This document shows positions 1 through 64,000 of a stretch of 64,000 nucleotides of DNA, in pieces. Positions within the stretch are counted from its first letter, which is position 1. Every line of letters starts with the position of its first letter. Location of the stretch: the NCBI GenBank assembly GCA_021798985.1, contig JAJZBI010000009.1, positions 9,832-73,831 on the forward strand, written 5' to 3'. Position numbers and translations under genes: made by a program. The notes under the pieces are model-generated. The model was given only the letters and a program-made list of their open reading frames with translations, was not told the DNA's origin and made no database searches. Source of the stretch: Actinomycetes bacterium (GTDB lineage Bacteria > Actinomycetota > Acidimicrobiia > Acidimicrobiales > Bog-793).

Positions 1-154
1 GGCGTGTGCTGGAACCACGCCGATGACGGCGTGTGCTGGAACCACGCCGATGACGGCGTGTGCTGGAACCACGCCGATGACGGCGTGTGCTGGAACCACG
101 CCGATGACGGCGTGTGCTGGAACCACGCCGATGACGGCGTGTGCTGGAACCACG
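1..154. repeat. 27-bp direct tandem repeat array, five full copies plus a partial sixth
   Basis: The unit begins GGCGTGTGCTGGAACC and recurs at 1, 28, 55, 82, 109 and 136. The first five copies are identical over all 27 bases and the sixth diverges after about 19 bases. There is no spacer, so this is not a CRISPR. The array touches the window edge, so the copy number is a minimum. The unit length is nine codons, so every reading frame stays open through it. In plus frame 1 it reads GVCWNHADD and has GC-rich third positions like the genes around it. Perfect identity suggests recent slippage or amplification. Confidence 0.95.
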
Positions 155-180
155 ACAAGGTGCTTGAGACGGTCGCGTAG
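1..180 (+). CDS. Possible C-terminal end of a truncated repeat-containing protein
   Basis: Plus frame 1 is open from the window edge to a TAG at 178-180. It encodes five copies of GVCWNHADD followed by GVCWNHDKVLETVA. I do not recognise the protein. Support for coding is indirect: in this frame 8 of 9 codons in the unit end in G or C, as in the neighbouring genes, and the last copy runs into an ordinary-looking C-terminus. The frame starting at ATG 23 (MTACAGTTP repeats) has poor third-position GC and is less likely. The array may equally be an intergenic minisatellite. The gene start is outside the window. Confidence 0.35.
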   Translation, partial: GVCWNHADDGVCWNHADDGVCWNHADDGVCWNHADDGVCWNHADDGVCWNHDKVLETVA

Positions 181-255
181 CCCCCTCACGACCTCACCAC
201 AGCGGTGCGGAGGATGCTGCGGGGCTGATCGCCCACGTGAGACGATGGCGGCTTC

Positions 256-2940
256 ATGATTAGTCGCCGACACCGAGTGCAGTTGGTGATCGCAGGGGGC
301 GCGATCGCGGCTGCACTCGGCGTCGTTTTGGCGGTCCATAGCTATGGGATGGCCGGCGTGGGCTCGCCGCTCGTCGTGTCGGCGATGGGCGTGGCGATCT
401 ATGTCGGCTGGCGCTGGCCCGTGCTCGTCTTCCGCGCCGGCGAGTCGGAGGGCTACCAGCTCGACGAGGGCTACTTCGTCGTCCTCGGCCTGCTCGCCAA
501 GCCGCTCGGGGTGCTGCTGGCATTCGGCGCGGCGACCATCGCCTCCCAGCTCACCATGCGCCGGCCGTTTCCCAAGGCGGTCTTCAACGTCGCCGTGGTG
601 ATGGTGTCCACGCTGTTCGGCCTCGAGGTGATGCGCGCCATCGCTGTGCCAGGTCCCGACGTGACACCACTGTCGCTCCTGGCCGCCGCCCTCGGGTCGG
701 TCGTCTACAGCGCGACCAATACTGCCGGAATTGGCTTGGTGCTGAGCACGATCGGGGTCATCCGGTTCCGATCGGTGATCGACACGATGCGGGTCCAGGC
801 GCTGTTGGTGGTGACGGCGATCTTCCTCGGCTCGATCGGTGCGGTGGCGGGCTCTCGCCACTCGTGGTCGGCCCTGTTGCTGCTCCTTCCCTTCTGGGCG
901 TTCCGCCAGACGCTGGCGGGGAGCTTCCAGGCCCGCCACGACCACGCCCGTCTGCGGGGGCTGCTCGCGGCGACCCTCGAGGTGCAGCGCTCGATGGGCG
1001 AGGCCGCCGTCGGCGAGGCGATCTGCCGGGAGGCGCGGCGCCTCTTGCGCTGCAGCTATGCGGCCGTCGTCGGCACCTTGCCGGCAGGCGTCGGGATGCA
1101 CGCGCCCTTGACGGTGCGCGGCGAGCGCCGGTGGCTCGTCGTGAGCGGGCGGAGCCGCACCGAGCCCTTCGACGACGCCGACCACGGTGTGCTCGACGCG
1201 CTCGCCGCGGCGGGCGCCGCCGAGCTCGAGAACGCATCGCTGTATGAGGAGCGCCGGCGCCAACAAGAAGAGGTCGCGACGATCACGGCGAACCTCGGCG
1301 AAGGGGTGTGCGCATTCGACGCCCAGGGCCGGGTGAATTTCGTCAACCGAGCCGGGCGTGACCTCCTCAGCCTGCGCGGCGACGACCCGGCCGATGCAGC
1401 GCACGCCCCTGGGCTGAGCGTGCTCGTCGAGCCGGCCCTTCGGGTCATCTCCTCGAACAACGCGATCCATGCCGAGCGGGCGAGCCTGCCCCGCGAGGAC
1501 GGCACGAGCCTTCCCGTCGAGTACACGGCGACGCCGATCCGTTCGGGCGAGAGCATCGAAGGCGCGGTAGTCACCTTCCGCGACATCTCCGAGCGGCTCG
1601 CCTTTGAAGAGCAGCTCGAGTTCCACGCCTTTCGCGACGCCTTGACGGGGCTTCCCAACCGCCGCGTCTTCCTCGACCGGCTCGAGCACGCGCTGGCCCG
1701 CGCGGCGCGCAACGGCGAGTTGATCGCGGTGTTCTTCGGTGACGTCGACCGGTTCAAGGTCGTGAACGACAGCCTTGGCCATCACTCCGGTGACCAGCTG
1801 CTGATTGCCATCGCGCAGCGCCTGGCTTCCTTGACGCGTGCCGGTGACACGCTGGCCCGCTTTGGCGGAGACGAGTTCACGCTGTTGATCGAGGGGATCG
1901 CGGACGCGCAGGCGGCTGAGGCGATGGCCGAGCGGATGACCGAGGTGGTGCACCAGCCCGTCGAGCTCGAGGGCGGGCGGAGCGTGGTGTCGACCATCAG
2001 CGTCGGCGTGGCACTCGCCTACGGCGACAGTTCAGCCGATGACGTGCTGCACAACGCGGACGTTGCGATGTACCAGGCCAAGCGGCGCCGCGCCGGCCAG
2101 TTCGCCCTCTTTGACGCCGATGCGATGGCGACCCGCTCGGCCGAGCGGGTCGACCTCGAGTCCGCGCTGCGCGACGCGCTGCAGGAGCGCTCCCTCAGCA
2201 TCTACTACCAGCCGCTGTTCTCGGCGAGTTCGGGCGGAGTCGTCGGCGCCGAGGCGCTCGTGCGCTGGCAGCACCCCCAGCGCGGCCTGCTGCAGCCGAG
2301 CAGCTTCATCAGCCTTGCCGAGGAGACCGGCTTGGTGCTCGACCTCGGAGAGTTCGTCCTCGAAGGTTCGTGCCGCATGGCCCGCTACTGGCAGGACCGC
2401 ACCGAGAACGACTTCACGGTGTCAGTGAACCTGTCCGCGCAGCAGTTCCAAGACGCCGGGCTCGTCGCCAAGGTCGGCCGGGCGCTCGCCGACTCTGGGA
2501 CCCACGCCGGGCACCTGTGCCTGGAGATCACCGAGAGCCTGGCGCTTCAGGACATCGACCGCTCGATCGCCACGCTCGGCGAGCTGAAGGCGCTCGGAGT
2601 GCGGCTCGCGATCGACGACTTCGGGACCGGCTACTCCTCGCTCACCTACCTGAAGCGGTTCCCCGTGGACGTGGTCAAGCTCGACCGGACCTTCGTGCAA
2701 GATCTCGCCATTTCCTCAGTCGACGCAGCGATCGTGGTCTCGGTGGTCGACCTCGCCCGCAACCTCGGGCTGACGGCGGTGGCCGAGGGGGTCGAGACCG
2801 AGGACCAGCTGGTGCGGCTGCAGGCGATGGGCTGCCCGGTGCTCCAGGGCTACCTGCTCGCGCGCCCGATGCCGGATCAGGACTTCCGGGGCCTCATCCT
2901 CGAGGGAAACGCCGTGGTCGCGGTGGGCGACCCGGCCTGA
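256..2940 (+). CDS. Membrane-bound PAS-GGDEF-EAL cyclic-di-GMP enzyme
   Basis: This is an 894-residue, two-domain c-di-GMP turnover protein. The first ~225 residues form about seven hydrophobic segments (a MASE-like membrane sensor). A GAF-like region follows (~235-325), then a PAS domain (~340-455) beginning near NLGEGVCAFDAQG. The GGDEF domain (~455-615) carries an intact RFGGDEF at 535-541, so diguanylate cyclase activity is possible. The EAL domain (~635-880) has E666-A667-L668 and DDFGTGYSSL, so phosphodiesterase activity is possible too. Both catalytic signatures being intact makes the net direction of activity unpredictable. No clear Shine-Dalgarno sequence precedes ATG 256. It is the first complete gene after the repeat array and stands alone on its strand before a minus-strand gene. 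Confidence 0.9.
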   Translation: MISRRHRVQLVIAGGAIAAALGVVLAVHSYGMAGVGSPLVVSAMGVAIYVGWRWPVLVFRAGESEGYQLDEGYFVVLGLLAKPLGVLLAFGAATIASQLTMRRPFPKAVFNVAVVMVSTLFGLEVMRAIAVPGPDVTPLSLLAAALGSVVYSATNTAGIGLVLSTIGVIRFRSVIDTMRVQALLVVTAIFLGSIGAVAGSRHSWSALLLLLPFWAFRQTLAGSFQARHDHARLRGLLAATLEVQRSMGEAAVGEAICREARRLLRCSYAAVVGTLPAGVGMHAPLTVRGERRWLVVSGRSRTEPFDDADHGVLDALAAAGAAELENASLYEERRRQQEEVATITANLGEGVCAFDAQGRVNFVNRAGRDLLSLRGDDPADAAHAPGLSVLVEPALRVISSNNAIHAERASLPREDGTSLPVEYTATPIRSGESIEGAVVTFRDISERLAFEEQLEFHAFRDALTGLPNRRVFLDRLEHALARAARNGELIAVFFGDVDRFKVVNDSLGHHSGDQLLIAIAQRLASLTRAGDTLARFGGDEFTLLIEGIADAQAAEAMAERMTEVVHQPVELEGGRSVVSTISVGVALAYGDSSADDVLHNADVAMYQAKRRRAGQFALFDADAMATRSAERVDLESALRDALQERSLSIYYQPLFSASSGGVVGAEALVRWQHPQRGLLQPSSFISLAEETGLVLDLGEFVLEGSCRMARYWQDRTENDFTVSVNLSAQQFQDAGLVAKVGRALADSGTHAGHLCLEITESLALQDIDRSIATLGELKALGVRLAIDDFGTGYSSLTYLKRFPVDVVKLDRTFVQDLAISSVDAAIVVSVVDLARNLGLTAVAEGVETEDQLVRLQAMGCPVLQGYLLARPMPDQDFRGLILEGNAVVAVGDPA

Positions 2941-2941
2941 G

Positions 2942-3886
2942 TCAACGCGCGAGCGAGGCCGGGCGCGTCGGCGTCTGCTTGGCGGCGCGACGCTTCGCCC
3001 GCCGCTGCTTCTCGCGTTCACTGCTGGCGTAGAGGGCGAGCACGAGCGGTGAGCGCCCGAGCAGGAAGATCCCGACCAGCGCGCCGATCGCCCCGAGCGC
3101 CTCGAGCGTGAGGCTGACCGGGGACAGGCGCAGGCGCTCGCCGAGGACGTACGCGGCGAGCAGGACGGCCGAGATCGGCTCGACCGCGTCCATGATCGGC
3201 AACGAGCTCGCGAGCGGGGCGGCCTGGTAGGCGCTCTGGCCGATGAGAAAGCCACCGAGACCGAGCACGGCGAGCACTTCGGGCTCCCAGCTCGTGCCCA
3301 CGCCGGCGAGGCCGTGATGGGCGAACTGGCCGAGCGCTGCCTTGGTCACGAGGGAGAAGAGCCCGAAGGTCACCCCAGCGGCGCCGGCGAGCAGCCCGGC
3401 ACGGCGCGGTGTCTCGGGACCCCGGGCGCCCGCCAGCAGGCCCCCGACGGCCAGGGCCCAGGGGAGGGCACCCACCAGCCAGTGCGTGCTCGAAGCATGG
3501 CCGAGGCCGCGCCCGGGATCGGCGCCGACGAGGAACGCGACCACGCCACCGGCGGCCATTGCCATGCCGACCCACTCGCGCGCCCCGGGGCGCTGTCCTG
3601 CCAGACGGACGGCGACGGGGACCGCGAAGACGAGCTCGGTGGCAACCAGCGGCTCGACGAGCGCCACGGGCCCGAGGGCAAGGGCGAGGACCTGGAGGCC
3701 GTAAGCGGCGAACATGGCGCCGACCCCGGCGAGCCAGCTGCGATTCGACCACAGGGCGGCGAGCAGGCCAAAGGTGAGCGACTTCTCCTCGGGAACGGCG
3801 CGGGCGCTGCGCTGCTGGAGCACCGCGGAGCAGGCGAAGACGATCGCTGCCAGCAACGCCACGGCGCACGCGCCTGCGAGTCGCAC
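2942..3886 (-). CDS. DMT-superfamily (EamA-like) membrane transporter
   Basis: The 314-residue protein has about ten hydrophobic segments arranged as two repeats, the usual drug/metabolite transporter layout. It begins with a membrane segment holding LLAAIVFACSAVLQQ, and a GLQVLALALGPVALVEPL segment fits the family's first repeat. The C-terminus is basic (KQRRAKRRAAK) and so probably cytoplasmic. The start is GTG at 3886-3884. A TAGGCT hexamer lies exactly 7 nt upstream, so the mRNA is probably leaderless. The gene diverges from the MFS gene at 3964 and ends 1 nt after the GGDEF-EAL gene, tail to tail. Substrate cannot be told from sequence. Confidence 0.8.
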   Translation of the reverse strand: MRLAGACAVALLAAIVFACSAVLQQRSARAVPEEKSLTFGLLAALWSNRSWLAGVGAMFAAYGLQVLALALGPVALVEPLVATELVFAVPVAVRLAGQRPGAREWVGMAMAAGGVVAFLVGADPGRGLGHASSTHWLVGALPWALAVGGLLAGARGPETPRRAGLLAGAAGVTFGLFSLVTKAALGQFAHHGLAGVGTSWEPEVLAVLGLGGFLIGQSAYQAAPLASSLPIMDAVEPISAVLLAAYVLGERLRLSPVSLTLEALGAIGALVGIFLLGRSPLVLALYASSEREKQRRAKRRAAKQTPTRPASLAR

Positions 3887-3893
3887 CGGCGTG

Positions 3894-3899
3894 AGCCTA
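3894..3899 (-). promoter_or_regulatory. -10 element of a leaderless promoter for the DMT transporter
   Basis: On the minus strand TAGGCT is followed by 7 nt and then the GTG start at 3886. No Shine-Dalgarno sequence fits between them. The same TANNNT-N6/7-start layout recurs at many genes in this window. Confidence 0.6.
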
Positions 3900-3951
3900 C
3901 GGTCGGGTAGCCCGCGAGCCGCTCGGGCATCGCGGCGGTGGGCAGGGTCGC

Positions 3952-3957
3952 TAGCCT
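3952..3957 (+). promoter_or_regulatory. -10 element of a leaderless promoter for the MFS transporter
   Basis: TAGCCT is followed by 6 nt and then the GTG start at 3964. The region from 3887 to 3963 thus carries two divergent leaderless promoters about 52 bp apart. Confidence 0.6.
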
Positions 3958-3963
3958 GCGGCT

Positions 3964-5343
3964 GTGCGCGGGGGTCGCTCGGGGCGGGGCCTCCTCGTCG
4001 ACGTGGGCCCGCTGCGCCGGTCGCGGCACTTCCGCAACCTGTGGCTCGGCTTCCTCATCAACACCATCGGAAGCCAGCTCACGATGGTGGCGGTGCCCTA
4101 TCAGGTGTACCGCGCCACCGACTCGACGCTGCAAGTCGGGTTGGTCTCCCTCGCACAGCTCGCCGCGCTGCTCGTCGGCTCGCTCGTCGGCGGGGTGGTC
4201 GCCGATCATCTCGACCGGCGCCGGCTGCTCGTGCTCAGCCAGGTCGCGCTCGGGCTCGCCTCCGCGGCCCTCGCCCTCAACGTGGTCTCAGGGCACCCGC
4301 TTCTGGTGGTCTTGTATTTGGCGAGCGCGCTCTCCGCCGGGGTGTCGGGCATCGGCGGGCCGACGCGCACGGCGCTCGTGGTCCACCTCGTCGAGCGCGA
4401 GGACCTGGTCGCCGCGAACGCGCTCTGGCAGCTGCTGTTCCAGATTGGGACGGTGGTGGGACCCTCCATCGCCGGCGTGCTGGCGGCCCGGGTAGGACTC
4501 GGCTCGCTCTATGGCGCGGACGCGGTCACCTACCTGGCGGCGATCGCCGCCGCGGCCGCGTTGCCGGCGCCGGCCGTCGACGCCGGTCGACGAGGCGGGC
4601 TGTCGTTCGCATCCTTTCGCGAGGGCTTTGGCTACCTGCGCTCCCAGCGCGTGCTGCAGGCGACCTACCTCGTCGACTTGAACGCGATGATCTTCGGAAT
4701 GCCGCGGGCGCTCTTCCCGGCGCTCGCGCTCGGCCGCTTCCACGGTGGCCCGGAGGTGCTCGGGCTCCTCTACAGCGCCCCAGGGGTTGGTGCCCTGCTC
4801 GCCGCGCTCCTCACTGGCTGGGCCGCCCGCATCAGCCGCCAAGGGATCGCCGTCCTCGCCGCGGTCAGCGTCTGGGGCCTGGCGATCGCCGGCTTCGGCT
4901 GGTGCGCGGCACTGGGGCCTGCACTCGCCTGCCTGGCGGTGGCCGGTGGGGCTGACGTGGTCTCGGCGATCTTCCGGGGGACGATCTTGCAGGTGGAGGC
5001 GCCCGATGAGCTGCGCGGCCGGGTGCAGGGCGTCCAGTTCGCCGTCGTGGCGGGCGGGCCGCGGCTCGGCGACGTGGAGGCTGGGCTCGTCGCCAGCGGG
5101 CTCGGGGTCGACACCTCGGTGATCTCGGGCGGGCTCGCCTGTCTGGCTGGCGTGGCCCTGCTCGCCTGGCGACTGCCCCAGTTCGTCGGCTACCAGACCC
5201 CATCGGCCGCGGTCGGCAAGGGAGCGGGCGAGGAGGAATGGGGAGCCGGTGTCGAAGGGTTGGACTCGATCGGGCTCGCGCCGGAGGCGGCTGAGCCGTT
5301 GATCGCCCGGCGCGAGCCTGGTGAGGAGAGTGTGGGAGGGTAA
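3964..5343 (+). CDS. MFS transporter, EntS/MFS_3-like exporter
   Basis: The 459-residue protein has twelve predicted membrane segments. The first segments read FLINTIGSQLTMVAVPYQVY, which is typical of the enterobactin-exporter-like MFS_3 group. The conserved cytoplasmic loop between TM2 and TM3 is seen as GGVVADHLDRRRLL. The C-terminal ~60 residues are hydrophilic (GKGAGEEEWG...), longer than usual. The start is GTG 3964, chosen because TAGCCT sits 6 nt upstream and the hydrophobic region begins soon after. The stop at 5343 is 5 nt before npdG, so the two may be cotranscribed. Substrate unknown. Confidence 0.8.
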   Translation: MRGGRSGRGLLVDVGPLRRSRHFRNLWLGFLINTIGSQLTMVAVPYQVYRATDSTLQVGLVSLAQLAALLVGSLVGGVVADHLDRRRLLVLSQVALGLASAALALNVVSGHPLLVVLYLASALSAGVSGIGGPTRTALVVHLVEREDLVAANALWQLLFQIGTVVGPSIAGVLAARVGLGSLYGADAVTYLAAIAAAAALPAPAVDAGRRGGLSFASFREGFGYLRSQRVLQATYLVDLNAMIFGMPRALFPALALGRFHGGPEVLGLLYSAPGVGALLAALLTGWAARISRQGIAVLAAVSVWGLAIAGFGWCAALGPALACLAVAGGADVVSAIFRGTILQVEAPDELRGRVQGVQFAVVAGGPRLGDVEAGLVASGLGVDTSVISGGLACLAGVALLAWRLPQFVGYQTPSAAVGKGAGEEEWGAGVEGLDSIGLAPEAAEPLIARREPGEESVGG

Positions 5344-5348
5344 GGGGC

Positions 5349-6014
5349 ATGGCGCCTGTGCGAACGGTGGGGATCCTTGGTGGCACCGGCCCGGCCGGTC
5401 GGGGTCTTGGCACGCGGCTGGCGGCGGCCGGCTTCGAGGTCGTGCTCGGCTCACGAGCCGAAGCGCGCGCCGCCGAGGCCGCAGCGGCGCTCGCGGCCCA
5501 GGGTCTGAGTGGGGTGACGGGCGCCAGCAACGAAGCCGCCGCATCGGCAGAGCTGGTGGTCGTGGCGACGCCGTGGGATGGAGCGATCGCGACGGCGCGG
5601 GAGCTGCGCAGCGCGTTGTCGGGCAAGGTCGTCGTGTCGATGGTCAATGCGCTGGCACGCTTTGGCACCGAGTTCCACGCGCTCGTGCCGGTGCGCGGCT
5701 CGCTCGCCGCGACGTTGCAGGCCGTGCTGCCCGAGGCGCGGGTCGCGGCAGCCTTTCACCACCTGCCGGCCGGCCCGCTCGCCGACCTGTCTGTGGCGGT
5801 CGAGGCCGACGTGCTCGTCTGTGCGGACGACCGCGAGGCGGCCGAGACGACGATCGCCGTGACCGACCAGATCGATGGCCTGCGCGGCCTCGACGCGGGC
5901 TCGCTGGCGTCGGCGAACGCGCTCGAGACCCTGACGGCGGTGCTCTTGAACGTCAACCGGCGTTACAAGGCGCACGCCTCGCTCCGCCTCACCGGCATCG
6001 ACGCGGAGCACTGA
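5349..6014 (+). CDS. npdG: NADPH-dependent F420 reductase (F420H2:NADP oxidoreductase)
   Basis: The enzyme transfers hydride between coenzyme F420 and NADP. At 221 residues it matches the family length. The N-terminal Rossmann fold shows TVGILGGTGPAGRGLGTRLA (about residues 6-25) and the NADP-phosphate-contacting stretch VLGSRAEARA. A second conserved region, VVVATPWDGAIATA, and the FHHLPAGPLADL motif are typical of NpdG rather than of general NADP-binding proteins. A purine-rich ribosome site (GGGAGGGTAAGGGG) precedes ATG 5349. The stop is 2 nt before mshC, indicating cotranscription. The gene implies that this organism makes F420. Confidence 0.85.
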   Translation: MAPVRTVGILGGTGPAGRGLGTRLAAAGFEVVLGSRAEARAAEAAAALAAQGLSGVTGASNEAAASAELVVVATPWDGAIATARELRSALSGKVVVSMVNALARFGTEFHALVPVRGSLAATLQAVLPEARVAAAFHHLPAGPLADLSVAVEADVLVCADDREAAETTIAVTDQIDGLRGLDAGSLASANALETLTAVLLNVNRRYKAHASLRLTGIDAEH

Positions 6015-6016
6015 GG

Positions 6017-7135
6017 ATGGCCCTGTCGCTCTACGACACGGCGCGCCAGGCGGTCGTGCCCTTCTCGCCGGGCCGGGTGGTGACGATGTACACGTGCGGC
6101 ATCACGCCCTATGACTCGGCGCATCTCGGTCACGCCGCCACCTACCTCGCCTACGACGTGCTCCAGCGCCGCTTGCGCGACCTCGGTCATGAGACGCGCT
6201 GTGTGCGCAACATCACCGACGTCGACGACGACATCTTGCGCAAGGCCCGCGAGCTCGGGGTGCACTACCTCGATCTTGCTGCCGAGGAGATCGCGACCTT
6301 CTCCGAGCAGATGCGCGCCCTCGGGCTGCTGCCCGCCTGGTCCGAGCCGCGAGCCACCTCGGCGATCTCCGACATCTTGGGCTTCATCGCCAAGGTGCTC
6401 GAGGCGGGCTATGCCTACCGCGCCGGCGAGAGCGTGTACTTCGACGCCTCGAGCTTCCCGCGCTTTGGTGAGCTCAGCCATCTCGATGGCGCCGAGATGC
6501 TGGCGCTTGCCGCCGAGCGTGGTGGTAACCCCGACGATCCGAACAAGGACGACCCGCTCGACTTCGTCCTCTGGCAGCCTTCGCTTGCCGACGAGCCGTC
6601 GTGGCCTTCGCTCTGGGGCCCAGGGCGGCCGGGCTGGCACATCGAGTGCTCGGCGCTCGCGATGCGCGAGCTCGGCGCGACGATCGACCTGCACGGGGGA
6701 GGGGCGGACCTGATCTTCCCCCACCACGAGTGCGAGGCAGCCCAGTCAGAGGCGGCGACGGGCGAGGTGTTCGTGCGGCACTGGATGCACGTGGGCATGG
6801 TCTGTCTTGATGGCGAGAAGATGTCGAAATCGCTCGGGAATCTCGTGTTCGTCCGGGATCTGCTGAAAGAGCACGAGGCCGCGGCCGTGCGCCTGTGCGT
6901 CTTGGGTCAGCACTACCGCACGAGCTGGAGCTACACGCCGGCGCTCCTCGAGCAAGCCGAGGCGCGCCTTGCGGCCTGGCGGCGCGCCGGTCGGGGGGAG
7001 GCCGGGCTCGAGCAGGTGCGCGAACGTCTCGACGTGGACCTCGACACCCCCGGCGCCTTGGCGATCCTCGACGAGGAGGCGGCGGCGGGACATGGCGTGA
7101 GCCTTGCGGCGGGCCTGCTCGGCGTCGAGCTCTAG
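6017..7135 (+). CDS. mshC: Cysteine--mycothiol-precursor ligase (MshC-like), class I tRNA synthetase fold
   Basis: MshC joins cysteine to glucosaminyl-inositol in mycothiol synthesis. The sequence separates it from CysS: MYTCGITPYDSAHLGHA instead of the CysS CGPTVYD form, then AERGGNPDDPNKDDPLD and SWPSLWGPGRPGWHIEC, both MshC hallmarks. The HLGHA and KMSKS signatures for ATP binding are intact. The zinc-site cysteine and histidines are present (TCG, WHIEC, FPHHE). At 372 residues it is shorter than typical MshC (~410) and lacks the CysS DALR anticodon domain. The start is ATG 6017, preceded by TGAGG. A longer in-frame upstream extension overlaps npdG and is rejected. CysS itself remains a less likely alternative. 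Confidence 0.75.
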   Translation: MALSLYDTARQAVVPFSPGRVVTMYTCGITPYDSAHLGHAATYLAYDVLQRRLRDLGHETRCVRNITDVDDDILRKARELGVHYLDLAAEEIATFSEQMRALGLLPAWSEPRATSAISDILGFIAKVLEAGYAYRAGESVYFDASSFPRFGELSHLDGAEMLALAAERGGNPDDPNKDDPLDFVLWQPSLADEPSWPSLWGPGRPGWHIECSALAMRELGATIDLHGGGADLIFPHHECEAAQSEAATGEVFVRHWMHVGMVCLDGEKMSKSLGNLVFVRDLLKEHEAAAVRLCVLGQHYRTSWSYTPALLEQAEARLAAWRRAGRGEAGLEQVRERLDVDLDTPGALAILDEEAAAGHGVSLAAGLLGVEL

Positions 7136-7169
7136 CAGCGCACGCTGCGGGGCCACGCCGAGCCTTTAC

Positions 7170-7175
7170 TAGGCT
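7170..7175 (+). promoter_or_regulatory. -10 element of a leaderless promoter for thrS
   Basis: TAGGCT, then 7 nt, then ATG 7183. This decides the thrS start: the open frame extends far upstream but antisense to no sensible protein sequence. Confidence 0.6.
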
Positions 7176-7182
7176 CGGCGTC

Positions 7183-9210
7183 ATGTCCGCTCCGGTTACC
7201 GACGAGATCAGCGCGCAGCTTCCCGACGGCTCCACGCGCACGTTGCCGCGTGGCGCAAGCGCGCTCGACCTCGCCAAGACGATCGGGGCGCGCCTCGCCA
7301 AGGCAGCGGTCGCCGCCGAGGTCGACGGGCAGCTCGTCGACCTCACCCGGCCGCTCGCCGACGGCGCCGCGGTGCGGATCATCACGGCGAACACCCCCGA
7401 AGGGCGCGACGTGCTGCGCCACTCGACGGCGCACGTGATGGCCCAGGCCGTCTGCTCGCTGTGGCCCGGCGCCCGCTACGCGATCGGTCCGGCGATCAAC
7501 GACGGCTTCTACTACGACTTCGAGCTGCCTGGGGGCGTGCACTTCCACGACGAGGACCTGGCGCGCATCGAGGCGGAGATGCGCCGCATCATCGCGGCGT
7601 CCCAGCCCTTCGCGCGTGAAGAGCACGGGATCGCCGAGGGCCTCGAGCTCTTCGCGGACCAGCCCTTCAAACGCGAGATCATCGAGCAGGTCGCCTCGGC
7701 GGCAGCCGGGGCAGCCAAGGTCGACGCGGAGCTATCCGCGGAGACCTCGAGCGACCCGGCGGTCGTGACCATCTACCGCAACAGCGACGCGTTCGTCGAC
7801 TTGTGCCGCGGGCCGCACGTGCCCTCGACCGATCGTCTCGGTCACTTCAAGCTGCTGCGCGTGGCTGGTGCGTACTGGCGCGGCGACGAGAAGCGCCCGC
7901 AGCTGCAGCGCATCTACGGCACGGCGTGGGAGTCCGACGACGAGCTGAAGAGCTACCTGCACCGGATGCAAGAGGCCGAGCGGCGCGACCACCGCCGCCT
8001 TGGCGCCGAGCTCGACCTGTTCTCCTTCCCTGAGGAGATCGGTTCGGGGCTCGCCGTGTTCCATCCAAAAGGTGGCCTCATCCGCCGCTTGATGGAGGAC
8101 TACTCCCGCGAGCGCCACGCCGCCGCGGGCTACGAGTTCGTTTACACGCCCCATGTGACCAAGGCCGACCTGTTCGAGGTGTCGGGGCATCTGGACTGGT
8201 ATGCGGACGGGATGTTCCCGCCGATGGAGCTCGACGGCGGGCAGCGCTACTACGTCAAGCCGATGAACTGCCCGTTCCACATCTTGATCTACAAGAGCCG
8301 GCAGCGCTCCTATCGCGAGCTGCCGCTGCGGCTGTTCGAGTTTGGCAGCGTCTACCGCTACGAGCTGTCGGGCGCGATCCACGGCTTGACTCGGGTGCGC
8401 GGCTTGACCATGGACGACGCGCACATCTTCTGTGCCCGCGAGCAGATGGCGGGCGAGCTCGAACAGCTGCTGCGCTTCGTGCTCGATCTGCTGTCCGACT
8501 TCGGCCTGGCCGACTTCTACCTCGAGCTCTCGACGCGGCCGGAGGGCAAGTCGGTCGGCACGGACGAGGAGTGGGCCGAGGCGACCGCGGCGCTCGATTC
8601 GGTCGGGCGCCAGATGGGCCTTGAGCTCGTCTTGGACGAGGGCGGGGGTGCCTTTTACGGTCCGAAGATCTCGGTGCAGGCGAGGGACGCGATCGGCCGC
8701 AGCTGGCAGATGTCCACCATCCAGGTGGACTTCCAGCTGCCCCAGCGCTTCGGCCTCAGCTACGTCGGCGCCGACAACGGGCGCCACCAGCCGATCATGA
8801 TCCACCGCGCGCTCTTCGGCTCGGTCGAGCGCTTCTTGGCGGTCCTCGTCGAGCACTACGCCGGGGCGTTCCCCACCTGGCTCGCCCCGGTGCAGGTCAA
8901 GGTGCTGCCGGTGCGCGACGACCATCTGGCCTACGCCGAGGAGGTGGCCGCCGAGCTCAAGCGGCAGGGCCGGCGCGTCGAGGTGGACCCTGCCGCCGAG
9001 CCCCTCGGTGCCCGGGTGCGCCGGGGCCGCCTGGAGAAGGTGCCCTACCTCCTCGTCGTCGGCGACGACGACGTCACGAGCGGGACGATCGGCGTCAACG
9101 CCCGGGGAGCGGAGTCGCCCGAGCGCAACGTGGCGCTTGCCGACTTCGCCGAGCGCCTCGCCGCCGAGGTGGCGGCGCATGGCGCGCCCGAGGCCGTGCC
9201 CGAGCGATGA
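7183..9210 (+). CDS. thrS: Threonine--tRNA ligase
   Basis: This 675-residue class II aminoacyl-tRNA synthetase charges tRNA-Thr. Domains in order are an N-terminal TGS domain (to about 70), the second additional editing domain with HSTAHVMAQAV, the catalytic core with zinc-ligand region KPMNCPFHILIY and class II motif 2 around RLFEFGSVYRYE, then the anticodon-binding domain (VKVLPVRDDHLAYA onward). The C-terminal VPYLLVVGDDDV matches the family. Start at ATG 7183 is supported by the adjacent leaderless promoter and by the standard N-terminus. The stop overlaps the HIT gene by 4 nt (ATGA). In mycobacteria thrS heads the same PI/PIM gene order. Confidence 0.95.
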   Translation: MSAPVTDEISAQLPDGSTRTLPRGASALDLAKTIGARLAKAAVAAEVDGQLVDLTRPLADGAAVRIITANTPEGRDVLRHSTAHVMAQAVCSLWPGARYAIGPAINDGFYYDFELPGGVHFHDEDLARIEAEMRRIIAASQPFAREEHGIAEGLELFADQPFKREIIEQVASAAAGAAKVDAELSAETSSDPAVVTIYRNSDAFVDLCRGPHVPSTDRLGHFKLLRVAGAYWRGDEKRPQLQRIYGTAWESDDELKSYLHRMQEAERRDHRRLGAELDLFSFPEEIGSGLAVFHPKGGLIRRLMEDYSRERHAAAGYEFVYTPHVTKADLFEVSGHLDWYADGMFPPMELDGGQRYYVKPMNCPFHILIYKSRQRSYRELPLRLFEFGSVYRYELSGAIHGLTRVRGLTMDDAHIFCAREQMAGELEQLLRFVLDLLSDFGLADFYLELSTRPEGKSVGTDEEWAEATAALDSVGRQMGLELVLDEGGGAFYGPKISVQARDAIGRSWQMSTIQVDFQLPQRFGLSYVGADNGRHQPIMIHRALFGSVERFLAVLVEHYAGAFPTWLAPVQVKVLPVRDDHLAYAEEVAAELKRQGRRVEVDPAAEPLGARVRRGRLEKVPYLLVVGDDDVTSGTIGVNARGAESPERNVALADFAERLAAEVAAHGAPEAVPER

Positions 9211-9731
9211 CCGGCCTCGGGCACCTGTGGGCAGGGTGGCGCTCGCCGTACCTGTCGGGCGAAGAGACCACCGAGCGGCCAGAGGGCGTGCCGGCCGACC
9301 CGGTGGCCTGCGTCTTTTGCTGGATCCTCGAAGAGCGCGCGCCGGACGCGTCGCGCCATCTTCTCTTTGCCGACGAGCTCTCGGCGGTCGTCCTGAATGC
9401 CTACCCCTACACCTCCGGCCACGTCCTCGTGCTGCCGAGACGGCACTGCGGGGAGCTCGAGGAGCTGCGCGAGGAGGAGGCGGACGCGATCTGGTCGACG
9501 GGGCGCCGCGCGGTGCGCGCGGTGCGCCAGGCGTACCGGCCCGACGGGGTCAACCTCGGGGCGAACCTCGGCAAGGCCGCCGGCGCGGGGATCCCTGGTC
9601 ACCTCCACCTGCATGTGCTGCCGCGCTGGCAGGGCGACACGAACTTCATGACCACGGTCGCGGACGCTCGGGTCCTGCCCGAGCCGCTCGGGGTGAGCTT
9701 CGACAAGCTGCTCGCCGCCTGGCCGATGTGA
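9207..9731 (+). CDS. HIT-domain nucleotide hydrolase/phosphorylase (Ap4A type)
   Basis: This is a histidine-triad protein of 174 residues that likely cleaves a dinucleoside polyphosphate or a nucleoside phosphoramidate. The triad HLHLHVLPRW places H132, H134 and H136 in the catalytic loop. Two conserved patches, CVFCWILEE (zinc-like cysteine pair) and NAYPYTSGHVLVLPRRH, match the actinobacterial family located between thrS and pgsA. It overlaps thrS by ATGA, which implies translational coupling. The exact substrate is not shown by sequence. Confidence 0.85.
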   Translation: MTGLGHLWAGWRSPYLSGEETTERPEGVPADPVACVFCWILEERAPDASRHLLFADELSAVVLNAYPYTSGHVLVLPRRHCGELEELREEEADAIWSTGRRAVRAVRQAYRPDGVNLGANLGKAAGAGIPGHLHLHVLPRWQGDTNFMTTVADARVLPEPLGVSFDKLLAAWPM

Positions 9732-9795
9732 GCAACGCTTCTCCCGGTGCTCCTCGGTCCGGTACCCTGGTGGTACTCCGAACCGAGGAGGGCGG

Positions 9796-10662
9796 ATGAT
9801 CGACGGCCGGCGCGGTCGCACCAACCGAGCGCCCCTGGAGGCCGCGGCTCCCGCGACCCTTGCGTGGTGGCGACGGCTGCAGGTCGGCCAACGGCTCGCG
9901 CGCGTCGGCGTGACGGCTGACATGGTGACCATCGTCGGCGTGCTCATCGCCGCCGCGACGGCGGTCACCGTGGGCACCGGCCACCTCTACGTGGGTGTCG
10001 CCTTGATCACCGTCGGCGGCTTGATGGACGCCCTCGACGGGGCCGTCGCCAAGGCGGGGCAGTCGAGCTCGCCGCGGGGCGCGTTCTTCGACTCGGTCGC
10101 CGACCGCCTCTCGGACTTCTTGATCTTCGGTGGCGTCGCCTGGTACCTGCTCGACCGACCCGACCCCCGCCTCGCGCTCTTGCCGCTGGCGATCCTCGGG
10201 GTCTCGAGCCTGATCTCCTACCAGCGGGCCAAGGCGGAGTCGCTCGGCTTCAACGCCAAGGGTGGGCTGATGGAGCGGGCCGAGCGCCTGATCTTGCTCA
10301 GCGCCGCCCTCTTGTTCCACATCGTCCTCGTGCCCTTGCTGTGGCTGCTGCTCGCGCTCTGCATCGCCACGGCGGTCGGGCGCTTCCGGCGGGTCTGGCG
10401 CCAGGCAAGCGGCGTGCCGGCGCCGCTGCACCGCTTCGGCAGCCCGGTGCGCATGGAGTCGCGCTGGCGGATGCTGCGCGAGGCCGGTGCGCACGACCAC
10501 GAGCGCGCCGCGCGCCGTCGCGCCCGGCGGGCTCGCCGGGTGAGCACGCCGTTGTCGATGCGGGTCCGCACGGCCTTTGGGGTCGAGGCGACGCCAGCCA
10601 AGCGACCGGGGCGGGAGCGCAGCGTGCGCGCCCTGCGTCGGCGCGTCACCACCGACCGATAG
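9796..10662 (+). CDS. pgsA: CDP-alcohol phosphatidyltransferase, probably phosphatidylinositol-phosphate synthase
   Basis: The product is a membrane enzyme that transfers a phosphatidyl group from CDP-diacylglycerol to an alcohol, probably inositol-1-phosphate given the patA and pimA neighbours. The catalytic motif is D78-x2-D81-G82-x2-A85-K86-x8-G95-x3-D99-x3-D103. All four aspartates are present, but the usual Arg after Ala is Lys here. About six membrane segments follow. At 288 residues it is longer than typical (~220) because of a basic C-terminal tail rich in Arg. ATG 9796 has a strong ribosome site (GAGGAGGGCGG). The gene order matches mycobacterial pgsA1. Confidence 0.8.
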   Translation: MIDGRRGRTNRAPLEAAAPATLAWWRRLQVGQRLARVGVTADMVTIVGVLIAAATAVTVGTGHLYVGVALITVGGLMDALDGAVAKAGQSSSPRGAFFDSVADRLSDFLIFGGVAWYLLDRPDPRLALLPLAILGVSSLISYQRAKAESLGFNAKGGLMERAERLILLSAALLFHIVLVPLLWLLLALCIATAVGRFRRVWRQASGVPAPLHRFGSPVRMESRWRMLREAGAHDHERAARRRARRARRVSTPLSMRVRTAFGVEATPAKRPGRERSVRALRRRVTTDR

Positions 10663-10677
10663 GTCGCAGGCACGCAC

Positions 10678-11634
10678 GTGGCGGTGGAGGGCCGACCATC
10701 TCGCGCGTCCGAGCACGGCGCGGCGCCGACCGATCGCGGCGCGTACGCCCGCTACCGTCTCGGAGCGGCGCTGTTCCGCGCCCTGCCGCGCCCCGCGGCG
10801 CTCGTGCTCGGCGGCAACCTCGGGCTGCTCGCCGGCATGCTCGACCGTGCCCAGCGCGGCGTCGTGGCCGACAACCTCGCCCACGTCCTCGGCAAGGACA
10901 TCTCGCCGGCAAAGCTCGCCCATACGGTGCGTCGCGCCTATGTCGCCTACGGCCGCTACTGGGCCGAGGCGGCGCGGCTGCGTCCCGGGGACCTCGAGAT
11001 GTTCGAGCGCAGCTGGAGCATCGAGGGCAGCGAGCATCTCTTCCAGGCCGCTAAGGAGCAAAAGGGCGTCATCTTGGCGCTGCCCCACGTCGGGACCTGG
11101 GAGGTCGGCGGCATGTGGTCGGCGAGCGTCGGCGTTCCCCTCACGGCGGTCGCCGAGCGCCTCCAGCCCGAGGCGCTCTTTGACTGGTTCGTCGCCGGGC
11201 GCCGGGCGCTCGGGATCGAGGTGCTGGCGCTCAATCCGCACATCGCCACCGAGCTCACCACGATCTTGCGCGCGGGCGGCGCCGTGGCGCTGCTGTCGGA
11301 CCGCGACGTCGCAGGCGACGGCCTCGAGGTGGAGTTCTTCGGCGAGCGAACCCGGTTGCCCGCGGGCCCGGCCGTCCTCGCCTTGCGTACCGGTGCGGCG
11401 CTGCTGCCCTGCGCCGTCTTGGAGGCGCCCGGCCGGCGGCACCGCGCGATCGTCTGCCCGCCGCTTGTGGTCGAGCGCCGCGGGCGGTTGCGCGAGGACG
11501 CCGAGCGCATCACCCAGGCGCTCGCGCACGAGCTCGAGGCGTTGATCCGGCGCCACCCCGAGCAGTGGCACGTCTTCCAGCCGAACTGGCCTTCGGTCCA
11601 AAGCGCCGCCGACCGGCGGGCCAAGCGGCGCTGA
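10678..11634 (+). CDS. patA: Phosphatidylinositol mannoside acyltransferase (LpxL/HtrB family)
   Basis: This 318-residue acyltransferase most likely acylates the mannose of PIM lipids at the inner membrane face. The HX4E catalytic motif is seen in ALPHVGTWEVGG, followed by the family features LLSDRDVAGDGLEVEFFGE and LPAGPAVLALRTGAALLP. The C-terminus has HVFQPNWP. Start is GTG 10678, 15 nt after pgsA. The stop overlaps the next gene as TGATG. The context between pgsA and pimA supports PatA over a lipid A acyltransferase, which has no role in this cell type. Confidence 0.8.
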   Translation: MAVEGRPSRASEHGAAPTDRGAYARYRLGAALFRALPRPAALVLGGNLGLLAGMLDRAQRGVVADNLAHVLGKDISPAKLAHTVRRAYVAYGRYWAEAARLRPGDLEMFERSWSIEGSEHLFQAAKEQKGVILALPHVGTWEVGGMWSASVGVPLTAVAERLQPEALFDWFVAGRRALGIEVLALNPHIATELTTILRAGGAVALLSDRDVAGDGLEVEFFGERTRLPAGPAVLALRTGAALLPCAVLEAPGRRHRAIVCPPLVVERRGRLREDAERITQALAHELEALIRRHPEQWHVFQPNWPSVQSAADRRAKRR

Positions 11635-12758
11635 TGCGCGTCGCGCTCGTCTGCCCCTACGACCTCGACCAGGCCGGCGGGGTCCGCAACCAGGTGGTTG
11701 GCCTGGCCGGCGCGCTGGCCGCGGCGGGTGACGCGGTCGTCGTACTCGGCCCTGGTGACCCGGCGCACCGGGCGCCGCTCGAGGTCGCGTCGGGCGCCGT
11801 GCGCCTCGAGCGGTTGGGCACGAGCCGTTCGCTGGCGGCGAACGGTTCGATGGCGCCGCTCGCGCTCGGCCCCTCGAGCGTCGCAGCGTTACGCCGAGCG
11901 CTGCTTCGCTTCGCGCCCGAGCTCTGCCACGTGCACGAGCCCTTCGCCCCCCTCCTTGGACCCGCCGCGGTGCTGTTGGCGCGCTGCCCGGTGCTCGGGA
12001 CCTTTCATCGCGCCGGAGCCGACGCCATCTACCGCGCGGCGCGACCGGTCCTGGCGCCGCTGTATGCGCGTCTCGGCGGGGCGGTGGCGGTCTCGGAGGC
12101 GGCGAGGGCCACCCTGGTCGCCGTCCTCGGCGCGCGCGCCCACGGTGTCGCCGTTGTCGGCAACTCCGTCGACGCGGCGCGCGTTGGAGCGAGTCGGCGC
12201 GACGCGCAGCGCGGCCGGGTGCTCTTCTTCGGACGCCTCGAGCCGCGAAAGGGAGTCGCCGATCTCATCGCGGCGGTGCGCGACTGCCCGGCGGTGCGCG
12301 AGCTGCGGATCGTGGGGGACGGCCCGGAGGCGGCGGCGCTTCGTGCTGCGGCGGCCGGAGAGGCGCGCATCGCGTTCTCGGGCCGCCTGGACGACGCCGA
12401 ACTCGCCGGTGAGCTCGCCCGGGCAGAGGTCGTCGTCGCACCCTCGCGCGGCGGGGAGTCCTTCGGGGTCGTACTGCTCGAGGCGATGGCGGCCGGGGTG
12501 CCGGTGCTTGCCTCGGACCTGCCCGGCCATCGCGAGGCGGCGGGGGAGGCGGCCCACTTTTTTCCAGCTGGCGACCCTGACGCGCTCGCCCGGTCGCTCG
12601 CGGCACTGCTCGACGACGCCTCCAGGCGCGCTGAGCTGGCGCGCGCCGGGCGCGAGCGGGCGGCGGGCGCCTCCTTCACCGCCCAGGCGACCAGCTATCG
12701 CGCCCGCTACCAGGAGCTGCTCGCGCCGGGTTCCCGGAACGTGCCGGCTGGCTCGTAG
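11634..12758 (+). CDS. pimA: GT4 glycosyltransferase, phosphatidylinositol alpha-mannosyltransferase (PimA-like)
   Basis: PimA transfers mannose from GDP-mannose to phosphatidylinositol as the first step of PIM synthesis. The 374-residue protein has the GT-B fold. The N-terminal glycine loop is DLDQAGGVRNQV, the middle has CHVHEPFAPLLGP and a GTFHRAGAD segment, and the donor-binding domain has FFGRLEPRKGV and the EX7E region SRGGESFGVVLLEAMAAG. Start ATG 11634 overlaps the patA stop (TGATG). A longer in-frame start inside patA is rejected. The TAG stop forms part of the -10 hexamer of the next gene. Confidence 0.85.
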   Translation: MRVALVCPYDLDQAGGVRNQVVGLAGALAAAGDAVVVLGPGDPAHRAPLEVASGAVRLERLGTSRSLAANGSMAPLALGPSSVAALRRALLRFAPELCHVHEPFAPLLGPAAVLLARCPVLGTFHRAGADAIYRAARPVLAPLYARLGGAVAVSEAARATLVAVLGARAHGVAVVGNSVDAARVGASRRDAQRGRVLFFGRLEPRKGVADLIAAVRDCPAVRELRIVGDGPEAAALRAAAAGEARIAFSGRLDDAELAGELARAEVVVAPSRGGESFGVVLLEAMAAGVPVLASDLPGHREAAGEAAHFFPAGDPDALARSLAALLDDASRRAELARAGRERAAGASFTAQATSYRARYQELLAPGSRNVPAGS

Positions 12759-12761
12759 ACT
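12756..12761 (+). promoter_or_regulatory. -10 element of a leaderless promoter overlapping the pimA stop
   Basis: TAGACT starts with the pimA stop codon. Seven nt separate it from ATG 12769. The AGGAG directly touching the ATG is too close to act as a ribosome site. Confidence 0.5.
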
Positions 12762-12768
12762 GCAGGAG

Positions 12769-13677
12769 ATGTCCAGCACGAAGGGAACGGTTCGCCGCAA
12801 CGGCGGGTCGCGTCGCGGGGGTGGCCCGGCGCGGCGACGTCCGCCGGCGAGCGCGTCGCGGCGCAGCGACCGGGTGCTGCCGCGCGTCACGCTGCCGCCT
12901 GCCGAGTCGGTTGCTGGGCTTGGTCGCCCCCCCGCGAGCGCCATTGCGGCGATCACGGCGGCGCCGGTGTTGGTCGTGCTCGGCGCGGTGCTCGCTGGGA
13001 TCGGCCTGCTCGCCATCGGCGTCGTGCTCCTCGCGCTCGGCCTCTTACTCGCGGTGCTCGACTACCTCGGCGGGGCCCCGGCGCGCCTCGCGGCGCGGAT
13101 TCCGGGGCGGCCGGCGGACCCCGAGCGCGAGCCGCGGCTCGTCAACCTGGTCGAGGGCCTGTGCGTGGCGATCGGCGTGAGCATGCCCGAGATCCGCGTC
13201 CTCGCCGATCCGGCGTGCAACGCGGTGGTCGTGGGCGGACCGAACGCGCCCGTGCTGTGCTGCACGAGCGGCCTGCTCGACGCGCTCGATCGGATGGAGC
13301 TCGAAGCCGTGGTGGCCCACGAGCTCGCGCACTTGAAGCGGGGCGATCCCGCCCGGGCGGCGCTGGCGACGATCGCCTCGGGCGCGCTGCTGCTCGTGAG
13401 CGACGCCGCCGCCCGGATGGTCGCGCACTTCTCGGGCGAGGACCGCGAGGTGCTCGCGGATCTCGGAGGAGCGCGGGTGACCCGCTATCCACCGGCGCTG
13501 GCGGCCGCGCTCGGCAAGCTCGCGGGGGCGACGACCCGCCCGGCTGGGCTCGACGCGGTCGCCCGGCGGGCGACCGCGAGCTGGTGGATCGCCCCGCTCG
13601 GCGAGGCCGAGCCGCGCACCCCGATCCCCGGCCGGCTCGATCTCGAGCTGCGGGTCGCGGCGCTCAACGAGCTGTAG
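12769..13677 (+). CDS. M48-family membrane metalloprotease (HtpX-like)
   Basis: The 302-residue protein has a basic, disordered start (about 45 residues rich in Arg and Gly), a pair of membrane segments (~65-105) and a zinc peptidase domain. The HEXXH site is H184-E-L-A-H188 and the likely third ligand is E227 in EDREVLADLGG. The family acts on membrane or misfolded proteins. Start ATG 12769 is supported by the TAGACT promoter and by the family N-terminus. An in-frame extension back into pimA is an artefact. It lies between PIM synthesis and yebC and may be expressed alone. Confidence 0.8.
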   Translation: MSSTKGTVRRNGGSRRGGGPARRRPPASASRRSDRVLPRVTLPPAESVAGLGRPPASAIAAITAAPVLVVLGAVLAGIGLLAIGVVLLALGLLLAVLDYLGGAPARLAARIPGRPADPEREPRLVNLVEGLCVAIGVSMPEIRVLADPACNAVVVGGPNAPVLCCTSGLLDALDRMELEAVVAHELAHLKRGDPARAALATIASGALLLVSDAAARMVAHFSGEDREVLADLGGARVTRYPPALAAALGKLAGATTRPAGLDAVARRATASWWIAPLGEAEPRTPIPGRLDLELRVAALNEL

Positions 13678-13748
13678 CCTCCCGCCGGCGCGGACGAGCG
13701 CGGGCGCGACACAAAAGACGAGCAAGAGAACCGAAAGAGGGAGCCGTA

Positions 13749-14498
13749 GTGTCCGGCCATTCCAAGTGGGCGACCACCAAGCATCAAAAGGCAGCCAAGG
13801 ACAAGGCGCGCGGCAAGTTGTTCGCCAAGCTGATCCGCCAGGTCGAGGTTGCTGCACGCGAGGGCGGCGGCGACCTGACGGCCAACGCCACGCTGCGGAC
13901 CATGTTCCAAAAGGCGCGGGACGCCTCGGTGCCGATGGACACGCTGGAGCGCGCCGTCAAGCGCGGCACGGGCGAGCTCGAAGGTGTGCGCTACGAGGCG
14001 GTCAACTACGAGGGCTACGCCCCAGAGGGCGTCGCCGTGCTCGTCGAGTGCCTCACGGACAACCGCAACCGCACCGGGGCCGAGGTTCGGGCGATCTTCT
14101 CGCGCAACGGCGGCTCGATGGCCGAGCCCGGCGCCGTGTCGTGGCAGTTCGACCGCAAGGGCGTCATCACCGTGCCAAAGAGCGTCGCCGAGGACGAGCT
14201 CATGACGGTCGGGTTGGACGCGGGCGCCGAGGACATCCGGGACCTCGACGAGCTGTGGATGCTGTTGTGCGCGCCGAGTGACCTCCAGGGCCTGCGCGGC
14301 GCGCTCGAGGAGGCAGGGATCGCGATCGACAACGCCGAGCTGCAGTACGTCCCGTCGACCACGATCGAGATCGGCGACGAGAACGGGGCGCGCAAGGTGC
14401 TGCGCCTCATCGAGCTGCTCGAGGACCACGACGACGTGCAAAACGTCTCGTCCAACTTCGACATCCCCGACAAGGTGCTCGAGGCGCTCGAGGTCTGA
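13749..14498 (+). CDS. yebC: YebC/PmpR-family translational or transcriptional regulator
   Basis: The 249-residue protein matches YebC over its full length. It starts with SGHSKWATTKHQKAAKDK, the family signature, and continues through NATLRTMFQKARDASVP, ECLTDNRNRTGAEVR and NGGSMAEPGAVSWQF. Recent work links the family to relief of ribosome stalling, with older work describing DNA binding. The start is GTG 13749 with AAAGAGGGAG upstream as ribosome site, in a 71-nt gap after the M48 gene. It is directly upstream of ruvCAB, as in many actinobacteria. Confidence 0.92.
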   Translation: MSGHSKWATTKHQKAAKDKARGKLFAKLIRQVEVAAREGGGDLTANATLRTMFQKARDASVPMDTLERAVKRGTGELEGVRYEAVNYEGYAPEGVAVLVECLTDNRNRTGAEVRAIFSRNGGSMAEPGAVSWQFDRKGVITVPKSVAEDELMTVGLDAGAEDIRDLDELWMLLCAPSDLQGLRGALEEAGIAIDNAELQYVPSTTIEIGDENGARKVLRLIELLEDHDDVQNVSSNFDIPDKVLEALEV

Positions 14499-14527
14499 GT
14501 ATCCGCGCTCGGCGGCGGGGGCGCGCC

Positions 14528-14533
14528 TAGCAT
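14528..14533 (+). promoter_or_regulatory. -10 element of a leaderless promoter for ruvCAB
   Basis: TAGCAT, 7 nt, then GTG 14541. I see no SOS/LexA box in the 42-nt gap after yebC. Confidence 0.55.
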
Positions 14534-14540
14534 CGAACGC

Positions 14541-15062
14541 GTGTTTGTGCTCGGTGTCGATCCTGGCCTCACCCGCTGTGGCTATGGCTGCGTGCGCTCG
14601 TCGCGCGGCGAGCAGCAGGCGATCGCCGCAGGCGTCGTGACGACCGATCGGGACGCCCCGGTGCCCGAGCGCCTCGCCGAGCTGCGGCGCGAGCTCTGCA
14701 GCCTGATCGCCGAGCTCGCGCCGAGCGCCGTGGTCGTCGAGCGCGTGCTGTTCCAGACGAACGCCCGCACGGCGATGTCGGTCGGCCAGGCGAGCGGGAT
14801 CGCCCTGTGCTGTGCCGCCGAGGCTGCCATCCCGGTGGTCGAGTACAGCGCGAACGAGGTGAAGCTCGCCGTGGCCGGCTACGGCGCCGCCAGCAAGGAG
14901 CAGGTGCAGCGCATGGTGGCCGAGCTGCTCGGCCTGGCAGGTCCGCCGCGCCCTGCCGACGCCGCCGACGCCCTGGCGCTCGCGCTCTGCCACCTCGCGA
15001 CCTCCCGAGTCGCCTTGCGCCTCGAAGCTCGCGGTCTGAGCACGCTGGCAGGTGGGCGATGA
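14541..15062 (+). CDS. ruvC: Holliday junction resolvase RuvC
   Basis: RuvC cleaves Holliday junctions as a dimer. The 173-residue protein has all four acidic catalytic residues: D7 in LGVDPGLTRCG, E67 in VVVERVLFQTN, and D140 and D143 in PADAADALALALCH. Length matches the family. Start is GTG 14541, directly downstream of a TAGCAT hexamer. Its stop overlaps ruvA by 4 nt (ATGA), so the three genes ruvC-ruvA-ruvB form one coupled operon. Confidence 0.95.
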   Translation: MFVLGVDPGLTRCGYGCVRSSRGEQQAIAAGVVTTDRDAPVPERLAELRRELCSLIAELAPSAVVVERVLFQTNARTAMSVGQASGIALCCAAEAAIPVVEYSANEVKLAVAGYGAASKEQVQRMVAELLGLAGPPRPADAADALALALCHLATSRVALRLEARGLSTLAGGR

Positions 15063-15679
15063 TCGGATCGCTGCGCGGCATCCTCACCGAGCTCGAGCCG
15101 GGCAGCGAGCACAGCGCCGAGTGCGTGGTCGAGGTCGGTGGTGTCGGTTACCGGGTCACCGTCGGCAGCCGGCTGGCGGGGGAGCTTCGGCCCATCGGCC
15201 GTGACGTGTCGCTCGCCGTCCACACCCATGTGCGCGAGGGCGCGATCACCCTGTATGGCTTCGCGGATCCACCCGAGCGCCGTTGCTTCGAGCTGTTGAT
15301 CGGGGCGCACGGCGTCGGTCCGGCGCTCGCCATCGCCGTCTTGTCGGTGCATCGCCCCGACGCGCTCGCCGCGGTGGTCGCCGATGGCGATCTTGACGCG
15401 CTCTGCCTCGTCCCCGGGGTCGGCAAGAAGACGGCTCAGCGCCTGCTCGTGGAGCTCGGGCCGCGCTTTGCTGCGCTCGCCGTGCCGAGCGCGGCGCGCA
15501 GCGGCGCCGCAACACCGGCCCTCGTCGGGGCACGCGGCGAGGTCGGCGAGGCGCTCGCTGCCCTTGGCTATGGGCGCGACGAGGTCCGCAGCGTGCTCGA
15601 GGGCTTCGAGGAGGAGTTCGAAGGGGGGATCGAGGCGATGCTGCGTGCCGCGCTGCGCGAGCTCGCGCCCCGCCGGTGA
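15059..15679 (+). CDS. ruvA: Holliday junction branch migration protein RuvA
   Basis: RuvA binds the four-way junction as a tetramer and loads RuvB. The 206-residue protein begins MIGSLRGIL, then has the OB fold ([16 protein letters not shown]-like [10 protein letters not shown]), two helix-hairpin-helix motifs ([11 protein letters not shown] and [14 protein letters not shown]), and the C-terminal RuvB-binding domain ([13 protein letters not shown]). ATG 15059 overlaps ruvC and the stop overlaps the ruvB GTG. Confidence 0.95.
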
Positions 15680-16809
15680 GCCCGCGCGAGGAGCTGCTCG
15701 CGGACGCAGCGGTGGCGAGCGGGTCAGGCGCGAGCCCCGGCGCCCAGCGGCGCCGCAGCCCCCTCGGGCTGACGAGCGAAGCGAACGAGGAGGCGCTCGA
15801 GGCGGGGATCCGGCCGCGCCTGCTCGCCGAGTTCGTCGGCCAGCGCGCGCTGCGCGAGCACCTCGAGATCGTCCTCGAGGCGGCACGGCGGCGGGGCCAG
15901 AGCGTCGACCACCTCCTGTTCGCCGGTCCGCCGGGGCTCGGCAAGACGACGCTCGCCGGCATCGTGGCCGCCGAGATGGGGGCGTCGCTGCGGGTCACCT
16001 CGGGCCCGGCGCTTGGGCGCGGGGGAGACCTGGCGGCGATCCTGGCGGGGCTCGAGCACGGTGACGTGCTCTTCATCGACGAGATCCACCGGCTCAGCCG
16101 ATCGGTCGAGGAGATCTTGTACCCGGCGATGGAGGACTTCGTCATCGACATCATGATCGGCAAGGGGCCGAGCGCCCGATCGGTTCGCCTTGATCTGCCG
16201 CACTTCACGCTGGTCGGCGCGACGACCCGCACCGGGCTCGTGACCGGGCCGCTGCGGGATCGCTTCGGTTTCGTCGCCCGGCTCGAGCACTACGAGCTCG
16301 CCGAGCTCGAGCGGATCGTCGCGCGCAGCGCCCGGCTGTTGGAGGTCGCCTGCAGCACGGCCGGCGCGAGCGAGATCGCCCGGCGCGCCAGGGGCACGCC
16401 CCGGCTCGCCATCCGCCTGTTGCGCCGCGTGCGCGACTTCGTCGAGGTGCGCGGGACCGGGGAGATCACCGCTGAGGCGGCCCGGGAGGGCTGTGAGCTG
16501 TTCGGGGTGGACGCCCTCGGCCTCGATCGTCAGGACCGCCGCCTGCTCGAGACGCTGTGCGTGCGCTTTGCCGGACAGCCGGTCGGCCTGACCAGCCTGG
16601 CCGTCAGCCTCGGCGAGGAGCCCGAGACGCTCGAGGACGTCTATGAGCCCTACCTGCTGCGTGAGGGCCTGATCCAGCGCACCCCGCGGGGTCGTGTGCC
16701 GACGTCGCGGGCCTACGCGCACCTCGGCCTCGAGCCGCCCGAGGTGCCCGAGCACGACGAGGGGGACGACGACGGGGCGCGCCTGTTTACCCCAGAAGGC
16801 GGAAAGTGA
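15676..16809 (+). CDS. ruvB: Holliday junction branch migration helicase RuvB
   Basis: RuvB is the AAA+ motor of branch migration. Walker A is [11 protein letters not shown] with K90 and Walker B is [11 protein letters not shown]. Sensor regions include [18 protein letters not shown], and the C-terminal winged helix covers [25 protein letters not shown]. The 377-residue length includes a ~35-residue N-terminal extension beyond the usual core. GTG 15676 overlaps the ruvA stop (GTGA). The family N-terminal box appears as [11 protein letters not shown]. Confidence 0.95.
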
Positions 16810-16841
16810 TGCCGCGGTGAGTCGGCCTGGTGGTCGGCGGC

Positions 16842-16847
16842 TACCAT
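16842..16847 (+). promoter_or_regulatory. Candidate -10 element for yajC-secDF
   Basis: TACCAT lies in the ruvB-yajC gap. A start about 7 nt downstream would give a leader of roughly 30 nt before ATG 16884. An in-frame CTG lies exactly 6 nt after the hexamer, so a leaderless CTG start is conceivable but not supported by anything else. Confidence 0.35.
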
Positions 16848-16883
16848 GGCGAGCTGCACTGTCCAACACACGACTGGTCGACC

Positions 16884-17432
16884 ATGCCTCTTTCCTTCCC
16901 GGCCCTTGCTCATGTCGCTGCCCTGAGCGGCGGCGTGCTCGCGGCGGCCTCGTCCAAGAAGCCCACGACCTCCGGCTCGCCGGTGATCTTCATCTTGTTG
17001 ATCGTGGTGGTGGGTGCCTACTTCCTCTTTATCGCGCCTCAGCGGCGCAAGATGAAGGCGCAGATGAGCCAGCAGAACCAGTTCGAGGTGGACGACGAGG
17101 TCGTCACCAAGTCCGGGATCTACGGCACCGTGCGCGGCAAGGACGGCGACCGCATCCAGATCGAGATCGCCCCCGGGACCGTGATCGAGGTCATGAACCA
17201 GGCGATCGCCCGCCGCGTCGACCCGGTCGTCGCCCCTGAGGCTGACGAGAGCGACGAGGCCTCGGATGCCGTCGAGGCGGACGAGGCGCCCGCTGGTGGG
17301 GTGGCCTGGCAGTCCGCGCAGGACTCGGACCACTGGACCGAGCCGGCCCATGAGGGCCTGGCGAGCAGCAACGGCTCGACGCCCGAGCCGGTAAGGAGCG
17401 GGGACGAGCCCTTGAGCGGAGGGCAGGCATAG
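16884..17432 (+). CDS. yajC: Preprotein translocase subunit YajC
   Basis: YajC joins the SecDF accessory complex of the Sec translocon. The protein has one membrane segment (FILLIVVVGAYFLFIAPQRRK) followed by the conserved cytoplasmic region QNQFEVDDEVVTKSGIYGTV. At 182 residues it is longer than Escherichia coli YajC (~110) because of an acidic C-terminal tail (DESDEASDAVEADEAP). The start is uncertain: ATG 16884 is chosen, but GTG 16830 is in frame and would add 18 residues. The stop abuts secD, so yajC-secD-secF form an operon. Confidence 0.85.
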   Translation: MPLSFPALAHVAALSGGVLAAASSKKPTTSGSPVIFILLIVVVGAYFLFIAPQRRKMKAQMSQQNQFEVDDEVVTKSGIYGTVRGKDGDRIQIEIAPGTVIEVMNQAIARRVDPVVAPEADESDEASDAVEADEAPAGGVAWQSAQDSDHWTEPAHEGLASSNGSTPEPVRSGDEPLSGGQA

Positions 17433-18932
17433 GTGAACCGCCGCCTGCTGGCGAGCGTGCTCATTGCATGTCTCGCCTGCTTTGGAGTGCTCGCCGGCGC
17501 AATCGGCGCCGGCTGGTCCCCCAAGCTCGGCCTTGACCTGCAAGGCGGCCTGTCGGTCGTCTACCAGCCGACGCGCCACGTCGACAACGCCACCTTGACC
17601 GAGGTGGTGAACATCATGAACCTGCGGGCGCAGGGCATTGGCGTGACGGGCTCGACCGTGCAGTCCCAGGGGGGCAACGTCGTCGTCCAGATCCCGGGCG
17701 AGAAGGATCCCCAAAAGGTGCTCCGCACCCTCGGGACGACCGCCCAGCTCTACTTCCGCCCGGTGCTCGGCGGCGCACCCGCCTACACCGGCAAGAAGGG
17801 GACCACCTATAAGGTGCCCCCGGCACCGAGCGGGCCGTACGTGTACAGCGCGTCGTACTTCAACCCCAACCTCAACGGGGGTCAGTACGAGGTCCCGCCG
17901 GCCTACGCGGCCGATCCCCAGTACGCGAGCTATCCCTCGACGCCCTCGTCGAAAGACGCCAAGTACGCCCACCAGAACGTGATCTTCGCCTCGGGCGGCG
18001 GCTTCGCGCCGCGCTATGTGCTCGGCCCCGTCGAGGCCACCGGCACGATCGTCAAGTCGGCGTACGCCGCGCTCACCAACGCCAACCAGTGGGTGGTCGA
18101 AGTGACCTTGACCTCCAAGGGCGCGGGCATCTTCGACAACATCGCCGCCAAGAACTACCAGCGCCTGCTCGCCAACGACCTCGACGGCAAGATCGTCTCG
18201 GCGCCCTCGATCAACGCCTCGTCCTTCCCGACCGGCGTGCAGATCTCGGGCAGCTTCACCCAGGCGAGCGCGAACCAGCTGGCGACCGAGCTCTCCTACG
18301 GTTCGCTGCCGGTCAATCTGCGCCAGCTGAACGTGCAGACCGTCTCGCCCTCGCTCGGCAAGTCCTCGCTGCGAGCGGGCCTATTGGCGGGGCTCGTGGG
18401 CCTCGTCCTCGTCATGCTCTACACGATCTTTTACTACCGAGCGCTCGGCATCGTCGTCGTGCTCGGCCTCGTGACCACCGCCGCCTTCCTCTACGGGCTG
18501 ATCGCGATGCTCGGCCAGTCCTCGATCGGCCTCACCTTGGACCTGTCGGGGGTGACGGGACTCATCGTCTCGGTGGGCATCACCGTCGACTCCTACATCG
18601 TGTACTTCGAACGCCTGAAAGACGAGGTCCGCGCCGGACGTTCGGTGCGTGCCTCGGTGGACCGTGGCTTCAAGAGCGCCTACCGCACGATCCTGTCGGC
18701 GGACGCGGTGTCCTTCATCGGCGCCCTCGTCCTCTGGCTGCTCTCGGTGGGCTCGGTCCGCGGCTTCGCCTTCATGCTCGGCTTGTCGACTCTGGTGGAT
18801 GTGGTGACCGCGTACGTCTTCACCCGACCCTTGGTGATCCTGCTCGGACGGAACCGCATCTTCACCGAGGCGCGTCACCTCGGTGTGGCCCGGGGCCTCG
18901 CCCGCGGGGCGAACGGTGAGGTGGCGGCATGA
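17433..18932 (+). CDS. secD: Protein translocase subunit SecD
   Basis: SecD is an RND-type membrane protein that uses the proton gradient to pull proteins out of the Sec channel. The first membrane segment covers residues ~5-28, followed by the hallmark LGLDLQGGLSVVYQ. A large periplasmic domain holds the ATGTIVKSAYAA and GKIVSAPSI regions. The C-terminal five-segment bundle includes GITVDSYIVYFERLKDE with the conserved acidic residue. At 499 residues, it includes a Pro/Tyr-rich periplasmic insert near residues 110-180. GTG 17433 follows the yajC stop directly. The stop overlaps secF by ATGA. Confidence 0.93.
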   Translation: MNRRLLASVLIACLACFGVLAGAIGAGWSPKLGLDLQGGLSVVYQPTRHVDNATLTEVVNIMNLRAQGIGVTGSTVQSQGGNVVVQIPGEKDPQKVLRTLGTTAQLYFRPVLGGAPAYTGKKGTTYKVPPAPSGPYVYSASYFNPNLNGGQYEVPPAYAADPQYASYPSTPSSKDAKYAHQNVIFASGGGFAPRYVLGPVEATGTIVKSAYAALTNANQWVVEVTLTSKGAGIFDNIAAKNYQRLLANDLDGKIVSAPSINASSFPTGVQISGSFTQASANQLATELSYGSLPVNLRQLNVQTVSPSLGKSSLRAGLLAGLVGLVLVMLYTIFYYRALGIVVVLGLVTTAAFLYGLIAMLGQSSIGLTLDLSGVTGLIVSVGITVDSYIVYFERLKDEVRAGRSVRASVDRGFKSAYRTILSADAVSFIGALVLWLLSVGSVRGFAFMLGLSTLVDVVTAYVFTRPLVILLGRNRIFTEARHLGVARGLARGANGEVAA

Positions 18933-20680
18933 GCCCCGAGCGCATCCGTCCTGGATCGGCGCGCCGCGCGGAGGACGCCGGCGCCCCTCAGGCGCCCGCC
19001 GAGGAGGCCGCCGGCCTGCCGGAGGAGGAGCAGGCCCCTGTCGGTCGCGCTGCCTCCGACGCCTTCGTCGACGACGCCCCTGAGCTCGTCGGCGAGCGCG
19101 AGGCGTTGGACGAGGCCGACGACGTGCTCGACGCGCCCGAGATCGGCGCGCCCGAGATCGGCGCGAGCACCGACCAGCACGGCGATGACCGCTCCGGCGG
19201 GCGCGTGAGCCCAGACGACGCGGCGGCTGGCGATCCGGAGGTCGCCGCGGCACCGGTGGGGGACGCCGAGGACCTGCTCGAGGCGCCGGCCCTGGCGGCG
19301 CCGCGGCTGCGCCGCGCGGCAGCCGTGCCGCCCGCGGCGCCAGAGGAGAGCACCGAGGAGCGCCTCGCCGCCTTGGACGCCACGCCCGCCTCGGGCGAGC
19401 GGCACCTCTCGGCCTTCCGGCGCCTCTACCTCGGCCGCACGCACTTCGACTTCGTGCGTCGGCGCCGGCTGTGGTTCACGATCTCGGGGATCATCCTGCT
19501 CGCCGGGGTGATCTCGCTCGGGGTGCGGGGGCTCAACTTGAGCATCGACTTCGTCGGCGGGACCTCCTGGACCGTGCCGTCCAAGACGCTGCACGTCAGC
19601 TCGACGACCGCGGTCAACGACGCCCGGAACGCCGTCACCCCGTACGGCCTCGGCGGCGCCACGATCACCGAGCTCGGCTTGGGCTCGAACGCCACGATCG
19701 AGGTCTCGGCCAAGCTCGCCACCTCCGGCAACGCCGCGGCGACGAACAAGCTCCAAGACGAGGTCGCCAAGGCGCTCGGCAAGCTGACGCACACCGGCCC
19801 GGAATCGGTCAGCATCACCTCGATCGGGCCCTCGTGGGGGAGCGAGATCACCAAGAAGGCGATCGAGGCGCTGATCGTCTTCTTCATCTTGGTGGCGATC
19901 TACATCTCGATCTTCTTCGAGTGGCGCATGGCGTTGGCCGCGATCATCGCCGTCGCCCACGACGTCCTCGTCGTCATCGGGATCTACTCCCTGAGCGGCC
20001 TCGAGGTCAGCCCGGACACGGTCGTCGCCGTCTTGACGATCCTCGGCTACTCCCTCTATGACACGATCGTCGTCTTCGACCGCGTCCGGGACAACGTGCG
20101 CCAGCTCGGCCCGAGCAACAAGCTGACGATCTCCGACCTCGTCAACTTGTCGATGAACCAGACGTTGGCGCGCTCGATCAACACCTCGCTGGTAGCGATC
20201 TTGCCGATCCTCGCCGTGCTGATCCTCGGTGCGGAGATCCTCGGCGCCACGACGCTCGAGTACTTCGGCTTCGCGCTATTGATCGGGCTCACGAGCGGGG
20301 CGTACTCCTCGATCTTCATCGCCGCGCCGCTGGTGTCGATGATGAAAGAGCGCGAGCCACGCTGGCGGACGGTGCGCGAGCGCCTCGCCCAGCGCGGTGG
20401 CGACCGCCTCTTGCTGAGCCCGGCGGACATCGCGGCGGGCATCCTCACCCCCGAGGGCGGCATCCAGCGCCCCGTGCGCGACCGCACGGCGCGCCAGGGT
20501 GCGTCGCCGGGCCGGCTGCGCCCGAGCGGCGCGGCGGCACGCCCAGCGCCAGTAGGCGATCCGCCACCTGCCGGGGCCGACAACGGCCGGCAGGCGGCCG
20601 CGGGCGGGCGTGGCCCGGCGGGGCGCAACGGCGTCAGCCGTCCGCCCTCGCGCAACCGGCGCCGAGGAGGCCGGCGCTGA
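18929..20680 (+). CDS. secF: Protein translocase subunit SecF with long N- and C-terminal extensions
   Basis: The SecF core starts near residue 160 (SAFRRLYLGRTHFDFVRRRR) and includes LSIDFVGGTSW, the periplasmic loop and a membrane bundle with GYSLYDTIVVFDRVRDNVR. The protein is 583 residues, against about 320-440 for most SecF. The extra N-terminal ~160 residues are acidic and Ala/Pro/Glu-rich, with a short internal duplication (APEIGAPEIGA). The C-terminal ~110 residues are Arg/Gly/Pro-rich. Both tails should be cytoplasmic and disordered. ATG 18929 overlaps secD, and the stop overlaps the apparent CTG start of serS. Confidence 0.9.
   Translation: MSPERIRPGSARRAEDAGAPQAPAEEAAGLPEEEQAPVGRAASDAFVDDAPELVGEREALDEADDVLDAPEIGAPEIGASTDQHGDDRSGGRVSPDDAAAGDPEVAAAPVGDAEDLLEAPALAAPRLRRAAAVPPAAPEESTEERLAALDATPASGERHLSAFRRLYLGRTHFDFVRRRRLWFTISGIILLAGVISLGVRGLNLSIDFVGGTSWTVPSKTLHVSSTTAVNDARNAVTPYGLGGATITELGLGSNATIEVSAKLATSGNAAATNKLQDEVAKALGKLTHTGPESVSITSIGPSWGSEITKKAIEALIVFFILVAIYISIFFEWRMALAAIIAVAHDVLVVIGIYSLSGLEVSPDTVVAVLTILGYSLYDTIVVFDRVRDNVRQLGPSNKLTISDLVNLSMNQTLARSINTSLVAILPILAVLILGAEILGATTLEYFGFALLIGLTSGAYSSIFIAAPLVSMMKEREPRWRTVRERLAQRGGDRLLLSPADIAAGILTPEGGIQRPVRDRTARQGASPGRLRPSGAAARPAPVGDPPPAGADNGRQAAAGGRGPAGRNGVSRPPSRNRRRGGRR
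20664..20670 (+). promoter_or_regulatory. Ribosome binding site that defines a CTG start for serS
   Basis: GAGGAGG is followed by 6 nt and then CTG 20677. It lies inside the last codons of secF. No ATG, GTG or TTG is in frame near it. Confidence 0.7.
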
Positions 20681-21900
20681 TCGACGTCCGCGCGGCGCGC
20701 CAGGATCCCGAGGCGTTCCGGGCTGCCGTCGCGCGAAAAGGTGGCGCGGCGTCCTTTGACGCGCTGCTCGCCGCCGACGAGGCCTGGCGTCAGGTGACGT
20801 CGGTGGTCGAGGGGCTGCGAGCGAGGACGAAGCTGAAGGGCAAGCCCGACGCGGCTCAGCTCCAAGAGCTCGCCGAGGTGAAGGCGCAGCTGCGGGTGGC
20901 CGAGGAGGAGCTCGAGCAGCGCCGGGCCGAGCGTGACCGCTTCTTGGGCCTCGTGCCGAACCCGCCCGATGCGTCGGTGCCCGACGGTGGCGAGGACGAG
21001 GGGACGGTCGTGCGCCTGGTGGGCGAGCGGCCGTCGTTCGACTTCCCGGTGCGGGACCATTTGGCGCTCGGTGGCTTCGACGTCGAGCGCGGGGCGCGCC
21101 TTTCCGGCTCGCGCTTTGCCTACCGCGTCGGGGCGGTGGCGCTCGTCGAGCTGGCGCTATACCGCATGGCGCTCGACCGGGTGGTGCGCGCCGGCTTCGT
21201 GCCGATGCTGCCGCCCGTGCTCGTGCGCGAGGAGGCGATGTACGGCACCGGGTTCTTGCCGACCGAGGAGTCGAACCTGTACCGGGTCGAGCCCGACGGG
21301 CTCTATCTGACCGGGACCTCCGAGGTCGCCCTCGCCGGTTACCACCAGGGCGAGATCCTGCTTGGCGAGGACCTCCCGTTGCGCTACGCCGGCTACTCGA
21401 CGAACTTTCGGCGTGAAGCCGGCGCCGCGGGGCGGGACACGCGCGGCGTGTTCCGGGTGCACCAGTTCGACAAGGTCGAGATGTTCGTCTGGACCCTTCC
21501 CGAGTGCTCGGTCGACGAGCATGAGGCGCTGCTCGCCATCGAGGAGGGCCTGGCGCGCGACCTCGGCCTCACCTACCGCGTCGTGAACATCGCGGCCGGC
21601 GACCTCGGCGCGCCCGCCGCCAAGAAGTACGACATCGAGGCGTGGATCCCGAGCCAGGAGCGCTACCGCGAGATCAGTTCGTGCTCGAACACGACCGACT
21701 ACCAGGCGCGCCGCCTCGGCACCCGGGTGCGCGAGAACAAGGAGCTCCGCCACCCCCACACGCTGAACGGCACGGCGATGACTGCCCGCTGGCTGATCGC
21801 GCTGCTCGAGACCTTCCAGGACCTCAACGGCGCGGTCGCCATCCCCGACGCCCTCGTCGCCTTGGGCGCCCCGAGCCGGCTCGAGGTCGCCGCGTCCTGA
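20677..21900 (+). CDS. serS: Serine--tRNA ligase with an apparent CTG start codon
   Basis: Class II synthetase that charges tRNA-Ser. Reading from CTG 20677 gives 407 residues beginning (M)IDVRAARQDPEAF, which matches the family start (M-I/L-D). The next usable start, GTG 20794, would remove 39 residues of the first helix. A perfect GAGGAGG sits 6 nt before the CTG, and CTGA overlaps the secF stop, so translation is probably coupled. The N-terminal coiled-coil arm covers ~35-100. Motif 2 appears as STNFRREAGAAGRDTRG and motif 3 as the LNGTAMTARWLIALLE region. Serine-site residues TGTSEVAL are present. The start codon is inference; the function is secure. Confidence 0.93.
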   Translation: MIDVRAARQDPEAFRAAVARKGGAASFDALLAADEAWRQVTSVVEGLRARTKLKGKPDAAQLQELAEVKAQLRVAEEELEQRRAERDRFLGLVPNPPDASVPDGGEDEGTVVRLVGERPSFDFPVRDHLALGGFDVERGARLSGSRFAYRVGAVALVELALYRMALDRVVRAGFVPMLPPVLVREEAMYGTGFLPTEESNLYRVEPDGLYLTGTSEVALAGYHQGEILLGEDLPLRYAGYSTNFRREAGAAGRDTRGVFRVHQFDKVEMFVWTLPECSVDEHEALLAIEEGLARDLGLTYRVVNIAAGDLGAPAAKKYDIEAWIPSQERYREISSCSNTTDYQARRLGTRVRENKELRHPHTLNGTAMTARWLIALLETFQDLNGAVAIPDALVALGAPSRLEVAAS

Positions 21901-21907
21901 GCGGGGT

Positions 21908-22720
21908 TCATTGGCCGAGCACGCTCGAAGGCAGCGGACCGAAGTGGTCGAGGGGCCCGGGCCCGGCCCCGAGCCGCCAGTCGGCGGCCCGTTCGATCGC
22001 CGTCGCGACGTAGGCCTTGGCGCCCCGGATGGCGTCGTGGAGACCGGCGCCGCGGGCGAGGTTCGCGGCGATCGCCGAAGACAGCGTGCAGCCCGTGCCG
22101 TGCAGGTTCTTGCTGGCAAGGCGCGGGGTGGACAGGACCGTCTCCTCGCCGCCCTCGAGGCAGACGTCGACGACCTGATCGCCGGGGAGGTGGCCGCCCT
22201 TCACGACGCAGCACTGCGCCCCGAGGGCGACGATCTCGCGTGCAGCGACGCGCATCTCTGTCAAGGTGGCGACCCGATGGCCCGTCAGCGCCTCGGCCTC
22301 GGCGAGGTTCGGGGTCACCACGGCGGCGTGGGCGATCAGCTGGCGGTAGGCGGCGACGGCGTCGCCGGAAAACAGGCGCGAGCCCGAGGTCGCCACCATG
22401 ACCGGGTCGACGACGAGTGGGCCGAGCGCCCCCGTTCGGGCGCGCTCGGCGACCACGGCGATCAGCTCGGCGTTCGCCAGCATCCCGGTCTTGGTAGCGC
22501 CGACGCGCAGGTCGCCGAGCACCGTGTCGATCTGCAGGGCGAAAAAGCCCGGCTCGGCGAGCTGGATGCCGTGCACGCCGGTGGTGTCCTGGGCGGTCAG
22601 CGCGCTGACGGCGAGCGCGCCGAAGACGCCGTGGGCCGCAAAGGTGCGCAGGTCTGCCGCAACCCCGGCGCCGCCGCCGGAGTCGACCCCGGCGATGGTG
22701 AGGGCGACCGGGGGCGTCAT
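21908..22720 (-). CDS. thiD: Hydroxymethylpyrimidine/phosphomethylpyrimidine kinase
   Basis: ThiD phosphorylates HMP twice in thiamine synthesis. The ribokinase-fold protein begins [20 protein letters not shown], then has the family motifs [14 protein letters not shown] and the anion-hole region [15 protein letters not shown] near residue 220. Length is 270 residues from ATG 22720 or 273 from ATG 22729. The inner ATG is preferred because TACGAT lies exactly 7 nt before it. The gene converges with serS, 7 nt apart, and diverges from the DUF2510 gene. I see no TPP riboswitch upstream: only 64 nt separate the two divergent genes. Confidence 0.88.
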
Positions 22721-22727
22721 CGGCGTC

Positions 22728-22733
22728 ATCGTA
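22728..22733 (-). promoter_or_regulatory. -10 element of a leaderless promoter for thiD
   Basis: TACGAT on the minus strand, 7 nt, then ATG 22720. It mirrors the TACGAT promoter of the divergent neighbour. Confidence 0.55.
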
Positions 22734-22771
22734 GGTCGTGCTGGCGGCGGAATGGCGTGCCTGCCAGCGGG

Positions 22772-22777
22772 TACGAT
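22772..22777 (+). promoter_or_regulatory. -10 element of a leaderless promoter for the DUF2510 gene
   Basis: TACGAT, 7 nt, then GTG 22785. An ATG at 22782 is 4 nt away, which is too close to a transcription start for standard spacing. Confidence 0.5.
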
Positions 22778-22784
22778 CAGCATG

Positions 22785-23231
22785 GTGACGGCATCGCTCG
22801 GGCTGGCAGGCACGAGCGATGCGGTGTTGGGGATCGCCTTCGCGATCATCGTGCTCTTGGCGTTCTTCGCCTACGGCGCGGCCGCCCAGCACCGCGCCCG
22901 CTACGGCGTGGCACCCTGGGGCCTGCCGCCGTGGGCCTGGTCACTCCTCGTCTTCTGCTTCCCGATCATCTTGGTGGTCTTCGCGATCGCGCTCTTCACG
23001 ACCAGGCCGCGCCGGCGCCCGAGCGACGCGCCGCCGGTGGTCGAGAGCCTGAGTGAGACGCCTCCGGCCGACCGCTTCGGCCTCGGGAGCTCGCATCCGC
23101 CGCCGGCGGCGCTGCCGCCCGCGGGGTGGTATCCGGACCCGAGCGGCCGTCACGAGCAGCGCTACTGGGATGGAAAGGGCTGGTCCGAGCACGTGAGCGA
23201 CCAGGGGGAGCGCTCGCTCGATCCCGGCTGA
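22785..23231 (+). CDS. Small membrane protein with C-terminal DUF2510 domain
   Basis: About 148 residues with two hydrophobic segments ([20 protein letters not shown] and [20 protein letters not shown]), a Pro/Ser-rich linker and a C-terminal DUF2510 motif [22 protein letters not shown]2510 is a short aromatic-rich module common in actinobacterial membrane proteins, of unknown function. The start is GTG 22785 or ATG 22782; promoter spacing favours the GTG. A longer frame to 22398 runs antisense through thiD and is rejected. The gene diverges from thiD and is followed by ~295 nt without a gene. Confidence 0.75.
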
Positions 23232-23434
23232 GCCCAGCGCGGCAATCGATGCCGCACGGCGGGCGGAGCTTCCTCTCGCCCTGGTGGTGAGGTGGCCCGG
23301 GCGCGCGTGGTGGGCATCCCGGGCGCGGCTTGCCTGGTGACAGGAGGCGATCGCTGCGGCACCGGGATCGCCCGCGACCTCTCTTGGGCAGGCGGGTGGG
23401 GGACCGGTCAGCCCAAATGGGGCGGCGCCCGTCG

Positions 23435-23453
23435 GGCGCGGTTCGCCCGCGCC
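23435..23453 (+). terminator. GC hairpin, possible terminator of the DUF2510 transcript
   Basis: Stem GGCGCGG / CCGCGCC (7 bp) with loop TTCGC. No T-tract follows. It lies 14 nt upstream of the gltB -10 element, so it could instead affect that promoter. Confidence 0.3.
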
Positions 23454-23466
23454 GATGAACGCCGGG

Positions 23467-23472
23467 TAAACT
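23467..23472 (+). promoter_or_regulatory. Candidate -10 element for gltBD
   Basis: TAAACT is about 54 nt upstream of the ATG. Unlike most promoters here it is followed by a leader and a Shine-Dalgarno sequence (AAAGAGGG). No good -35 hexamer is seen 17 nt upstream. Confidence 0.45.
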
Positions 23473-23526
23473 CTTCTCGCCGGGCCAACGTCGTCCCGTG
23501 CGCCCCAACGACCAAAGAGGGACGCG

Positions 23527-29587
<6,061 letters not shown>

Positions 29588-29688
29588 TCGTCGTGCCGGA
29601 GGGCTTCGACGGGCCGACGCGCCCGCGCGAGCGCGCGCCCGCGCGGGGAGCGCGCCGCGGCCTCCCCGGCGCGGTGGGGGCGGGGCGC

Positions 29689-29694
29689 TAGCCT
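29689..29694 (+). promoter_or_regulatory. -10 element of a leaderless promoter for a small hypothetical gene
   Basis: TAGCCT, 6 nt, then GTG 29701. A TTG at 29695 is in frame but abuts the hexamer. Confidence 0.55.
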
Positions 29695-29700
29695 TTGCGC

Positions 29701-29976
29701 GTGCCGCTTCGTCCTGAGCCCCCCGAGGTCGACGACGCCGTCGGCGCCGAGCACGCCACGCGCTGGGGCGAGTCGGGCTCCGAGCCCACCCATCTCGCCG
29801 AGCTCGCCGAGCTGGCGAGCTCGCTCGAAGCGCTGATCGAACGGGTCGATGAGCTGTCGATGGCGATCCTTCGCGAGGCGCTGGCGGAGGGCGCGCAGCA
29901 GCGCCCCGAGGCCGAGCGGCGCCTCGCGCGGGTGCGCAACGCGCTGGTGCGCGCCGTCCAGATCCTCGGGCGCTGA
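29701..29976 (+). CDS. Small hypothetical helical protein
   Basis: About 91 residues with no recognised domain. The N-terminal 30 residues are acidic and Pro-rich. The rest should be helical with a coiled-coil-like pattern (HLAELAELASSLEALIERVDEL) and ends in a basic helix (RRLARVRNALVRAVQILGR). Coding is supported by a standard leaderless promoter, GC-rich third positions and a position clear of other genes. GTG 29701 is preferred to TTG 29695 on promoter spacing. Function unknown. Confidence 0.6.
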   Translation: MPLRPEPPEVDDAVGAEHATRWGESGSEPTHLAELAELASSLEALIERVDELSMAILREALAEGAQQRPEAERRLARVRNALVRAVQILGR

Positions 29977-30014
29977 ATTCGTGTGGCCGGTTTGGGCACC
30001 CGGTCGCGACGCGC

Positions 30015-30020
30015 AATGAT
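30015..30020 (+). promoter_or_regulatory. Candidate -10 element for the cupin gene
   Basis: AATGAT, 6 nt, then ATG 30027. It departs from TANNNT at the first base but keeps the spacing used elsewhere. Confidence 0.35.
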
Positions 30021-30026
30021 GTGGCC

Positions 30027-30395
30027 ATGGAGCGCGAGCACGACGAACGTCCCTGGGGCTGCTACACGGTTCTCGAGGACGCGCCCGACCACAAGGTGAA
30101 AGAGATCGTGGTGCGACCGGGCCGCCGCCTCAGCTACCAGCGGCACCTGCGGCGCTCCGAGCACTGGTTCATCGTCCGCGGGGAGGGCTATGTCGTCCTC
30201 GATGGCGTCGAGTCCGCGGTGCGCGCCGGCGACACGGTCGATGTCCCCGTCGGTACCTGCCACCGCATCGGCAACCACTCGGACGATGACCTCGTCTTCG
30301 TCGAGGTGCAGCACGGGGAGTACTTCGGCGAGGACGACATCATCCGCCTCGAGGACGACTTCGGACGCCAGGACGCCCCCGAGCCGGCCACCTAG
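30027..30395 (+). CDS. Stand-alone cupin similar to type II phosphomannose isomerase
   Basis: The 122-residue protein is a single cupin barrel like the C-terminal domain of bifunctional mannose-1-phosphate guanylyltransferase / mannose-6-phosphate isomerase. It starts RPWGCYTVLEDAPDHKVKEI, then RLSYQRHLRRSEHWFIVRGEG and a metal-site motif VPVGTCHRIGN. The glutamine/histidine metal ligands of the family (YQRH, EHW, HRI) are visible. It probably isomerises or binds a phosphosugar, but activity is not proven. It converges with the sugar ABC permease gene, 53 nt apart, which fits a role in sugar handling. Confidence 0.75.
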   Translation: MEREHDERPWGCYTVLEDAPDHKVKEIVVRPGRRLSYQRHLRRSEHWFIVRGEGYVVLDGVESAVRAGDTVDVPVGTCHRIGNHSDDDLVFVEVQHGEYFGEDDIIRLEDDFGRQDAPEPAT

Positions 30396-30448
30396 GCCGG
30401 CCGCGGGGCGCCCGGTGGGGGAGGGCGGCAGCGCCGAGCGGCGCCTCC

Positions 30449-31774
30449 TCAGCGGGTCGAGGTCGCGCCCCGGCGGCTCAGCGCATCGACGGTCACCGCC
30501 GCGACCAGCACCAGCGCCGTGATCATGTACTGCGCCGCGGCGGACAGGCCGAGCAGGCCCATGCCGTTCGCGATCGCGGCGATGATGATCCCGCCGATGA
30601 GGGCGTGCAGCATCTTGCCGCGCCCGCCGAACAGGCTGGTGCCGCCGATGACGGCGGCGGCGACGGCGTCGAGGACGAGGGTGCCGCCGTCCATGCCGTT
30701 CGAGATCGAGCCGAGCTGGGAGGCGTAGACGATGCCGGCGGCGCCGGCGGTCATCGCGGTGAGGACGAAGGCGATCGTGCGGATCCGCCCGAGGCTGATG
30801 CCGGCGCGCCGGGCCGCCTCGGCGTTGCCGCCGATCGCGTAGATGTAGCGGCCATAGCGGGTGCGGCCGAGCAGGAAGGTCCAGCCGACGAGGATCACCA
30901 AGGTGATCGGCACCACCCACGGCACCCCCTCGAGGGTGCTGATGCGGCCGCGGTTGGTGTTGCAGATCCACACCACGACGATCCCGGCCGCCGCCATGGC
31001 GGCGATCTTTAGGTAGGTGAGAGCGGCCGGCGGGGCGGCGAGCCCGGCGCGGCGGCGCAGGAAGTCACGGCGCCAGAAGAAAAAGCCGGCGATCGCCACC
31101 ACGGCGATCATCGCGATCCAGCCGACGGCGGGGTCGAGGTTGCCGTTGACGACGTCGGAGAGGATGTTGTTCGTGATCCCGACGGTGCCGCCGCTCGCCA
31201 CCGAGTTGTTCTCGAGCAGGAAGAGCATCAGGCCCTCGAAGCCGAGCAGGCCGCCCAGGGTGACAACGAAAGAGGGCAGGCCGAGCCGGGTGATGAGCGT
31301 GCCCTGGACCAGGCCCAAGAACGCCGCTGCCGCCAGGCCGGCGAGGATCGCCACCCACCACGGCTCGGGGTGGGGATAGGCGGCGAGCTCCAAGGTGACC
31401 GTGGCCGAGATGCCCGCCACGTAGCCGATCGACAGGTCGATCTCGCCGAGCAGCAAGACGAAGACCTCGGCCATCCCGAGCAGGATGTAGGGCGCGCCCT
31501 GGGTCATGAGGTTCGTCAGGTTGGCTGCGGTCAAGAAGTTCGAGTTGAGGACCTGGAAGATGATGACCAGGAGGACGAGGCCGGCGAGGACCGGCAAGAT
31601 CCCGCTCTGGCCGGCGCGCACGCGCTTCCACCAGCCGCCGACGTACTCAGAAAAGGTCTCGGCGACGAGCGCATCAGAGGCCGTGAGCTCCTCGATCACC
31701 TCGCTCGCCGCGCCGCTGCTTGGTGCGGCGGCCGGGGCGACGGTGGGCTCGCCGGGACGAAGGGTTGATGACAT
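30449..31774 (-). CDS. Sugar ABC importer permease (CUT2, XylH-like)
   Basis: The 441-residue membrane protein belongs to the BPD_transp_2 family of ribose/xylose-type importers. It has about ten hydrophobic segments after an ~60-residue soluble N-terminus. Family features include LGEIDLSIGYVAGISA, SFVVTLGGLLGFEGL, the ATPase-coupling region GGNAEAARRAGISLGRIRT and the terminal GGTSLFGGRGKMLHALIGG. ATG 31774 follows the ATPase stop by 3 nt. It is the last gene of the binding protein-ATPase-permease operon. Its XylH-like size and the XylF-like binding protein suggest a pentose, by inference. Confidence 0.88.
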   Translation of the reverse strand: MSSTLRPGEPTVAPAAAPSSGAASEVIEELTASDALVAETFSEYVGGWWKRVRAGQSGILPVLAGLVLLVIIFQVLNSNFLTAANLTNLMTQGAPYILLGMAEVFVLLLGEIDLSIGYVAGISATVTLELAAYPHPEPWWVAILAGLAAAAFLGLVQGTLITRLGLPSFVVTLGGLLGFEGLMLFLLENNSVASGGTVGITNNILSDVVNGNLDPAVGWIAMIAVVAIAGFFFWRRDFLRRRAGLAAPPAALTYLKIAAMAAAGIVVVWICNTNRGRISTLEGVPWVVPITLVILVGWTFLLGRTRYGRYIYAIGGNAEAARRAGISLGRIRTIAFVLTAMTAGAAGIVYASQLGSISNGMDGGTLVLDAVAAAVIGGTSLFGGRGKMLHALIGGIIIAAIANGMGLLGLSAAAQYMITALVLVAAVTVDALSRRGATSTR

Positions 31775-31777
31775 CGC

Positions 31778-32650
31778 TCAGTGGTCCTTTGCGTCGTCCG
31801 TGCTGGGCGCGGCGCTGTTGGCGGCGCTGCGGGGCGTCGCGGCGCCGGTGGTGATCATCTCGACGGTGTTCTGGGTGTCGAACTCAGCGATCGGGCCCTC
31901 CCCGGCGAGCCGGCCGAGGTAGAGGACGGCGATCCGGTCGGCGACCTCGAAGACGTCGCGCAGGTTGTGGCTGATGACGAGGACGGCGATGCCGCGCTCG
32001 GCGAGGCGCTTGATGAGCGCGAGCACCTGGGCGGTCTGGGTGACGCCGAGGGCGGCGGTGGGCTCGTCCATGATGACGAGCTCGGCGTTGCCCATCACGG
32101 CCTTGGCGACCGCGACGGCCTGGCGCTGGCCGCCGGAGAGGGAGGCCACGAGCTGGCGGATCGAGCGCACCGTGACCACCGAGAGGTCGGCGAGGGCCTG
32201 CTTCGCGCCGAGCTCCATCGTGTTCTCGTCCAAGGTCCGCGCCCGCAGCCGCTCGCGCCCGAGGTAGAGGTTCTGGACGATGTCGAGGTTGTCGCAGAGC
32301 GCGAGGTCCTGGAAGACCGTCGCGATCCCGAGCGCGCTGGCGTCGCGGGGCGTGTGGATCCGGACGGGCTTGCCCTTCCAGTAGATCTCGCCGTGGTCGG
32401 GGGGAGCGATCCCGGCGATCGCCTTGATCAGGGTCGATTTGCCCGCCCCGTTGTCCCCGACCAGCGCGGTGACCTGGCCGGCGGGGACCTCCATGGTGAT
32501 GTCGCTCAACGCGCGCACCGAGCCGAAGCTCTTGTTGATGGCGCGCAGCTGCAAGAGCGGCTCTCCGACCGGCGTCGCCGGGGCGGACGCGCCGCCGGGC
32601 GCCCGGGCCGCCGAAGCGGCCCGGGCGCCCTGCATGGCGTCGGTGGTCAA
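31778..32650 (-). CDS. Sugar ABC importer ATPase, single nucleotide-binding domain
   Basis: The 290-residue ATPase has one complete ABC domain: Walker A VGDNGAGKSTLIK, Q-loop TVFQDLALCDNLDI, signature ASLSGGQRQAVAVAKA, Walker B LVIMDEPTAALG and H-loop VLVISHNLRDV. CUT2 importers usually have an ATPase with two ABC domains (~500 residues, RbsA/XylG). This one is of the single-domain, FrcA-like size. The start is TTG 32650 with GAGG 7 nt upstream; ATG 32635 is an alternative. It lies between the binding-protein and permease genes. Its ABC sequence resembles that of the kinase-fused ATPase at 37306 (both have QDLALC-NLD and LSGGQRQ). Confidence 0.9.
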   Translation of the reverse strand: MTTDAMQGARAASAARAPGGASAPATPVGEPLLQLRAINKSFGSVRALSDITMEVPAGQVTALVGDNGAGKSTLIKAIAGIAPPDHGEIYWKGKPVRIHTPRDASALGIATVFQDLALCDNLDIVQNLYLGRERLRARTLDENTMELGAKQALADLSVVTVRSIRQLVASLSGGQRQAVAVAKAVMGNAELVIMDEPTAALGVTQTAQVLALIKRLAERGIAVLVISHNLRDVFEVADRIAVLYLGRLAGEGPIAEFDTQNTVEMITTGAATPRSAANSAAPSTDDAKDH

Positions 32651-32684
32651 AGCACAACCTCCGAGGGGTTGCGAAGGGTCACGA

Positions 32685-33881
32685 TCAGATGCCTGCAGCC
32701 TTGCACGCCGCGGCGTAGGGGCCGGCGCACAGCTGCTTGGCGGGGACGAACTTGTCCTTGAGGATCGTCGCCTTCATGTTCTTCGTGGTCACCCACTCCG
32801 GGGTCAGCAGCACCGAGGGGACCGCCTTGTGCTCCTGGGTGTCCATCGTGGTGCCGTTGGCGAGCGCCTTGGGCGGGGTGACCCCGGCCCGCAGGTAGAT
32901 GCCAAGGGCGGCCGCGGCCTGGGCCTCCAGGTAGATCGGCTTGTAGACGGTGCCGCACTGGTAGCCGGTGAGGATGTTCTGCAGGCCGACCAGCGTGGCG
33001 TCCTGACCGGTGATCGGGAACGTCTTCGGCTTGATGTGCTGCTGGCTCTTCAGCCAGGTGATGATCGGGGCCGCGTTCTCGTCGTTCGGCACCACGGCGC
33101 TGTTCATGTTCTTGTGCGCCGTGAACTGCTGGGTGAACTCGGTCTGGGCGACCGAGGGCGTCCAGGTCCCCGCCGGCTGGCCGACGATGGTGATCTTGTG
33201 CGCCTTGACGAGCGGGTTGAGGACCGACATGTAGCCCTCAGCGAACAGCGTCGCGTTGTTGTCCGTCGGCGCGCCGCGCATCACGAGGGCGTTGGGGTGC
33301 TTGATGTGCCACGCCGCCACGCAGGAGACGAAGCCGTGGCCGATCAGCCGGCCGACCTGCACGTTGTTGAAGCTGACGTAGTAGCTGCGGCTGCCGCCCA
33401 AGGTGAGGCGGTCGTAGTCGACCACCGCAGCGCCGTGGCTCTTCGCGTACGCCTCGATGCGGGCGCCGACGCCCGAGTCGAGGGGGTCGACGAGCAGGAC
33501 CTTGGCGCCCTGGGTGATGTCGGCCTGGGCGTCGGCGTACTGGGTGGCGTCGCTGCCCTGGGCGTTTTGGATGATGAAGTCGGAGGCCGGCATGCCGGCC
33601 TTGAGGAACGCCTCCTTCAGGTACGGGGCGTCGAACTCGGTGTAGCGAGCCGACGTCGTCGTGTCGGGCAGGATGGCGGCGATCTTGCCGCTGCCCTTGG
33701 CCACGAGCGGCTTGAGCTTGGCCATGACCGAGAAGGTCAGGTTGAACGAGCTGGCCGAGATGACCGGCGTGGCGCCGGCGTGCGTCTTGGTGCTCGCGCC
33801 GGCGACCCCGGCTCCTGCCGCGATCATGCCGGCCGACAGGGCGAGCGGCGTGACCGCACGGGCTGCCTTCTGGAACTTCAT
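32685..33881 (-). CDS. Sugar ABC importer substrate-binding protein (XylF-like)
   Basis: A 398-residue periplasmic-type binding protein. It has a signal peptide (KFQKAARAVTPLALSAGMIAA, cleavage near AGA-ST) with no lipobox cysteine, so it may be secreted or anchored otherwise. The fold is Peripla_BP_4: ILPDTTTSARYTEFDAPY, GAKVLLVDPLDSG and AVVDYDRLTLGGSRSYYVSF, close to xylose-binding proteins. ATG 33881 has AAAGGGGGGT just upstream. A longer open frame to 34151 covers the promoter region and is rejected. It heads the importer operon downstream of the kinase-regulator pair. Confidence 0.88.
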   Translation of the reverse strand: MKFQKAARAVTPLALSAGMIAAGAGVAGASTKTHAGATPVISASSFNLTFSVMAKLKPLVAKGSGKIAAILPDTTTSARYTEFDAPYLKEAFLKAGMPASDFIIQNAQGSDATQYADAQADITQGAKVLLVDPLDSGVGARIEAYAKSHGAAVVDYDRLTLGGSRSYYVSFNNVQVGRLIGHGFVSCVAAWHIKHPNALVMRGAPTDNNATLFAEGYMSVLNPLVKAHKITIVGQPAGTWTPSVAQTEFTQQFTAHKNMNSAVVPNDENAAPIITWLKSQQHIKPKTFPITGQDATLVGLQNILTGYQCGTVYKPIYLEAQAAAALGIYLRAGVTPPKALANGTTMDTQEHKAVPSVLLTPEWVTTKNMKATILKDKFVPAKQLCAGPYAAACKAAGI

Positions 33882-33982
33882 GTGGTACCCCCCTTTGGGT
33901 CCAGGTGGTGCTGGCTCGGCCAGAAGGGGGGCATAGGCGGCTCCCCCGACCGACCTCACCAGCCTGAGCTGTTGCGTCATCG

Positions 33983-33988
33983 AGGGTA
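33983..33988 (-). promoter_or_regulatory. Candidate -10 element for the sugar importer operon
   Basis: TACCCT on the minus strand, about 102 nt upstream of ATG 33881. The -35 region (GGAGCC at 17-nt spacing) is poor, as in activator-dependent promoters. The TNAAC repeats lie immediately upstream. Confidence 0.45.
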
Positions 33989-33999
33989 CGAAGCGCGCG

Positions 34000-34048
34000 G
34001 TTAACGGCTCCATCAACATTTCGACCGCCTCGTTAACAATCCATGAAC
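34000..34048 (-). promoter_or_regulatory. Two tandem pairs of TNAAC half-sites, likely response-regulator binding sites
   Basis: On the plus strand the region reads GTTAAC-N6-ATCAAC (34000-34017) and GTTAAC-N5-ATGAAC (34032-34048). The half-sites in each pair are 11-12 bp apart and the two pairs are 32 bp apart, about three helical turns. OmpR/PhoB-type regulators bind such direct repeats. The site lies between the response regulator gene and the importer promoter. Confidence 0.5.
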
Positions 34049-34089
34049 GCCCGTCGGTCCGCGCGCGTGGGTCCGCGCGCGCCGGTCGG

Positions 34090-34834
<745 letters not shown>

Positions 34835-34842
<8 letters not shown>

Positions 34843-37306
34843 CACCGCCGTCCTCGGCATGGGCCGCGGCGGCCTCGACGGGCAAGGTGATGTGAACGCA
34901 GGTGCCGGCGCGACTCGAGACGGGAACGATGCGGCCCTCGTGCGCGTCCACGATCGCCCGCGCGATCGACAGGCCGAGCCCGGTGCCGGCGCTCGGCGAG
35001 CGATGGCGCCGCCCCGGCTCGAAGGGCGCCCGGGCCACCGCGTCGGGCAGGCCGGTGCCGTTGTCGGCAACCGACACCGTCACCTCCTCCGGCGTCGAAG
35101 AGACGCTGACGCGGACCGTGGTGCCGGGCGGGTTGTGGCGGATGGCGTTGTCCATCAGGTTCACGAAAACCTGCTCGAGGCGGTCGTGGTCGGCGAGGAT
35201 CGCCGGCACGTCGCCCTCGGCCGCAATGGCGACGTGCGCGGCCGCCTCAGGAGCAAGGCAGGCACGCGCCGCGTCGAGGATCAAGCAGAGGTCGCACCAG
35301 TCCCGCTGTAGGCGCAGCACGCCGGATTCGAGCGCGGAGAAGTCCAACAGGTCCTCGACGAGGCGTCCAAGGCGCGCCGATTCGGAGGCCATCCGGCTCA
35401 AAAAGCGCGCGATCGATTCGCCGTCCCAGGTGATGTCGGGCTGCAGCAGCGTCTCGGCATAGCCCTGGATGGCGGTGAGCGGAGTGCGCAGCTCGTGGCT
35501 CAGCCGAGAGAGGAAGTCGCGCTGGAGCTGGCGCGAGCGCCGCAGCGCCTCGGCCTCTTGCTGGACGATGCCGATCTCCTCGCGCTCGAGCGCGAGGCGC
35601 AAGCAGTGCGCGGCATCGCCGAGCAGGGCGGTTGCCGTCTCGGGCACCTCCTCGCCCGAGAGGCGGGCGACGAGCGCGCCGGGCCCCGCTGGAGCCGAAA
35701 AGCGCGTCGACAACAAGACCCTGGCGTCGCCGTCTCCTGGGTGCTCGAAGCGCACGTTCACCGCGCCGTCGCTCTCCGCCGTCTCGAGCATGCCCGAGGC
35801 GAGCGCGACGGCCCGGGGGGACGCGGCCGGCAGCAGCTCGTCCGGCCCGGCGCCAGGGGCCGAGGTGGCGCTGCGCACGAGCACGCCGCCCTCGCGCAGC
35901 CCCGTGGCGAGCACGACCTCGTCGGCGCCGAGCCCCTCGCGCAGCGCCCGCAGCGCGATCGCCAGCCCCTCGGCGACGAGGATCGGCCCGGCGAGGGTCT
36001 CGAGCACCTCGCGGATCGTCTCGAGGACGCGGTTGCGCGAGGTGACCTCGCCAAAGAGCCGGTCGCGCTCGAGAGCGCTGGCGGCGTAGCCGGCGTACAA
36101 GGTGACGAGGTCGAGCTCGTCGCGCCCCGGCCGGCCCGCCGTGGCGCGCAGCACCGTGATCGCCCCGCTCGGCCCGTCGGGGCCCATGATCGGCACGGCC
36201 CAGGAGCTCTCGACGCCCGCGGTCTTGGCGAGCCAGCCAAAGCGCGCCCAGCTCAGACTCGAGCGGACGTCCTCGTCGATCACCGGTTCGCCGCGCGCCG
36301 CGGCGAGCCCGGCCGGTCCGCCGGCGGGGCCGAGGTCGAGCTCGGCGAAGGCCTCGAGCACGGGAGTTGCGAGGCCGAGGCTCGCCGCGCAGGTCAGCGT
36401 GGCGCCGTCGAGTCGGTGGATGGCGAGGCGCTCGTCACCGAGCGCGGCGCCGAGCGCCGAGCAGATCAAGGTGAGGCTGGACGAGCGATCGGCGGTGGTC
36501 AGCTCGTCGACCAGGTGCTGCAGGCGGCTCAGTTGGTGGCGGGCCGTGCCGCTGACCGCCCGTCCGCCCATCAACGCGATCACGTCGTCGGGGTAGACGC
36601 GCTCGGGGTTCACCTCGGCGACTCGCCGCCCGCCGCGCATGATCACGAGGCGGTGCGGGATGCGGAACATCTGGCCGAGGTCGTGGGAGATCATCAAGAC
36701 CGCCGTGCCCTCGGCGGCGAGGGCGCGGACGAGCCGCTCGACCTCAGCGGATTCGCCGAGGCCGAGGGCGGCGGTGGGCTCGTCGAGGACGAGGAGGCGG
36801 GGCCGGTCGCGCACCGCCCGGGCGATGGCGAGCAGCTGGCGCTGGCCACCCGACAGGGCGCGGACGGGAGTCGTCGGATCGAGCGCGACGTTGAGCGCCT
36901 CGAGCATCGCCCGGGCGCGGCGGTGCCGGCGGGAGTCTGAGCTCGCAAAGAAGCCGTCCTCCCGCCCGAGCAGCAGGTTCGAGGTGACGTCGAGGTTCTC
37001 GCACAGCGCCAGGTCCTGCCAGACGACCGTGACCCCCGCCCGGGCGGCCGCCGCGGGGTCCCCGGTGACCTCCGCGCCGTCGACGCGCACGGCTCCCGCC
37101 GCGGGCTGCAGGTCCCCGGCGATGCAGCGCACGAGGGTCGATTTGCCCGCGCCGTTCTCCCCGACGAGCCCGAGGATCTCACCCCCTTGGAGCGCGAGGT
37201 CGGCGCCGTTCAAGACGGCGAGCGGGCCAAAGCGCACGACGAGGCCAGTGACCTCGAGCAGGGGCGCGCCGACGCTGGACGCGACGGCGCTCTCCAAGGC
37301 AACCAC
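34835..37306 (-). CDS. ABC-transporter ATPase fused to GAF-GAF-histidine kinase
   Basis: A single 823-residue frame joins two machines. Residues ~10-240 are a complete sugar-importer-type ABC domain: Walker A with K55 (GENGAGKST), Q-loop VVWQDLALCENLDV, signature L151-SGGQ, Walker B D175-E176 and H-loop H208. Residues ~255-415 and ~416-575 look like GAF domains. Then come HisKA with phospho-acceptor H604 (LSRLSHELRTPLTAIQGYAE) and HATPase with N720 (NLMDNAIRHN), VADNGTGLPD and GTGLGLSIARAIVDAHEG. No membrane segment or signal peptide is seen, so it is soluble. The start is uncertain: GTG 37306 (GAGG upstream) or TTG 37297. The longer open frame to 38638 is antisense to another gene. It overlaps its response regulator by 8 nt. 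Confidence 0.88.
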
Positions 37307-37462
37307 CGCCTCATTCTGGCCCGTTCGCCCCGCGCCTGGCGCCGCGTCCCCTCGCCGTGGCGCACCGGGTGCGATCGCCGGGCGGATTGTGACAGAAGAC
37401 CCTGCGAGCGCATCGGCGCGCTCGACTAATCCTGAACTGGGCGTGGCGGGAAGCGAGGCTCG

Positions 37463-38476
37463 ATGGCGCAGAATCGCAAGTCCCGAGGCGGCACCCGCCG
37501 CCCGGCCGCCGTTGCCGCTTCCGTGGCACCCCGGCGCAGTGCGCCACCGGCCGGCGACACGGCCCGGGCGCGGCGCAGCCGGCAGGCGGGCTGGATGGTC
37601 GTGGCTGCTGTCGTCGTCGTGGCGCTCGTCCTCGTGCTGATCAACGTGCTCGAGGGCGCGACCGGCAGCTCGAGCCCGGTCGTCACCGGCGCCGACCGAA
37701 GCCCGGCGGCCGCCCCGGCGGCTGCGGTACAGGCGCTGACGAGCATCCCGAGCGCCGTCTACGACCGAATCGGCACGAGCGGGGAGCCGGCGCCCTTCGC
37801 CATCACCGCCGGCCAGCCGCCGCTCCGCCTGTCCGGCAAGGCGCGCCTCGTCTACGAAGGCGCCGAGTACTGCCCCTACTGCGCGGCGGACCGCTACGCG
37901 ATCATCGCCGCCTTGGCGCGCTTTGGGCGCTTTTCCGGCCTCGGGGTCACCGCCTCTGGCGACAAGGACGGCAACATCCCCACCTTCAGCTTCCTCAACA
38001 GCACCTATCAGAGCCGCTACGTCGCCTTCACCCCCTACGAGGCGGCCGATCGCCTCGGCCAGCCGCTCCAGCGCGTCCCCCAACAGGTGCAGAAGCTCTT
38101 TGCCACCTACGCCGGCGACCCGGCGACGAACACCGCGTCGCGATTCGGCGCCAATCGCTGGGCCGCGCCCGGCATCCCCTTCTTGGACCTCGCCAATCGC
38201 TACGTCGTCGCGGGGACTTCGAGTGCCCTCGCAACGGTCGTGGAAAGCGGCGTGCTGAACAAGGACAAGACCGACATCGTCGCCATCTCCAAGGCGATCC
38301 GCGCCCCGGCGACGGCAGCCGGTCGCCGGATCGGCGCGGCCAGCTTTGTCGCCGACGCCAACTACCTCGCCGCGGGGATCTGCAGCGTCGACGGTGGCCG
38401 GCCCGCCAGCGTGTGTGCTTCCGCGGGAGTGCGCCACGCGGCAACGGTGCTCGCCCGGGTGCCGCCGATCCGCTGA
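37463..38476 (+). CDS. DUF929 membrane-anchored thioredoxin-like protein
   Basis: The 337-residue protein has a basic cytoplasmic start, one membrane segment (GWMVVAAVVVVALVLVLIN) and an extracytoplasmic domain of the DUF929 family. The domain carries EYCPYCAADRYAI, a CxxC pair in a thioredoxin-like setting. Later conserved stretches are FSFLNSTYQSRYVAF and IPFLDLANRYVVAG. The family is suggested to be thiol-disulfide related, but function is unproven. ATG 37463 has GCGAGG upstream. The gene diverges from the ABC-kinase gene (156 nt apart). Confidence 0.75.
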   Translation: MAQNRKSRGGTRRPAAVAASVAPRRSAPPAGDTARARRSRQAGWMVVAAVVVVALVLVLINVLEGATGSSSPVVTGADRSPAAAPAAAVQALTSIPSAVYDRIGTSGEPAPFAITAGQPPLRLSGKARLVYEGAEYCPYCAADRYAIIAALARFGRFSGLGVTASGDKDGNIPTFSFLNSTYQSRYVAFTPYEAADRLGQPLQRVPQQVQKLFATYAGDPATNTASRFGANRWAAPGIPFLDLANRYVVAGTSSALATVVESGVLNKDKTDIVAISKAIRAPATAAGRRIGAASFVADANYLAAGICSVDGGRPASVCASAGVRHAATVLARVPPIR

Positions 38477-38479
38477 GCC

Positions 38480-38520
38480 GGCCCCATGTGGGCGCCCGGC
38501 GCCCACTGCGGAGAGGGGCC
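38480..38520 (+). terminator. Nested hairpin after the DUF929 gene
   Basis: Inner stem GTGGGCGC / GCGCCCAC with loop CCG (38488-38506), outer arms GGCCCC / GGGGCC (38480-38485, 38515-38520). No T-tract follows. The position between convergent genes fits a terminator. Confidence 0.45.
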
Positions 38521-38591
38521 GGGTCGCTCGGAGGGCCGGAGGCGAGCAAGGAGCGGGCTGGCCCGCCAGGTGGAGTGGTCGCGCCCTGCGC

Positions 38592-39728
38592 TCAGGCCTC
38601 GGGGCCCTCCTCGCCGTCGGTCGTCTCGCCCTCGCCACCGGTGAAGGTGCCCGTCTCGCCCGCCGGCGGCGGCACCGTCGGGGCCTCGCTCGGCACGAGG
38701 CGGTTGAGCTCGTCGATCAGCTGGCGGAGCCGGCCGTGGTGCGTGCGGTCGAACTCGAGGGCGATCCGGGCCAGCTCGAGTTGGTCTCCGCTCGAGCGCT
38801 CGGCGGCGAGCGGCTCGGTGCGCCAGATGCCCCGGGGCGAGCAGATGTCGGCAAAATCCGCCGACAGCCGCGCCAGGTCCTCGTCGCTCGGCGCGTGGCG
38901 GAGCCGGATCACCATCCGCTCGCCCACGAAGCGGCGCGAGTGGTAGTTGCGGTGGAAGGTGAGGAGCTCTTCGATGGCCTCGCCCACGTCGTCGGTGATG
39001 CGGTAGAGGTGGGTGTCGGCGGGATCCGCCAGCTTGTGGCCATAGACCTGGTCGACGACAAAGCGCTCCCATCCGCGCCAGTACCCGCCGCCAGCGACGT
39101 CGACGAGAACGATCGGAGCCGGCTCGGCCTTGCCGGTCTGGAGTAGCGTGAGCAGCTCAAAGGCTTCATCGAGCGTGCCGAAACCCCCCGGCAGGCAGGC
39201 GAAGCCCGTGGACTCTTTCATCAACATGAGCTTCCTCGTGAAGAAGTACTTCATGTCGACGAGCTTCTCGTTGCTCGCGATCCAGGCGTTCGGTTCGGTC
39301 TCGAACGGCAGGCGGATGTTGACCCCGATCGCCATCTCGGGCCCGGCGCCCTCGTTGCCTGCGGCCATGATCCCCGGGCCGGCGCCGGTGACGACCATCC
39401 AGCCGGCATCGGCCATCTTGCGGGCGAGCTCGCGGGCCAGGCCATAGAGCTGGTCGGAAGGTGCCGTGCGGGCCGAGCCGAAGATCGTCAGCTTGGGGAC
39501 ATCGTGGTAGGGGGCGAACATCCGAAAGCCGTCGCCCATCTCGGCGAGCGCGGTGCCGACGATCTTCAGGTCGAGCCGATCGGTCTCGTCGCCGGCCAGG
39601 CGCAATGCCGAGAGGACGAGGCGGCGGATGAGGTCGCGGTTCTTGCGCACGCCGAGCTCGCCGAGCAGCTCTTCGACGAGTGCGTCGCTGGGGCGGCCCT
39701 GCTCGGACGGCTCGAGTTCCTTGGTCAT
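38592..39728 (-). CDS. LOG-family protein (TIGR00730-like nucleotide phosphoribohydrolase fold)
   Basis: The 378-residue protein has the LOG Rossmann-like fold: LTIFGSARTAPSD, VVTGAGPGIMAAGNEGA and the hallmark CLPGGFGTLDEAFE, plus R and K residues expected at the phosphate site. Family members cleave nucleoside 5'-monophosphates, as in cytokinin activation. Here the protein has extra N- and C-terminal parts; the last ~30 residues are acidic and Gly-rich (TGGEGETTDGEEG). The start is ATG 39728; a longer frame runs antisense to pgl and is rejected. It lies 29 nt after pgl, at the end of the sugar-phosphate operon. The physiological substrate is unknown. Confidence 0.8.
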   Translation of the reverse strand: MTKELEPSEQGRPSDALVEELLGELGVRKNRDLIRRLVLSALRLAGDETDRLDLKIVGTALAEMGDGFRMFAPYHDVPKLTIFGSARTAPSDQLYGLARELARKMADAGWMVVTGAGPGIMAAGNEGAGPEMAIGVNIRLPFETEPNAWIASNEKLVDMKYFFTRKLMLMKESTGFACLPGGFGTLDEAFELLTLLQTGKAEPAPIVLVDVAGGGYWRGWERFVVDQVYGHKLADPADTHLYRITDDVGEAIEELLTFHRNYHSRRFVGERMVIRLRHAPSDEDLARLSADFADICSPRGIWRTEPLAAERSSGDQLELARIALEFDRTHHGRLRQLIDELNRLVPSEAPTVPPPAGETGTFTGGEGETTDGEEGPEA

Positions 39729-39757
39729 CGGCTGCTCATCGTGACACGCCGGCCGGC

Positions 39758-40456
39758 TCAGTCCGCGAAGGGCACGGCGAGCGGCACCGTCGGCAGGTCG
39801 CCGGCGGCCTCGCGGTCGACGAGCAGCAAGCGCTCGGGCGCCTTGACGTGCGCGGCCGGCAGGTCGGCGCCCTCGTGCAGCGCGACGAGGACGTCGTGCT
39901 TGGCGGCGCCGAACGCAGTCATGACGACGAGGGCGCCCCGCGAGATCGCGCCATAGGTCAAGGTGAGGCGCGGGTGGGCGTTGTTGCCGCTCGGGTCCTC
40001 GTTGCGGGCGACGAGGACCTCGGCTGGCGCCTCGAGCGCGGGCGAGTGGGCGAACAGCGAGGCCGTGTGGCCGTCGGGGCCGAGGCCGAGCTGGATGAGC
40101 TCGAAGGCGCCGCCGGCCGCCGCGATCTCGGCGGCGTAGGCCTCGGGGCCTGTGGTGCACGACATCGGGTGGAAGCCGAAGAGGCGCAGGCGCGTCTCGG
40201 CGAGCGCCTCGGCGAGCGAGCGGGCGTTGGAGTCGGGGTGATCCGGCGGGACGCAGCGCTCGTCGACGAGGAAGAAGTCGACGCGGGACCAGTCGAACTC
40301 GGTGGCGACCAGGGCCTCCAAACAGGCGCGGCCCGCGCTGCCGCCGGAGAAGGCGAGGCGGAACCGGGGGGTGCGCTGGCGGCGGAGGGCCGCGTGGGCG
40401 AGCGCGGCGAAGGCGCTCGGCACGTCCTCGACGAGGCTGAGCGGCGGGAGGCTCAC
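39758..40456 (-). CDS. pgl: 6-phosphogluconolactonase
   Basis: Pgl hydrolyses 6-phosphogluconolactone in the oxidative pentose phosphate pathway. The 232-residue protein has the family motifs FRLAFSGGSAGRACLEAL, FFLVDERCVPPDHPDSN and LGLGPDGHTASLFAHSP. GTG 40456 overlaps the zwf stop (GTGA), so it is coupled to zwf. The very long open frame upstream of this start is antisense noise within zwf. Confidence 0.92.
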   Translation of the reverse strand: MSLPPLSLVEDVPSAFAALAHAALRRQRTPRFRLAFSGGSAGRACLEALVATEFDWSRVDFFLVDERCVPPDHPDSNARSLAEALAETRLRLFGFHPMSCTTGPEAYAAEIAAAGGAFELIQLGLGPDGHTASLFAHSPALEAPAEVLVARNEDPSGNNAHPRLTLTYGAISRGALVVMTAFGAAKHDVLVALHEGADLPAAHVKAPERLLLVDREAAGDLPTVPLAVPFAD

Positions 40457-42006
40457 GGGTTGCGCCACTGGCGGTTGGAGCTCTCGATGAGACGGTCGGC
40501 CTCGATCGGGCCCCAGGTGCCGACGGGGTAGCGGGCGAGGGGCGGCTCCCCCTCGGCGAAGGCGTCTTGGATCGGGGCGACGATCTGCCAGGCCTGCTCG
40601 ACCTCGTCGGTGCGGATGAACAGCATCGGGTCGCCGGTCATCGCGTCGAGCAGCAGCCGCTCGTAGGCCTCGGCCGTGCCGCCGGGGAAGGCCTGGCTGT
40701 AGGAGAAGTCCATCGAGACGGTGCGCACCGTGAAGCTCGGCCCGGGCACCTTGGCGCCAAAGCACAGGCTGATGCCCTCGTCGGGCTGGATCCGCAGCAC
40801 CAGCGCGTCGGTCGACAGGTCGCGGGTCAGCTGGCCGGCGAAGGGGAGGTGCGGGGGGCGCTGGAAGACCATGACCACCTGGGTCTCGCGGCGCACGAGC
40901 CGCTTGCCGGTGCGCACGAAGATCGGCACGCCGGCCCAGCGCCAATTGTCGACGGCGAGCTGCATCGCCACGTAGGTCTCGGTCAGCGAGGCGGGATCGA
41001 CGCCCTCCTCCTCGCGATATCCCGGCAGCTCGTTGCCCTTGACCTTGCCGCGCACGTATTGGGCGCGCACGACGCGGTCCACCTCTTGATCCGAGCCGGG
41101 GATCACGACCGAGCGCAGCACCTTCACCTTCTCGTCGCGAATGGAGTTGCCCTCCATGGTCGCCGGCGGCTCCATCAAAGTGAGCGCCAAGACCTGCATG
41201 ACGTGGTTCTGCACGATGTCGCGCAGCGCCCCGGCGTGCTCGTAGAAGTTGCCGCGGTGCTCGACCCCGAGCTCTTCGGCCACGGTGACCTGGACGTGGT
41301 CGACGTATCGGCGGTTCCAGATCGGCTCGAAGATGGCGTTGGCGAAGCGCAGCGCCAAGACGTTCTGGACGGTCTCTTTGCCCATGTAGTGGTCGATGCG
41401 GAAGATCTGCTCCTCGTGGAAGCACTCGTGCAGCTCCCGGTCGAGCTGCTGGGCGCTTTGGAGGTCGACGCCGAAGGGCTTCTCGACGACAAGGCGAGCG
41501 AAGCTGCCGCCCGGCCCCGGCTCGTTCGCCTTGAACGCCGCGAGGCCCCGGGCGACCGTGCCGAACAAGTCGGGATTGGTGGCGAGGTAGTACACGCGGT
41601 TGCCCGCCGTGCCGCAGTTCACGTCGAGGTCGGCGAGCACCGAGGCGAGCTGCTCGAAGGTCGCGGGGTCGCCGTAGTCCCCGGCCACGTAGCGGAAGCG
41701 CCCGGCCAGCTGGTCCCAGCGCGGGTTGTCCTCGGCGCCCTCGACGCCCCGGCAGAGCTGTCGGAAGCCATCGTCGCCCATGACGCTGCGCGCGACGCCG
41801 ACGACGCTGAAGCCCTCGGGGAGGTTGCCAAGACGTGCCTGGCGGGCGAGGGCGGGCAGCAGCTTGCGGGAGGCGAGATCGCCAGAGGCGCCGAAGATGA
41901 CGAGCGCCAGCGGATCGGGTCGGCGCTGGGGGGTGTTGGGCACCTCGTCCGCCGCCCGGTCCAGGGCGTCTTGCAGCGCGTCGTCGAGGGGGGGAGCGAG
42001 GCTCAC
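40453..42006 (-). CDS. zwf: Glucose-6-phosphate 1-dehydrogenase
   Basis: Zwf oxidises glucose-6-phosphate, reducing NAD(P). The 517-residue protein shows the nucleotide motif LVIFGASGDLASRKLLPAL, the active-site stretch FRIDHYMGKETVQN, and the conserved LVVEKPFGVDLQSA. The C-terminal segment PVGTWGPIEADRLI is typical. GTG 42006 overlaps gnd (GTGA) and the stop overlaps pgl. The opcA gene that normally follows zwf in actinobacteria is absent here, so redox regulation may differ or opcA lies elsewhere. Confidence 0.95.
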   Translation of the reverse strand: MSLAPPLDDALQDALDRAADEVPNTPQRRPDPLALVIFGASGDLASRKLLPALARQARLGNLPEGFSVVGVARSVMGDDGFRQLCRGVEGAEDNPRWDQLAGRFRYVAGDYGDPATFEQLASVLADLDVNCGTAGNRVYYLATNPDLFGTVARGLAAFKANEPGPGGSFARLVVEKPFGVDLQSAQQLDRELHECFHEEQIFRIDHYMGKETVQNVLALRFANAIFEPIWNRRYVDHVQVTVAEELGVEHRGNFYEHAGALRDIVQNHVMQVLALTLMEPPATMEGNSIRDEKVKVLRSVVIPGSDQEVDRVVRAQYVRGKVKGNELPGYREEEGVDPASLTETYVAMQLAVDNWRWAGVPIFVRTGKRLVRRETQVVMVFQRPPHLPFAGQLTRDLSTDALVLRIQPDEGISLCFGAKVPGPSFTVRTVSMDFSYSQAFPGGTAEAYERLLLDAMTGDPMLFIRTDEVEQAWQIVAPIQDAFAEGEPPLARYPVGTWGPIEADRLIESSNRQWRNP

Positions 42007-42923
42007 TTGGCGCCTTTCTCGGCCTGGGTCCGCTCGACAGCATGGCCGCCGAACTGGTTGCGCAGCGCCGCCAGGATGCGGTTGGCGAAGTCGCCGTTGT
42101 TGCGGGACGCGAAGCGCCGGTAGAGGGATTCGGTCATCACCGGTGCGGGGACGCCCCGCTCGACCGCCTCTTGGATGGTCCAGCGTCCCTCGCCCGAGTC
42201 CTCGACCCATGGCTCGATCGTCTCGAAGCCCGAGTCCGGCCGGAGCGCGAGCTCGGCGAGCTCGAGCAGCCACGACCGCACGACCGAGCCGTAGCGCCAG
42301 ATCGCGGCGATCTGGTGCAGGTCGAGGTCGAATTCCTTGGCGGCGCCCATCAGCTCGAAGCCCTCGGCATAGGCCTGCATGAGGCCATACTCGATGCCGT
42401 TGTGCACCATCTTCACGAAGTGCCCGGCACCGACCGGACCGACGTGCGCGTAGCCACCCTCGGGGGCGAGGTCGACGAGCACCGGCTCGACCTTGTCGAC
42501 CGCCTCCTTGTCGCCGCCGACCATCAAGCAGTAGCCGTTCTCCAGCCCCCAGACCCCTCCGGAGGTGCCCGCGTCCACGAACTGGACGCCCTTGCGGCCG
42601 AGCGCTTCGGCGTAGGGGACCGCCGTCTTGTAGTTGGAGTTGCCGCCGTCGATCACGACGTCGCCGGTCGAGAGCAGCTCGCCGAGGGCGGCGATGGTCT
42701 GGTCGGTCGGGTCCCCGGCGGGCACCATCACCCAGATCGCGCGGGGGGCGTCGAGCGCGGCGACGAGCGCTTCGAGGCTGGCGGCCGTGCGGGCGCCCTG
42801 GTCCGCCACCTGCTTGCGCGCCGCCTCGCCGAGGTCGAAGCCGACGACGTCGTGGCCGCGCCGCAGCAGGCGGAGGGTCATGTTGGCGCCCATCCGTCCC
42901 AGTCCCACCATGCCGAGCTGCAT
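42003..42923 (-). CDS. gnd: 6-phosphogluconate dehydrogenase, short (decarboxylating GndA-type)
   Basis: The 306-residue protein is of the short class of 6-phosphogluconate dehydrogenases, about two-thirds of the Escherichia coli enzyme. It has QLGMVGLGRMGANMTLRLL (dinucleotide fold), DGGNSNYKTAVPYAEAL, the GTSGGVWGLENGYCLMVGG substrate motif and the KMVHNGIEYGLMQAYAEG catalytic Lys-Asn region. ATG 42923 has GGAGGAG 5-7 nt upstream. A longer start at 42998 is rejected. The short class is often NAD-linked, by family knowledge. It is coupled to zwf. Confidence 0.92.
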   Translation of the reverse strand: MQLGMVGLGRMGANMTLRLLRRGHDVVGFDLGEAARKQVADQGARTAASLEALVAALDAPRAIWVMVPAGDPTDQTIAALGELLSTGDVVIDGGNSNYKTAVPYAEALGRKGVQFVDAGTSGGVWGLENGYCLMVGGDKEAVDKVEPVLVDLAPEGGYAHVGPVGAGHFVKMVHNGIEYGLMQAYAEGFELMGAAKEFDLDLHQIAAIWRYGSVVRSWLLELAELALRPDSGFETIEPWVEDSGEGRWTIQEAVERGVPAPVMTESLYRRFASRNNGDFANRILAALRNQFGGHAVERTQAEKGAK

Positions 42924-42959
42924 CGCGCTCCTCCTGTGTTTTCTTCGAGGCTGACTCTT

Positions 42960-42984
42960 CCTCGAGGAGCGCTGCTCCTCGAGG
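42960..42984 (-). terminator. Perfect 11-bp inverted repeat between pgi and gnd
   Basis: CCTCGAGGAGC, loop of 3, GCTCCTCGAGG. It starts 37 nt upstream of gnd and ~90 nt after pgi. It may end or attenuate the tal-pgi transcript, protect the gnd mRNA 5' end, or be a protein site. No T-tract follows. Confidence 0.45.
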
Positions 42985-43074
42985 CGTCCGTGATCCAACG
43001 GCGCGGCGTGCCGCGCGCGGCCAACCGGCCCGCCGGGGGACCCTAGCGGCCGGGGGGTCCCGCCGGCCGGTCGG

Positions 43075-44466
43075 TCAGATCGCCGAGATGAGCTCGCCGA
43101 GGTCGTCGAGCGCGACGCGCAGCACGCGCCGACCGTGGGACTCGAGGCTCTGGTGGTCGCCGATCGCCTGCGCGGCGATCAAGGTGTTGAAGTCATAGGG
43201 CTTGTCAGGGATGGCGACCGACGGGCGCGCGCTGCGCTCGACGATCTGCAGCGCGACGACTGAATTGGGCCCGCCCTTGTGCAGCTGGCCGGTCGAGTGC
43301 AAGAAGCGGGGGCCGTACCCGGCGGTCACCGCCATGCCCCCGTGCGCGTCGCGTACGGCCGTGCGCAGCCGCTCGAGCTGGTCCTCGCTGCCGTAGGGAA
43401 GGTAGGCCTGGATGCTGACATAATCGCCCGGCTTCACCTGCTCTTCGAGCCACGGGCGGACCGCCTCGGGCGCGACCGACGCCAGCGAGGGGAGCGGCAG
43501 GTCCTCGAGCACCTTGTTGGTATTCGCCTTGGACTCAGCGACATTGGGCTCGTCGAAGGGATCGATGCCGAGCCCGTGCCCGGCGGCCGCCGTGGCGAGC
43601 TCGAAGCGGTAGAAGACCGCGCCGAGCTCGTGGGCGCTCGACAGCTCGACGGGGATTACGTGGCGGTCCTCGCCGCGTTCGTCGTCACTCGTCGGCACCG
43701 GCACGCAGCCCCGGTCGCGCTTTCCGGTCGACTCGGCGACCAGCTGCTCAAGCCACAGGCCGAGCGAGCGCTGGGCTGCGGGGACCACGAAGGTCGCCTT
43801 GTCCTGGCCGGCCTTGGCCGCCTCGGCCATCGCGAGGCCGATCTGGACCGCCTCGGGGCCGTTGACCTCAAGCGCCCGGCCGCAAAGCTCTTCGAGGTCG
43901 TAGCCGGCGAGCGCGGCGGGGACGAGGCCGAAGTACGAGAGCACCGAGTAGCGCCCGCCGATGTCGGCCGGGTTGGTGAAGAGCCGGTAGACGCCGAGCT
44001 CGGCGGCCTCGCCGGCGAGCGGGGTGCCAGGGTCGGTGATGACGGCGTAGCGCTTGGGGTCCTTCAGGCGGGCCCGCGCGGCCGCGAAGAGCACGTTCGG
44101 CTCGAGGGTCGTGCCGGACTTGGAGGAAACGAGGACGAAGGCGTCCTCGATCGGCGCGGCGGCGACCGTGGTCGGATCGGTCGTGTCGCACACGACGATG
44201 CGCCGGCCGCGCTGGCCGAACGCGTCGCGGATCTGGGCGAGGACCTCGGGGCCGAGCGACGAGCCGCCCATGCCGAGCAGGACGACGGTGTCCTGGTCGA
44301 CGTTGCGCGCCCAGCTCGCCAGCTCTTTGGCCTGGCGTTCCATCTCCCGGGGCACCTCGAGCCAGCCGAGGCGGTTGGCCGAGACGTTGTGCTCGGGCCA
44401 CAGCGTGGCGTCGCGGGCGACCAGGCGGCGGTAGAGGTCCTCGGGCTCGAGGACGGCGGCCGGCAT
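43075..44466 (-). CDS. pgi: Glucose-6-phosphate isomerase
   Basis: The 463-residue protein interconverts glucose-6-phosphate and fructose-6-phosphate. The SIS-type fold shows VVLLGMGGSSLGPEVLAQ and VLVSSKSGTTLEPNVLFAA, with later LHKGGPNSVVALQIV. It belongs to the Pgi type found fused to transaldolase in other bacteria. Here ATG 44466 overlaps the tal stop (TGATG), so the two are separate but tightly coupled. A GTG codon just upstream at 44469 is possible but unnecessary. Confidence 0.93.
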   Translation of the reverse strand: MPAAVLEPEDLYRRLVARDATLWPEHNVSANRLGWLEVPREMERQAKELASWARNVDQDTVVLLGMGGSSLGPEVLAQIRDAFGQRGRRIVVCDTTDPTTVAAAPIEDAFVLVSSKSGTTLEPNVLFAAARARLKDPKRYAVITDPGTPLAGEAAELGVYRLFTNPADIGGRYSVLSYFGLVPAALAGYDLEELCGRALEVNGPEAVQIGLAMAEAAKAGQDKATFVVPAAQRSLGLWLEQLVAESTGKRDRGCVPVPTSDDERGEDRHVIPVELSSAHELGAVFYRFELATAAAGHGLGIDPFDEPNVAESKANTNKVLEDLPLPSLASVAPEAVRPWLEEQVKPGDYVSIQAYLPYGSEDQLERLRTAVRDAHGGMAVTAGYGPRFLHSTGQLHKGGPNSVVALQIVERSARPSVAIPDKPYDFNTLIAAQAIGDHQSLESHGRRVLRVALDDLGELISAI

Positions 44467-45590
44467 CACTTGGCCGACAGCGCGTCAGCCTTCTGGCTGA
44501 GGCGGTCGATGAGGTCGTCGAAGGACTTGGTGAAGGCGGCGATCCCCTCGACCTCGAGGGTGTGGGTGACGTCGTCCAGGTCGACGCCGACCTCGGCGAG
44601 GCCGGCGAGGTCGGCTCGGGCCTGCTCGACGCCGGTGTCGACCGTGCGGGCGAGCGTGCCGTGGTCCAAGAAGCCATCGACGGTGGCGCCCGGCATGGTG
44701 TTCACCGTGTCGGGGCCGATGAGGCCGTCGACGTAGAGCAGGTCGGGGTAGGCCGGGTTCTTCGTCGAGGTCGACGCCCACAGCGGTCGCTGCACCTTGG
44801 CGCCCTTGGCGGCCAGCGCCGCGAAGCGCGGCGAGCCGAAGCGCTCGCCGAACAGGGCGTAGGCGAGCTTGGCGTTGGCGACGGCCGCCTTGCCGCGCAG
44901 CTCGGCGGCCCGCTTGGCGCCGGCCCCGCCCTCGGCGAGCACGGCCTCGAGGCGCCGGTCGACCTCGGTGTCGACCCGGCTGACGAAAAAGGAGGCGACC
45001 GAGGCGACCCGGCTCGGATCCCCGCCAGCGGCGACCAGGCGCTCCAGCCCCTTCAGGTACGCCTCGATTACCGCGCCGTAGCGCTCAAGGGAGAAGATCA
45101 AGGTGACATTGACGTTCTTGCCGGCGGCGATGGTGTCCTCGATCGCCGGGATCCCCTCGCGCGAGGCGGGGATCTTCACGAACAAGTTGGGCTTGTCGAT
45201 CCGCTCGTGCAGGTCCTTGGCCGCCGCGGCGGTGCCGGCGCTGTCGTGGGCGAGGGACGGGGCGACCTCGAGCGAGACGAAGCCGTCGGCGCCCCCCGAC
45301 TCGTCGTACATCGGCCGGAACAGGTCGAGCGCGCCGTTGATGTCGGCGATGACCATGTCCCAGTAGGCGTCGTCGATTGAGGCGCCGGCCTTGATCAGCG
45401 AGGAGAACTGCTCGTCGTAGTCGCTGCCCTCAGAGATCGCCTTCGCCATGATCGTGGGGTTCGATGTCACCCCCCGGATGCCAAGGTCAATCAGGCGCTG
45501 CAGGCCCCCGGCGACGACGTAGCTGCGCTTCAAGTCGTCGATCCAGGGGCTCTGGCCCTGCTGCTCGTAGAGATCGTGCAGACGCGTCAC
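44466..45590 (-). CDS. tal: Transaldolase
   Basis: Tal exchanges three-carbon units in the non-oxidative pentose phosphate pathway. The 374-residue protein carries GVTSNPTIMAKAI, the Schiff-base K139 in NLFVKIPASREG, and VASVASFFVSRVDTEVD. The C-terminal QRPLWASTSTKNPAYPDLLY is a family signature. GTG 45590 has AGAGGAG 6 nt upstream; an extension to 45629 is rejected. It is the first gene of the tal-pgi-gnd-zwf-pgl-LOG group. Confidence 0.94.
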   Translation of the reverse strand: MTRLHDLYEQQGQSPWIDDLKRSYVVAGGLQRLIDLGIRGVTSNPTIMAKAISEGSDYDEQFSSLIKAGASIDDAYWDMVIADINGALDLFRPMYDESGGADGFVSLEVAPSLAHDSAGTAAAAKDLHERIDKPNLFVKIPASREGIPAIEDTIAAGKNVNVTLIFSLERYGAVIEAYLKGLERLVAAGGDPSRVASVASFFVSRVDTEVDRRLEAVLAEGGAGAKRAAELRGKAAVANAKLAYALFGERFGSPRFAALAAKGAKVQRPLWASTSTKNPAYPDLLYVDGLIGPDTVNTMPGATVDGFLDHGTLARTVDTGVEQARADLAGLAEVGVDLDDVTHTLEVEGIAAFTKSFDDLIDRLSQKADALSAK

Positions 45591-45659
45591 GGGCCGCTCC
45601 TCTTGGTCGCCAGATCCGCGCCGCGCCATTCACCAACCGACGCGTCGCGCTTTCATGCG

Positions 45660-45665
45660 ATCCTA
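45660..45665 (-). promoter_or_regulatory. Candidate -10 element for the tal-pgi operon
   Basis: TAGGAT on the minus strand, ~70 nt upstream of the tal GTG. No clear -35. A leader with a Shine-Dalgarno sequence follows. Confidence 0.35.
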
Positions 45666-45701
45666 GGGGCGCGACCAGGGGGACCGGCCAGTCGGGAGGG
45701 C

Positions 45702-46493
45702 TCAGGCGCCGGTCCTGGGGCTCTTTGGCGCCGCGGCACCGCTCGCCGCACCCGCAAAGGCGGCCGAGGGCTTGAACTTCGGCTCGCTCAGGCGGACCGT
45801 CGCGCCGTGCAGCCGGGCCAGGCCGTTGATGATCCACCAGCCCGGGTCGAGCTCGCCCTTGACGTGGGCGAGGCGGGCAGCGGTCGGGGCGGCGTGGTGG
45901 TTGTTGTGCAGCCCCTCGCCGGCAGTGAGGAAGGCGAGCCACTGGTTGTTCCGGGCGGTGTTCTCGTAGCGCTGGCGCCCGAGGGTGTGGCCGATGGCGT
46001 TGATCGCCCCGTTCAGCATCAGGTAGCTGACGGTGTGGACCGCCGCCGCGATCAGCCCGTACTCCCAGCCAAGAGAGATGCACAACAACACGATGCCGAT
46101 GCCGAGCCCGATGAACGCGTGGTCGAACAGCGCGCGGTCCAAGCGGTCTGGCGGCAGGTCCTTCGCGTAGCGCTGGACGGTCTCGCCGTCGCGTGCGCAG
46201 CGGCGGTACAGGGCGGCGTTCGCGAGCTGGACCTTCCAAAACCCCAGCAGCAGGGGGGAGTGCGGATCGCCCTCGACGTCGGTGAAGGCGTGGTGGCGTC
46301 GGTGGACGGCCGCCCACTGACGGGGCCGGATGCCCGTCGACATCCAGATGAAGAAGCGAAAGGCGAACTGGACCGGCCGGGAGTAGGTCACCGCTCGGTG
46401 CGCGACGCCACGGTGTAAATAGAGCGTCGTGCAAAAGAGCGCCGCCTGGCTCACGGCAAGGCCGACGAGGATGGCGACCACGAGCTGAGGCAC
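45702..46493 (-). CDS. Acyl-CoA/acyl-lipid fatty acid desaturase
   Basis: The 263-residue membrane di-iron enzyme introduces a double bond into acyl chains, tuning membrane fluidity. The three histidine boxes are present: HRGVAH (H27-H32), HRRHH and HNNHH. Membrane segments flank them. The C-terminal ~30 residues are Ala/Pro-rich. The start is GTG 46493, fixed by a TAACGT hexamer 6 nt upstream. It diverges from the small membrane-protein genes at 46577. Confidence 0.88.
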   Translation of the reverse strand: MPQLVVAILVGLAVSQAALFCTTLYLHRGVAHRAVTYSRPVQFAFRFFIWMSTGIRPRQWAAVHRRHHAFTDVEGDPHSPLLLGFWKVQLANAALYRRCARDGETVQRYAKDLPPDRLDRALFDHAFIGLGIGIVLLCISLGWEYGLIAAAVHTVSYLMLNGAINAIGHTLGRQRYENTARNNQWLAFLTAGEGLHNNHHAAPTAARLAHVKGELDPGWWIINGLARLHGATVRLSEPKFKPSAAFAGAASGAAAPKSPRTGA

Positions 46494-46499
46494 GGGCGA

Positions 46500-46505
46500 A
46501 CGTTA
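46500..46505 (-). promoter_or_regulatory. -10 element of a leaderless promoter for the desaturase
   Basis: TAACGT on the minus strand, 6 nt, then GTG 46493. Confidence 0.6.
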
Positions 46506-46564
46506 GCAGCGAGGCCCCCAAGTGTCGGCCATCGTGCCCGGCCGGGCGCGCCGCGCGGGCCGAC

Positions 46565-46570
46565 TAGCCT
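46565..46570 (+). promoter_or_regulatory. -10 element of a leaderless promoter for the holin-like gene
   Basis: TAGCCT, 6 nt, then GTG 46577. Confidence 0.6.
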
Positions 46571-46576
46571 CTCGGC

Positions 46577-46930
46577 GTGGCTCGGACCAGGCAAGGTGGC
46601 TTCGCCAGTCGACTGTCATTTGGCGCGGAACGCGCCGAGCTGGTCGAGACGGCGCGGCTGGCGTGGCGCTACGTGCTGCAGGAGACGGTCGGCCCCCTGA
46701 AGGGCCTCGCCAAGCGCGCCGGCCTCGCGCTCGCCGGGGCCTTCGTGCTCGCCGTCGGCCTCGTCGTCGTCATGATCGGCGTGCTGCGGGTGATCCAAGG
46801 CGAGACCGGGGGCACCTTTTCGGGCAGCCTGACCTTCGTGCCCTACCTGCTCACGGCGATCGGGGCGCTCGTCGTCTTGGGCATTGCGGCGGCGATCGGG
46901 CTGGGCAAGAAGAAGGGCTCGAGCCGGTGA
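46577..46930 (+). CDS. Small membrane protein, actinobacterial Holin-X-like (phage holin family by name only)
   Basis: The 117-residue protein has a charged start and two hydrophobic segments (LALAGAFVLAVGLVVVMIG and VPYLLTAIGALVVLGIAAAIG) ending in a Lys-rich tail. This matches the small envelope proteins annotated as the putative actinobacterial Holin-X family. There is no sign of a prophage around it. The start is GTG 46577. Two further small genes follow on the same strand, so a small envelope operon leading into trmI is likely. Function unknown. Confidence 0.65.
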   Translation: MARTRQGGFASRLSFGAERAELVETARLAWRYVLQETVGPLKGLAKRAGLALAGAFVLAVGLVVVMIGVLRVIQGETGGTFSGSLTFVPYLLTAIGALVVLGIAAAIGLGKKKGSSR

Positions 46931-46976
46931 TCGCGCCGCGCCGAGCACCGTTGCAAGGTGATGAGAAGGGAGCACG

Positions 46977-47228
46977 ATGATCGGACTCCAGCTCGCCCAT
47001 CGGCTATCCGCGACGGCCGATTCCGGGGAGAAGATCTCGCTCGGCCAGATCGAGCAGCGCCTGCGCGCCGTGCGCTCGGAGGTGGCCGAGTCGGCCAAGG
47101 GCGCGGCCAGCCCAAGCGTCGTCGCGATCGCCGGGGCCGCCGGCGTGTGCGTCGTCTTACTGAGCTACCTGCTCGGGCGCCGCCGCGGCAAGCGTCGCGC
47201 CACCGTGCTCGAGATCCGCCGGGTCTGA
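46977..47228 (+). CDS. Small single-pass membrane protein (DUF3618-like)
   Basis: The 83-residue protein has an N-terminal amphipathic helix region (SLGQIEQRLRAVRSEVAESA), one membrane segment (VVAIAGAAGVCVVLLSYLLG) and a strongly basic tail (RRRGKRRA). The layout is like DUF3618/YqjD-type proteins that often accompany Holin-X proteins, but identity is uncertain. ATG 46977 has AGAAGGGAG upstream. It starts 47 nt after the Holin-X-like gene and ends 5 nt before the next. Confidence 0.6.
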   Translation: MIGLQLAHRLSATADSGEKISLGQIEQRLRAVRSEVAESAKGAASPSVVAIAGAAGVCVVLLSYLLGRRRGKRRATVLEIRRV

Positions 47229-47232
47229 GCCG

Positions 47233-47505
47233 ATGTTCGGCTTCCTCGACGCCGCCGCGATGCGCGCGATGCGGCGCTTTGTGCAGCGCACCATCGGCGG
47301 CGACCCGCGCTACGCGGTGCTCGCCCTGGCAGCCGTGCTCGTCCACCTCGCGCTGCGGCCCGAGAAGCCGAAGACCGCCCGGGAACAGCTGGCCCTCGGC
47401 GAGACGCTCGTCGTCCGGCACCTGCCACCACCCCCGACTCGGCGCCAGCGCCGCAAGCAGGCCCGCACCGAGGCCCGGGCGGACGCGGCCGCGACCAGCG
47501 AGTGA
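47233..47505 (+). CDS. Small hypothetical protein with one hydrophobic segment
   Basis: The 90-residue protein has a hydrophobic stretch (YAVLALAAVLVHLALRP) in the middle and a basic, Ala/Arg-rich C-terminus. I do not recognise a family. It is tightly placed, 4 nt after the previous gene, and its stop overlaps trmI (GTGA), so it is very likely translated. Its partner genes suggest a membrane-associated role. Confidence 0.55.
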   Translation: MFGFLDAAAMRAMRRFVQRTIGGDPRYAVLALAAVLVHLALRPEKPKTAREQLALGETLVVRHLPPPPTRRQRRKQARTEARADAAATSE

Positions 47506-48317
47506 GCGCACCAGCGGCGCCCCGCGGCGTCCTCGTGGCCGGCGAGCGGGTGCTGTTGATCGACCCGAAGGAGCGCCGCTACCTCGTCCGCCTGCAGCCC
47601 GGCGGCCGCTTCCAGACGCACTCGGGGATCATCGAACACGACGAGGTGATCGGGGGGCCGGCGGGCGGAGAGGTCGTCGCCCACCGCGGCGAGGGGGAGG
47701 GGCGCCGGTTCCTCGTCTTCCGGCCGACCCTCAGCGACCTGATCGTGAAGATGCCCCGTGGTGCCCAGGTGATCTACCCGAAGGACCTCGGGGCGATCCT
47801 GCTGGCGGCCGACCTGTTCCCCGGAGCACGGGTGCTCGAGGCCGGGGTCGGCTCCGGCGCCTTGTCGATGGCGGCGCTGCGGGCCGGCTGCGAGGTGTGC
47901 GGCTATGAGATCCGAGAGGACTTCGCCGAGCGCGCCCGGGCGAACGTCGCCGCGCTCTTGGGCGAGGACGCGCCCTATCGGGTCGAGTCCCGCGACGTCT
48001 ACGAAGGCATCGCCGAGGAGGGCTTCGATCGCATCCTGCTCGATCTGCCCGAGCCCTGGCGAGTCGTTCCGCACGCCGAGGACGTCCTCGTCCCCGGCGG
48101 GATCCTGCTCGCCTACCTGCCGACGATCAACCAGACGGCCGAGCTGCGCGCGGCGCTCGATCGCTCCAGCTTCGCGGCCGCCGAGACCGTCGAGGTGCTC
48201 CAGCGATCGTGGCACGTCGAGGGGCGCTCGGTCCGTCCCGACCACCGCATGGTCGCCCACACGGGCTTTCTCACCTCGGCGCGCCTCGTGCGGCGCAGCG
48301 CGGCCTCGCCGCGCTGA
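47502..48317 (+). CDS. trmI: tRNA (adenine-58-N1)-methyltransferase
   Basis: TrmI methylates A58 in the T-loop of tRNA using S-adenosylmethionine. The 271-residue protein has an N-terminal beta domain (VLLIDPKERRYLVRLQPGG), the conserved QVIYPKDLGAIL, the SAM loop VLEAGVGSGALSMAALRAG and the catalytic-site region ILLDLPEPWRVV. GTG 47502 overlaps the preceding small gene. In mycobacteria the homologue (Rv2118c) is also close to mpa and the proteasome genes. It converges with a ferredoxin gene. Confidence 0.92.
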   Translation: MSAPAAPRGVLVAGERVLLIDPKERRYLVRLQPGGRFQTHSGIIEHDEVIGGPAGGEVVAHRGEGEGRRFLVFRPTLSDLIVKMPRGAQVIYPKDLGAILLAADLFPGARVLEAGVGSGALSMAALRAGCEVCGYEIREDFAERARANVAALLGEDAPYRVESRDVYEGIAEEGFDRILLDLPEPWRVVPHAEDVLVPGGILLAYLPTINQTAELRAALDRSSFAAAETVEVLQRSWHVEGRSVRPDHRMVAHTGFLTSARLVRRSAASPR

Positions 48318-48406
48318 GCCCGCCGACCCCTCGGCGCTTCAGGCCGATCGGCGCGATCAGCTGAGCCGGCGAGGCCGGGGGCCGTGCGCGATCGGGGGTG
48401 TGCGGT

Positions 48407-48643
48407 TCAGCCGCGCTCGATGAAGATGCACTCGCCGGGGCACTCCTCGGCGGCTTCGGTCACGGCGTCTTCGAGATCGGGTGCGACGTCGACCATGCCG
48501 GCGGCGCCGCCGGGATCGTTCATCACCTTGTCGCCGTTCTTGACGTAGGCGAGACCGTCGTCGAGCAAGGTGAACACGCTCGGGCAGATCTCTTCGCACA
48601 ATCCGTCACCAGTGCAGAGATCCTGGTCGATCCAGACCTTCAT
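48407..48643 (-). CDS. Small ferredoxin with a C-x2-D-x2-C cluster motif
   Basis: The 78-residue ferredoxin starts [21 protein letters not shown]. The cluster motif is C10-x2-D13-x2-C16-x3-C20, with an aspartate where classical 4Fe-4S ferredoxins have the second cysteine. The last cysteine is in the C-terminal [11 protein letters not shown]. That pattern allows a 3Fe-4S or Asp-ligated 4Fe-4S cluster. It may serve a cytochrome P450 or another oxidoreductase. ATG 48643 has AAAGGAG upstream and a TACGCT -10 at 48678-48683. Ferredoxins next to the proteasome locus occur in other actinobacteria. Confidence 0.85.
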
Positions 48644-48677
48644 GGGCGGGCGCGCTCCTTTTGTGGGCCGGCTCTCC

Positions 48678-48683
48678 AGCGTA
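48678..48683 (-). promoter_or_regulatory. Candidate -10 element for the ferredoxin gene
   Basis: TACGCT on the minus strand, giving a leader of ~28 nt that contains AAAGGAG. Confidence 0.4.
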
Positions 48684-48761
48684 TCGGAGCAGCCGCGCGA
48701 CGTCGCGCCAGGCCGGCGCGCGCGGCGGTGATGACGCGCCGGTCCGGCGGGGGCAGAGGTG

Positions 48762-48767
48762 TAGGGT
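48762..48767 (+). promoter_or_regulatory. Candidate -10 element for arc/mpa
   Basis: TAGGGT followed by a ~49-nt leader with AAGGAGG before ATG 48823. Confidence 0.45.
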
Positions 48768-48822
48768 CCGCGAGAACGGTGCTGCAGGAAGAGCATCGGG
48801 CCGGCAAGGAGGTGGTCCAAAG

Positions 48823-50553
48823 ATGGACGAGCAAGAGCTCGCCGAGCTGAGGACGAGGGCCGAGACGGCCGAAGAGGAGATCAACGAGCTCCGTCATCGC
48901 CTCTCTGAGGCGCCCCAGCGCGTCCGCGTCCTCGAAGAGCGCCTACTTGAGGTGAAGGGCCAGCTCGCCCAGGCCCTCGCGCAGAACGAACGGCTGACCT
49001 TCACCCTCCAACAGGCCAAGGAGAACGTCACCGCGCTGCGCGAGGAGGTGGACAAGCTCACGCGGCCCCCGAGCGCGTACGGCACCTTCTTGCAGGCCAA
49101 TGACGACGGCACGGTGGACGTGATGACGAGCGGCCGCAAGATGCGGGTCGCGCTGCACCCCTCGCTCGAGGCGAGCGAGCTCGCCCGGGGCCAAGAGGTC
49201 GTCCTCAACGAGTCCTTCAACGTCGTGCTGGCCCGTAGTGGCGAGCGGGCCGGTGAGGTGGTCACGATCGAGGAGGTGCTCGAGGACGGGACCCGCGCGC
49301 TCGTCGTCGGCCGGGCCGACGAGGTGCGCGTCGCCGAGCTCGCCGCGTCGCTGCAAGGGACGCGGCTGCGCGCGGGCGACAGCGTGCTCATGGACCCACG
49401 CACCGCGCTGCTGCTCGAGAAGCTGCCCCGCCCCGAGATCGACGAGGTGGTGCTCGAAGAGGTGCCCGACGTCGCCTATGGGGACATCGGCGGCCTCGAT
49501 GACCAGATCGAGGCGATCACCGACGCCGTCGAGCTGCCCTTCTTGCACCGCGAGCTGTTCGCCGAGCACCAGCTGCCGGCGCCCAAGGGGATCTTGCTCT
49601 ACGGCCCGCCGGGATGCGGCAAGACGCTGATCGCCAAGGCGGTGGCGAACTCGCTGGCGAAGAAGGTGGCCGAGCGCACCGGGAACGAGAACGTGCGCAG
49701 CTACTTCCTCAACATCAAGGGCCCCGAGCTGTTGAACAAATACGTCGGGGAGACCGAGCGCCAGATCCGCCTCGTCTTCCAGCGGGCGCGGGAGAAGGCC
49801 GCCGAAGGTGTCCCGGTGATCGTCTTCTTCGACGAGATGGACTCGCTGTTCCGTACGCGGGGCACTGGGATCAGTTCGGACATGGAGTCGACGATTGTCC
49901 CCCAGCTGCTGGCGGAGATCGACGGCGTGGAGACGCTGCGCGACGTGATCGTGATCGGCGCCTCCAACCGCGAGGACCTGATCGATCCGGCGATCCTGCG
50001 CCCTGGGCGCCTCGACGTGAAGATCAAGATCGAGCGGCCGAACGAGGCGGCGGCGCAGCAGATCTTCGCCCGCTACCTGCACGCTGGCCTGCCCCTCGAC
50101 GCCGAGGCCGTGAGCCAGCTCGGTGGCGGCGATCCCGAGAAGGCGGTGGCGGCGATGATCGAGCACACCGTGCACGAGATGTACCGCGCCGACGACGAGA
50201 ACCGCTTCTTGGAGGTGACCTACCAAAACGGCGACAAGGAGATCTTGTACTTCAAGGACTTTGCCTCGGGGGCGATGATCGAGAACATCGTCCGGCGGGC
50301 GAAGAAGCTGGCGATCAAGCGGGCGCTGGCGGGCACCGGCCGCGGCATCCGCCAGTCGGACCTGATCGAGTCGATCAAGCAGGAGTACAAGGAGAACGAG
50401 GATCTGCCGAACACGACCAACCCGGACGACTGGGCGAAGATCTCGGGCAAGAAGGGCGAGCGCATCGTCTACGTCCGCACGATCTTCGACCACGGCGACG
50501 AGACGCGTGGCGGCCGGGCGATCGAGCGCGTCGGCACCGGGCAGTACCTGTGA
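48823..50553 (+). CDS. arc: Proteasome-associated AAA ATPase (ARC/Mpa)
   Basis: ARC/Mpa unfolds pupylated proteins and feeds them to the 20S proteasome. The 576-residue protein has an N-terminal coiled coil (~1-80) that binds Pup, an OB domain region ([20 protein letters not shown]), then the AAA domain: Walker A GPPGCGKT with K267 and Walker [13 protein letters not shown]. The C-terminus ends in GTGQYL, the motif that docks into and opens the proteasome gate. ATG 48823 has AAGGAGG upstream; an in-frame extension to 48661 crosses the promoter and is rejected. Confidence 0.96.
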
Positions 50554-50587
50554 GCGGTTCTCAGCCCGCTGCCGCGGCATGAGCCAC

Positions 50588-50593
50588 TAGCGT
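50588..50593 (+). promoter_or_regulatory. -10 element of a leaderless promoter for dop
   Basis: TAGCGT, 6 nt, then GTG 50600, within the 46-nt arc-dop gap. It could allow dop and downstream genes to be expressed apart from arc. Confidence 0.55.
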
Positions 50594-50599
50594 TCCGAC

Positions 50600-52087
50600 G
50601 TGGCGCTTCCCAAGGTCCTCGGGATCGAGACGGAATACGGCATCCAGGCGGTCAACGTGCCCGACTCCAACCCGACGAGCGCGGCCTCGTTCCTCATCAA
50701 CGCGTACGTGAGCGAGCTCGCCCAAGGGGTCGGCTGGGACTTCGAGGACGAGTCGCCCGGGCGCGACGCCCGAGGGTTCGTGCGCGACGGCGCCCAGGCG
50801 CCAGAGGTCGAGCGGCACCTCGTGAACACGGTGCTGACGAACGGGGCGCGCTACTACGTCGACCACGCCCATCCCGAGTACTCGGGCCCAGAGTGCTCCT
50901 CGCCGCGCCAGCTCGTCACCTACGACCGGGCGGGCGAGGTGATCTTGCAGCGCTCGATGGCCGCGGCGCGCCGCATCTTGCCACCGGGTCAGGAGATCGT
51001 CGTCTACAAGAACAACTCCGACGGCAAGGGCAACTCCTATGGCTGCCATGAGAACTACCTCGTCGACCGCGCCGTCCCCTTCCCCCGGCTCGCCCGCTTG
51101 GCGTGCGCCCACCTCGTTACGCGCCAGATCTACACCGGCGCCGGCAAGGTGGGTTGTGAGGAGGAGGGTGCCGAGCGGGCGCGTTTTGAGATCAGCCAGC
51201 GCGCTGACTTCTTCGAGGAGGAGGTCGGCCTCGAGACGACCCTGAAGCGGCCGATCGTCAACACCCGCGACGAGCCGCACGCCGATCCCCAGCGCTACCG
51301 CCGGCTGCACGTGATCACCGGGGACGCCAACCTCTCCGAGACGGCCACGTTCCTCAAGGTTGGGGTGACCGCCCTCGTCTTGATGCTGCTCGAGGACGAC
51401 GCGCTCGGCTCGCGCGAGCTCGTGCTCGCCGAGCCAGTCCGGGCGATCCACGAGATCTCCCACGACCCGAGCCTGCACACCACGCTCGAGCTCGTGGACG
51501 GGACGACGATGACCCCGCTCGAGCTGCAGTGGGAGCTCTATGACCTCGCCCGCAAGTACGCCGAAGAGCGCGGCCTTGCGGCGATCGGGAGCGAGGAGGA
51601 GGGCGCGGAGGTCCTCCAGCGCTGGGAGCACGTCCTCAGCGCGCTCGAGTCCGACCCCGCCAGCCTGGCCCGCGAGCTCGACTGGGTGGCCAAGTACGAG
51701 CTCGTCAACGCCTACTGCGAGCGCCACGGCTGCGGACTGGACGATCACCGGGTCGCCGCCTTGGACCTGCAGTACCACGACCTGCGGCCCGAGCGGTCGC
51801 TGTTCGGCCGCCTGCGCGTCGACACCTTGATCGACCCCGCCGAGGTCGAGCGCGCCGTCGTGGACCCGCCGCCGAGCACCCGAGCCTTTTTCCGGGGCGA
51901 GTGCCTGAAGCGCTTCGCGCCCTCAATCGTGGCCGCCAACTGGGACTCGATCGTCTTCGACGTCGGCCAGGACGCGCTGCAGCGGGTCCCGATGATGGAA
52001 CCACTGCGGGGAACGGCGGCCCACGTGGGTACGCTGCTCAATGAGGTCCACAGCCCCGCCGAGCTGCTCGCACGGCTCAGCGGGTAG
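50600..52087 (+). CDS. dop: Pup deamidase/depupylase
   Basis: Dop deamidates the C-terminal Gln of Pup and removes Pup from substrates. It belongs to the glutamine-synthetase-like Pup ligase fold. The 495-residue protein begins VLGIETEYGIQ (ATP/Mg-site E10), with a long N-terminal loop containing NPTSAASFLIN that marks Dop rather than PafA. Other matches are [20 protein letters not shown] and [20 protein letters not shown]. It is followed by pup 12 nt later. Confidence 0.95.
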   Translation: MALPKVLGIETEYGIQAVNVPDSNPTSAASFLINAYVSELAQGVGWDFEDESPGRDARGFVRDGAQAPEVERHLVNTVLTNGARYYVDHAHPEYSGPECSSPRQLVTYDRAGEVILQRSMAAARRILPPGQEIVVYKNNSDGKGNSYGCHENYLVDRAVPFPRLARLACAHLVTRQIYTGAGKVGCEEEGAERARFEISQRADFFEEEVGLETTLKRPIVNTRDEPHADPQRYRRLHVITGDANLSETATFLKVGVTALVLMLLEDDALGSRELVLAEPVRAIHEISHDPSLHTTLELVDGTTMTPLELQWELYDLARKYAEERGLAAIGSEEEGAEVLQRWEHVLSALESDPASLARELDWVAKYELVNAYCERHGCGLDDHRVAALDLQYHDLRPERSLFGRLRVDTLIDPAEVERAVVDPPPSTRAFFRGECLKRFAPSIVAANWDSIVFDVGQDALQRVPMMEPLRGTAAHVGTLLNEVHSPAELLARLSG

Positions 52088-52099
52088 GGGAGGAATCTG

Positions 52100-52300
52100 A
52101 TGGCCGAGCGGGAGCTCAAGCGACGCCCGGCGCCCCAACGTGAGGCGCAGGAAACCGAGGAACAAGAGGCACCGACGACGAGCGAGCGCGGTGAGAAGCT
52201 GAAGGCCGAGCTCGACGACTTGTTGGACGAGATCGACGAGGTCCTCGAGGACAACGCCGAGGAGTTCGTCCGCAACTACGTGCAAAAGGGCGGCCAGTAG
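52100..52300 (+). CDS. pup: Prokaryotic ubiquitin-like protein Pup
   Basis: Pup is the small protein tag for proteasomal degradation. The 66-residue sequence is mostly charged and disordered, with a coiled-coil-forming ARC-binding part (EKLKAELDDLLDEIDEVLED) and the C-terminal ligation end VQKGGQ. The terminal Gln means Dop must deamidate it before PafA can attach it. ATG 52100 has GGGGAGGA upstream. It lies between dop and prcB, the canonical place. Confidence 0.96.
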   Translation: MAERELKRRPAPQREAQETEEQEAPTTSERGEKLKAELDDLLDEIDEVLEDNAEEFVRNYVQKGGQ

Positions 52301-52348
52301 CCCTTGGGTCGCGCCCGCGGCCGGGGCCGGTGCGCTCGAGCCGTCCAG

Positions 52349-52354
52349 TAGGGT
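52349..52354 (+). promoter_or_regulatory. Candidate -10 element for prcBA
   Basis: TAGGGT is 9 nt before ATG 52364, so the leader would be 2-3 nt. Near-leaderless. Confidence 0.4.
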
Positions 52355-52363
52355 GAGCCGGCA

Positions 52364-53173
52364 ATGAGCCTCTACCTGTTTGCTCCTCCGGACGACCCGG
52401 GGCCGAGCTTCGCCGCGCTGTGGAGCCGCGTGCACCCCGACACCCCGCTCACGACCCCCATCCCTCCGGGCGAGGTGCGCCATGGCACGACGATCGTGGC
52501 GCTGCGGCATGCCGGCGGGATCGTCATGGCGGGTGACCGTCGCGCGACCGAGGGGGTGAGCATCGCCCATCGCACGATCGAGAAGGTCTTTTCGGCCGAC
52601 CGCTTCTCCGCGGTCGCGATCGCCGGGGCAGCCGGTCCGGCGATCGAGATGGTGCGGCTGTTCCAGACCCAGCTCGAGCACTACGAGAAGGTCGAGGGGG
52701 CGACACTGTCGCTCGAGGGCAAGGCGAACCAGCTCTCCCAGATGGTGCGCGCCCACCTGCCGATGGCAATGCAGGGCCTCGTCGTCGTGCCGCTGTTCGC
52801 CGGGTGGGACGAGCGGCGCGAGGTCGGGCGCATCTTCACCTACGACGTGACCGGCGGGCGCTATGAGGAGGCCGACTTCCACGCCACCGGCTCGGGTGGG
52901 CGCGACGCCAAGACGACGATCAAACTCGGCTATCGCGAGCGCCTGAGCCGCGACGAGGCGGTCGAGCTGGGCGTCCGGGCCCTGTATGAAGCCGCCGACG
53001 AGGATGCCGCGACGGGCGGCCCGGACCCGGTCCGGGGGATCTACCCGACGGTGGCGACCGTCTCGGCGGAGGGCTTCGAGCGCGTGGACGAGGACGAGGT
53101 GGCGGCGCGCTTTGCCGACGTGCTCGCCCGCCGAGAGCGGCCCGGGGGCCGCAGCGGGGGTGATGTCGAATGA
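52364..53173 (+). CDS. prcB: 20S proteasome beta subunit
   Basis: The beta subunit holds the protease sites. The 269-residue precursor has a ~41-residue propeptide cleaved before T42 in GEVRHG-TTIVAL, leaving Thr as the N-terminal nucleophile. The mature domain has GGIVMAGDRRATEG with the catalytic Asp and the K in TIEKVF. The C-terminal ~20 residues are Arg/Gly-rich. Stop overlaps prcA by ATGA, so subunits are made in step. Confidence 0.96.
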   Translation: MSLYLFAPPDDPGPSFAALWSRVHPDTPLTTPIPPGEVRHGTTIVALRHAGGIVMAGDRRATEGVSIAHRTIEKVFSADRFSAVAIAGAAGPAIEMVRLFQTQLEHYEKVEGATLSLEGKANQLSQMVRAHLPMAMQGLVVVPLFAGWDERREVGRIFTYDVTGGRYEEADFHATGSGGRDAKTTIKLGYRERLSRDEAVELGVRALYEAADEDAATGGPDPVRGIYPTVATVSAEGFERVDEDEVAARFADVLARRERPGGRSGGDVE

Positions 53174-53865
53174 CCATGCCGTATTACGTCGCGCCCGAGC
53201 AGGTGATGAAGGACCGGGCCGAGTATGCGCAAAAGGGCATCGCCCGGGGCCGTGCGCTCGTCGCCGCGGTCTTCTCCGACGGCATCGTGATCGTCGCCGA
53301 CAACCCCTCGCGAACCCTGCACAAGATCAGCGAGATCTACGACCGTGTCGCCTTCGCAGGCGTGGGCCGCTACAACGAGTACGACCAGCTGCGCGTCGCC
53401 GGGATCCGCCACGCCGACACCAAGGGCTTCGCCTACTCCCGCGAGGACGTCGACGCGCGCTCGCTGTCGAATATCTACGCGCAGTACCTCGGCCAGGTCT
53501 TCACCCACGAGATGAAGCCGCTCGAGGTGGAGATCCTCGTCGCCGAGCTCGGTATCGTCCCCGGAGACCACCGGCTCTACCACATCGCCTATGACGGGAC
53601 GGTGGTCGACGAGGAGCGCTACAGCGTCCTTGGCGGTGAGGCCGAGGCGATCACGAGCCGCGTGGAGGCCGTGTACTCGCCGAGCTGGACCCTGACCGAG
53701 GCGCTGCGGGCCTGTGTCGCCGCCCTCGGAGGACCGGACCGCACGCTCGCGCCCGATGATCTTGAGGTCGGCCTGCTGGCGGCGACGAACGGACGGCGCG
53801 CCTTCCGGCGCATCGGGGCGGCCGAGCTCGCCGAGCTGCTGGGCGGGGACGCCGGGGAGGCCTAG
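53170..53865 (+). CDS. prcA: 20S proteasome alpha subunit
   Basis: The alpha subunit forms the outer gated rings. The 231-residue protein starts [20 protein letters not shown], the bacterial alpha N-terminus that occludes the pore, and contains [21 protein letters not shown] and [17 protein letters not shown]. It lacks a catalytic threonine start. ATG 53170 overlaps prcB. Its stop overlaps the end of a small gene on the other strand by 4 nt. Confidence 0.95.
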
Positions 53866-54197
53866 CGGCCCTGGCGGCGCCGCGCCCGGCGGCGGAGCCG
53901 GCGGCGCCGGGCCCAGGTGCGGCGCTCGCGCGCGGCGCGCAGCGCGGCGGCGCGGCCCCCCGGCCGGGACGGGCTGAACAGGGCGTCGACGGCATCGGCC
54001 AGAAGGACCTCGCGGGCGAGCAGGAGCTTGGTCGCCGGGACGAGGACGTCGACCAGCCCGGGCAGGGGATAGGGGCCGCCGGTCGTGCCGTGCAGCTCGC
54101 TCGGCACCCCCACCGACCGCAGCCGCGCCGCGAGCACGCGGGCAGGGAACGCCCCCGCAACACTGATCAGGCGCACCATCGGGCTCGCCGGTTCCAT
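53862..54197 (-). CDS. Small hypothetical protein, DUF2007-like N-terminus, inserted antisense between prcA and pafA
   Basis: The 111-residue protein begins near [20 protein letters not shown], followed by [25 protein letters not shown], which resembles small DUF2007-type ligand-binding proteins. The C-terminal ~30 residues are nearly all Arg ([15 protein letters not shown]), suggesting RNA or DNA contact. The stop is inside the prcA end. Start ATG 54197 has TAGCCT 9 nt upstream; ATG 54179 is an alternative. The only minus-strand gene inside the proteasome locus. Function unknown. Confidence 0.6.
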
Positions 54198-54206
54198 GCG
54201 GCTCCA

Positions 54207-54212
54207 AGGCTA
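54207..54212 (-). promoter_or_regulatory. -10 element for the small antisense gene
   Basis: TAGCCT on the minus strand, 9 nt before ATG 54197. It is 1 bp from the pafA hexamer on the other strand. Confidence 0.4.
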
Positions 54213-54213
54213 C

Positions 54214-54219
54214 TAGGTT
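54214..54219 (+). promoter_or_regulatory. -10 element of a near-leaderless promoter for pafA
   Basis: TAGGTT, 8 nt, then ATG 54228. Confidence 0.45.
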
Positions 54220-54227
54220 GGCCAGCG

Positions 54228-55586
54228 ATGGACCGGCGGATCTTCGGCCTCGAGAACGAGTACGGCGTCACCTGCACGCTGCGTGGCCAGCGCCGCCTCT
54301 CGCCCGACGAGGTGGCGCGCTACCTCTTCCGCCGGGTGGTCTCCTGGGGCCGTTCCTCGAACGTCTTTTTGGAGAACGGCGCCCGGCTCTACCTCGACGT
54401 CGGCAGCCACCCGGAGTACGCGACGCCCGAGTGCGACTCAGTGGAGGACCTCGTCGCCCACGACAAGGCGGGGGAGCGGATCTTAGAGGGCCTCGTCGCC
54501 TCGGCCGAGGCGCGCCTTCGCGACGAGGGGATCCGCGGGGTGGTCTACCTGTTCAAGAACAACACCGACTCGGCGGGCAACTCCTATGGCTGCCACGAGA
54601 ACTACCTGACCAGCCGGCGCGACGACTTCACGCACTACGCGCAGGTGCTGATCCCCTTCCTCGTCACCCGCCAGATCTACGCGGGTGCCGGCAAGATCCT
54701 CCAGACGGCCCGCGGCGCCACCTACTGCATCAGCCAGCGCGCCGAGCACATCTGGGAGGGCGTCTCCTCGGCGACGACGCGCTCGCGCCCGATCATCAAC
54801 ACCCGGGACGAGCCGCACGCGGACGCCGAGCGCTACCGGCGGCTGCACGTGATCGTCGGCGACTCGAACATGAGCGAGTACGCCAGCTTCTTGAAGATCG
54901 GGGCGACGAGCATCTTGCTGCGCATGCTCGAGGACCCGGGCGTGGTGCTGCGGGATCTGACCCTCGAGGACCCGATCCGGGCGATCCGCGAGATCAGCCA
55001 CGACCTCACCTGCCGGCGCAAGGTGCGCCTCGCCAACGGCCGGGAGGCGAGCGCGCTCGACATCCAGTCCGAGTACCTCACCCGGGCCTTGCGCTACGCC
55101 GAGAGCCGGGGCCTGCCACCCCTCGAGCACAAGGCGCTCGACATGTGGCAGCACTGCGTGCAGACGATCGAGAAGGACCCGTTCCTGCTCGATCGGGAGT
55201 GCGACTGGGTGATCAAGCACCGCCTCGTCGAAGCGATGCGTAGCCGGGACGACCTGCCGCTCGGGCACCCCAAGCTGGCGCTGTTGGACCTGCAGTACCA
55301 CGACGTCAGCCGCGAGCGCGGCGTCTTCTACCGCCTGCAGTCCCGTGGAGCGGTCGAGCGCGTGATCACCGACGAGGCGATCACCCAGGCGATGGAGCAG
55401 CCGCCCCAGACGACCCGGGCGCGCCTTCGGGGCGAGTTCATCCGCCGCGCCAAGGAGCGCCGCCGGGACTTCACCGTCGACTGGGTCCACCTCAAGCTGA
55501 ACGACCAGACCCAGCGGACGGTGCTGTTGAAGGACCCCTTCCGCGCGCATGACGAGCGGGTGGAGCGGCTGATCGAGGCGATGTAG
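54228..55586 (+). CDS. pafA: Pup--protein ligase
   Basis: PafA attaches deamidated Pup to lysines of target proteins. The 452-residue enzyme begins [14 protein letters not shown] (ATP/Mg-site Glu) and lacks the extra loop of Dop. Conserved parts include [39 protein letters not shown] and [20 protein letters not shown]. The C-terminal domain has [23 protein letters not shown] 54228 is preferred over an in-frame start at 54090, which lies inside the antisense gene. PafB and PafC, usually next to pafA, are missing here. Confidence 0.95.
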
Positions 55587-55600
55587 GGCGCCCCGATAGG

Positions 55601-55606
55601 TAGCAT
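55601..55606 (+). promoter_or_regulatory. -10 element of a leaderless promoter for tatA
   Basis: TAGCAT, 6 nt, then GTG 55613. Confidence 0.6.
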
Positions 55607-55612
55607 GAGCCG

Positions 55613-56086
55613 GTGCTCGGTAGCCTCGACCCGGCGAAGATCCTCTTCATCTTGGTGATCGCGCTCGTCGTCGTCGGCCCCCAGCGCCTCCCCCAGGCGG
55701 CCCGACAGCTCGCCAGCGCCTGGCGCGAGCTCAGCCGCATCCGCGAGACGGTGCGCGAGGAGGTGCGCTCGGCGCTGCCCGACCTCGGCCTCGACGAGCT
55801 GGACCTTCCGCACCTGCCGAAGAATCCCTCGGCCGCCGTCGGCGGCTTCGTCCGTGATCTCGCGAGTGGCTTTGGCGGGACCCAGGTCGCCAATGGGGCG
55901 ACGGGGGGTGACCGCGAGGCGACGGCATCGGCTGCCGAGGTGAGCGTGCACGCCGCGCCCGCCCCGCGAAGCGGCCCCAGCCGCATTGCTTCGGGAAGCC
56001 GGCTGCCCGAGCGGGGGAGCCTCGTGGTCGCCGAGCCGTCCCGGGGCGAGCTCGGCGTGGTCTTCGACGACCCGTCGATGAACTGA
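55613..56086 (+). CDS. tatA: Twin-arginine translocase subunit TatA/TatB
   Basis: The 157-residue protein has a short membrane segment (KILFILVIALVVVGPQRLP), the hinge with conserved GP, and an amphipathic helix (AARQLASAWRELSRIRETVR), the TatA/B layout. The segment FVIALVVVGPQRLPQ is closer to TatB/TatA hybrids. The long C-terminal tail (~90 residues) is Ala/Ser/Pro-rich. GTG 55613 is fixed by the promoter. It is followed by tatC after 7 nt, so TatAC is a two-gene unit here. Confidence 0.88.
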   Translation: MLGSLDPAKILFILVIALVVVGPQRLPQAARQLASAWRELSRIRETVREEVRSALPDLGLDELDLPHLPKNPSAAVGGFVRDLASGFGGTQVANGATGGDREATASAAEVSVHAAPAPRSGPSRIASGSRLPERGSLVVAEPSRGELGVVFDDPSMN

Positions 56087-56093
56087 GCGCACG

Positions 56094-56840
56094 GTGGCGA
56101 CCTTGACCCGCCGGCGCTCGGAGCGGCCCGATCCCGACCAGATGACCCTGGTCGAGCACCTCGCGGAGCTGCGGCGGCGCCTCATCGTCTCGATCGTCTT
56201 CTTCGCCGTCGCGGTGATCGTGGCCTACGTGCTCTACGGGCACATCTTGAGCCTGCTCACGCACCCCTACTGCGTCCTGCAGCCGCACCACTGCAACCTC
56301 GTCGTGCTGGCACCCCTCGACGGCTTTGGGATCCGCCTCGACATCGCCGGCTACGGCGGCTTGCTCCTGGCGTCGCCGGTGCTGCTCTGGCAGCTGTGGG
56401 GCTTCGTCACCCCGGGGCTGAAGGCGCGCGAGAAGCGCTACGCGATCCCCTTCGTCGCCGCCAGCGTGGGCCTGTTCGTCCTCGGGGCGTTCGTCGCCTG
56501 GCTGACGTTCCCCCACGCGCTCGGGTTCTTGAAGGCGGTCGGCGGCAACCAGCTGACCACCTACTACACCGCCCAGAAGTACCTGAGCTTGATCTTGTTG
56601 TTGATGGCGATCTTCGGCGCCACCTTCGAGTTCCCGGTGCTGCTGGTCGCGCTCGAGCTCGCCGGCGTGCTCAGCCCGCAAAAGCTCGCCCGCTTCCGGC
56701 GCTGGGCGATCGTGATCATCGTGTGCGTGGCGGCGATCGTCACCCCGAGCTCAGACCCCTTCTCGATGCTCGCCCTCGCGATCCCGATGATCGTCTTCTA
56801 CGAGCTGTCGATCGTGATTGGGCGGCTGGCGAAGCGGTGA
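56094..56840 (+). CDS. tatC: Twin-arginine translocase subunit TatC
   Basis: TatC recognises twin-arginine signal peptides. The 248-residue protein has the N-terminal signature MTLVEHLAELRRRLIVSI with the conserved Glu, then six membrane segments and the LLWQLWGFVTPGLKAREKRY motif. The conserved SSDPFSM-type stretch appears as TPSSDPFSMLALAIPM. Start GTG 56094. The stop overlaps the helicase gene (GTGA), as in mycobacteria where helY follows tatC. Confidence 0.93.
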   Translation: MATLTRRRSERPDPDQMTLVEHLAELRRRLIVSIVFFAVAVIVAYVLYGHILSLLTHPYCVLQPHHCNLVVLAPLDGFGIRLDIAGYGGLLLASPVLLWQLWGFVTPGLKAREKRYAIPFVAASVGLFVLGAFVAWLTFPHALGFLKAVGGNQLTTYYTAQKYLSLILLLMAIFGATFEFPVLLVALELAGVLSPQKLARFRRWAIVIIVCVAAIVTPSSDPFSMLALAIPMIVFYELSIVIGRLAKR

Positions 56841-59014
56841 GCGACGCGCCGAGAGCGCTCCGCCAGCGCTTCCTCGGCGAGCGGCCCTTCCCCTTGGACC
56901 CCTTCCAGCTCGCCGCGCTCGACCACTTAGACGCCGGGCGCTCAGTGCTCGTGGCCGCGCCGACCGGCTCGGGCAAGACGCTCGTCGCCGAGTACGCGGT
57001 GGCGACGGCGCTCGCGGCCGGGGGCCGGGCCTTCTACACGACGCCACTGAAGGCGCTGTCGAACCAGAAGTACGGCGACTTCGTCGCCGCCTACGGGGCC
57101 GACTCGGTCGGCCTGCTCACCGGTGACAACTCGATCAACGGCGGGGCGCCGATCGTGGTGATGACCACCGAGGTGCTGCGCAACATGATCTACGCCGGGC
57201 GCGAGCAGCTCCGCGGCCTGCGCTGTGTCGTCCTGGACGAGGTGCACTACCTCGAGGACCCCTATCGCGGGGCGGTCTGGGAGGAGATCATCCTCTCCGC
57301 CCCGCCAGAGATCACCTTGGTCTGCCTGTCCGCCACGGTCTCCAACGCCGAGGAGCTGGCGGGATGGATCGCCACGGTGCGGGGCGCGACGGGCGCGGTG
57401 ATCGAGGACCACCGGCCGATCGAGCTGCGCAACCTCTACGTGGTGGGCGACCGCTCGGCCGAACACCTGCACGTGCTGCCCACCTTCGTCGACGCCCTGC
57501 CCAATCCCGAGGCGCTCGCCCTCGACCGCCAGGCCCGTCGGATCGCCCGGCGCGGGCCGCGGGGGCGGCCGGTCGGGCGCGCCCGGCTGTACCGGCCGCG
57601 GCGCGTCGATGTCGTCGAGCGGCTCGCCGAGGAGGACCTGCTGCCGGCGATCCACTTCGTCTTCTCCCGCTCGGGCTGTGACGACGCGGTCCACCACTGC
57701 CTGGACGCGGGGGTGCGCCTGACGAGCCCCGAAGAGCGCGCGGCGGTGCGCGAGGTCGCGGAACGCCACGTCGAGGACCTCTCGGACGCCGACCTGCGCG
57801 TGCTCGGCTACGGGCGCTTCGTGTCGGGCCTTGAGGCCGGGGTGGCCGCCCACCACGCCGGGATGGTCCCGGCGTTTCGCGAGACGGTCGAGGAGTGCTT
57901 CGCCAAGGCGCTCGTCAAGGTCGTCTTCGCCACCGAGACCCTGGCGCTCGGGATCAACATGCCGGCGCGCACGGTGGTGATCGAGAGCCTCTCGAAGTAC
58001 TCCGGCGCCGGGCATGTGGACCTCACGGCGGGGGAGTACACCCAGCTCACCGGGCGGGCCGGCCGCCGCGGCATCGACGCGGTGGGCTACGCGGCCGTGC
58101 TGTGGTCGCCCTTTCACACCTTTGAGGACGTGGCGGCGCTCGCGAGTGCCCGCAGCCGCCCGCTGCGCTCGTCGTTCCGTCCGACGTACAACATGACGGT
58201 CAACCTGGTGCGGCGCTACGAGCGCGACGCCGCCTACCGCCTCGTGCGCTCGTCCTTCGCGCAGTACCTGAGCGAGGTGCCCCTCACCCGCCAGCTCGAC
58301 GCCGTGATCGGCATCCTCGGCCGGCGGGGCTATCTGAGCGGCTGGCGGGTCACCCATTCGGGCGAGCGCCTGGCCGGCCTCTACCACGACTGCGACCTGT
58401 TGATCGCCGAGGCCCTCGGCGAAGGGCTTCTCGACGGCCTGGACCCCGCCGGTCTGGCGGCGCTGGTGTCGTGCTTCGTCTACGAGCCGCGGCGCAACGC
58501 GCCCGGATCTGGGCTCCCCAACGCCAAGGTGGCGCGACGCTTCTCCGAGCTCGAGCTGCTCGCCGCCGACCTGCGCCGCGACGAGGCCGCCGCCGCGTTG
58601 CCCCAGACCCGCCAGCTCGATCCGGGATTTGCCGGCTTCGCCTTCGAGTGGTCCCGCGGCGGGGACCTGCGTCGGGTGTTGAGCGGCACCGACGGGCGGC
58701 GCTCGGCGCGCGAGCTGCCGCTGTCAGGTGGCGACTTCGTGCGCAACATCAAGCAGCTCGTCGACCTCCTCGGCCAGATCGGCAGCGTCGACGCGGCGAG
58801 CCGGACCGGCAGGGTGGCGCGCCAGGCGGCCGAGTCGCTCGTGCGCGGCGTCGTCGCCGCCTCCGCGGTCGCCCCGCACCTCGCGGCCGGTGTCGAGGTC
58901 GCCGTGGGGCCCGAGGAGGCGACGAGCCCCGAGGAGACGATCGGGGAGGCCCCGGAGACGGGCCCCGGTGCGCCGGCACCCGCGTCCTTCGAGGTCGGAG
59001 ACGATCCCCGTTAG
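56837..59014 (+). CDS. helY: Ski2/HelY-type DEVH-box RNA helicase
   Basis: The 725-residue superfamily 2 helicase has Q-motif region FPLDPFQLAALDHL, Walker A APTGSGKT (K47), the DEVH box D134-E-V-H137 (VVLDEVHYLED), LSATVSN, and motif VI region QLTGRAGRRGIDAVG. The C-terminal DSHCT domain covers ~560-690 (FVYEPRRN, GFAFEWSRGGDL). It is shorter than mycobacterial HelY (~900). The last ~50 residues are acidic and disordered. GTG 56837 overlaps tatC. Probably acts in RNA turnover, by family inference. Confidence 0.88.
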   Translation: MSDAPRALRQRFLGERPFPLDPFQLAALDHLDAGRSVLVAAPTGSGKTLVAEYAVATALAAGGRAFYTTPLKALSNQKYGDFVAAYGADSVGLLTGDNSINGGAPIVVMTTEVLRNMIYAGREQLRGLRCVVLDEVHYLEDPYRGAVWEEIILSAPPEITLVCLSATVSNAEELAGWIATVRGATGAVIEDHRPIELRNLYVVGDRSAEHLHVLPTFVDALPNPEALALDRQARRIARRGPRGRPVGRARLYRPRRVDVVERLAEEDLLPAIHFVFSRSGCDDAVHHCLDAGVRLTSPEERAAVREVAERHVEDLSDADLRVLGYGRFVSGLEAGVAAHHAGMVPAFRETVEECFAKALVKVVFATETLALGINMPARTVVIESLSKYSGAGHVDLTAGEYTQLTGRAGRRGIDAVGYAAVLWSPFHTFEDVAALASARSRPLRSSFRPTYNMTVNLVRRYERDAAYRLVRSSFAQYLSEVPLTRQLDAVIGILGRRGYLSGWRVTHSGERLAGLYHDCDLLIAEALGEGLLDGLDPAGLAALVSCFVYEPRRNAPGSGLPNAKVARRFSELELLAADLRRDEAAAALPQTRQLDPGFAGFAFEWSRGGDLRRVLSGTDGRRSARELPLSGGDFVRNIKQLVDLLGQIGSVDAASRTGRVARQAAESLVRGVVAASAVAPHLAAGVEVAVGPEEATSPEETIGEAPETGPGAPAPASFEVGDDPR

Positions 59015-59030
59015 CGGCGCCTTGGTCTTC

Positions 59031-59036
59031 TAGTCT
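59031..59036 (+). promoter_or_regulatory. Candidate -10 element for the ThyX-like gene
   Basis: TAGTCT, 9 nt before ATG 59046. Confidence 0.35.
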
Positions 59037-59045
59037 TCATCGGGC

Positions 59046-60704
59046 ATGACCGGGCACCCCTACGCCGCCGAGTCCTTCACGCCCGAAGAGCGCGCGGTAC
59101 TCGCGCACTACGTCACCAACCTCGACGGCCCCGTCTTCGCCCTGGTCAATTTGCCCGAGGTGGTGATGGGGGCGCTCTTTGCCCGCTACTCGCGCTCGGC
59201 CAAGAGCCTGCGTCGCCTGTTCTTGGACGAGTTCGTCGACGACCTCGACGTCAGTGGGGACGCCACGATGGACGCGACGGTCGGGCTGCGTCGAGCCGAG
59301 GAGCTCTACGCCCGGGTCTTCGGCGAGTACGGCGACGACTCGGTGGCCCAGCTCGGCGGCGTGCACCTCGCCTGCGAGCAGGCCTCGAACGTCTTGACCA
59401 AGGTGCTCGAGCGCGGCCGGCTGATGAGCTATCTCGAGCAGTCGACGCGCTATGTGCCCTACGACAGCCGGATGCCGACGGGCCACTACCGCTACTACCG
59501 CGACCCCGAGCTGCTCGAGTCCCCCTACGGCGCCCGCTACGTCGGCGACATGGACCGGATGTTCGACACCTACGCTGGCCTGCTCGAGCCGCTGAGCGCG
59601 CACCTGCGCCGGGTGCACCCGGCCCGCGGCGACATCTCGCCGATCGCCTACCGCCAGTCGATCCGCGCCCGGGCCCTCGACGCGCTACGCGGCCTGCTGC
59701 CCGCCGGCTCGCTCTCCAACGTCGGCATCTACGGCTCGGGCCAGTCCTTCGAACTGTTGCTGTTGCACCTGCGCAACCATCCCCTCCCTGAGGCGCGGCA
59801 CTACGGCGAGCTCATGCTGGGTGAGCTGCGCAAGGTGATCCCCTCGTTCCTCACCCGCGTCGACCGGCCCGATCGCGGCGTGGCGTGGGCCGACTACCTC
59901 TCGGGCCGCCGCGAGGAGACCGCCAAGCTCGTGGCGTCGCTGTGGCCCGAGCACACCATCGCCGGCGGGTCGACCGGGGGGGTACGGGGGGCCGGGAGCT
60001 GGACGGTCGACCTCGTCGACTTCGATCCGGCCGGCGAGGACAAGGTGCTCGTCGCGTGCTGCTACCCCTATGTCACCTGCACCGAGCGCGAGCTGGAGGC
60101 GGCCGTCGCCGAGCTCAGCAGCGAGGCGCGCGCCACGCTGTTGTCGGCCTACGTCGGCGAGCGGACGAACCGGCGGCACCGGCCCGGGCGGGCGTTCGAG
60201 CGCACCGGCTACCGCTTTGACATCGTGAGCGACTACGGGGCGTTCCGGGACCTCCAGCGCCACCGCATGCTCACGGTCGAGTGGCAGCCGCTGTCGACCG
60301 ACCTCGGCTGGAGTGTCCCCGAGCTCGTCGTCGAGGCGGGCCTCGCCGATGCCTACCTCGCCTCGCTCGAGCGCTCCTTCGAGCTGCACGCGCTCTTGGC
60401 ACCGCGCTTTCCCGAGGCGGCGCGCTACGCGATCGCGCTCGGCTTTTTCATCCGCTACTCCCTCGACTGCTCGGCGCGCGAGGCGATGCACATCATCGAG
60501 CTGCGCTCGAGCCCCCAGGGGCATCCCACCTACCGCCAGATCGCCCAGGAGATGCACCGCCTGATCGCCGAGCGGGCCGGCCACCGGGCGATCGCGGCCG
60601 CGATGAGCTTCGTCGACCACACGAGCCCGCACCTCGGCCGGCTGGCGGCCGAGCAGCGCGCCGCGCTCCGCAAGCTCGGCATCGCCCAGGCCGGGATGCC
60701 GTGA
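59046..60704 (+). CDS. Double-domain ThyX-like protein (FAD-dependent thymidylate synthase family)
   Basis: At 552 residues it is over twice the length of canonical ThyX (~220-250) and appears to contain two ThyX-like halves. The canonical signature is RHR-x7-S followed by x-R-Y. The N-half has R123-G-R125-x7-S133-T-R135-Y136 (LMSYLEQSTRYVPYD), losing the His. The C-half has R405-H-R407 (LQRHRMLTVEWQPL) but Pro415 instead of the Ser. So each half keeps part of the motif. Long proteins annotated as thymidylate synthases exist in actinobacteria, but whether they are active is not clear from sequence. ATG 59046 starts 31 nt after the helicase. Confidence 0.65.
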   Translation: MTGHPYAAESFTPEERAVLAHYVTNLDGPVFALVNLPEVVMGALFARYSRSAKSLRRLFLDEFVDDLDVSGDATMDATVGLRRAEELYARVFGEYGDDSVAQLGGVHLACEQASNVLTKVLERGRLMSYLEQSTRYVPYDSRMPTGHYRYYRDPELLESPYGARYVGDMDRMFDTYAGLLEPLSAHLRRVHPARGDISPIAYRQSIRARALDALRGLLPAGSLSNVGIYGSGQSFELLLLHLRNHPLPEARHYGELMLGELRKVIPSFLTRVDRPDRGVAWADYLSGRREETAKLVASLWPEHTIAGGSTGGVRGAGSWTVDLVDFDPAGEDKVLVACCYPYVTCTERELEAAVAELSSEARATLLSAYVGERTNRRHRPGRAFERTGYRFDIVSDYGAFRDLQRHRMLTVEWQPLSTDLGWSVPELVVEAGLADAYLASLERSFELHALLAPRFPEAARYAIALGFFIRYSLDCSAREAMHIIELRSSPQGHPTYRQIAQEMHRLIAERAGHRAIAAAMSFVDHTSPHLGRLAAEQRAALRKLGIAQAGMP

Positions 60705-61036
60705 TTGCGAAAGCGTCACAGAAACGTCGCTTGACGTAACGTCCCGACCGCGCCTCAATGGTGGGCGTCCCGCACGCCGGCGGCCATCGTCGCGGAGCAT
60801 CCGTCAACGCTCCCGGTCGCGTGGAGTGGGGCAGTTGCGCAGGAGCGGTCCGGGGGGCTGAGTAGACAACGCGGCGGCCAGTCCGCAGCGGCGCCAAAGG
60901 CTCTCCGGACCGATGCGCCGGGCGCGTTGCGACGCGCCGTCACCATGACGCGAGCACCGCGGGTCGCGGGCCGTATAGTGACCCCGCCCGAGGGCCGGCA
61001 AGCCCCGGGAACCAGTTCGAGCGACATGAGGACGGA
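60705..61036. other. 332-nt intergenic region with ACGT repeats and a promoter
   Basis: No convincing gene on either strand. Near the left end, ACGT occurs at 60724, 60734 and 60739, overlapping a TTGACG that could be a -35 with a weak CTCAAT 17 nt downstream. A good TATAGT at 60974-60979 precedes the DUF4193 gene. The middle shows GC-rich sequence without clear hairpins. Confidence 0.5.
60974..60979 (+). promoter_or_regulatory. -10 element for the DUF4193 gene
   Basis: TATAGT is the closest match to the consensus in this window. The leader is ~50 nt and has GAGG 5 nt before ATG 61037. Confidence 0.55.
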
Positions 61037-61531
61037 ATGGCGAGCGAGGCGGACGACGGTCGCGAGGCGGAGAGCCTCGACGAGGAAGAACTCGAAGACC
61101 TCGGCGAGGACCTCCCCGACGACCTCGACGACGACCTCGGCGATGACCTCGAAGAAGAGGACGTCGACGAGGACGACGACGAGGAGGTCGGCGAAGAGGA
61201 CGAGGGAGACGAAGAAGCGGAGGAGCCCGCGCCCGCGCGGCCGCGCCCAGCCGGTGACGGCGAAGGCGGCGACGAGGACGAGGACGAGGAGCTCGACGAC
61301 GATGACGTCGAGGCGAGCCTCGACGTCATCTTGAAAGAGCGTCTCGTCGTCGAGGAAGACGAGGAGTCTGACGACGAGGACGAGGTCGTCGACGTCGAGG
61401 ACCGCGGGGACGGCTCTGGTCGGGTGTTGCCCAAGCAGCCCGGCGAGTTCGTCTGCCAGTCCTGCTTCCTCGTCAAGAGCCAGACCCAGCTCGCCGACCG
61501 GACGCGCATGCTCTGCAGGGACTGCGTGTGA
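61037..61531 (+). CDS. DUF4193-family acidic protein with C-terminal zinc ribbon
   Basis: The 164-residue protein is extremely acidic; the first ~120 residues are mostly Asp and Glu (for example DDDEEVGEEDEGDEEAEE). The C-terminal ~35 residues form a CxxC-CxxC zinc-ribbon-like motif: FVCQSCFLVKSQTQLAD and CRDC. This matches the actinobacterial DUF4193 family, of unknown function. The acidic part is longer than in typical members (~100 residues). A consensus-like TATAGT suggests strong expression. Its stop overlaps the next gene (TGATG). Confidence 0.8.
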   Translation: MASEADDGREAESLDEEELEDLGEDLPDDLDDDLGDDLEEEDVDEDDDEEVGEEDEGDEEAEEPAPARPRPAGDGEGGDEDEDEELDDDDVEASLDVILKERLVVEEDEESDDEDEVVDVEDRGDGSGRVLPKQPGEFVCQSCFLVKSQTQLADRTRMLCRDCV

Positions 61532-62070
61532 TGTTGGGCGACCAGCCCGGCGAGGAGCGCAAGGCGCTGTTCGAGCAGGTGCTCGAGTTCGCGCTCTACG
61601 TTCCGCTCGGCGCCGCGTTGAAGGTGGCCGAGCAGGTGCCCGAGCTCGCCGCGGCCGGCCGCTCGGTGGCCGGCCGCCAGATCGACAACGCGCGCGTGAT
61701 CGGGCGCGTCGCCGTCGGCGCTGCGCGCCGCACCGTCGGGGCCCGCACGGGCGCCCGCACGACGGGGAACGACCCGAGCGCCGCCACCCCGAGCGCCGCG
61801 CCACCACGCGCGCCGCGCGCCGCGCCCGACCGCTCGACGCCAAGCCGGACCGAGCCCGACGCGCCGGCGCCCTCCGCAGCCGCCGAGGGCGCCGCGCTCG
61901 CCATCGCCGGCTATGACACCTTGGCGGCCTCCCAGATCGTGCCGCTGCTCGCCGGGCTCTCGGGTCCGGAGCTCGCGGACATCCGCCGCCACGAGGAGGC
62001 GAACCGGCATCGCCGGACCGTGCTCGGCCGCATCGCCCAGCTCCAAGAGGAGCGCGGCCACGGCGCCTGA
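61531..62070 (+). CDS. Hypothetical protein with conserved C-terminal helical motif
   Basis: The 179-residue protein has an N-terminal helix-rich part (ALFEQVLEFALYVPLGAALK), an Ala/Pro/Thr-rich linker (~65-120), and a conserved C-terminal stretch (YDTLAASQIVPLLAGLSGPE, then ELADIRRHEEANRHRRTVLG). Similar C-terminal segments are recalled from actinobacterial proteins of unknown function. ATG 61531 overlaps the DUF4193 stop, with GTG 61528 as an alternative. Probably cotranscribed with DUF4193. Confidence 0.65.
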   Translation: MLGDQPGEERKALFEQVLEFALYVPLGAALKVAEQVPELAAAGRSVAGRQIDNARVIGRVAVGAARRTVGARTGARTTGNDPSAATPSAAPPRAPRAAPDRSTPSRTEPDAPAPSAAAEGAALAIAGYDTLAASQIVPLLAGLSGPELADIRRHEEANRHRRTVLGRIAQLQEERGHGA

Positions 62071-62089
62071 GGGCCACGAGAGCGCGCGG

Positions 62090-62521
62090 CTGGCCATCCC
62101 GGCCGACCACGTTCGCCTGAGCGCCCTGTTCGCCGACGCGCTCGCCGCCCTCGGCGCGCACCGCGGCGGGCCGGCTCTCGCCGCCTCGCTGCCCGAGGGC
62201 CTCGATCGGCCCGAGCGGCTCGCCCGCCTCGGTGAGCGCTTCGCCCTGTTTGCCGGCTGCTATGCGGGCGCGGTCGTCGGCGCGGCCGTGCTCGAGCTGA
62301 GCGCCGAGCGCGCCGTCCTCGCCCCCCTCTACGTCGAGCCGGCAGCCCGCGAGGTGGGGGTGGGGCGCTGCCTGCTCGAGACGGCGAGCCGCTACGCAGC
62401 GAGCGCCGGTGCGATCGCCTTGGACGTCCCCGCGCTCCCCGGCGACCGCGAGACTAAGGCGCTGCTCGAGCAGTCCGGTGGGCGCGCCCGCCTGGTCGTC
62501 ATGGAGCGAGTGCTCCGCTGA
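62090..62521 (+). CDS. GNAT-family N-acetyltransferase, start codon unclear
   Basis: The reading frame carries a GNAT-like domain: a beta strand YAGAVVGAAVLELSAE, LAPLYVEPAAREVGVGRCLL with the acetyl-CoA loop pattern (VGVGRCLL), and a C-terminal RARLVVMERVL. About 143 residues from CTG 62090. No ATG, GTG or TTG is in frame between ATG 61913, deep in the previous gene, and the conserved region. So the gene may use a non-standard start (CTG 62090), begin upstream inside its neighbour, or be 5'-degraded. It overlaps the MATE gene end by 23 nt. Confidence 0.55.
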   Translation: MAIPADHVRLSALFADALAALGAHRGGPALAASLPEGLDRPERLARLGERFALFAGCYAGAVVGAAVLELSAERAVLAPLYVEPAAREVGVGRCLLETASRYAASAGAIALDVPALPGDRETKALLEQSGGRARLVVMERVLR

Positions 62522-63833
62522 GCTGCGCGGCGCCGACGAGCTCGCCCCAGCGCCGCCACAACAACCCCGCCCGGGCGGCGAGCCACATGGCGAGCGCCAC
62601 CCAGAGCCCGGCGAGGCCGAGCTCGGGCGAGGCGGCGGTAGCGAGCGCCAGGGGAGCAAAGCCCAACAGCGCGAGGACCATGGCCCGCCGCAAGCGGGTG
62701 TAGTCGGCCGCGCCAAGCACAAGGCCGTCGAGGACGTACGCGAGCGCCGCGAGCGGCTGCTGCGCGCCACAGCACACGAGGCCAAGCGAGGCCTGCTGTT
62801 GGATCGCCCGCTCGGTCGTGAACAGCGGCGGGATCACGAGCGCCAGGGCGATCGTGGCGATCCCTGCCAGCACCCCGGCGAGCAGGCCCAAGCGGAGCAC
62901 CCGGCCACCGAGGCGCCGCGCGGCGTCGCGGTCGTCGGTCGCAAGCGCCTCGCTGACGAAGATCTGCGCGGGGACCGCCAGGGCGTCGAGGCCGAGCGCG
63001 AGCAGGTTCCACAGGGTCATCGCGATCTGGTGGCCGCCGAGGCGGGTGACGCCGAGCCGCCCGGCGACCGCGGTGGCTGCGAGGTAGACGACGCCGAGCG
63101 CCATCGTGCGCACGCTGAGCGGTCCGGCGGCCCGCGCCAGTTCGGCGAGTGCCTGGCGACCGGGCCAGCGCGCCACGATGGCGGCGCGCCGGGCGGCGAG
63201 CAGGAACCAGCCGGCCGAGAGGTACTGGGCGGCGACGGTGCCCCAGGCCGAGCCCGCCACACCGAGATGCACCACGTCGACGAGCAAGAGCTCGAGCGCC
63301 ACGTTGGCGAGGTTCGCTCCGAGCGCGATACGAAGCGGCCGCCGGGTGTCGGCGAGCCCGACGAGATGGCCGTTGCCACCCAAGGTGACGAGCAGCCCGG
63401 GCAGCCCGAGGGCGGCGATGTCGAGGTAGGTCACGGCGGCCGAGCGCACGGCCCGGTCGCCGTGACCGCCGAGCGCGCTGGCCAGGCCGGGCGCGGCGAG
63501 TTCCATCAGCACCAGCGCCACCAGCCCGAGGAGCCCTGCCGCGAGGTAGGCGGCCCCTGCTGAGCGCGCGGCCTCCTCACGCCGTTCGGCGCTGCGCTTG
63601 GCTGCCACCGCCGAGACGGTTGCCATCTGCAAGAAGCCCGCCGCCCAGCCGATGACGTTCAACGCCGCGGTGGCGACCGCCAGGCCGCCGAGCGGCGCCG
63701 CGCCGAGATGGCCGACGATGGCGGAGTCGACGAGGTTGTAGAGCGGCTCGATGACGAGCGCACCGAGCGCCGGGAGCGCGAGCGCCAGGATGCGGCGGTC
63801 GGTGGAGCTCAGCGCCGGGCGGAAGCGGCCCAT
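62499..63833 (-). CDS. MATE-family efflux transporter (DinF-like)
   Basis: The 444-residue protein has twelve predicted membrane segments in two repeats. Family features are LALPALGALVIEPLYNLVDS near the start, SAIVGHLGAAPLGGLAVA and the second-half equivalent TRLGGHQIAMTLWNLL. Such exporters move drugs or metabolites using a sodium or proton gradient. ATG 63833 follows no clear ribosome site. The C-terminus overlaps the GNAT gene on the opposite strand. Substrate unknown. Confidence 0.88.
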   Translation of the reverse strand: MGRFRPALSSTDRRILALALPALGALVIEPLYNLVDSAIVGHLGAAPLGGLAVATAALNVIGWAAGFLQMATVSAVAAKRSAERREEAARSAGAAYLAAGLLGLVALVLMELAAPGLASALGGHGDRAVRSAAVTYLDIAALGLPGLLVTLGGNGHLVGLADTRRPLRIALGANLANVALELLLVDVVHLGVAGSAWGTVAAQYLSAGWFLLAARRAAIVARWPGRQALAELARAAGPLSVRTMALGVVYLAATAVAGRLGVTRLGGHQIAMTLWNLLALGLDALAVPAQIFVSEALATDDRDAARRLGGRVLRLGLLAGVLAGIATIALALVIPPLFTTERAIQQQASLGLVCCGAQQPLAALAYVLDGLVLGAADYTRLRRAMVLALLGFAPLALATAASPELGLAGLWVALAMWLAARAGLLWRRWGELVGAAQLSGALAP

Positions 63834-63875
63834 CGCTCGATGCGACGCACGCCGGTGGTGCCCCGGCGCGCCGGG

Positions 63876-64000
63876 TCAGTGCTCGTCGGTGTTCGGCGCC
63901 AGGGGCGAGGGCTGCTCGTCGGCCCCGGGGGCCAGCTCGCTCGGCGCCTGGTCCTCCGCTGCGGACGTCACTGCCGAAGGTGCCTCCGGCCCTTCGCCGT
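63876..64000 (-). CDS. C-terminal end of an acidic, Pro/Ala-rich protein, truncated by the window edge
   Basis: On the minus strand a frame is open from the window edge to TGA at 63878-63876. It reads ...SAVTSAAEDQAPSELAPG and ends PLAPNTDEH. The composition (Glu, Pro, Ala, Ser) fits a disordered tail like those of SecF and YajC here. It lies 42 nt upstream of the MATE gene on the same strand. Identity unknown; the start is outside the window. Confidence 0.45.
   Translation of the reverse strand, partial: GEGPEAPSAVTSAAEDQAPSELAPGADEQPSPLAPNTDEH

What the first reader, a model, noticed from the sequence alone, without database searches (positions are those of the whole stretch)
34835..37306. 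Soluble ABC-transporter ATPase fused in one frame to a GAF-GAF histidine kinase
All ABC motifs (K55, LSGGQ at 151-155, D175-E176, H208) and all kinase motifs (H604, N720, G boxes) are intact in one uninterrupted frame. The domain order ABC-GAF-GAF-HisKA-HATPase with no membrane segment is unusual: known transporter-kinase couplings (BceAB-BceS, PstB-PhoU-PhoR, KdpD, UhpC-UhpB) use separate proteins. Here the ATPase itself could report transporter state to the kinase. The gene overlaps a response regulator and sits beside a sugar importer. I know of no description of this arrangement, but I cannot search.
Basis: partly seen in the sequence, partly recalled or inferred. Interest (0 to 1): 0.88.

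Follow-up and report, generated by a model that had tools for sequence, protein, structure and literature searches.

The report
Transporter ATPase fused to its sensor kinase
In some soil and acid-loving actinobacteria, a copy of a sugar-importer's motor (an ABC ATPase) has been welded onto a signalling kinase and travels with that importer, so the importer itself probably acts as the sensor that switches on its own genes; we found no description of this arrangement.

Summary
On the minus strand, 34835-37306 is one 823-aa frame: ABC ATPase, GAF, degenerate GAF-like domain, HisKA, HATPase. It is no join artefact: 36 homologues were aligned, including two from complete genomes, and all fused ABC domains form one clade (100/98), sister to the importer's own ATPase. 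The fusion travels with a set: response regulator (8-bp overlap), XylF-like binding protein, separate XylG-like ATPase, permease. Order is usually collinear; two loci put importer and regulator genes on opposite strands but keep them adjacent. I also found the likely target: an operator of four GTTNAY half-sites (offsets 0/11/31/42-43) before the binding-protein gene. It occurs once in the window's 3.76-Mb genome, in most fusion loci, and in none of 20 equivalent importers lacking the fusion. The fused ABC keeps Walker A/B and the permease-contact segment but often loses signature or H-loop residues that the separate ATPase never loses. GAF domains are almost gone in Conexibacter-type members, so the ABC domain is probably the input. 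Best reading: a kinase-linked, engine-derived domain docks on the xylose-type permease and reports its state to the regulator. Docking and signal are inferred, not shown.

The parts
34835..37306 (-). Fusion gene: ABC ATPase - GAF - GAF-like - HisKA - HATPase_c, 823 aa, soluble; start codon approximate
36563..37267 (-). ABC (nucleotide-binding) domain, residues 14-248, XylG-like; Walker A 49-57, Q-loop/coupling segment 94-116, LSGGQ 151-155, Walker B 171-176, H208
36062..36481 (-). GAF domain 1, residues 276-415
35642..36034 (-). Degenerate GAF-like domain 2, residues 425-555 (no Pfam hit in the window protein; GAF/roadblock fold in model)
35321..35524 (-). HisKA domain, residues 595-662, HELRTPLT with H604
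34874..35191 (-). HATPase_c domain, residues 706-811
34090..34842 (-). Cognate OmpR/PhoB-type response regulator, overlaps fusion stop by 8 bp; receiver EDD, D, S, K conserved in 38 of 38
34000..34048 (-). Operator: four half-sites GTTCAT-N5-GTTAAC-N14-GTTGAT-N6-GTTAAC; only match with up to 3 mismatches in the whole genome
33983..33988 (-). Possible -10 element TACCCT, 11 bp after the last half-site (inference; TANNNT-like sequence at this place in many relatives)
32685..33881 (-). XylF-like sugar-binding protein; seven D-xylose-contact positions of E. coli XylF identical
31778..32650 (-). Separate XylG-like single-domain ABC ATPase of the importer
30449..31774 (-). Importer permease (BPD_transp_2, GguB/XylH-like); putative coupling helix GGNAEAARRAGI from residue 315

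Best explanation
This is a self-regulating xylose-type import operon whose sensor kinase has an engine-derived ABC domain as its input. A duplicate of the importer's ATPase was fused once, in an actinobacterial ancestor, to a soluble GAF-containing HisKA kinase. The kinase dimer presents two ABC domains. These dock on the cytoplasmic coupling helices of the permease, in place of or alternating with the separate ATPase, and follow the inward/outward state set by the sugar-loaded binding protein and ATP. The conformational change passes through the GAF/coiled-coil segment to the HisKA dimer and sets kinase versus phosphatase activity. The phosphorylated regulator binds four tandem half-sites before the binding-protein gene and activates the importer genes, its only detectable target. 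Shown: one-piece protein, single origin, linkage, operator and its dependence on the fusion, retained nucleotide-binding and permease-contact motifs, eroded hydrolysis motifs in many members. Inferred: docking on the permease, direction of the signal, xylose as ligand, binding of this regulator to the operator, activation rather than repression.
For: (1) One clade for all 33 fused ABC domains (100/98), sister to the operon ATPases (joint branch 98/94). (2) Fusion, RR, SBP, ATPase and permease stay together in genomes of several orders and classes of Actinomycetota; L087 and L185 have the two halves on opposite strands yet still adjacent. No other gene family is shared across the loci. (3) Operator: score at least 16 of 22 in 27 of 35 loci, 0.067 expected per region; several of the eight misses lay only outside the scanned stretch. 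One site in the own genome, and one each in G114, G196, G514, all at this promoter. By an automatic rule (17.5 or more upstream of SBP) 28 of 38 fusion loci against 0 of 20 fusion-less importers, Fisher 1.8e-8; two loci not used to define the pattern scored 20 and 21. (4) Fused ABC: K55, D175, E176, L113-G114-E116 invariant, Q97 35/36, C102 34/36; G153 changed in 7 of 36, G154 in 3, H208 in 4; XylG-like operon ATPases always keep LSGGQ and H. Fused ABC less conserved than the separate ATPase in 300 of 300 locus pairs. (5) GAFs reduced to a stub of roughly 100 residues in L028-L030 while ABC and kinase remain. (6) L045 and L091 have fusion, RR, SBP, permease and no separate ATPase, with a diverged coupling helix.
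Against: No contact between fused ABC and permease was measured or modelled (no complex prediction available). Conservation of the Q-loop segment could be inheritance from the ATPase. The importer occurs without the fusion in 31 of 48 genomes of the order that have it, so the fusion is not needed for transport. In G694 (L091) the fused ABC has lost the Q-loop Q, the signature and H, and neither L045 nor L091 has the operator, so those members work differently or are decaying. A clear xylose isomerase is missing in the own genome (112 bits against a cut-off of 533), so xylose as the physiological sugar is not certain.
Confidence: 0.55

Rival explanations
1. Heterodimer flux sensor: the fused ABC pairs with the separate ATPase so that one importer carries one plain and one kinase-linked motor, and the kinase reads turnover (flux), as proposed for BceAB-BceS.
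For: Both ATPase types come from one lineage and are kept together; the window's fused ABC is fully canonical. Flux sensing by a kinase from an ABC transporter is an established idea (PMC10314905).
Against: In L028-L030 loss of signature residues and/or H-loop in the fused copy would impair one or both composite ATP sites; the kinase needs a homodimer, which would need two transporters or asymmetric packing (inference); some operons lack the separate ATPase.
Confidence: 0.2
2. Cytosolic energy sensor: the ABC domain never touches the permease; ATP-driven closure of the ABC dimer reports ATP/ADP to the kinase, and the operon is induced by energy state.
For: Walker A/B are invariant in 36 of 36 while hydrolysis motifs erode; protein is soluble.
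Against: Does not explain the linkage to one sugar importer, origin from that importer's ATPase lineage, retention of the Q-loop/coupling segment (mean 0.81 against 0.63 for the domain), or the altered coupling helix in ATPase-less operons.
Confidence: 0.12
3. The GAF domains sense a cytosolic ligand (for example a sugar phosphate) and the ABC part is only a dimerisation or membrane-anchoring element.
For: A GAF domain is present in most members (32 of 36 match GAF_2), and GAF is a common input domain of kinases (PMC8534201).
Against: In L028, L029 and L030 most of GAF1 and all of GAF2 are missing while ABC, kinase, regulator, operator and importer remain; GAF2 is the least conserved region (0.47).
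Confidence: 0.08
4. The reading frame is an assembly or annotation artefact or a decaying chance fusion.
For: Most homologues come from metagenome assemblies.
Against: Same frame in independent genomes including two complete ones, with kinase motifs kept in 35 of 35 full-length members.
Confidence: 0.01

Closest known systems
BceAB-BceS-BceR type flux-sensing modules
   Same: ABC transporter and sensor kinase form one sensing unit; kinase reads transporter conformation; regulator drives the transporter genes (PMC10314905, PMC8534201).
   Different: BceS is a separate membrane kinase with two TM helices; the transporter is a peptide-resistance transporter. Here the kinase is soluble, carries its own ABC domain in one chain, and the partner is a binding-protein-dependent sugar importer.
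PstSCAB-PhoU-PhoR phosphate signalling
   Same: An importer's state is proposed to control a HisKA kinase and an OmpR/PhoB-family regulator; the operator here resembles tandem 11-bp PHO-box repeats (resemblance from memory).
   Different: Coupling goes through PhoU and a separate membrane kinase; no PhoU-like gene in this operon.
XylFGH / GguAB-ChvE CUT2 sugar importers
   Same: Binding protein, ATPase and permease belong here by profile and contact residues.
   Different: No kinase-fused ATPase in the known systems; here the ATPase is single-domain and has a fused paralogue.
MalK, MetN, OpuA: ABC ATPases with C-terminal regulatory domains (from general knowledge)
   Same: Extra C-terminal domain on the nucleotide-binding domain links transporter to regulation.
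   Different: Those domains gate transport or bind regulators; none is a histidine kinase.
GAF-GAF kinases such as DosS/DosT, and bacteriophytochromes
   Same: Cytosolic tandem GAF-type domains before the kinase; best full-length Foldseek hits of the model are bacteriophytochromes.
   Different: No ABC domain there; the GAFs are the sensors, whereas here they can be almost absent.

Membership tests
HisKA two-component sensor kinase | Phospho-acceptor H in H-box, N and G boxes of HATPase | tested here: met
   H604, N720, D748, G750, G778 in all 35 full-length members; Pfam HisKA and HATPase_c
HisKA two-component sensor kinase | Adjacent response regulator with acidic pocket, phospho-acceptor D and conserved K | tested here: met
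   Overlapping gene; residues invariant in 38 of 38
HisKA two-component sensor kinase | Autophosphorylation and phosphotransfer | not testable with these tools
   needs biochemistry
ABC importer nucleotide-binding domain (XylG/CUT2-like) | Walker A, Q-loop, signature, Walker B, H-loop | tested here: met
   All canonical in the window protein; signature or H eroded in about a third of relatives
ABC importer nucleotide-binding domain (XylG/CUT2-like) | Common descent with the importer's ATPase | tested here: met
   Tree, branch 98/94
ABC importer nucleotide-binding domain (XylG/CUT2-like) | Assembles with the permease and hydrolyses ATP | not testable with these tools
   no complex prediction or assay available
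BceAB-S module | Separate membrane kinase with two TM helices | tested here: not met
   Fusion has no membrane segment
BceAB-S module | Bce-type peptide-resistance permease | tested here: not met
   Permease is BPD_transp_2, sugar importer type
Pst-PhoU-PhoR signalling | PhoU between transporter and kinase | tested here: not met
   Five operon genes all assigned to other families; no other gene family shared across the loci
XylF-type xylose-binding protein | D-xylose-contact residues D90, R91, N137, W169, N196, D222, K242 of E. coli XylF (residue list from memory, numbering checked on the 3m9w alignment) | tested here: met
   All identical in the window protein; invariant in the 35 aligned, one gap at K242

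The most novel reading that the evidence does not exclude
The fused ABC is a decoy engine: by sitting on the permease instead of the real ATPase it turns a sugar importer into a transmembrane receptor. In the lineage of L045 and L091, whose operons keep binding protein, permease and fusion but no ATPase, the importer would have become a dedicated receptor-kinase.
Probability: 0.3. Interest if true: 0.88.

Novelty: new variant of a known kind. Interest (0 to 1): 0.72.

Why it matters
Coupling of ABC transporters to kinases is, as far as I know, described only between separate proteins, which makes the signal path hard to follow. A natural covalent link between a transporter motor domain and a HisKA kinase, with its regulator, operator and importer in one compact set, would let one ask directly how an ABC domain's open/closed cycle drives a kinase. 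The natural series (canonical ABC, eroded ABC, GAF-less, ATPase-less operons) separates transport from signalling, and offers a building block for sugar-responsive sensors.

Tried and rejected
Assembly join or frameshift: rejected by homologues in independent and complete genomes. GAF as the essential sensor: unlikely after L028-L030. Fused ABC as the only motor of the importer: unlikely for the window (separate canonical ATPase), left open for L045/L091; G292 (L045) has a second, complete SBP-ATPase-permease operon elsewhere (L094). Catabolic gene neighbours as a clue to the sugar: no gene family shared across loci outside the set; pentose-phosphate genes lie beside it in several genomes of the window's own family. 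Xylose isomerase as proof of xylose use: clear gene only in the g163 genomes searched. Plasmids: none of 72,556 records covers 80% of the protein. Viral contigs: weak matches only, mostly to the ABC or the kinase part alone; not followed. The operator score undercounted the window, L020 and L021 because my binding-protein query began upstream of the real start (ATG 33881) and covered the operator; searches give their scores. Literature: eight full-text searches and four papers looked into found no ABC-HK fusion; subscription journals and preprints were not covered. The wide scans with a single query would miss very distant fusions.

Full report
WHAT IS THERE. Minus strand 37306-34835 encodes one 823-aa protein with ABC_tran, GAF_2, HisKA and HATPase_c domains. 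Residues 418-566, not hit by Pfam, fold in AlphaFold (pLDDT 84.6) as a GAF/roadblock-like domain. The whole-chain model has mean pLDDT 83.4 but pTM 0.39, so domains are reliable and their arrangement is not. There is no membrane segment. The stop overlaps the response-regulator start by 8 bp. Downstream on the same strand come a XylF-like binding protein, a separate XylG-like ATPase and a GguB-like permease. The own genome has one copy.

NOT AN ARTEFACT. Relatives with the same order were found in 10 of 35 genomes of the family, 19 of 298 of the order, 4 of 66 of another class, 3 of 42 of the G114 family and about a dozen contigs in a scan of 84,980 species, all Actinomycetota by their record titles or kinship. 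They include the complete genome of Conexibacter sp. S30A1 (L029) and a single contig of 2,158,157 bp (G114), the published length of Acidimicrobium ferrooxidans ICP-T. Distribution is patchy.

A LINKED SET. In every sufficiently long locus the fusion is followed by the regulator, and the binding protein and permease lie beside them. The XylG-like ATPase is present except in L045 and L091 (none in the operon) and L080/L081 (another importer inserted, with a different type of ATPase). In L087 the importer genes are on the opposite strand from fusion and regulator; in L185 the two halves are divergent head-to-head. Linkage despite rearrangement argues for function. No other gene family is shared across the loci.

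ORIGIN. In a tree of 74 ABC domains all fused domains form one group (100/98), next to the operon ATPases, with a Myxococcota importer ATPase also inside the joint branch (98/94). One duplication and one fusion explain this. The fused copy evolves faster: 50% against 65% mean identity, lower in 300 of 300 locus pairs.

MOTIFS. The XylG-like operon ATPases keep LSGGQ and H without exception (the inserted L080/L081 ATPases are another type). Fused domains keep Walker A lysine and Walker B D-E in 36 of 36 and the segment WQDLALC-NLDV-NL-LG-E, which by analogy with other importers faces the permease coupling helix. Signature glycines vary (G153 in 7, G154 in 3 of 36) and the H-loop is lost in 4. 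So ATP binding and the presumed docking face are kept, hydrolysis is not always kept. In L028-L030 the region between ABC and kinase shrinks to roughly 100 residues, so ABC plus kinase is the core.

THE OPERATOR. Between regulator and binding-protein genes lie four half-sites GTTNAY at offsets 0, 11, 31 and 42/43, that is roughly on one face of the helix, followed about 11 bp later by a TANNNT-like sequence in many loci. In the window it is 34048-34000. The pattern with up to 3 mismatches occurs once in 3.76 Mb (the reversed control pattern also gave one match). The 42-bp variant occurs once each in G114, G196 and G514, always at this promoter, and not in G292 or G694. In L087 and L185 the site lies before the binding-protein gene, not after the regulator. 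In 20 importers of the same clade without the fusion the best score was 17.0, and the automatic test gave 28 of 38 against 0 of 20 at 17.5 (Fisher 1.8e-8). The window, L020 and L021 count as misses there only because my query began too far upstream; they score 21.5, 22 and 21. Related loci are not independent, so the P value is optimistic; the two loci not used to define the pattern (L185, L186) scored 20 and 21. The pattern is that of an OmpR/PhoB-family regulator with a dedicated, local target.

THE SUGAR. The binding protein is closest to XylF, and seven xylose-contact positions are identical and invariant among 35 binding proteins. The own genome has no clear xylose isomerase. I call it xylose-type and leave the true ligand open.

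MECHANISM. The kinase must dimerise, and so must ABC domains on a permease: the symmetries match (inference). Two docked ABC domains would open and close with the permease and move the kinase helices through the GAF segment. Where the separate ATPase is present, the fused copy may alternate with it. L045 and L091 lack the separate ATPase, have changed coupling helices and lack the operator; they may be receptors derived from importers, or decaying systems. Docking, signal and sign are not shown.

COMPARISON. It works most like Bce-type flux sensing but is not a member: no membrane kinase, no Bce permease. It is not Pst-PhoU-PhoR: no PhoU. Its parts belong to known families; the combination in one chain is, as far as eight full-text searches show, undescribed. 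I therefore rate it a new variant of a known kind.

Noticed in passing
34000-34048: Four-half-site operator before the binding-protein gene, unique in the genome; the binding-protein start is ATG 33881, not the upstream ORF starts.
   Followed up: yes
L045:8202-13698 and L091:4944-10441: Operons with fusion, regulator, binding protein and permease but no separate ATPase and no operator; permease coupling helix altered.
   Followed up: partly
L080:2988-12446, L081: A second importer (binding protein, permease, ATPase of another type) is inserted between regulator and XylF-like gene; XylG-like ATPase missing.
   Followed up: partly
L187-L206: Same importer clade without the fusion: 31 of 48 order genomes with the ATPase had no fusion match; their own regulators were not identified.
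   Followed up: partly
37463-38476: Divergent DUF929 gene beside the fusion; conserved only in the same genus among loci examined.
   Followed up: no
38592-45629: LOG-family gene and pentose-phosphate genes (6-phosphogluconolactonase, G6PD, 6-phosphogluconate dehydrogenase-like, glucose-6-phosphate isomerase, transaldolase; names from sequence reading) next to the set, partly kept in L020, L022, L018.
   Followed up: no
30021-30395: Small mannose-6-phosphate-isomerase-type cupin, convergent with the permease gene.
   Followed up: no
L029:14192-15439, L028:6280-7410: A second Peripla_BP_4 binding protein follows the permease in the Conexibacter-type loci.
   Followed up: partly
L025:14405-16264: FG-GAP/UnbV-ASPIC repeat protein after the permease, shared by L023, L025, L043, L092.
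   Followed up: no
23527-29587: Glutamate synthase large and small subunits (GltB, GltD), by sequence reading.
   Followed up: no
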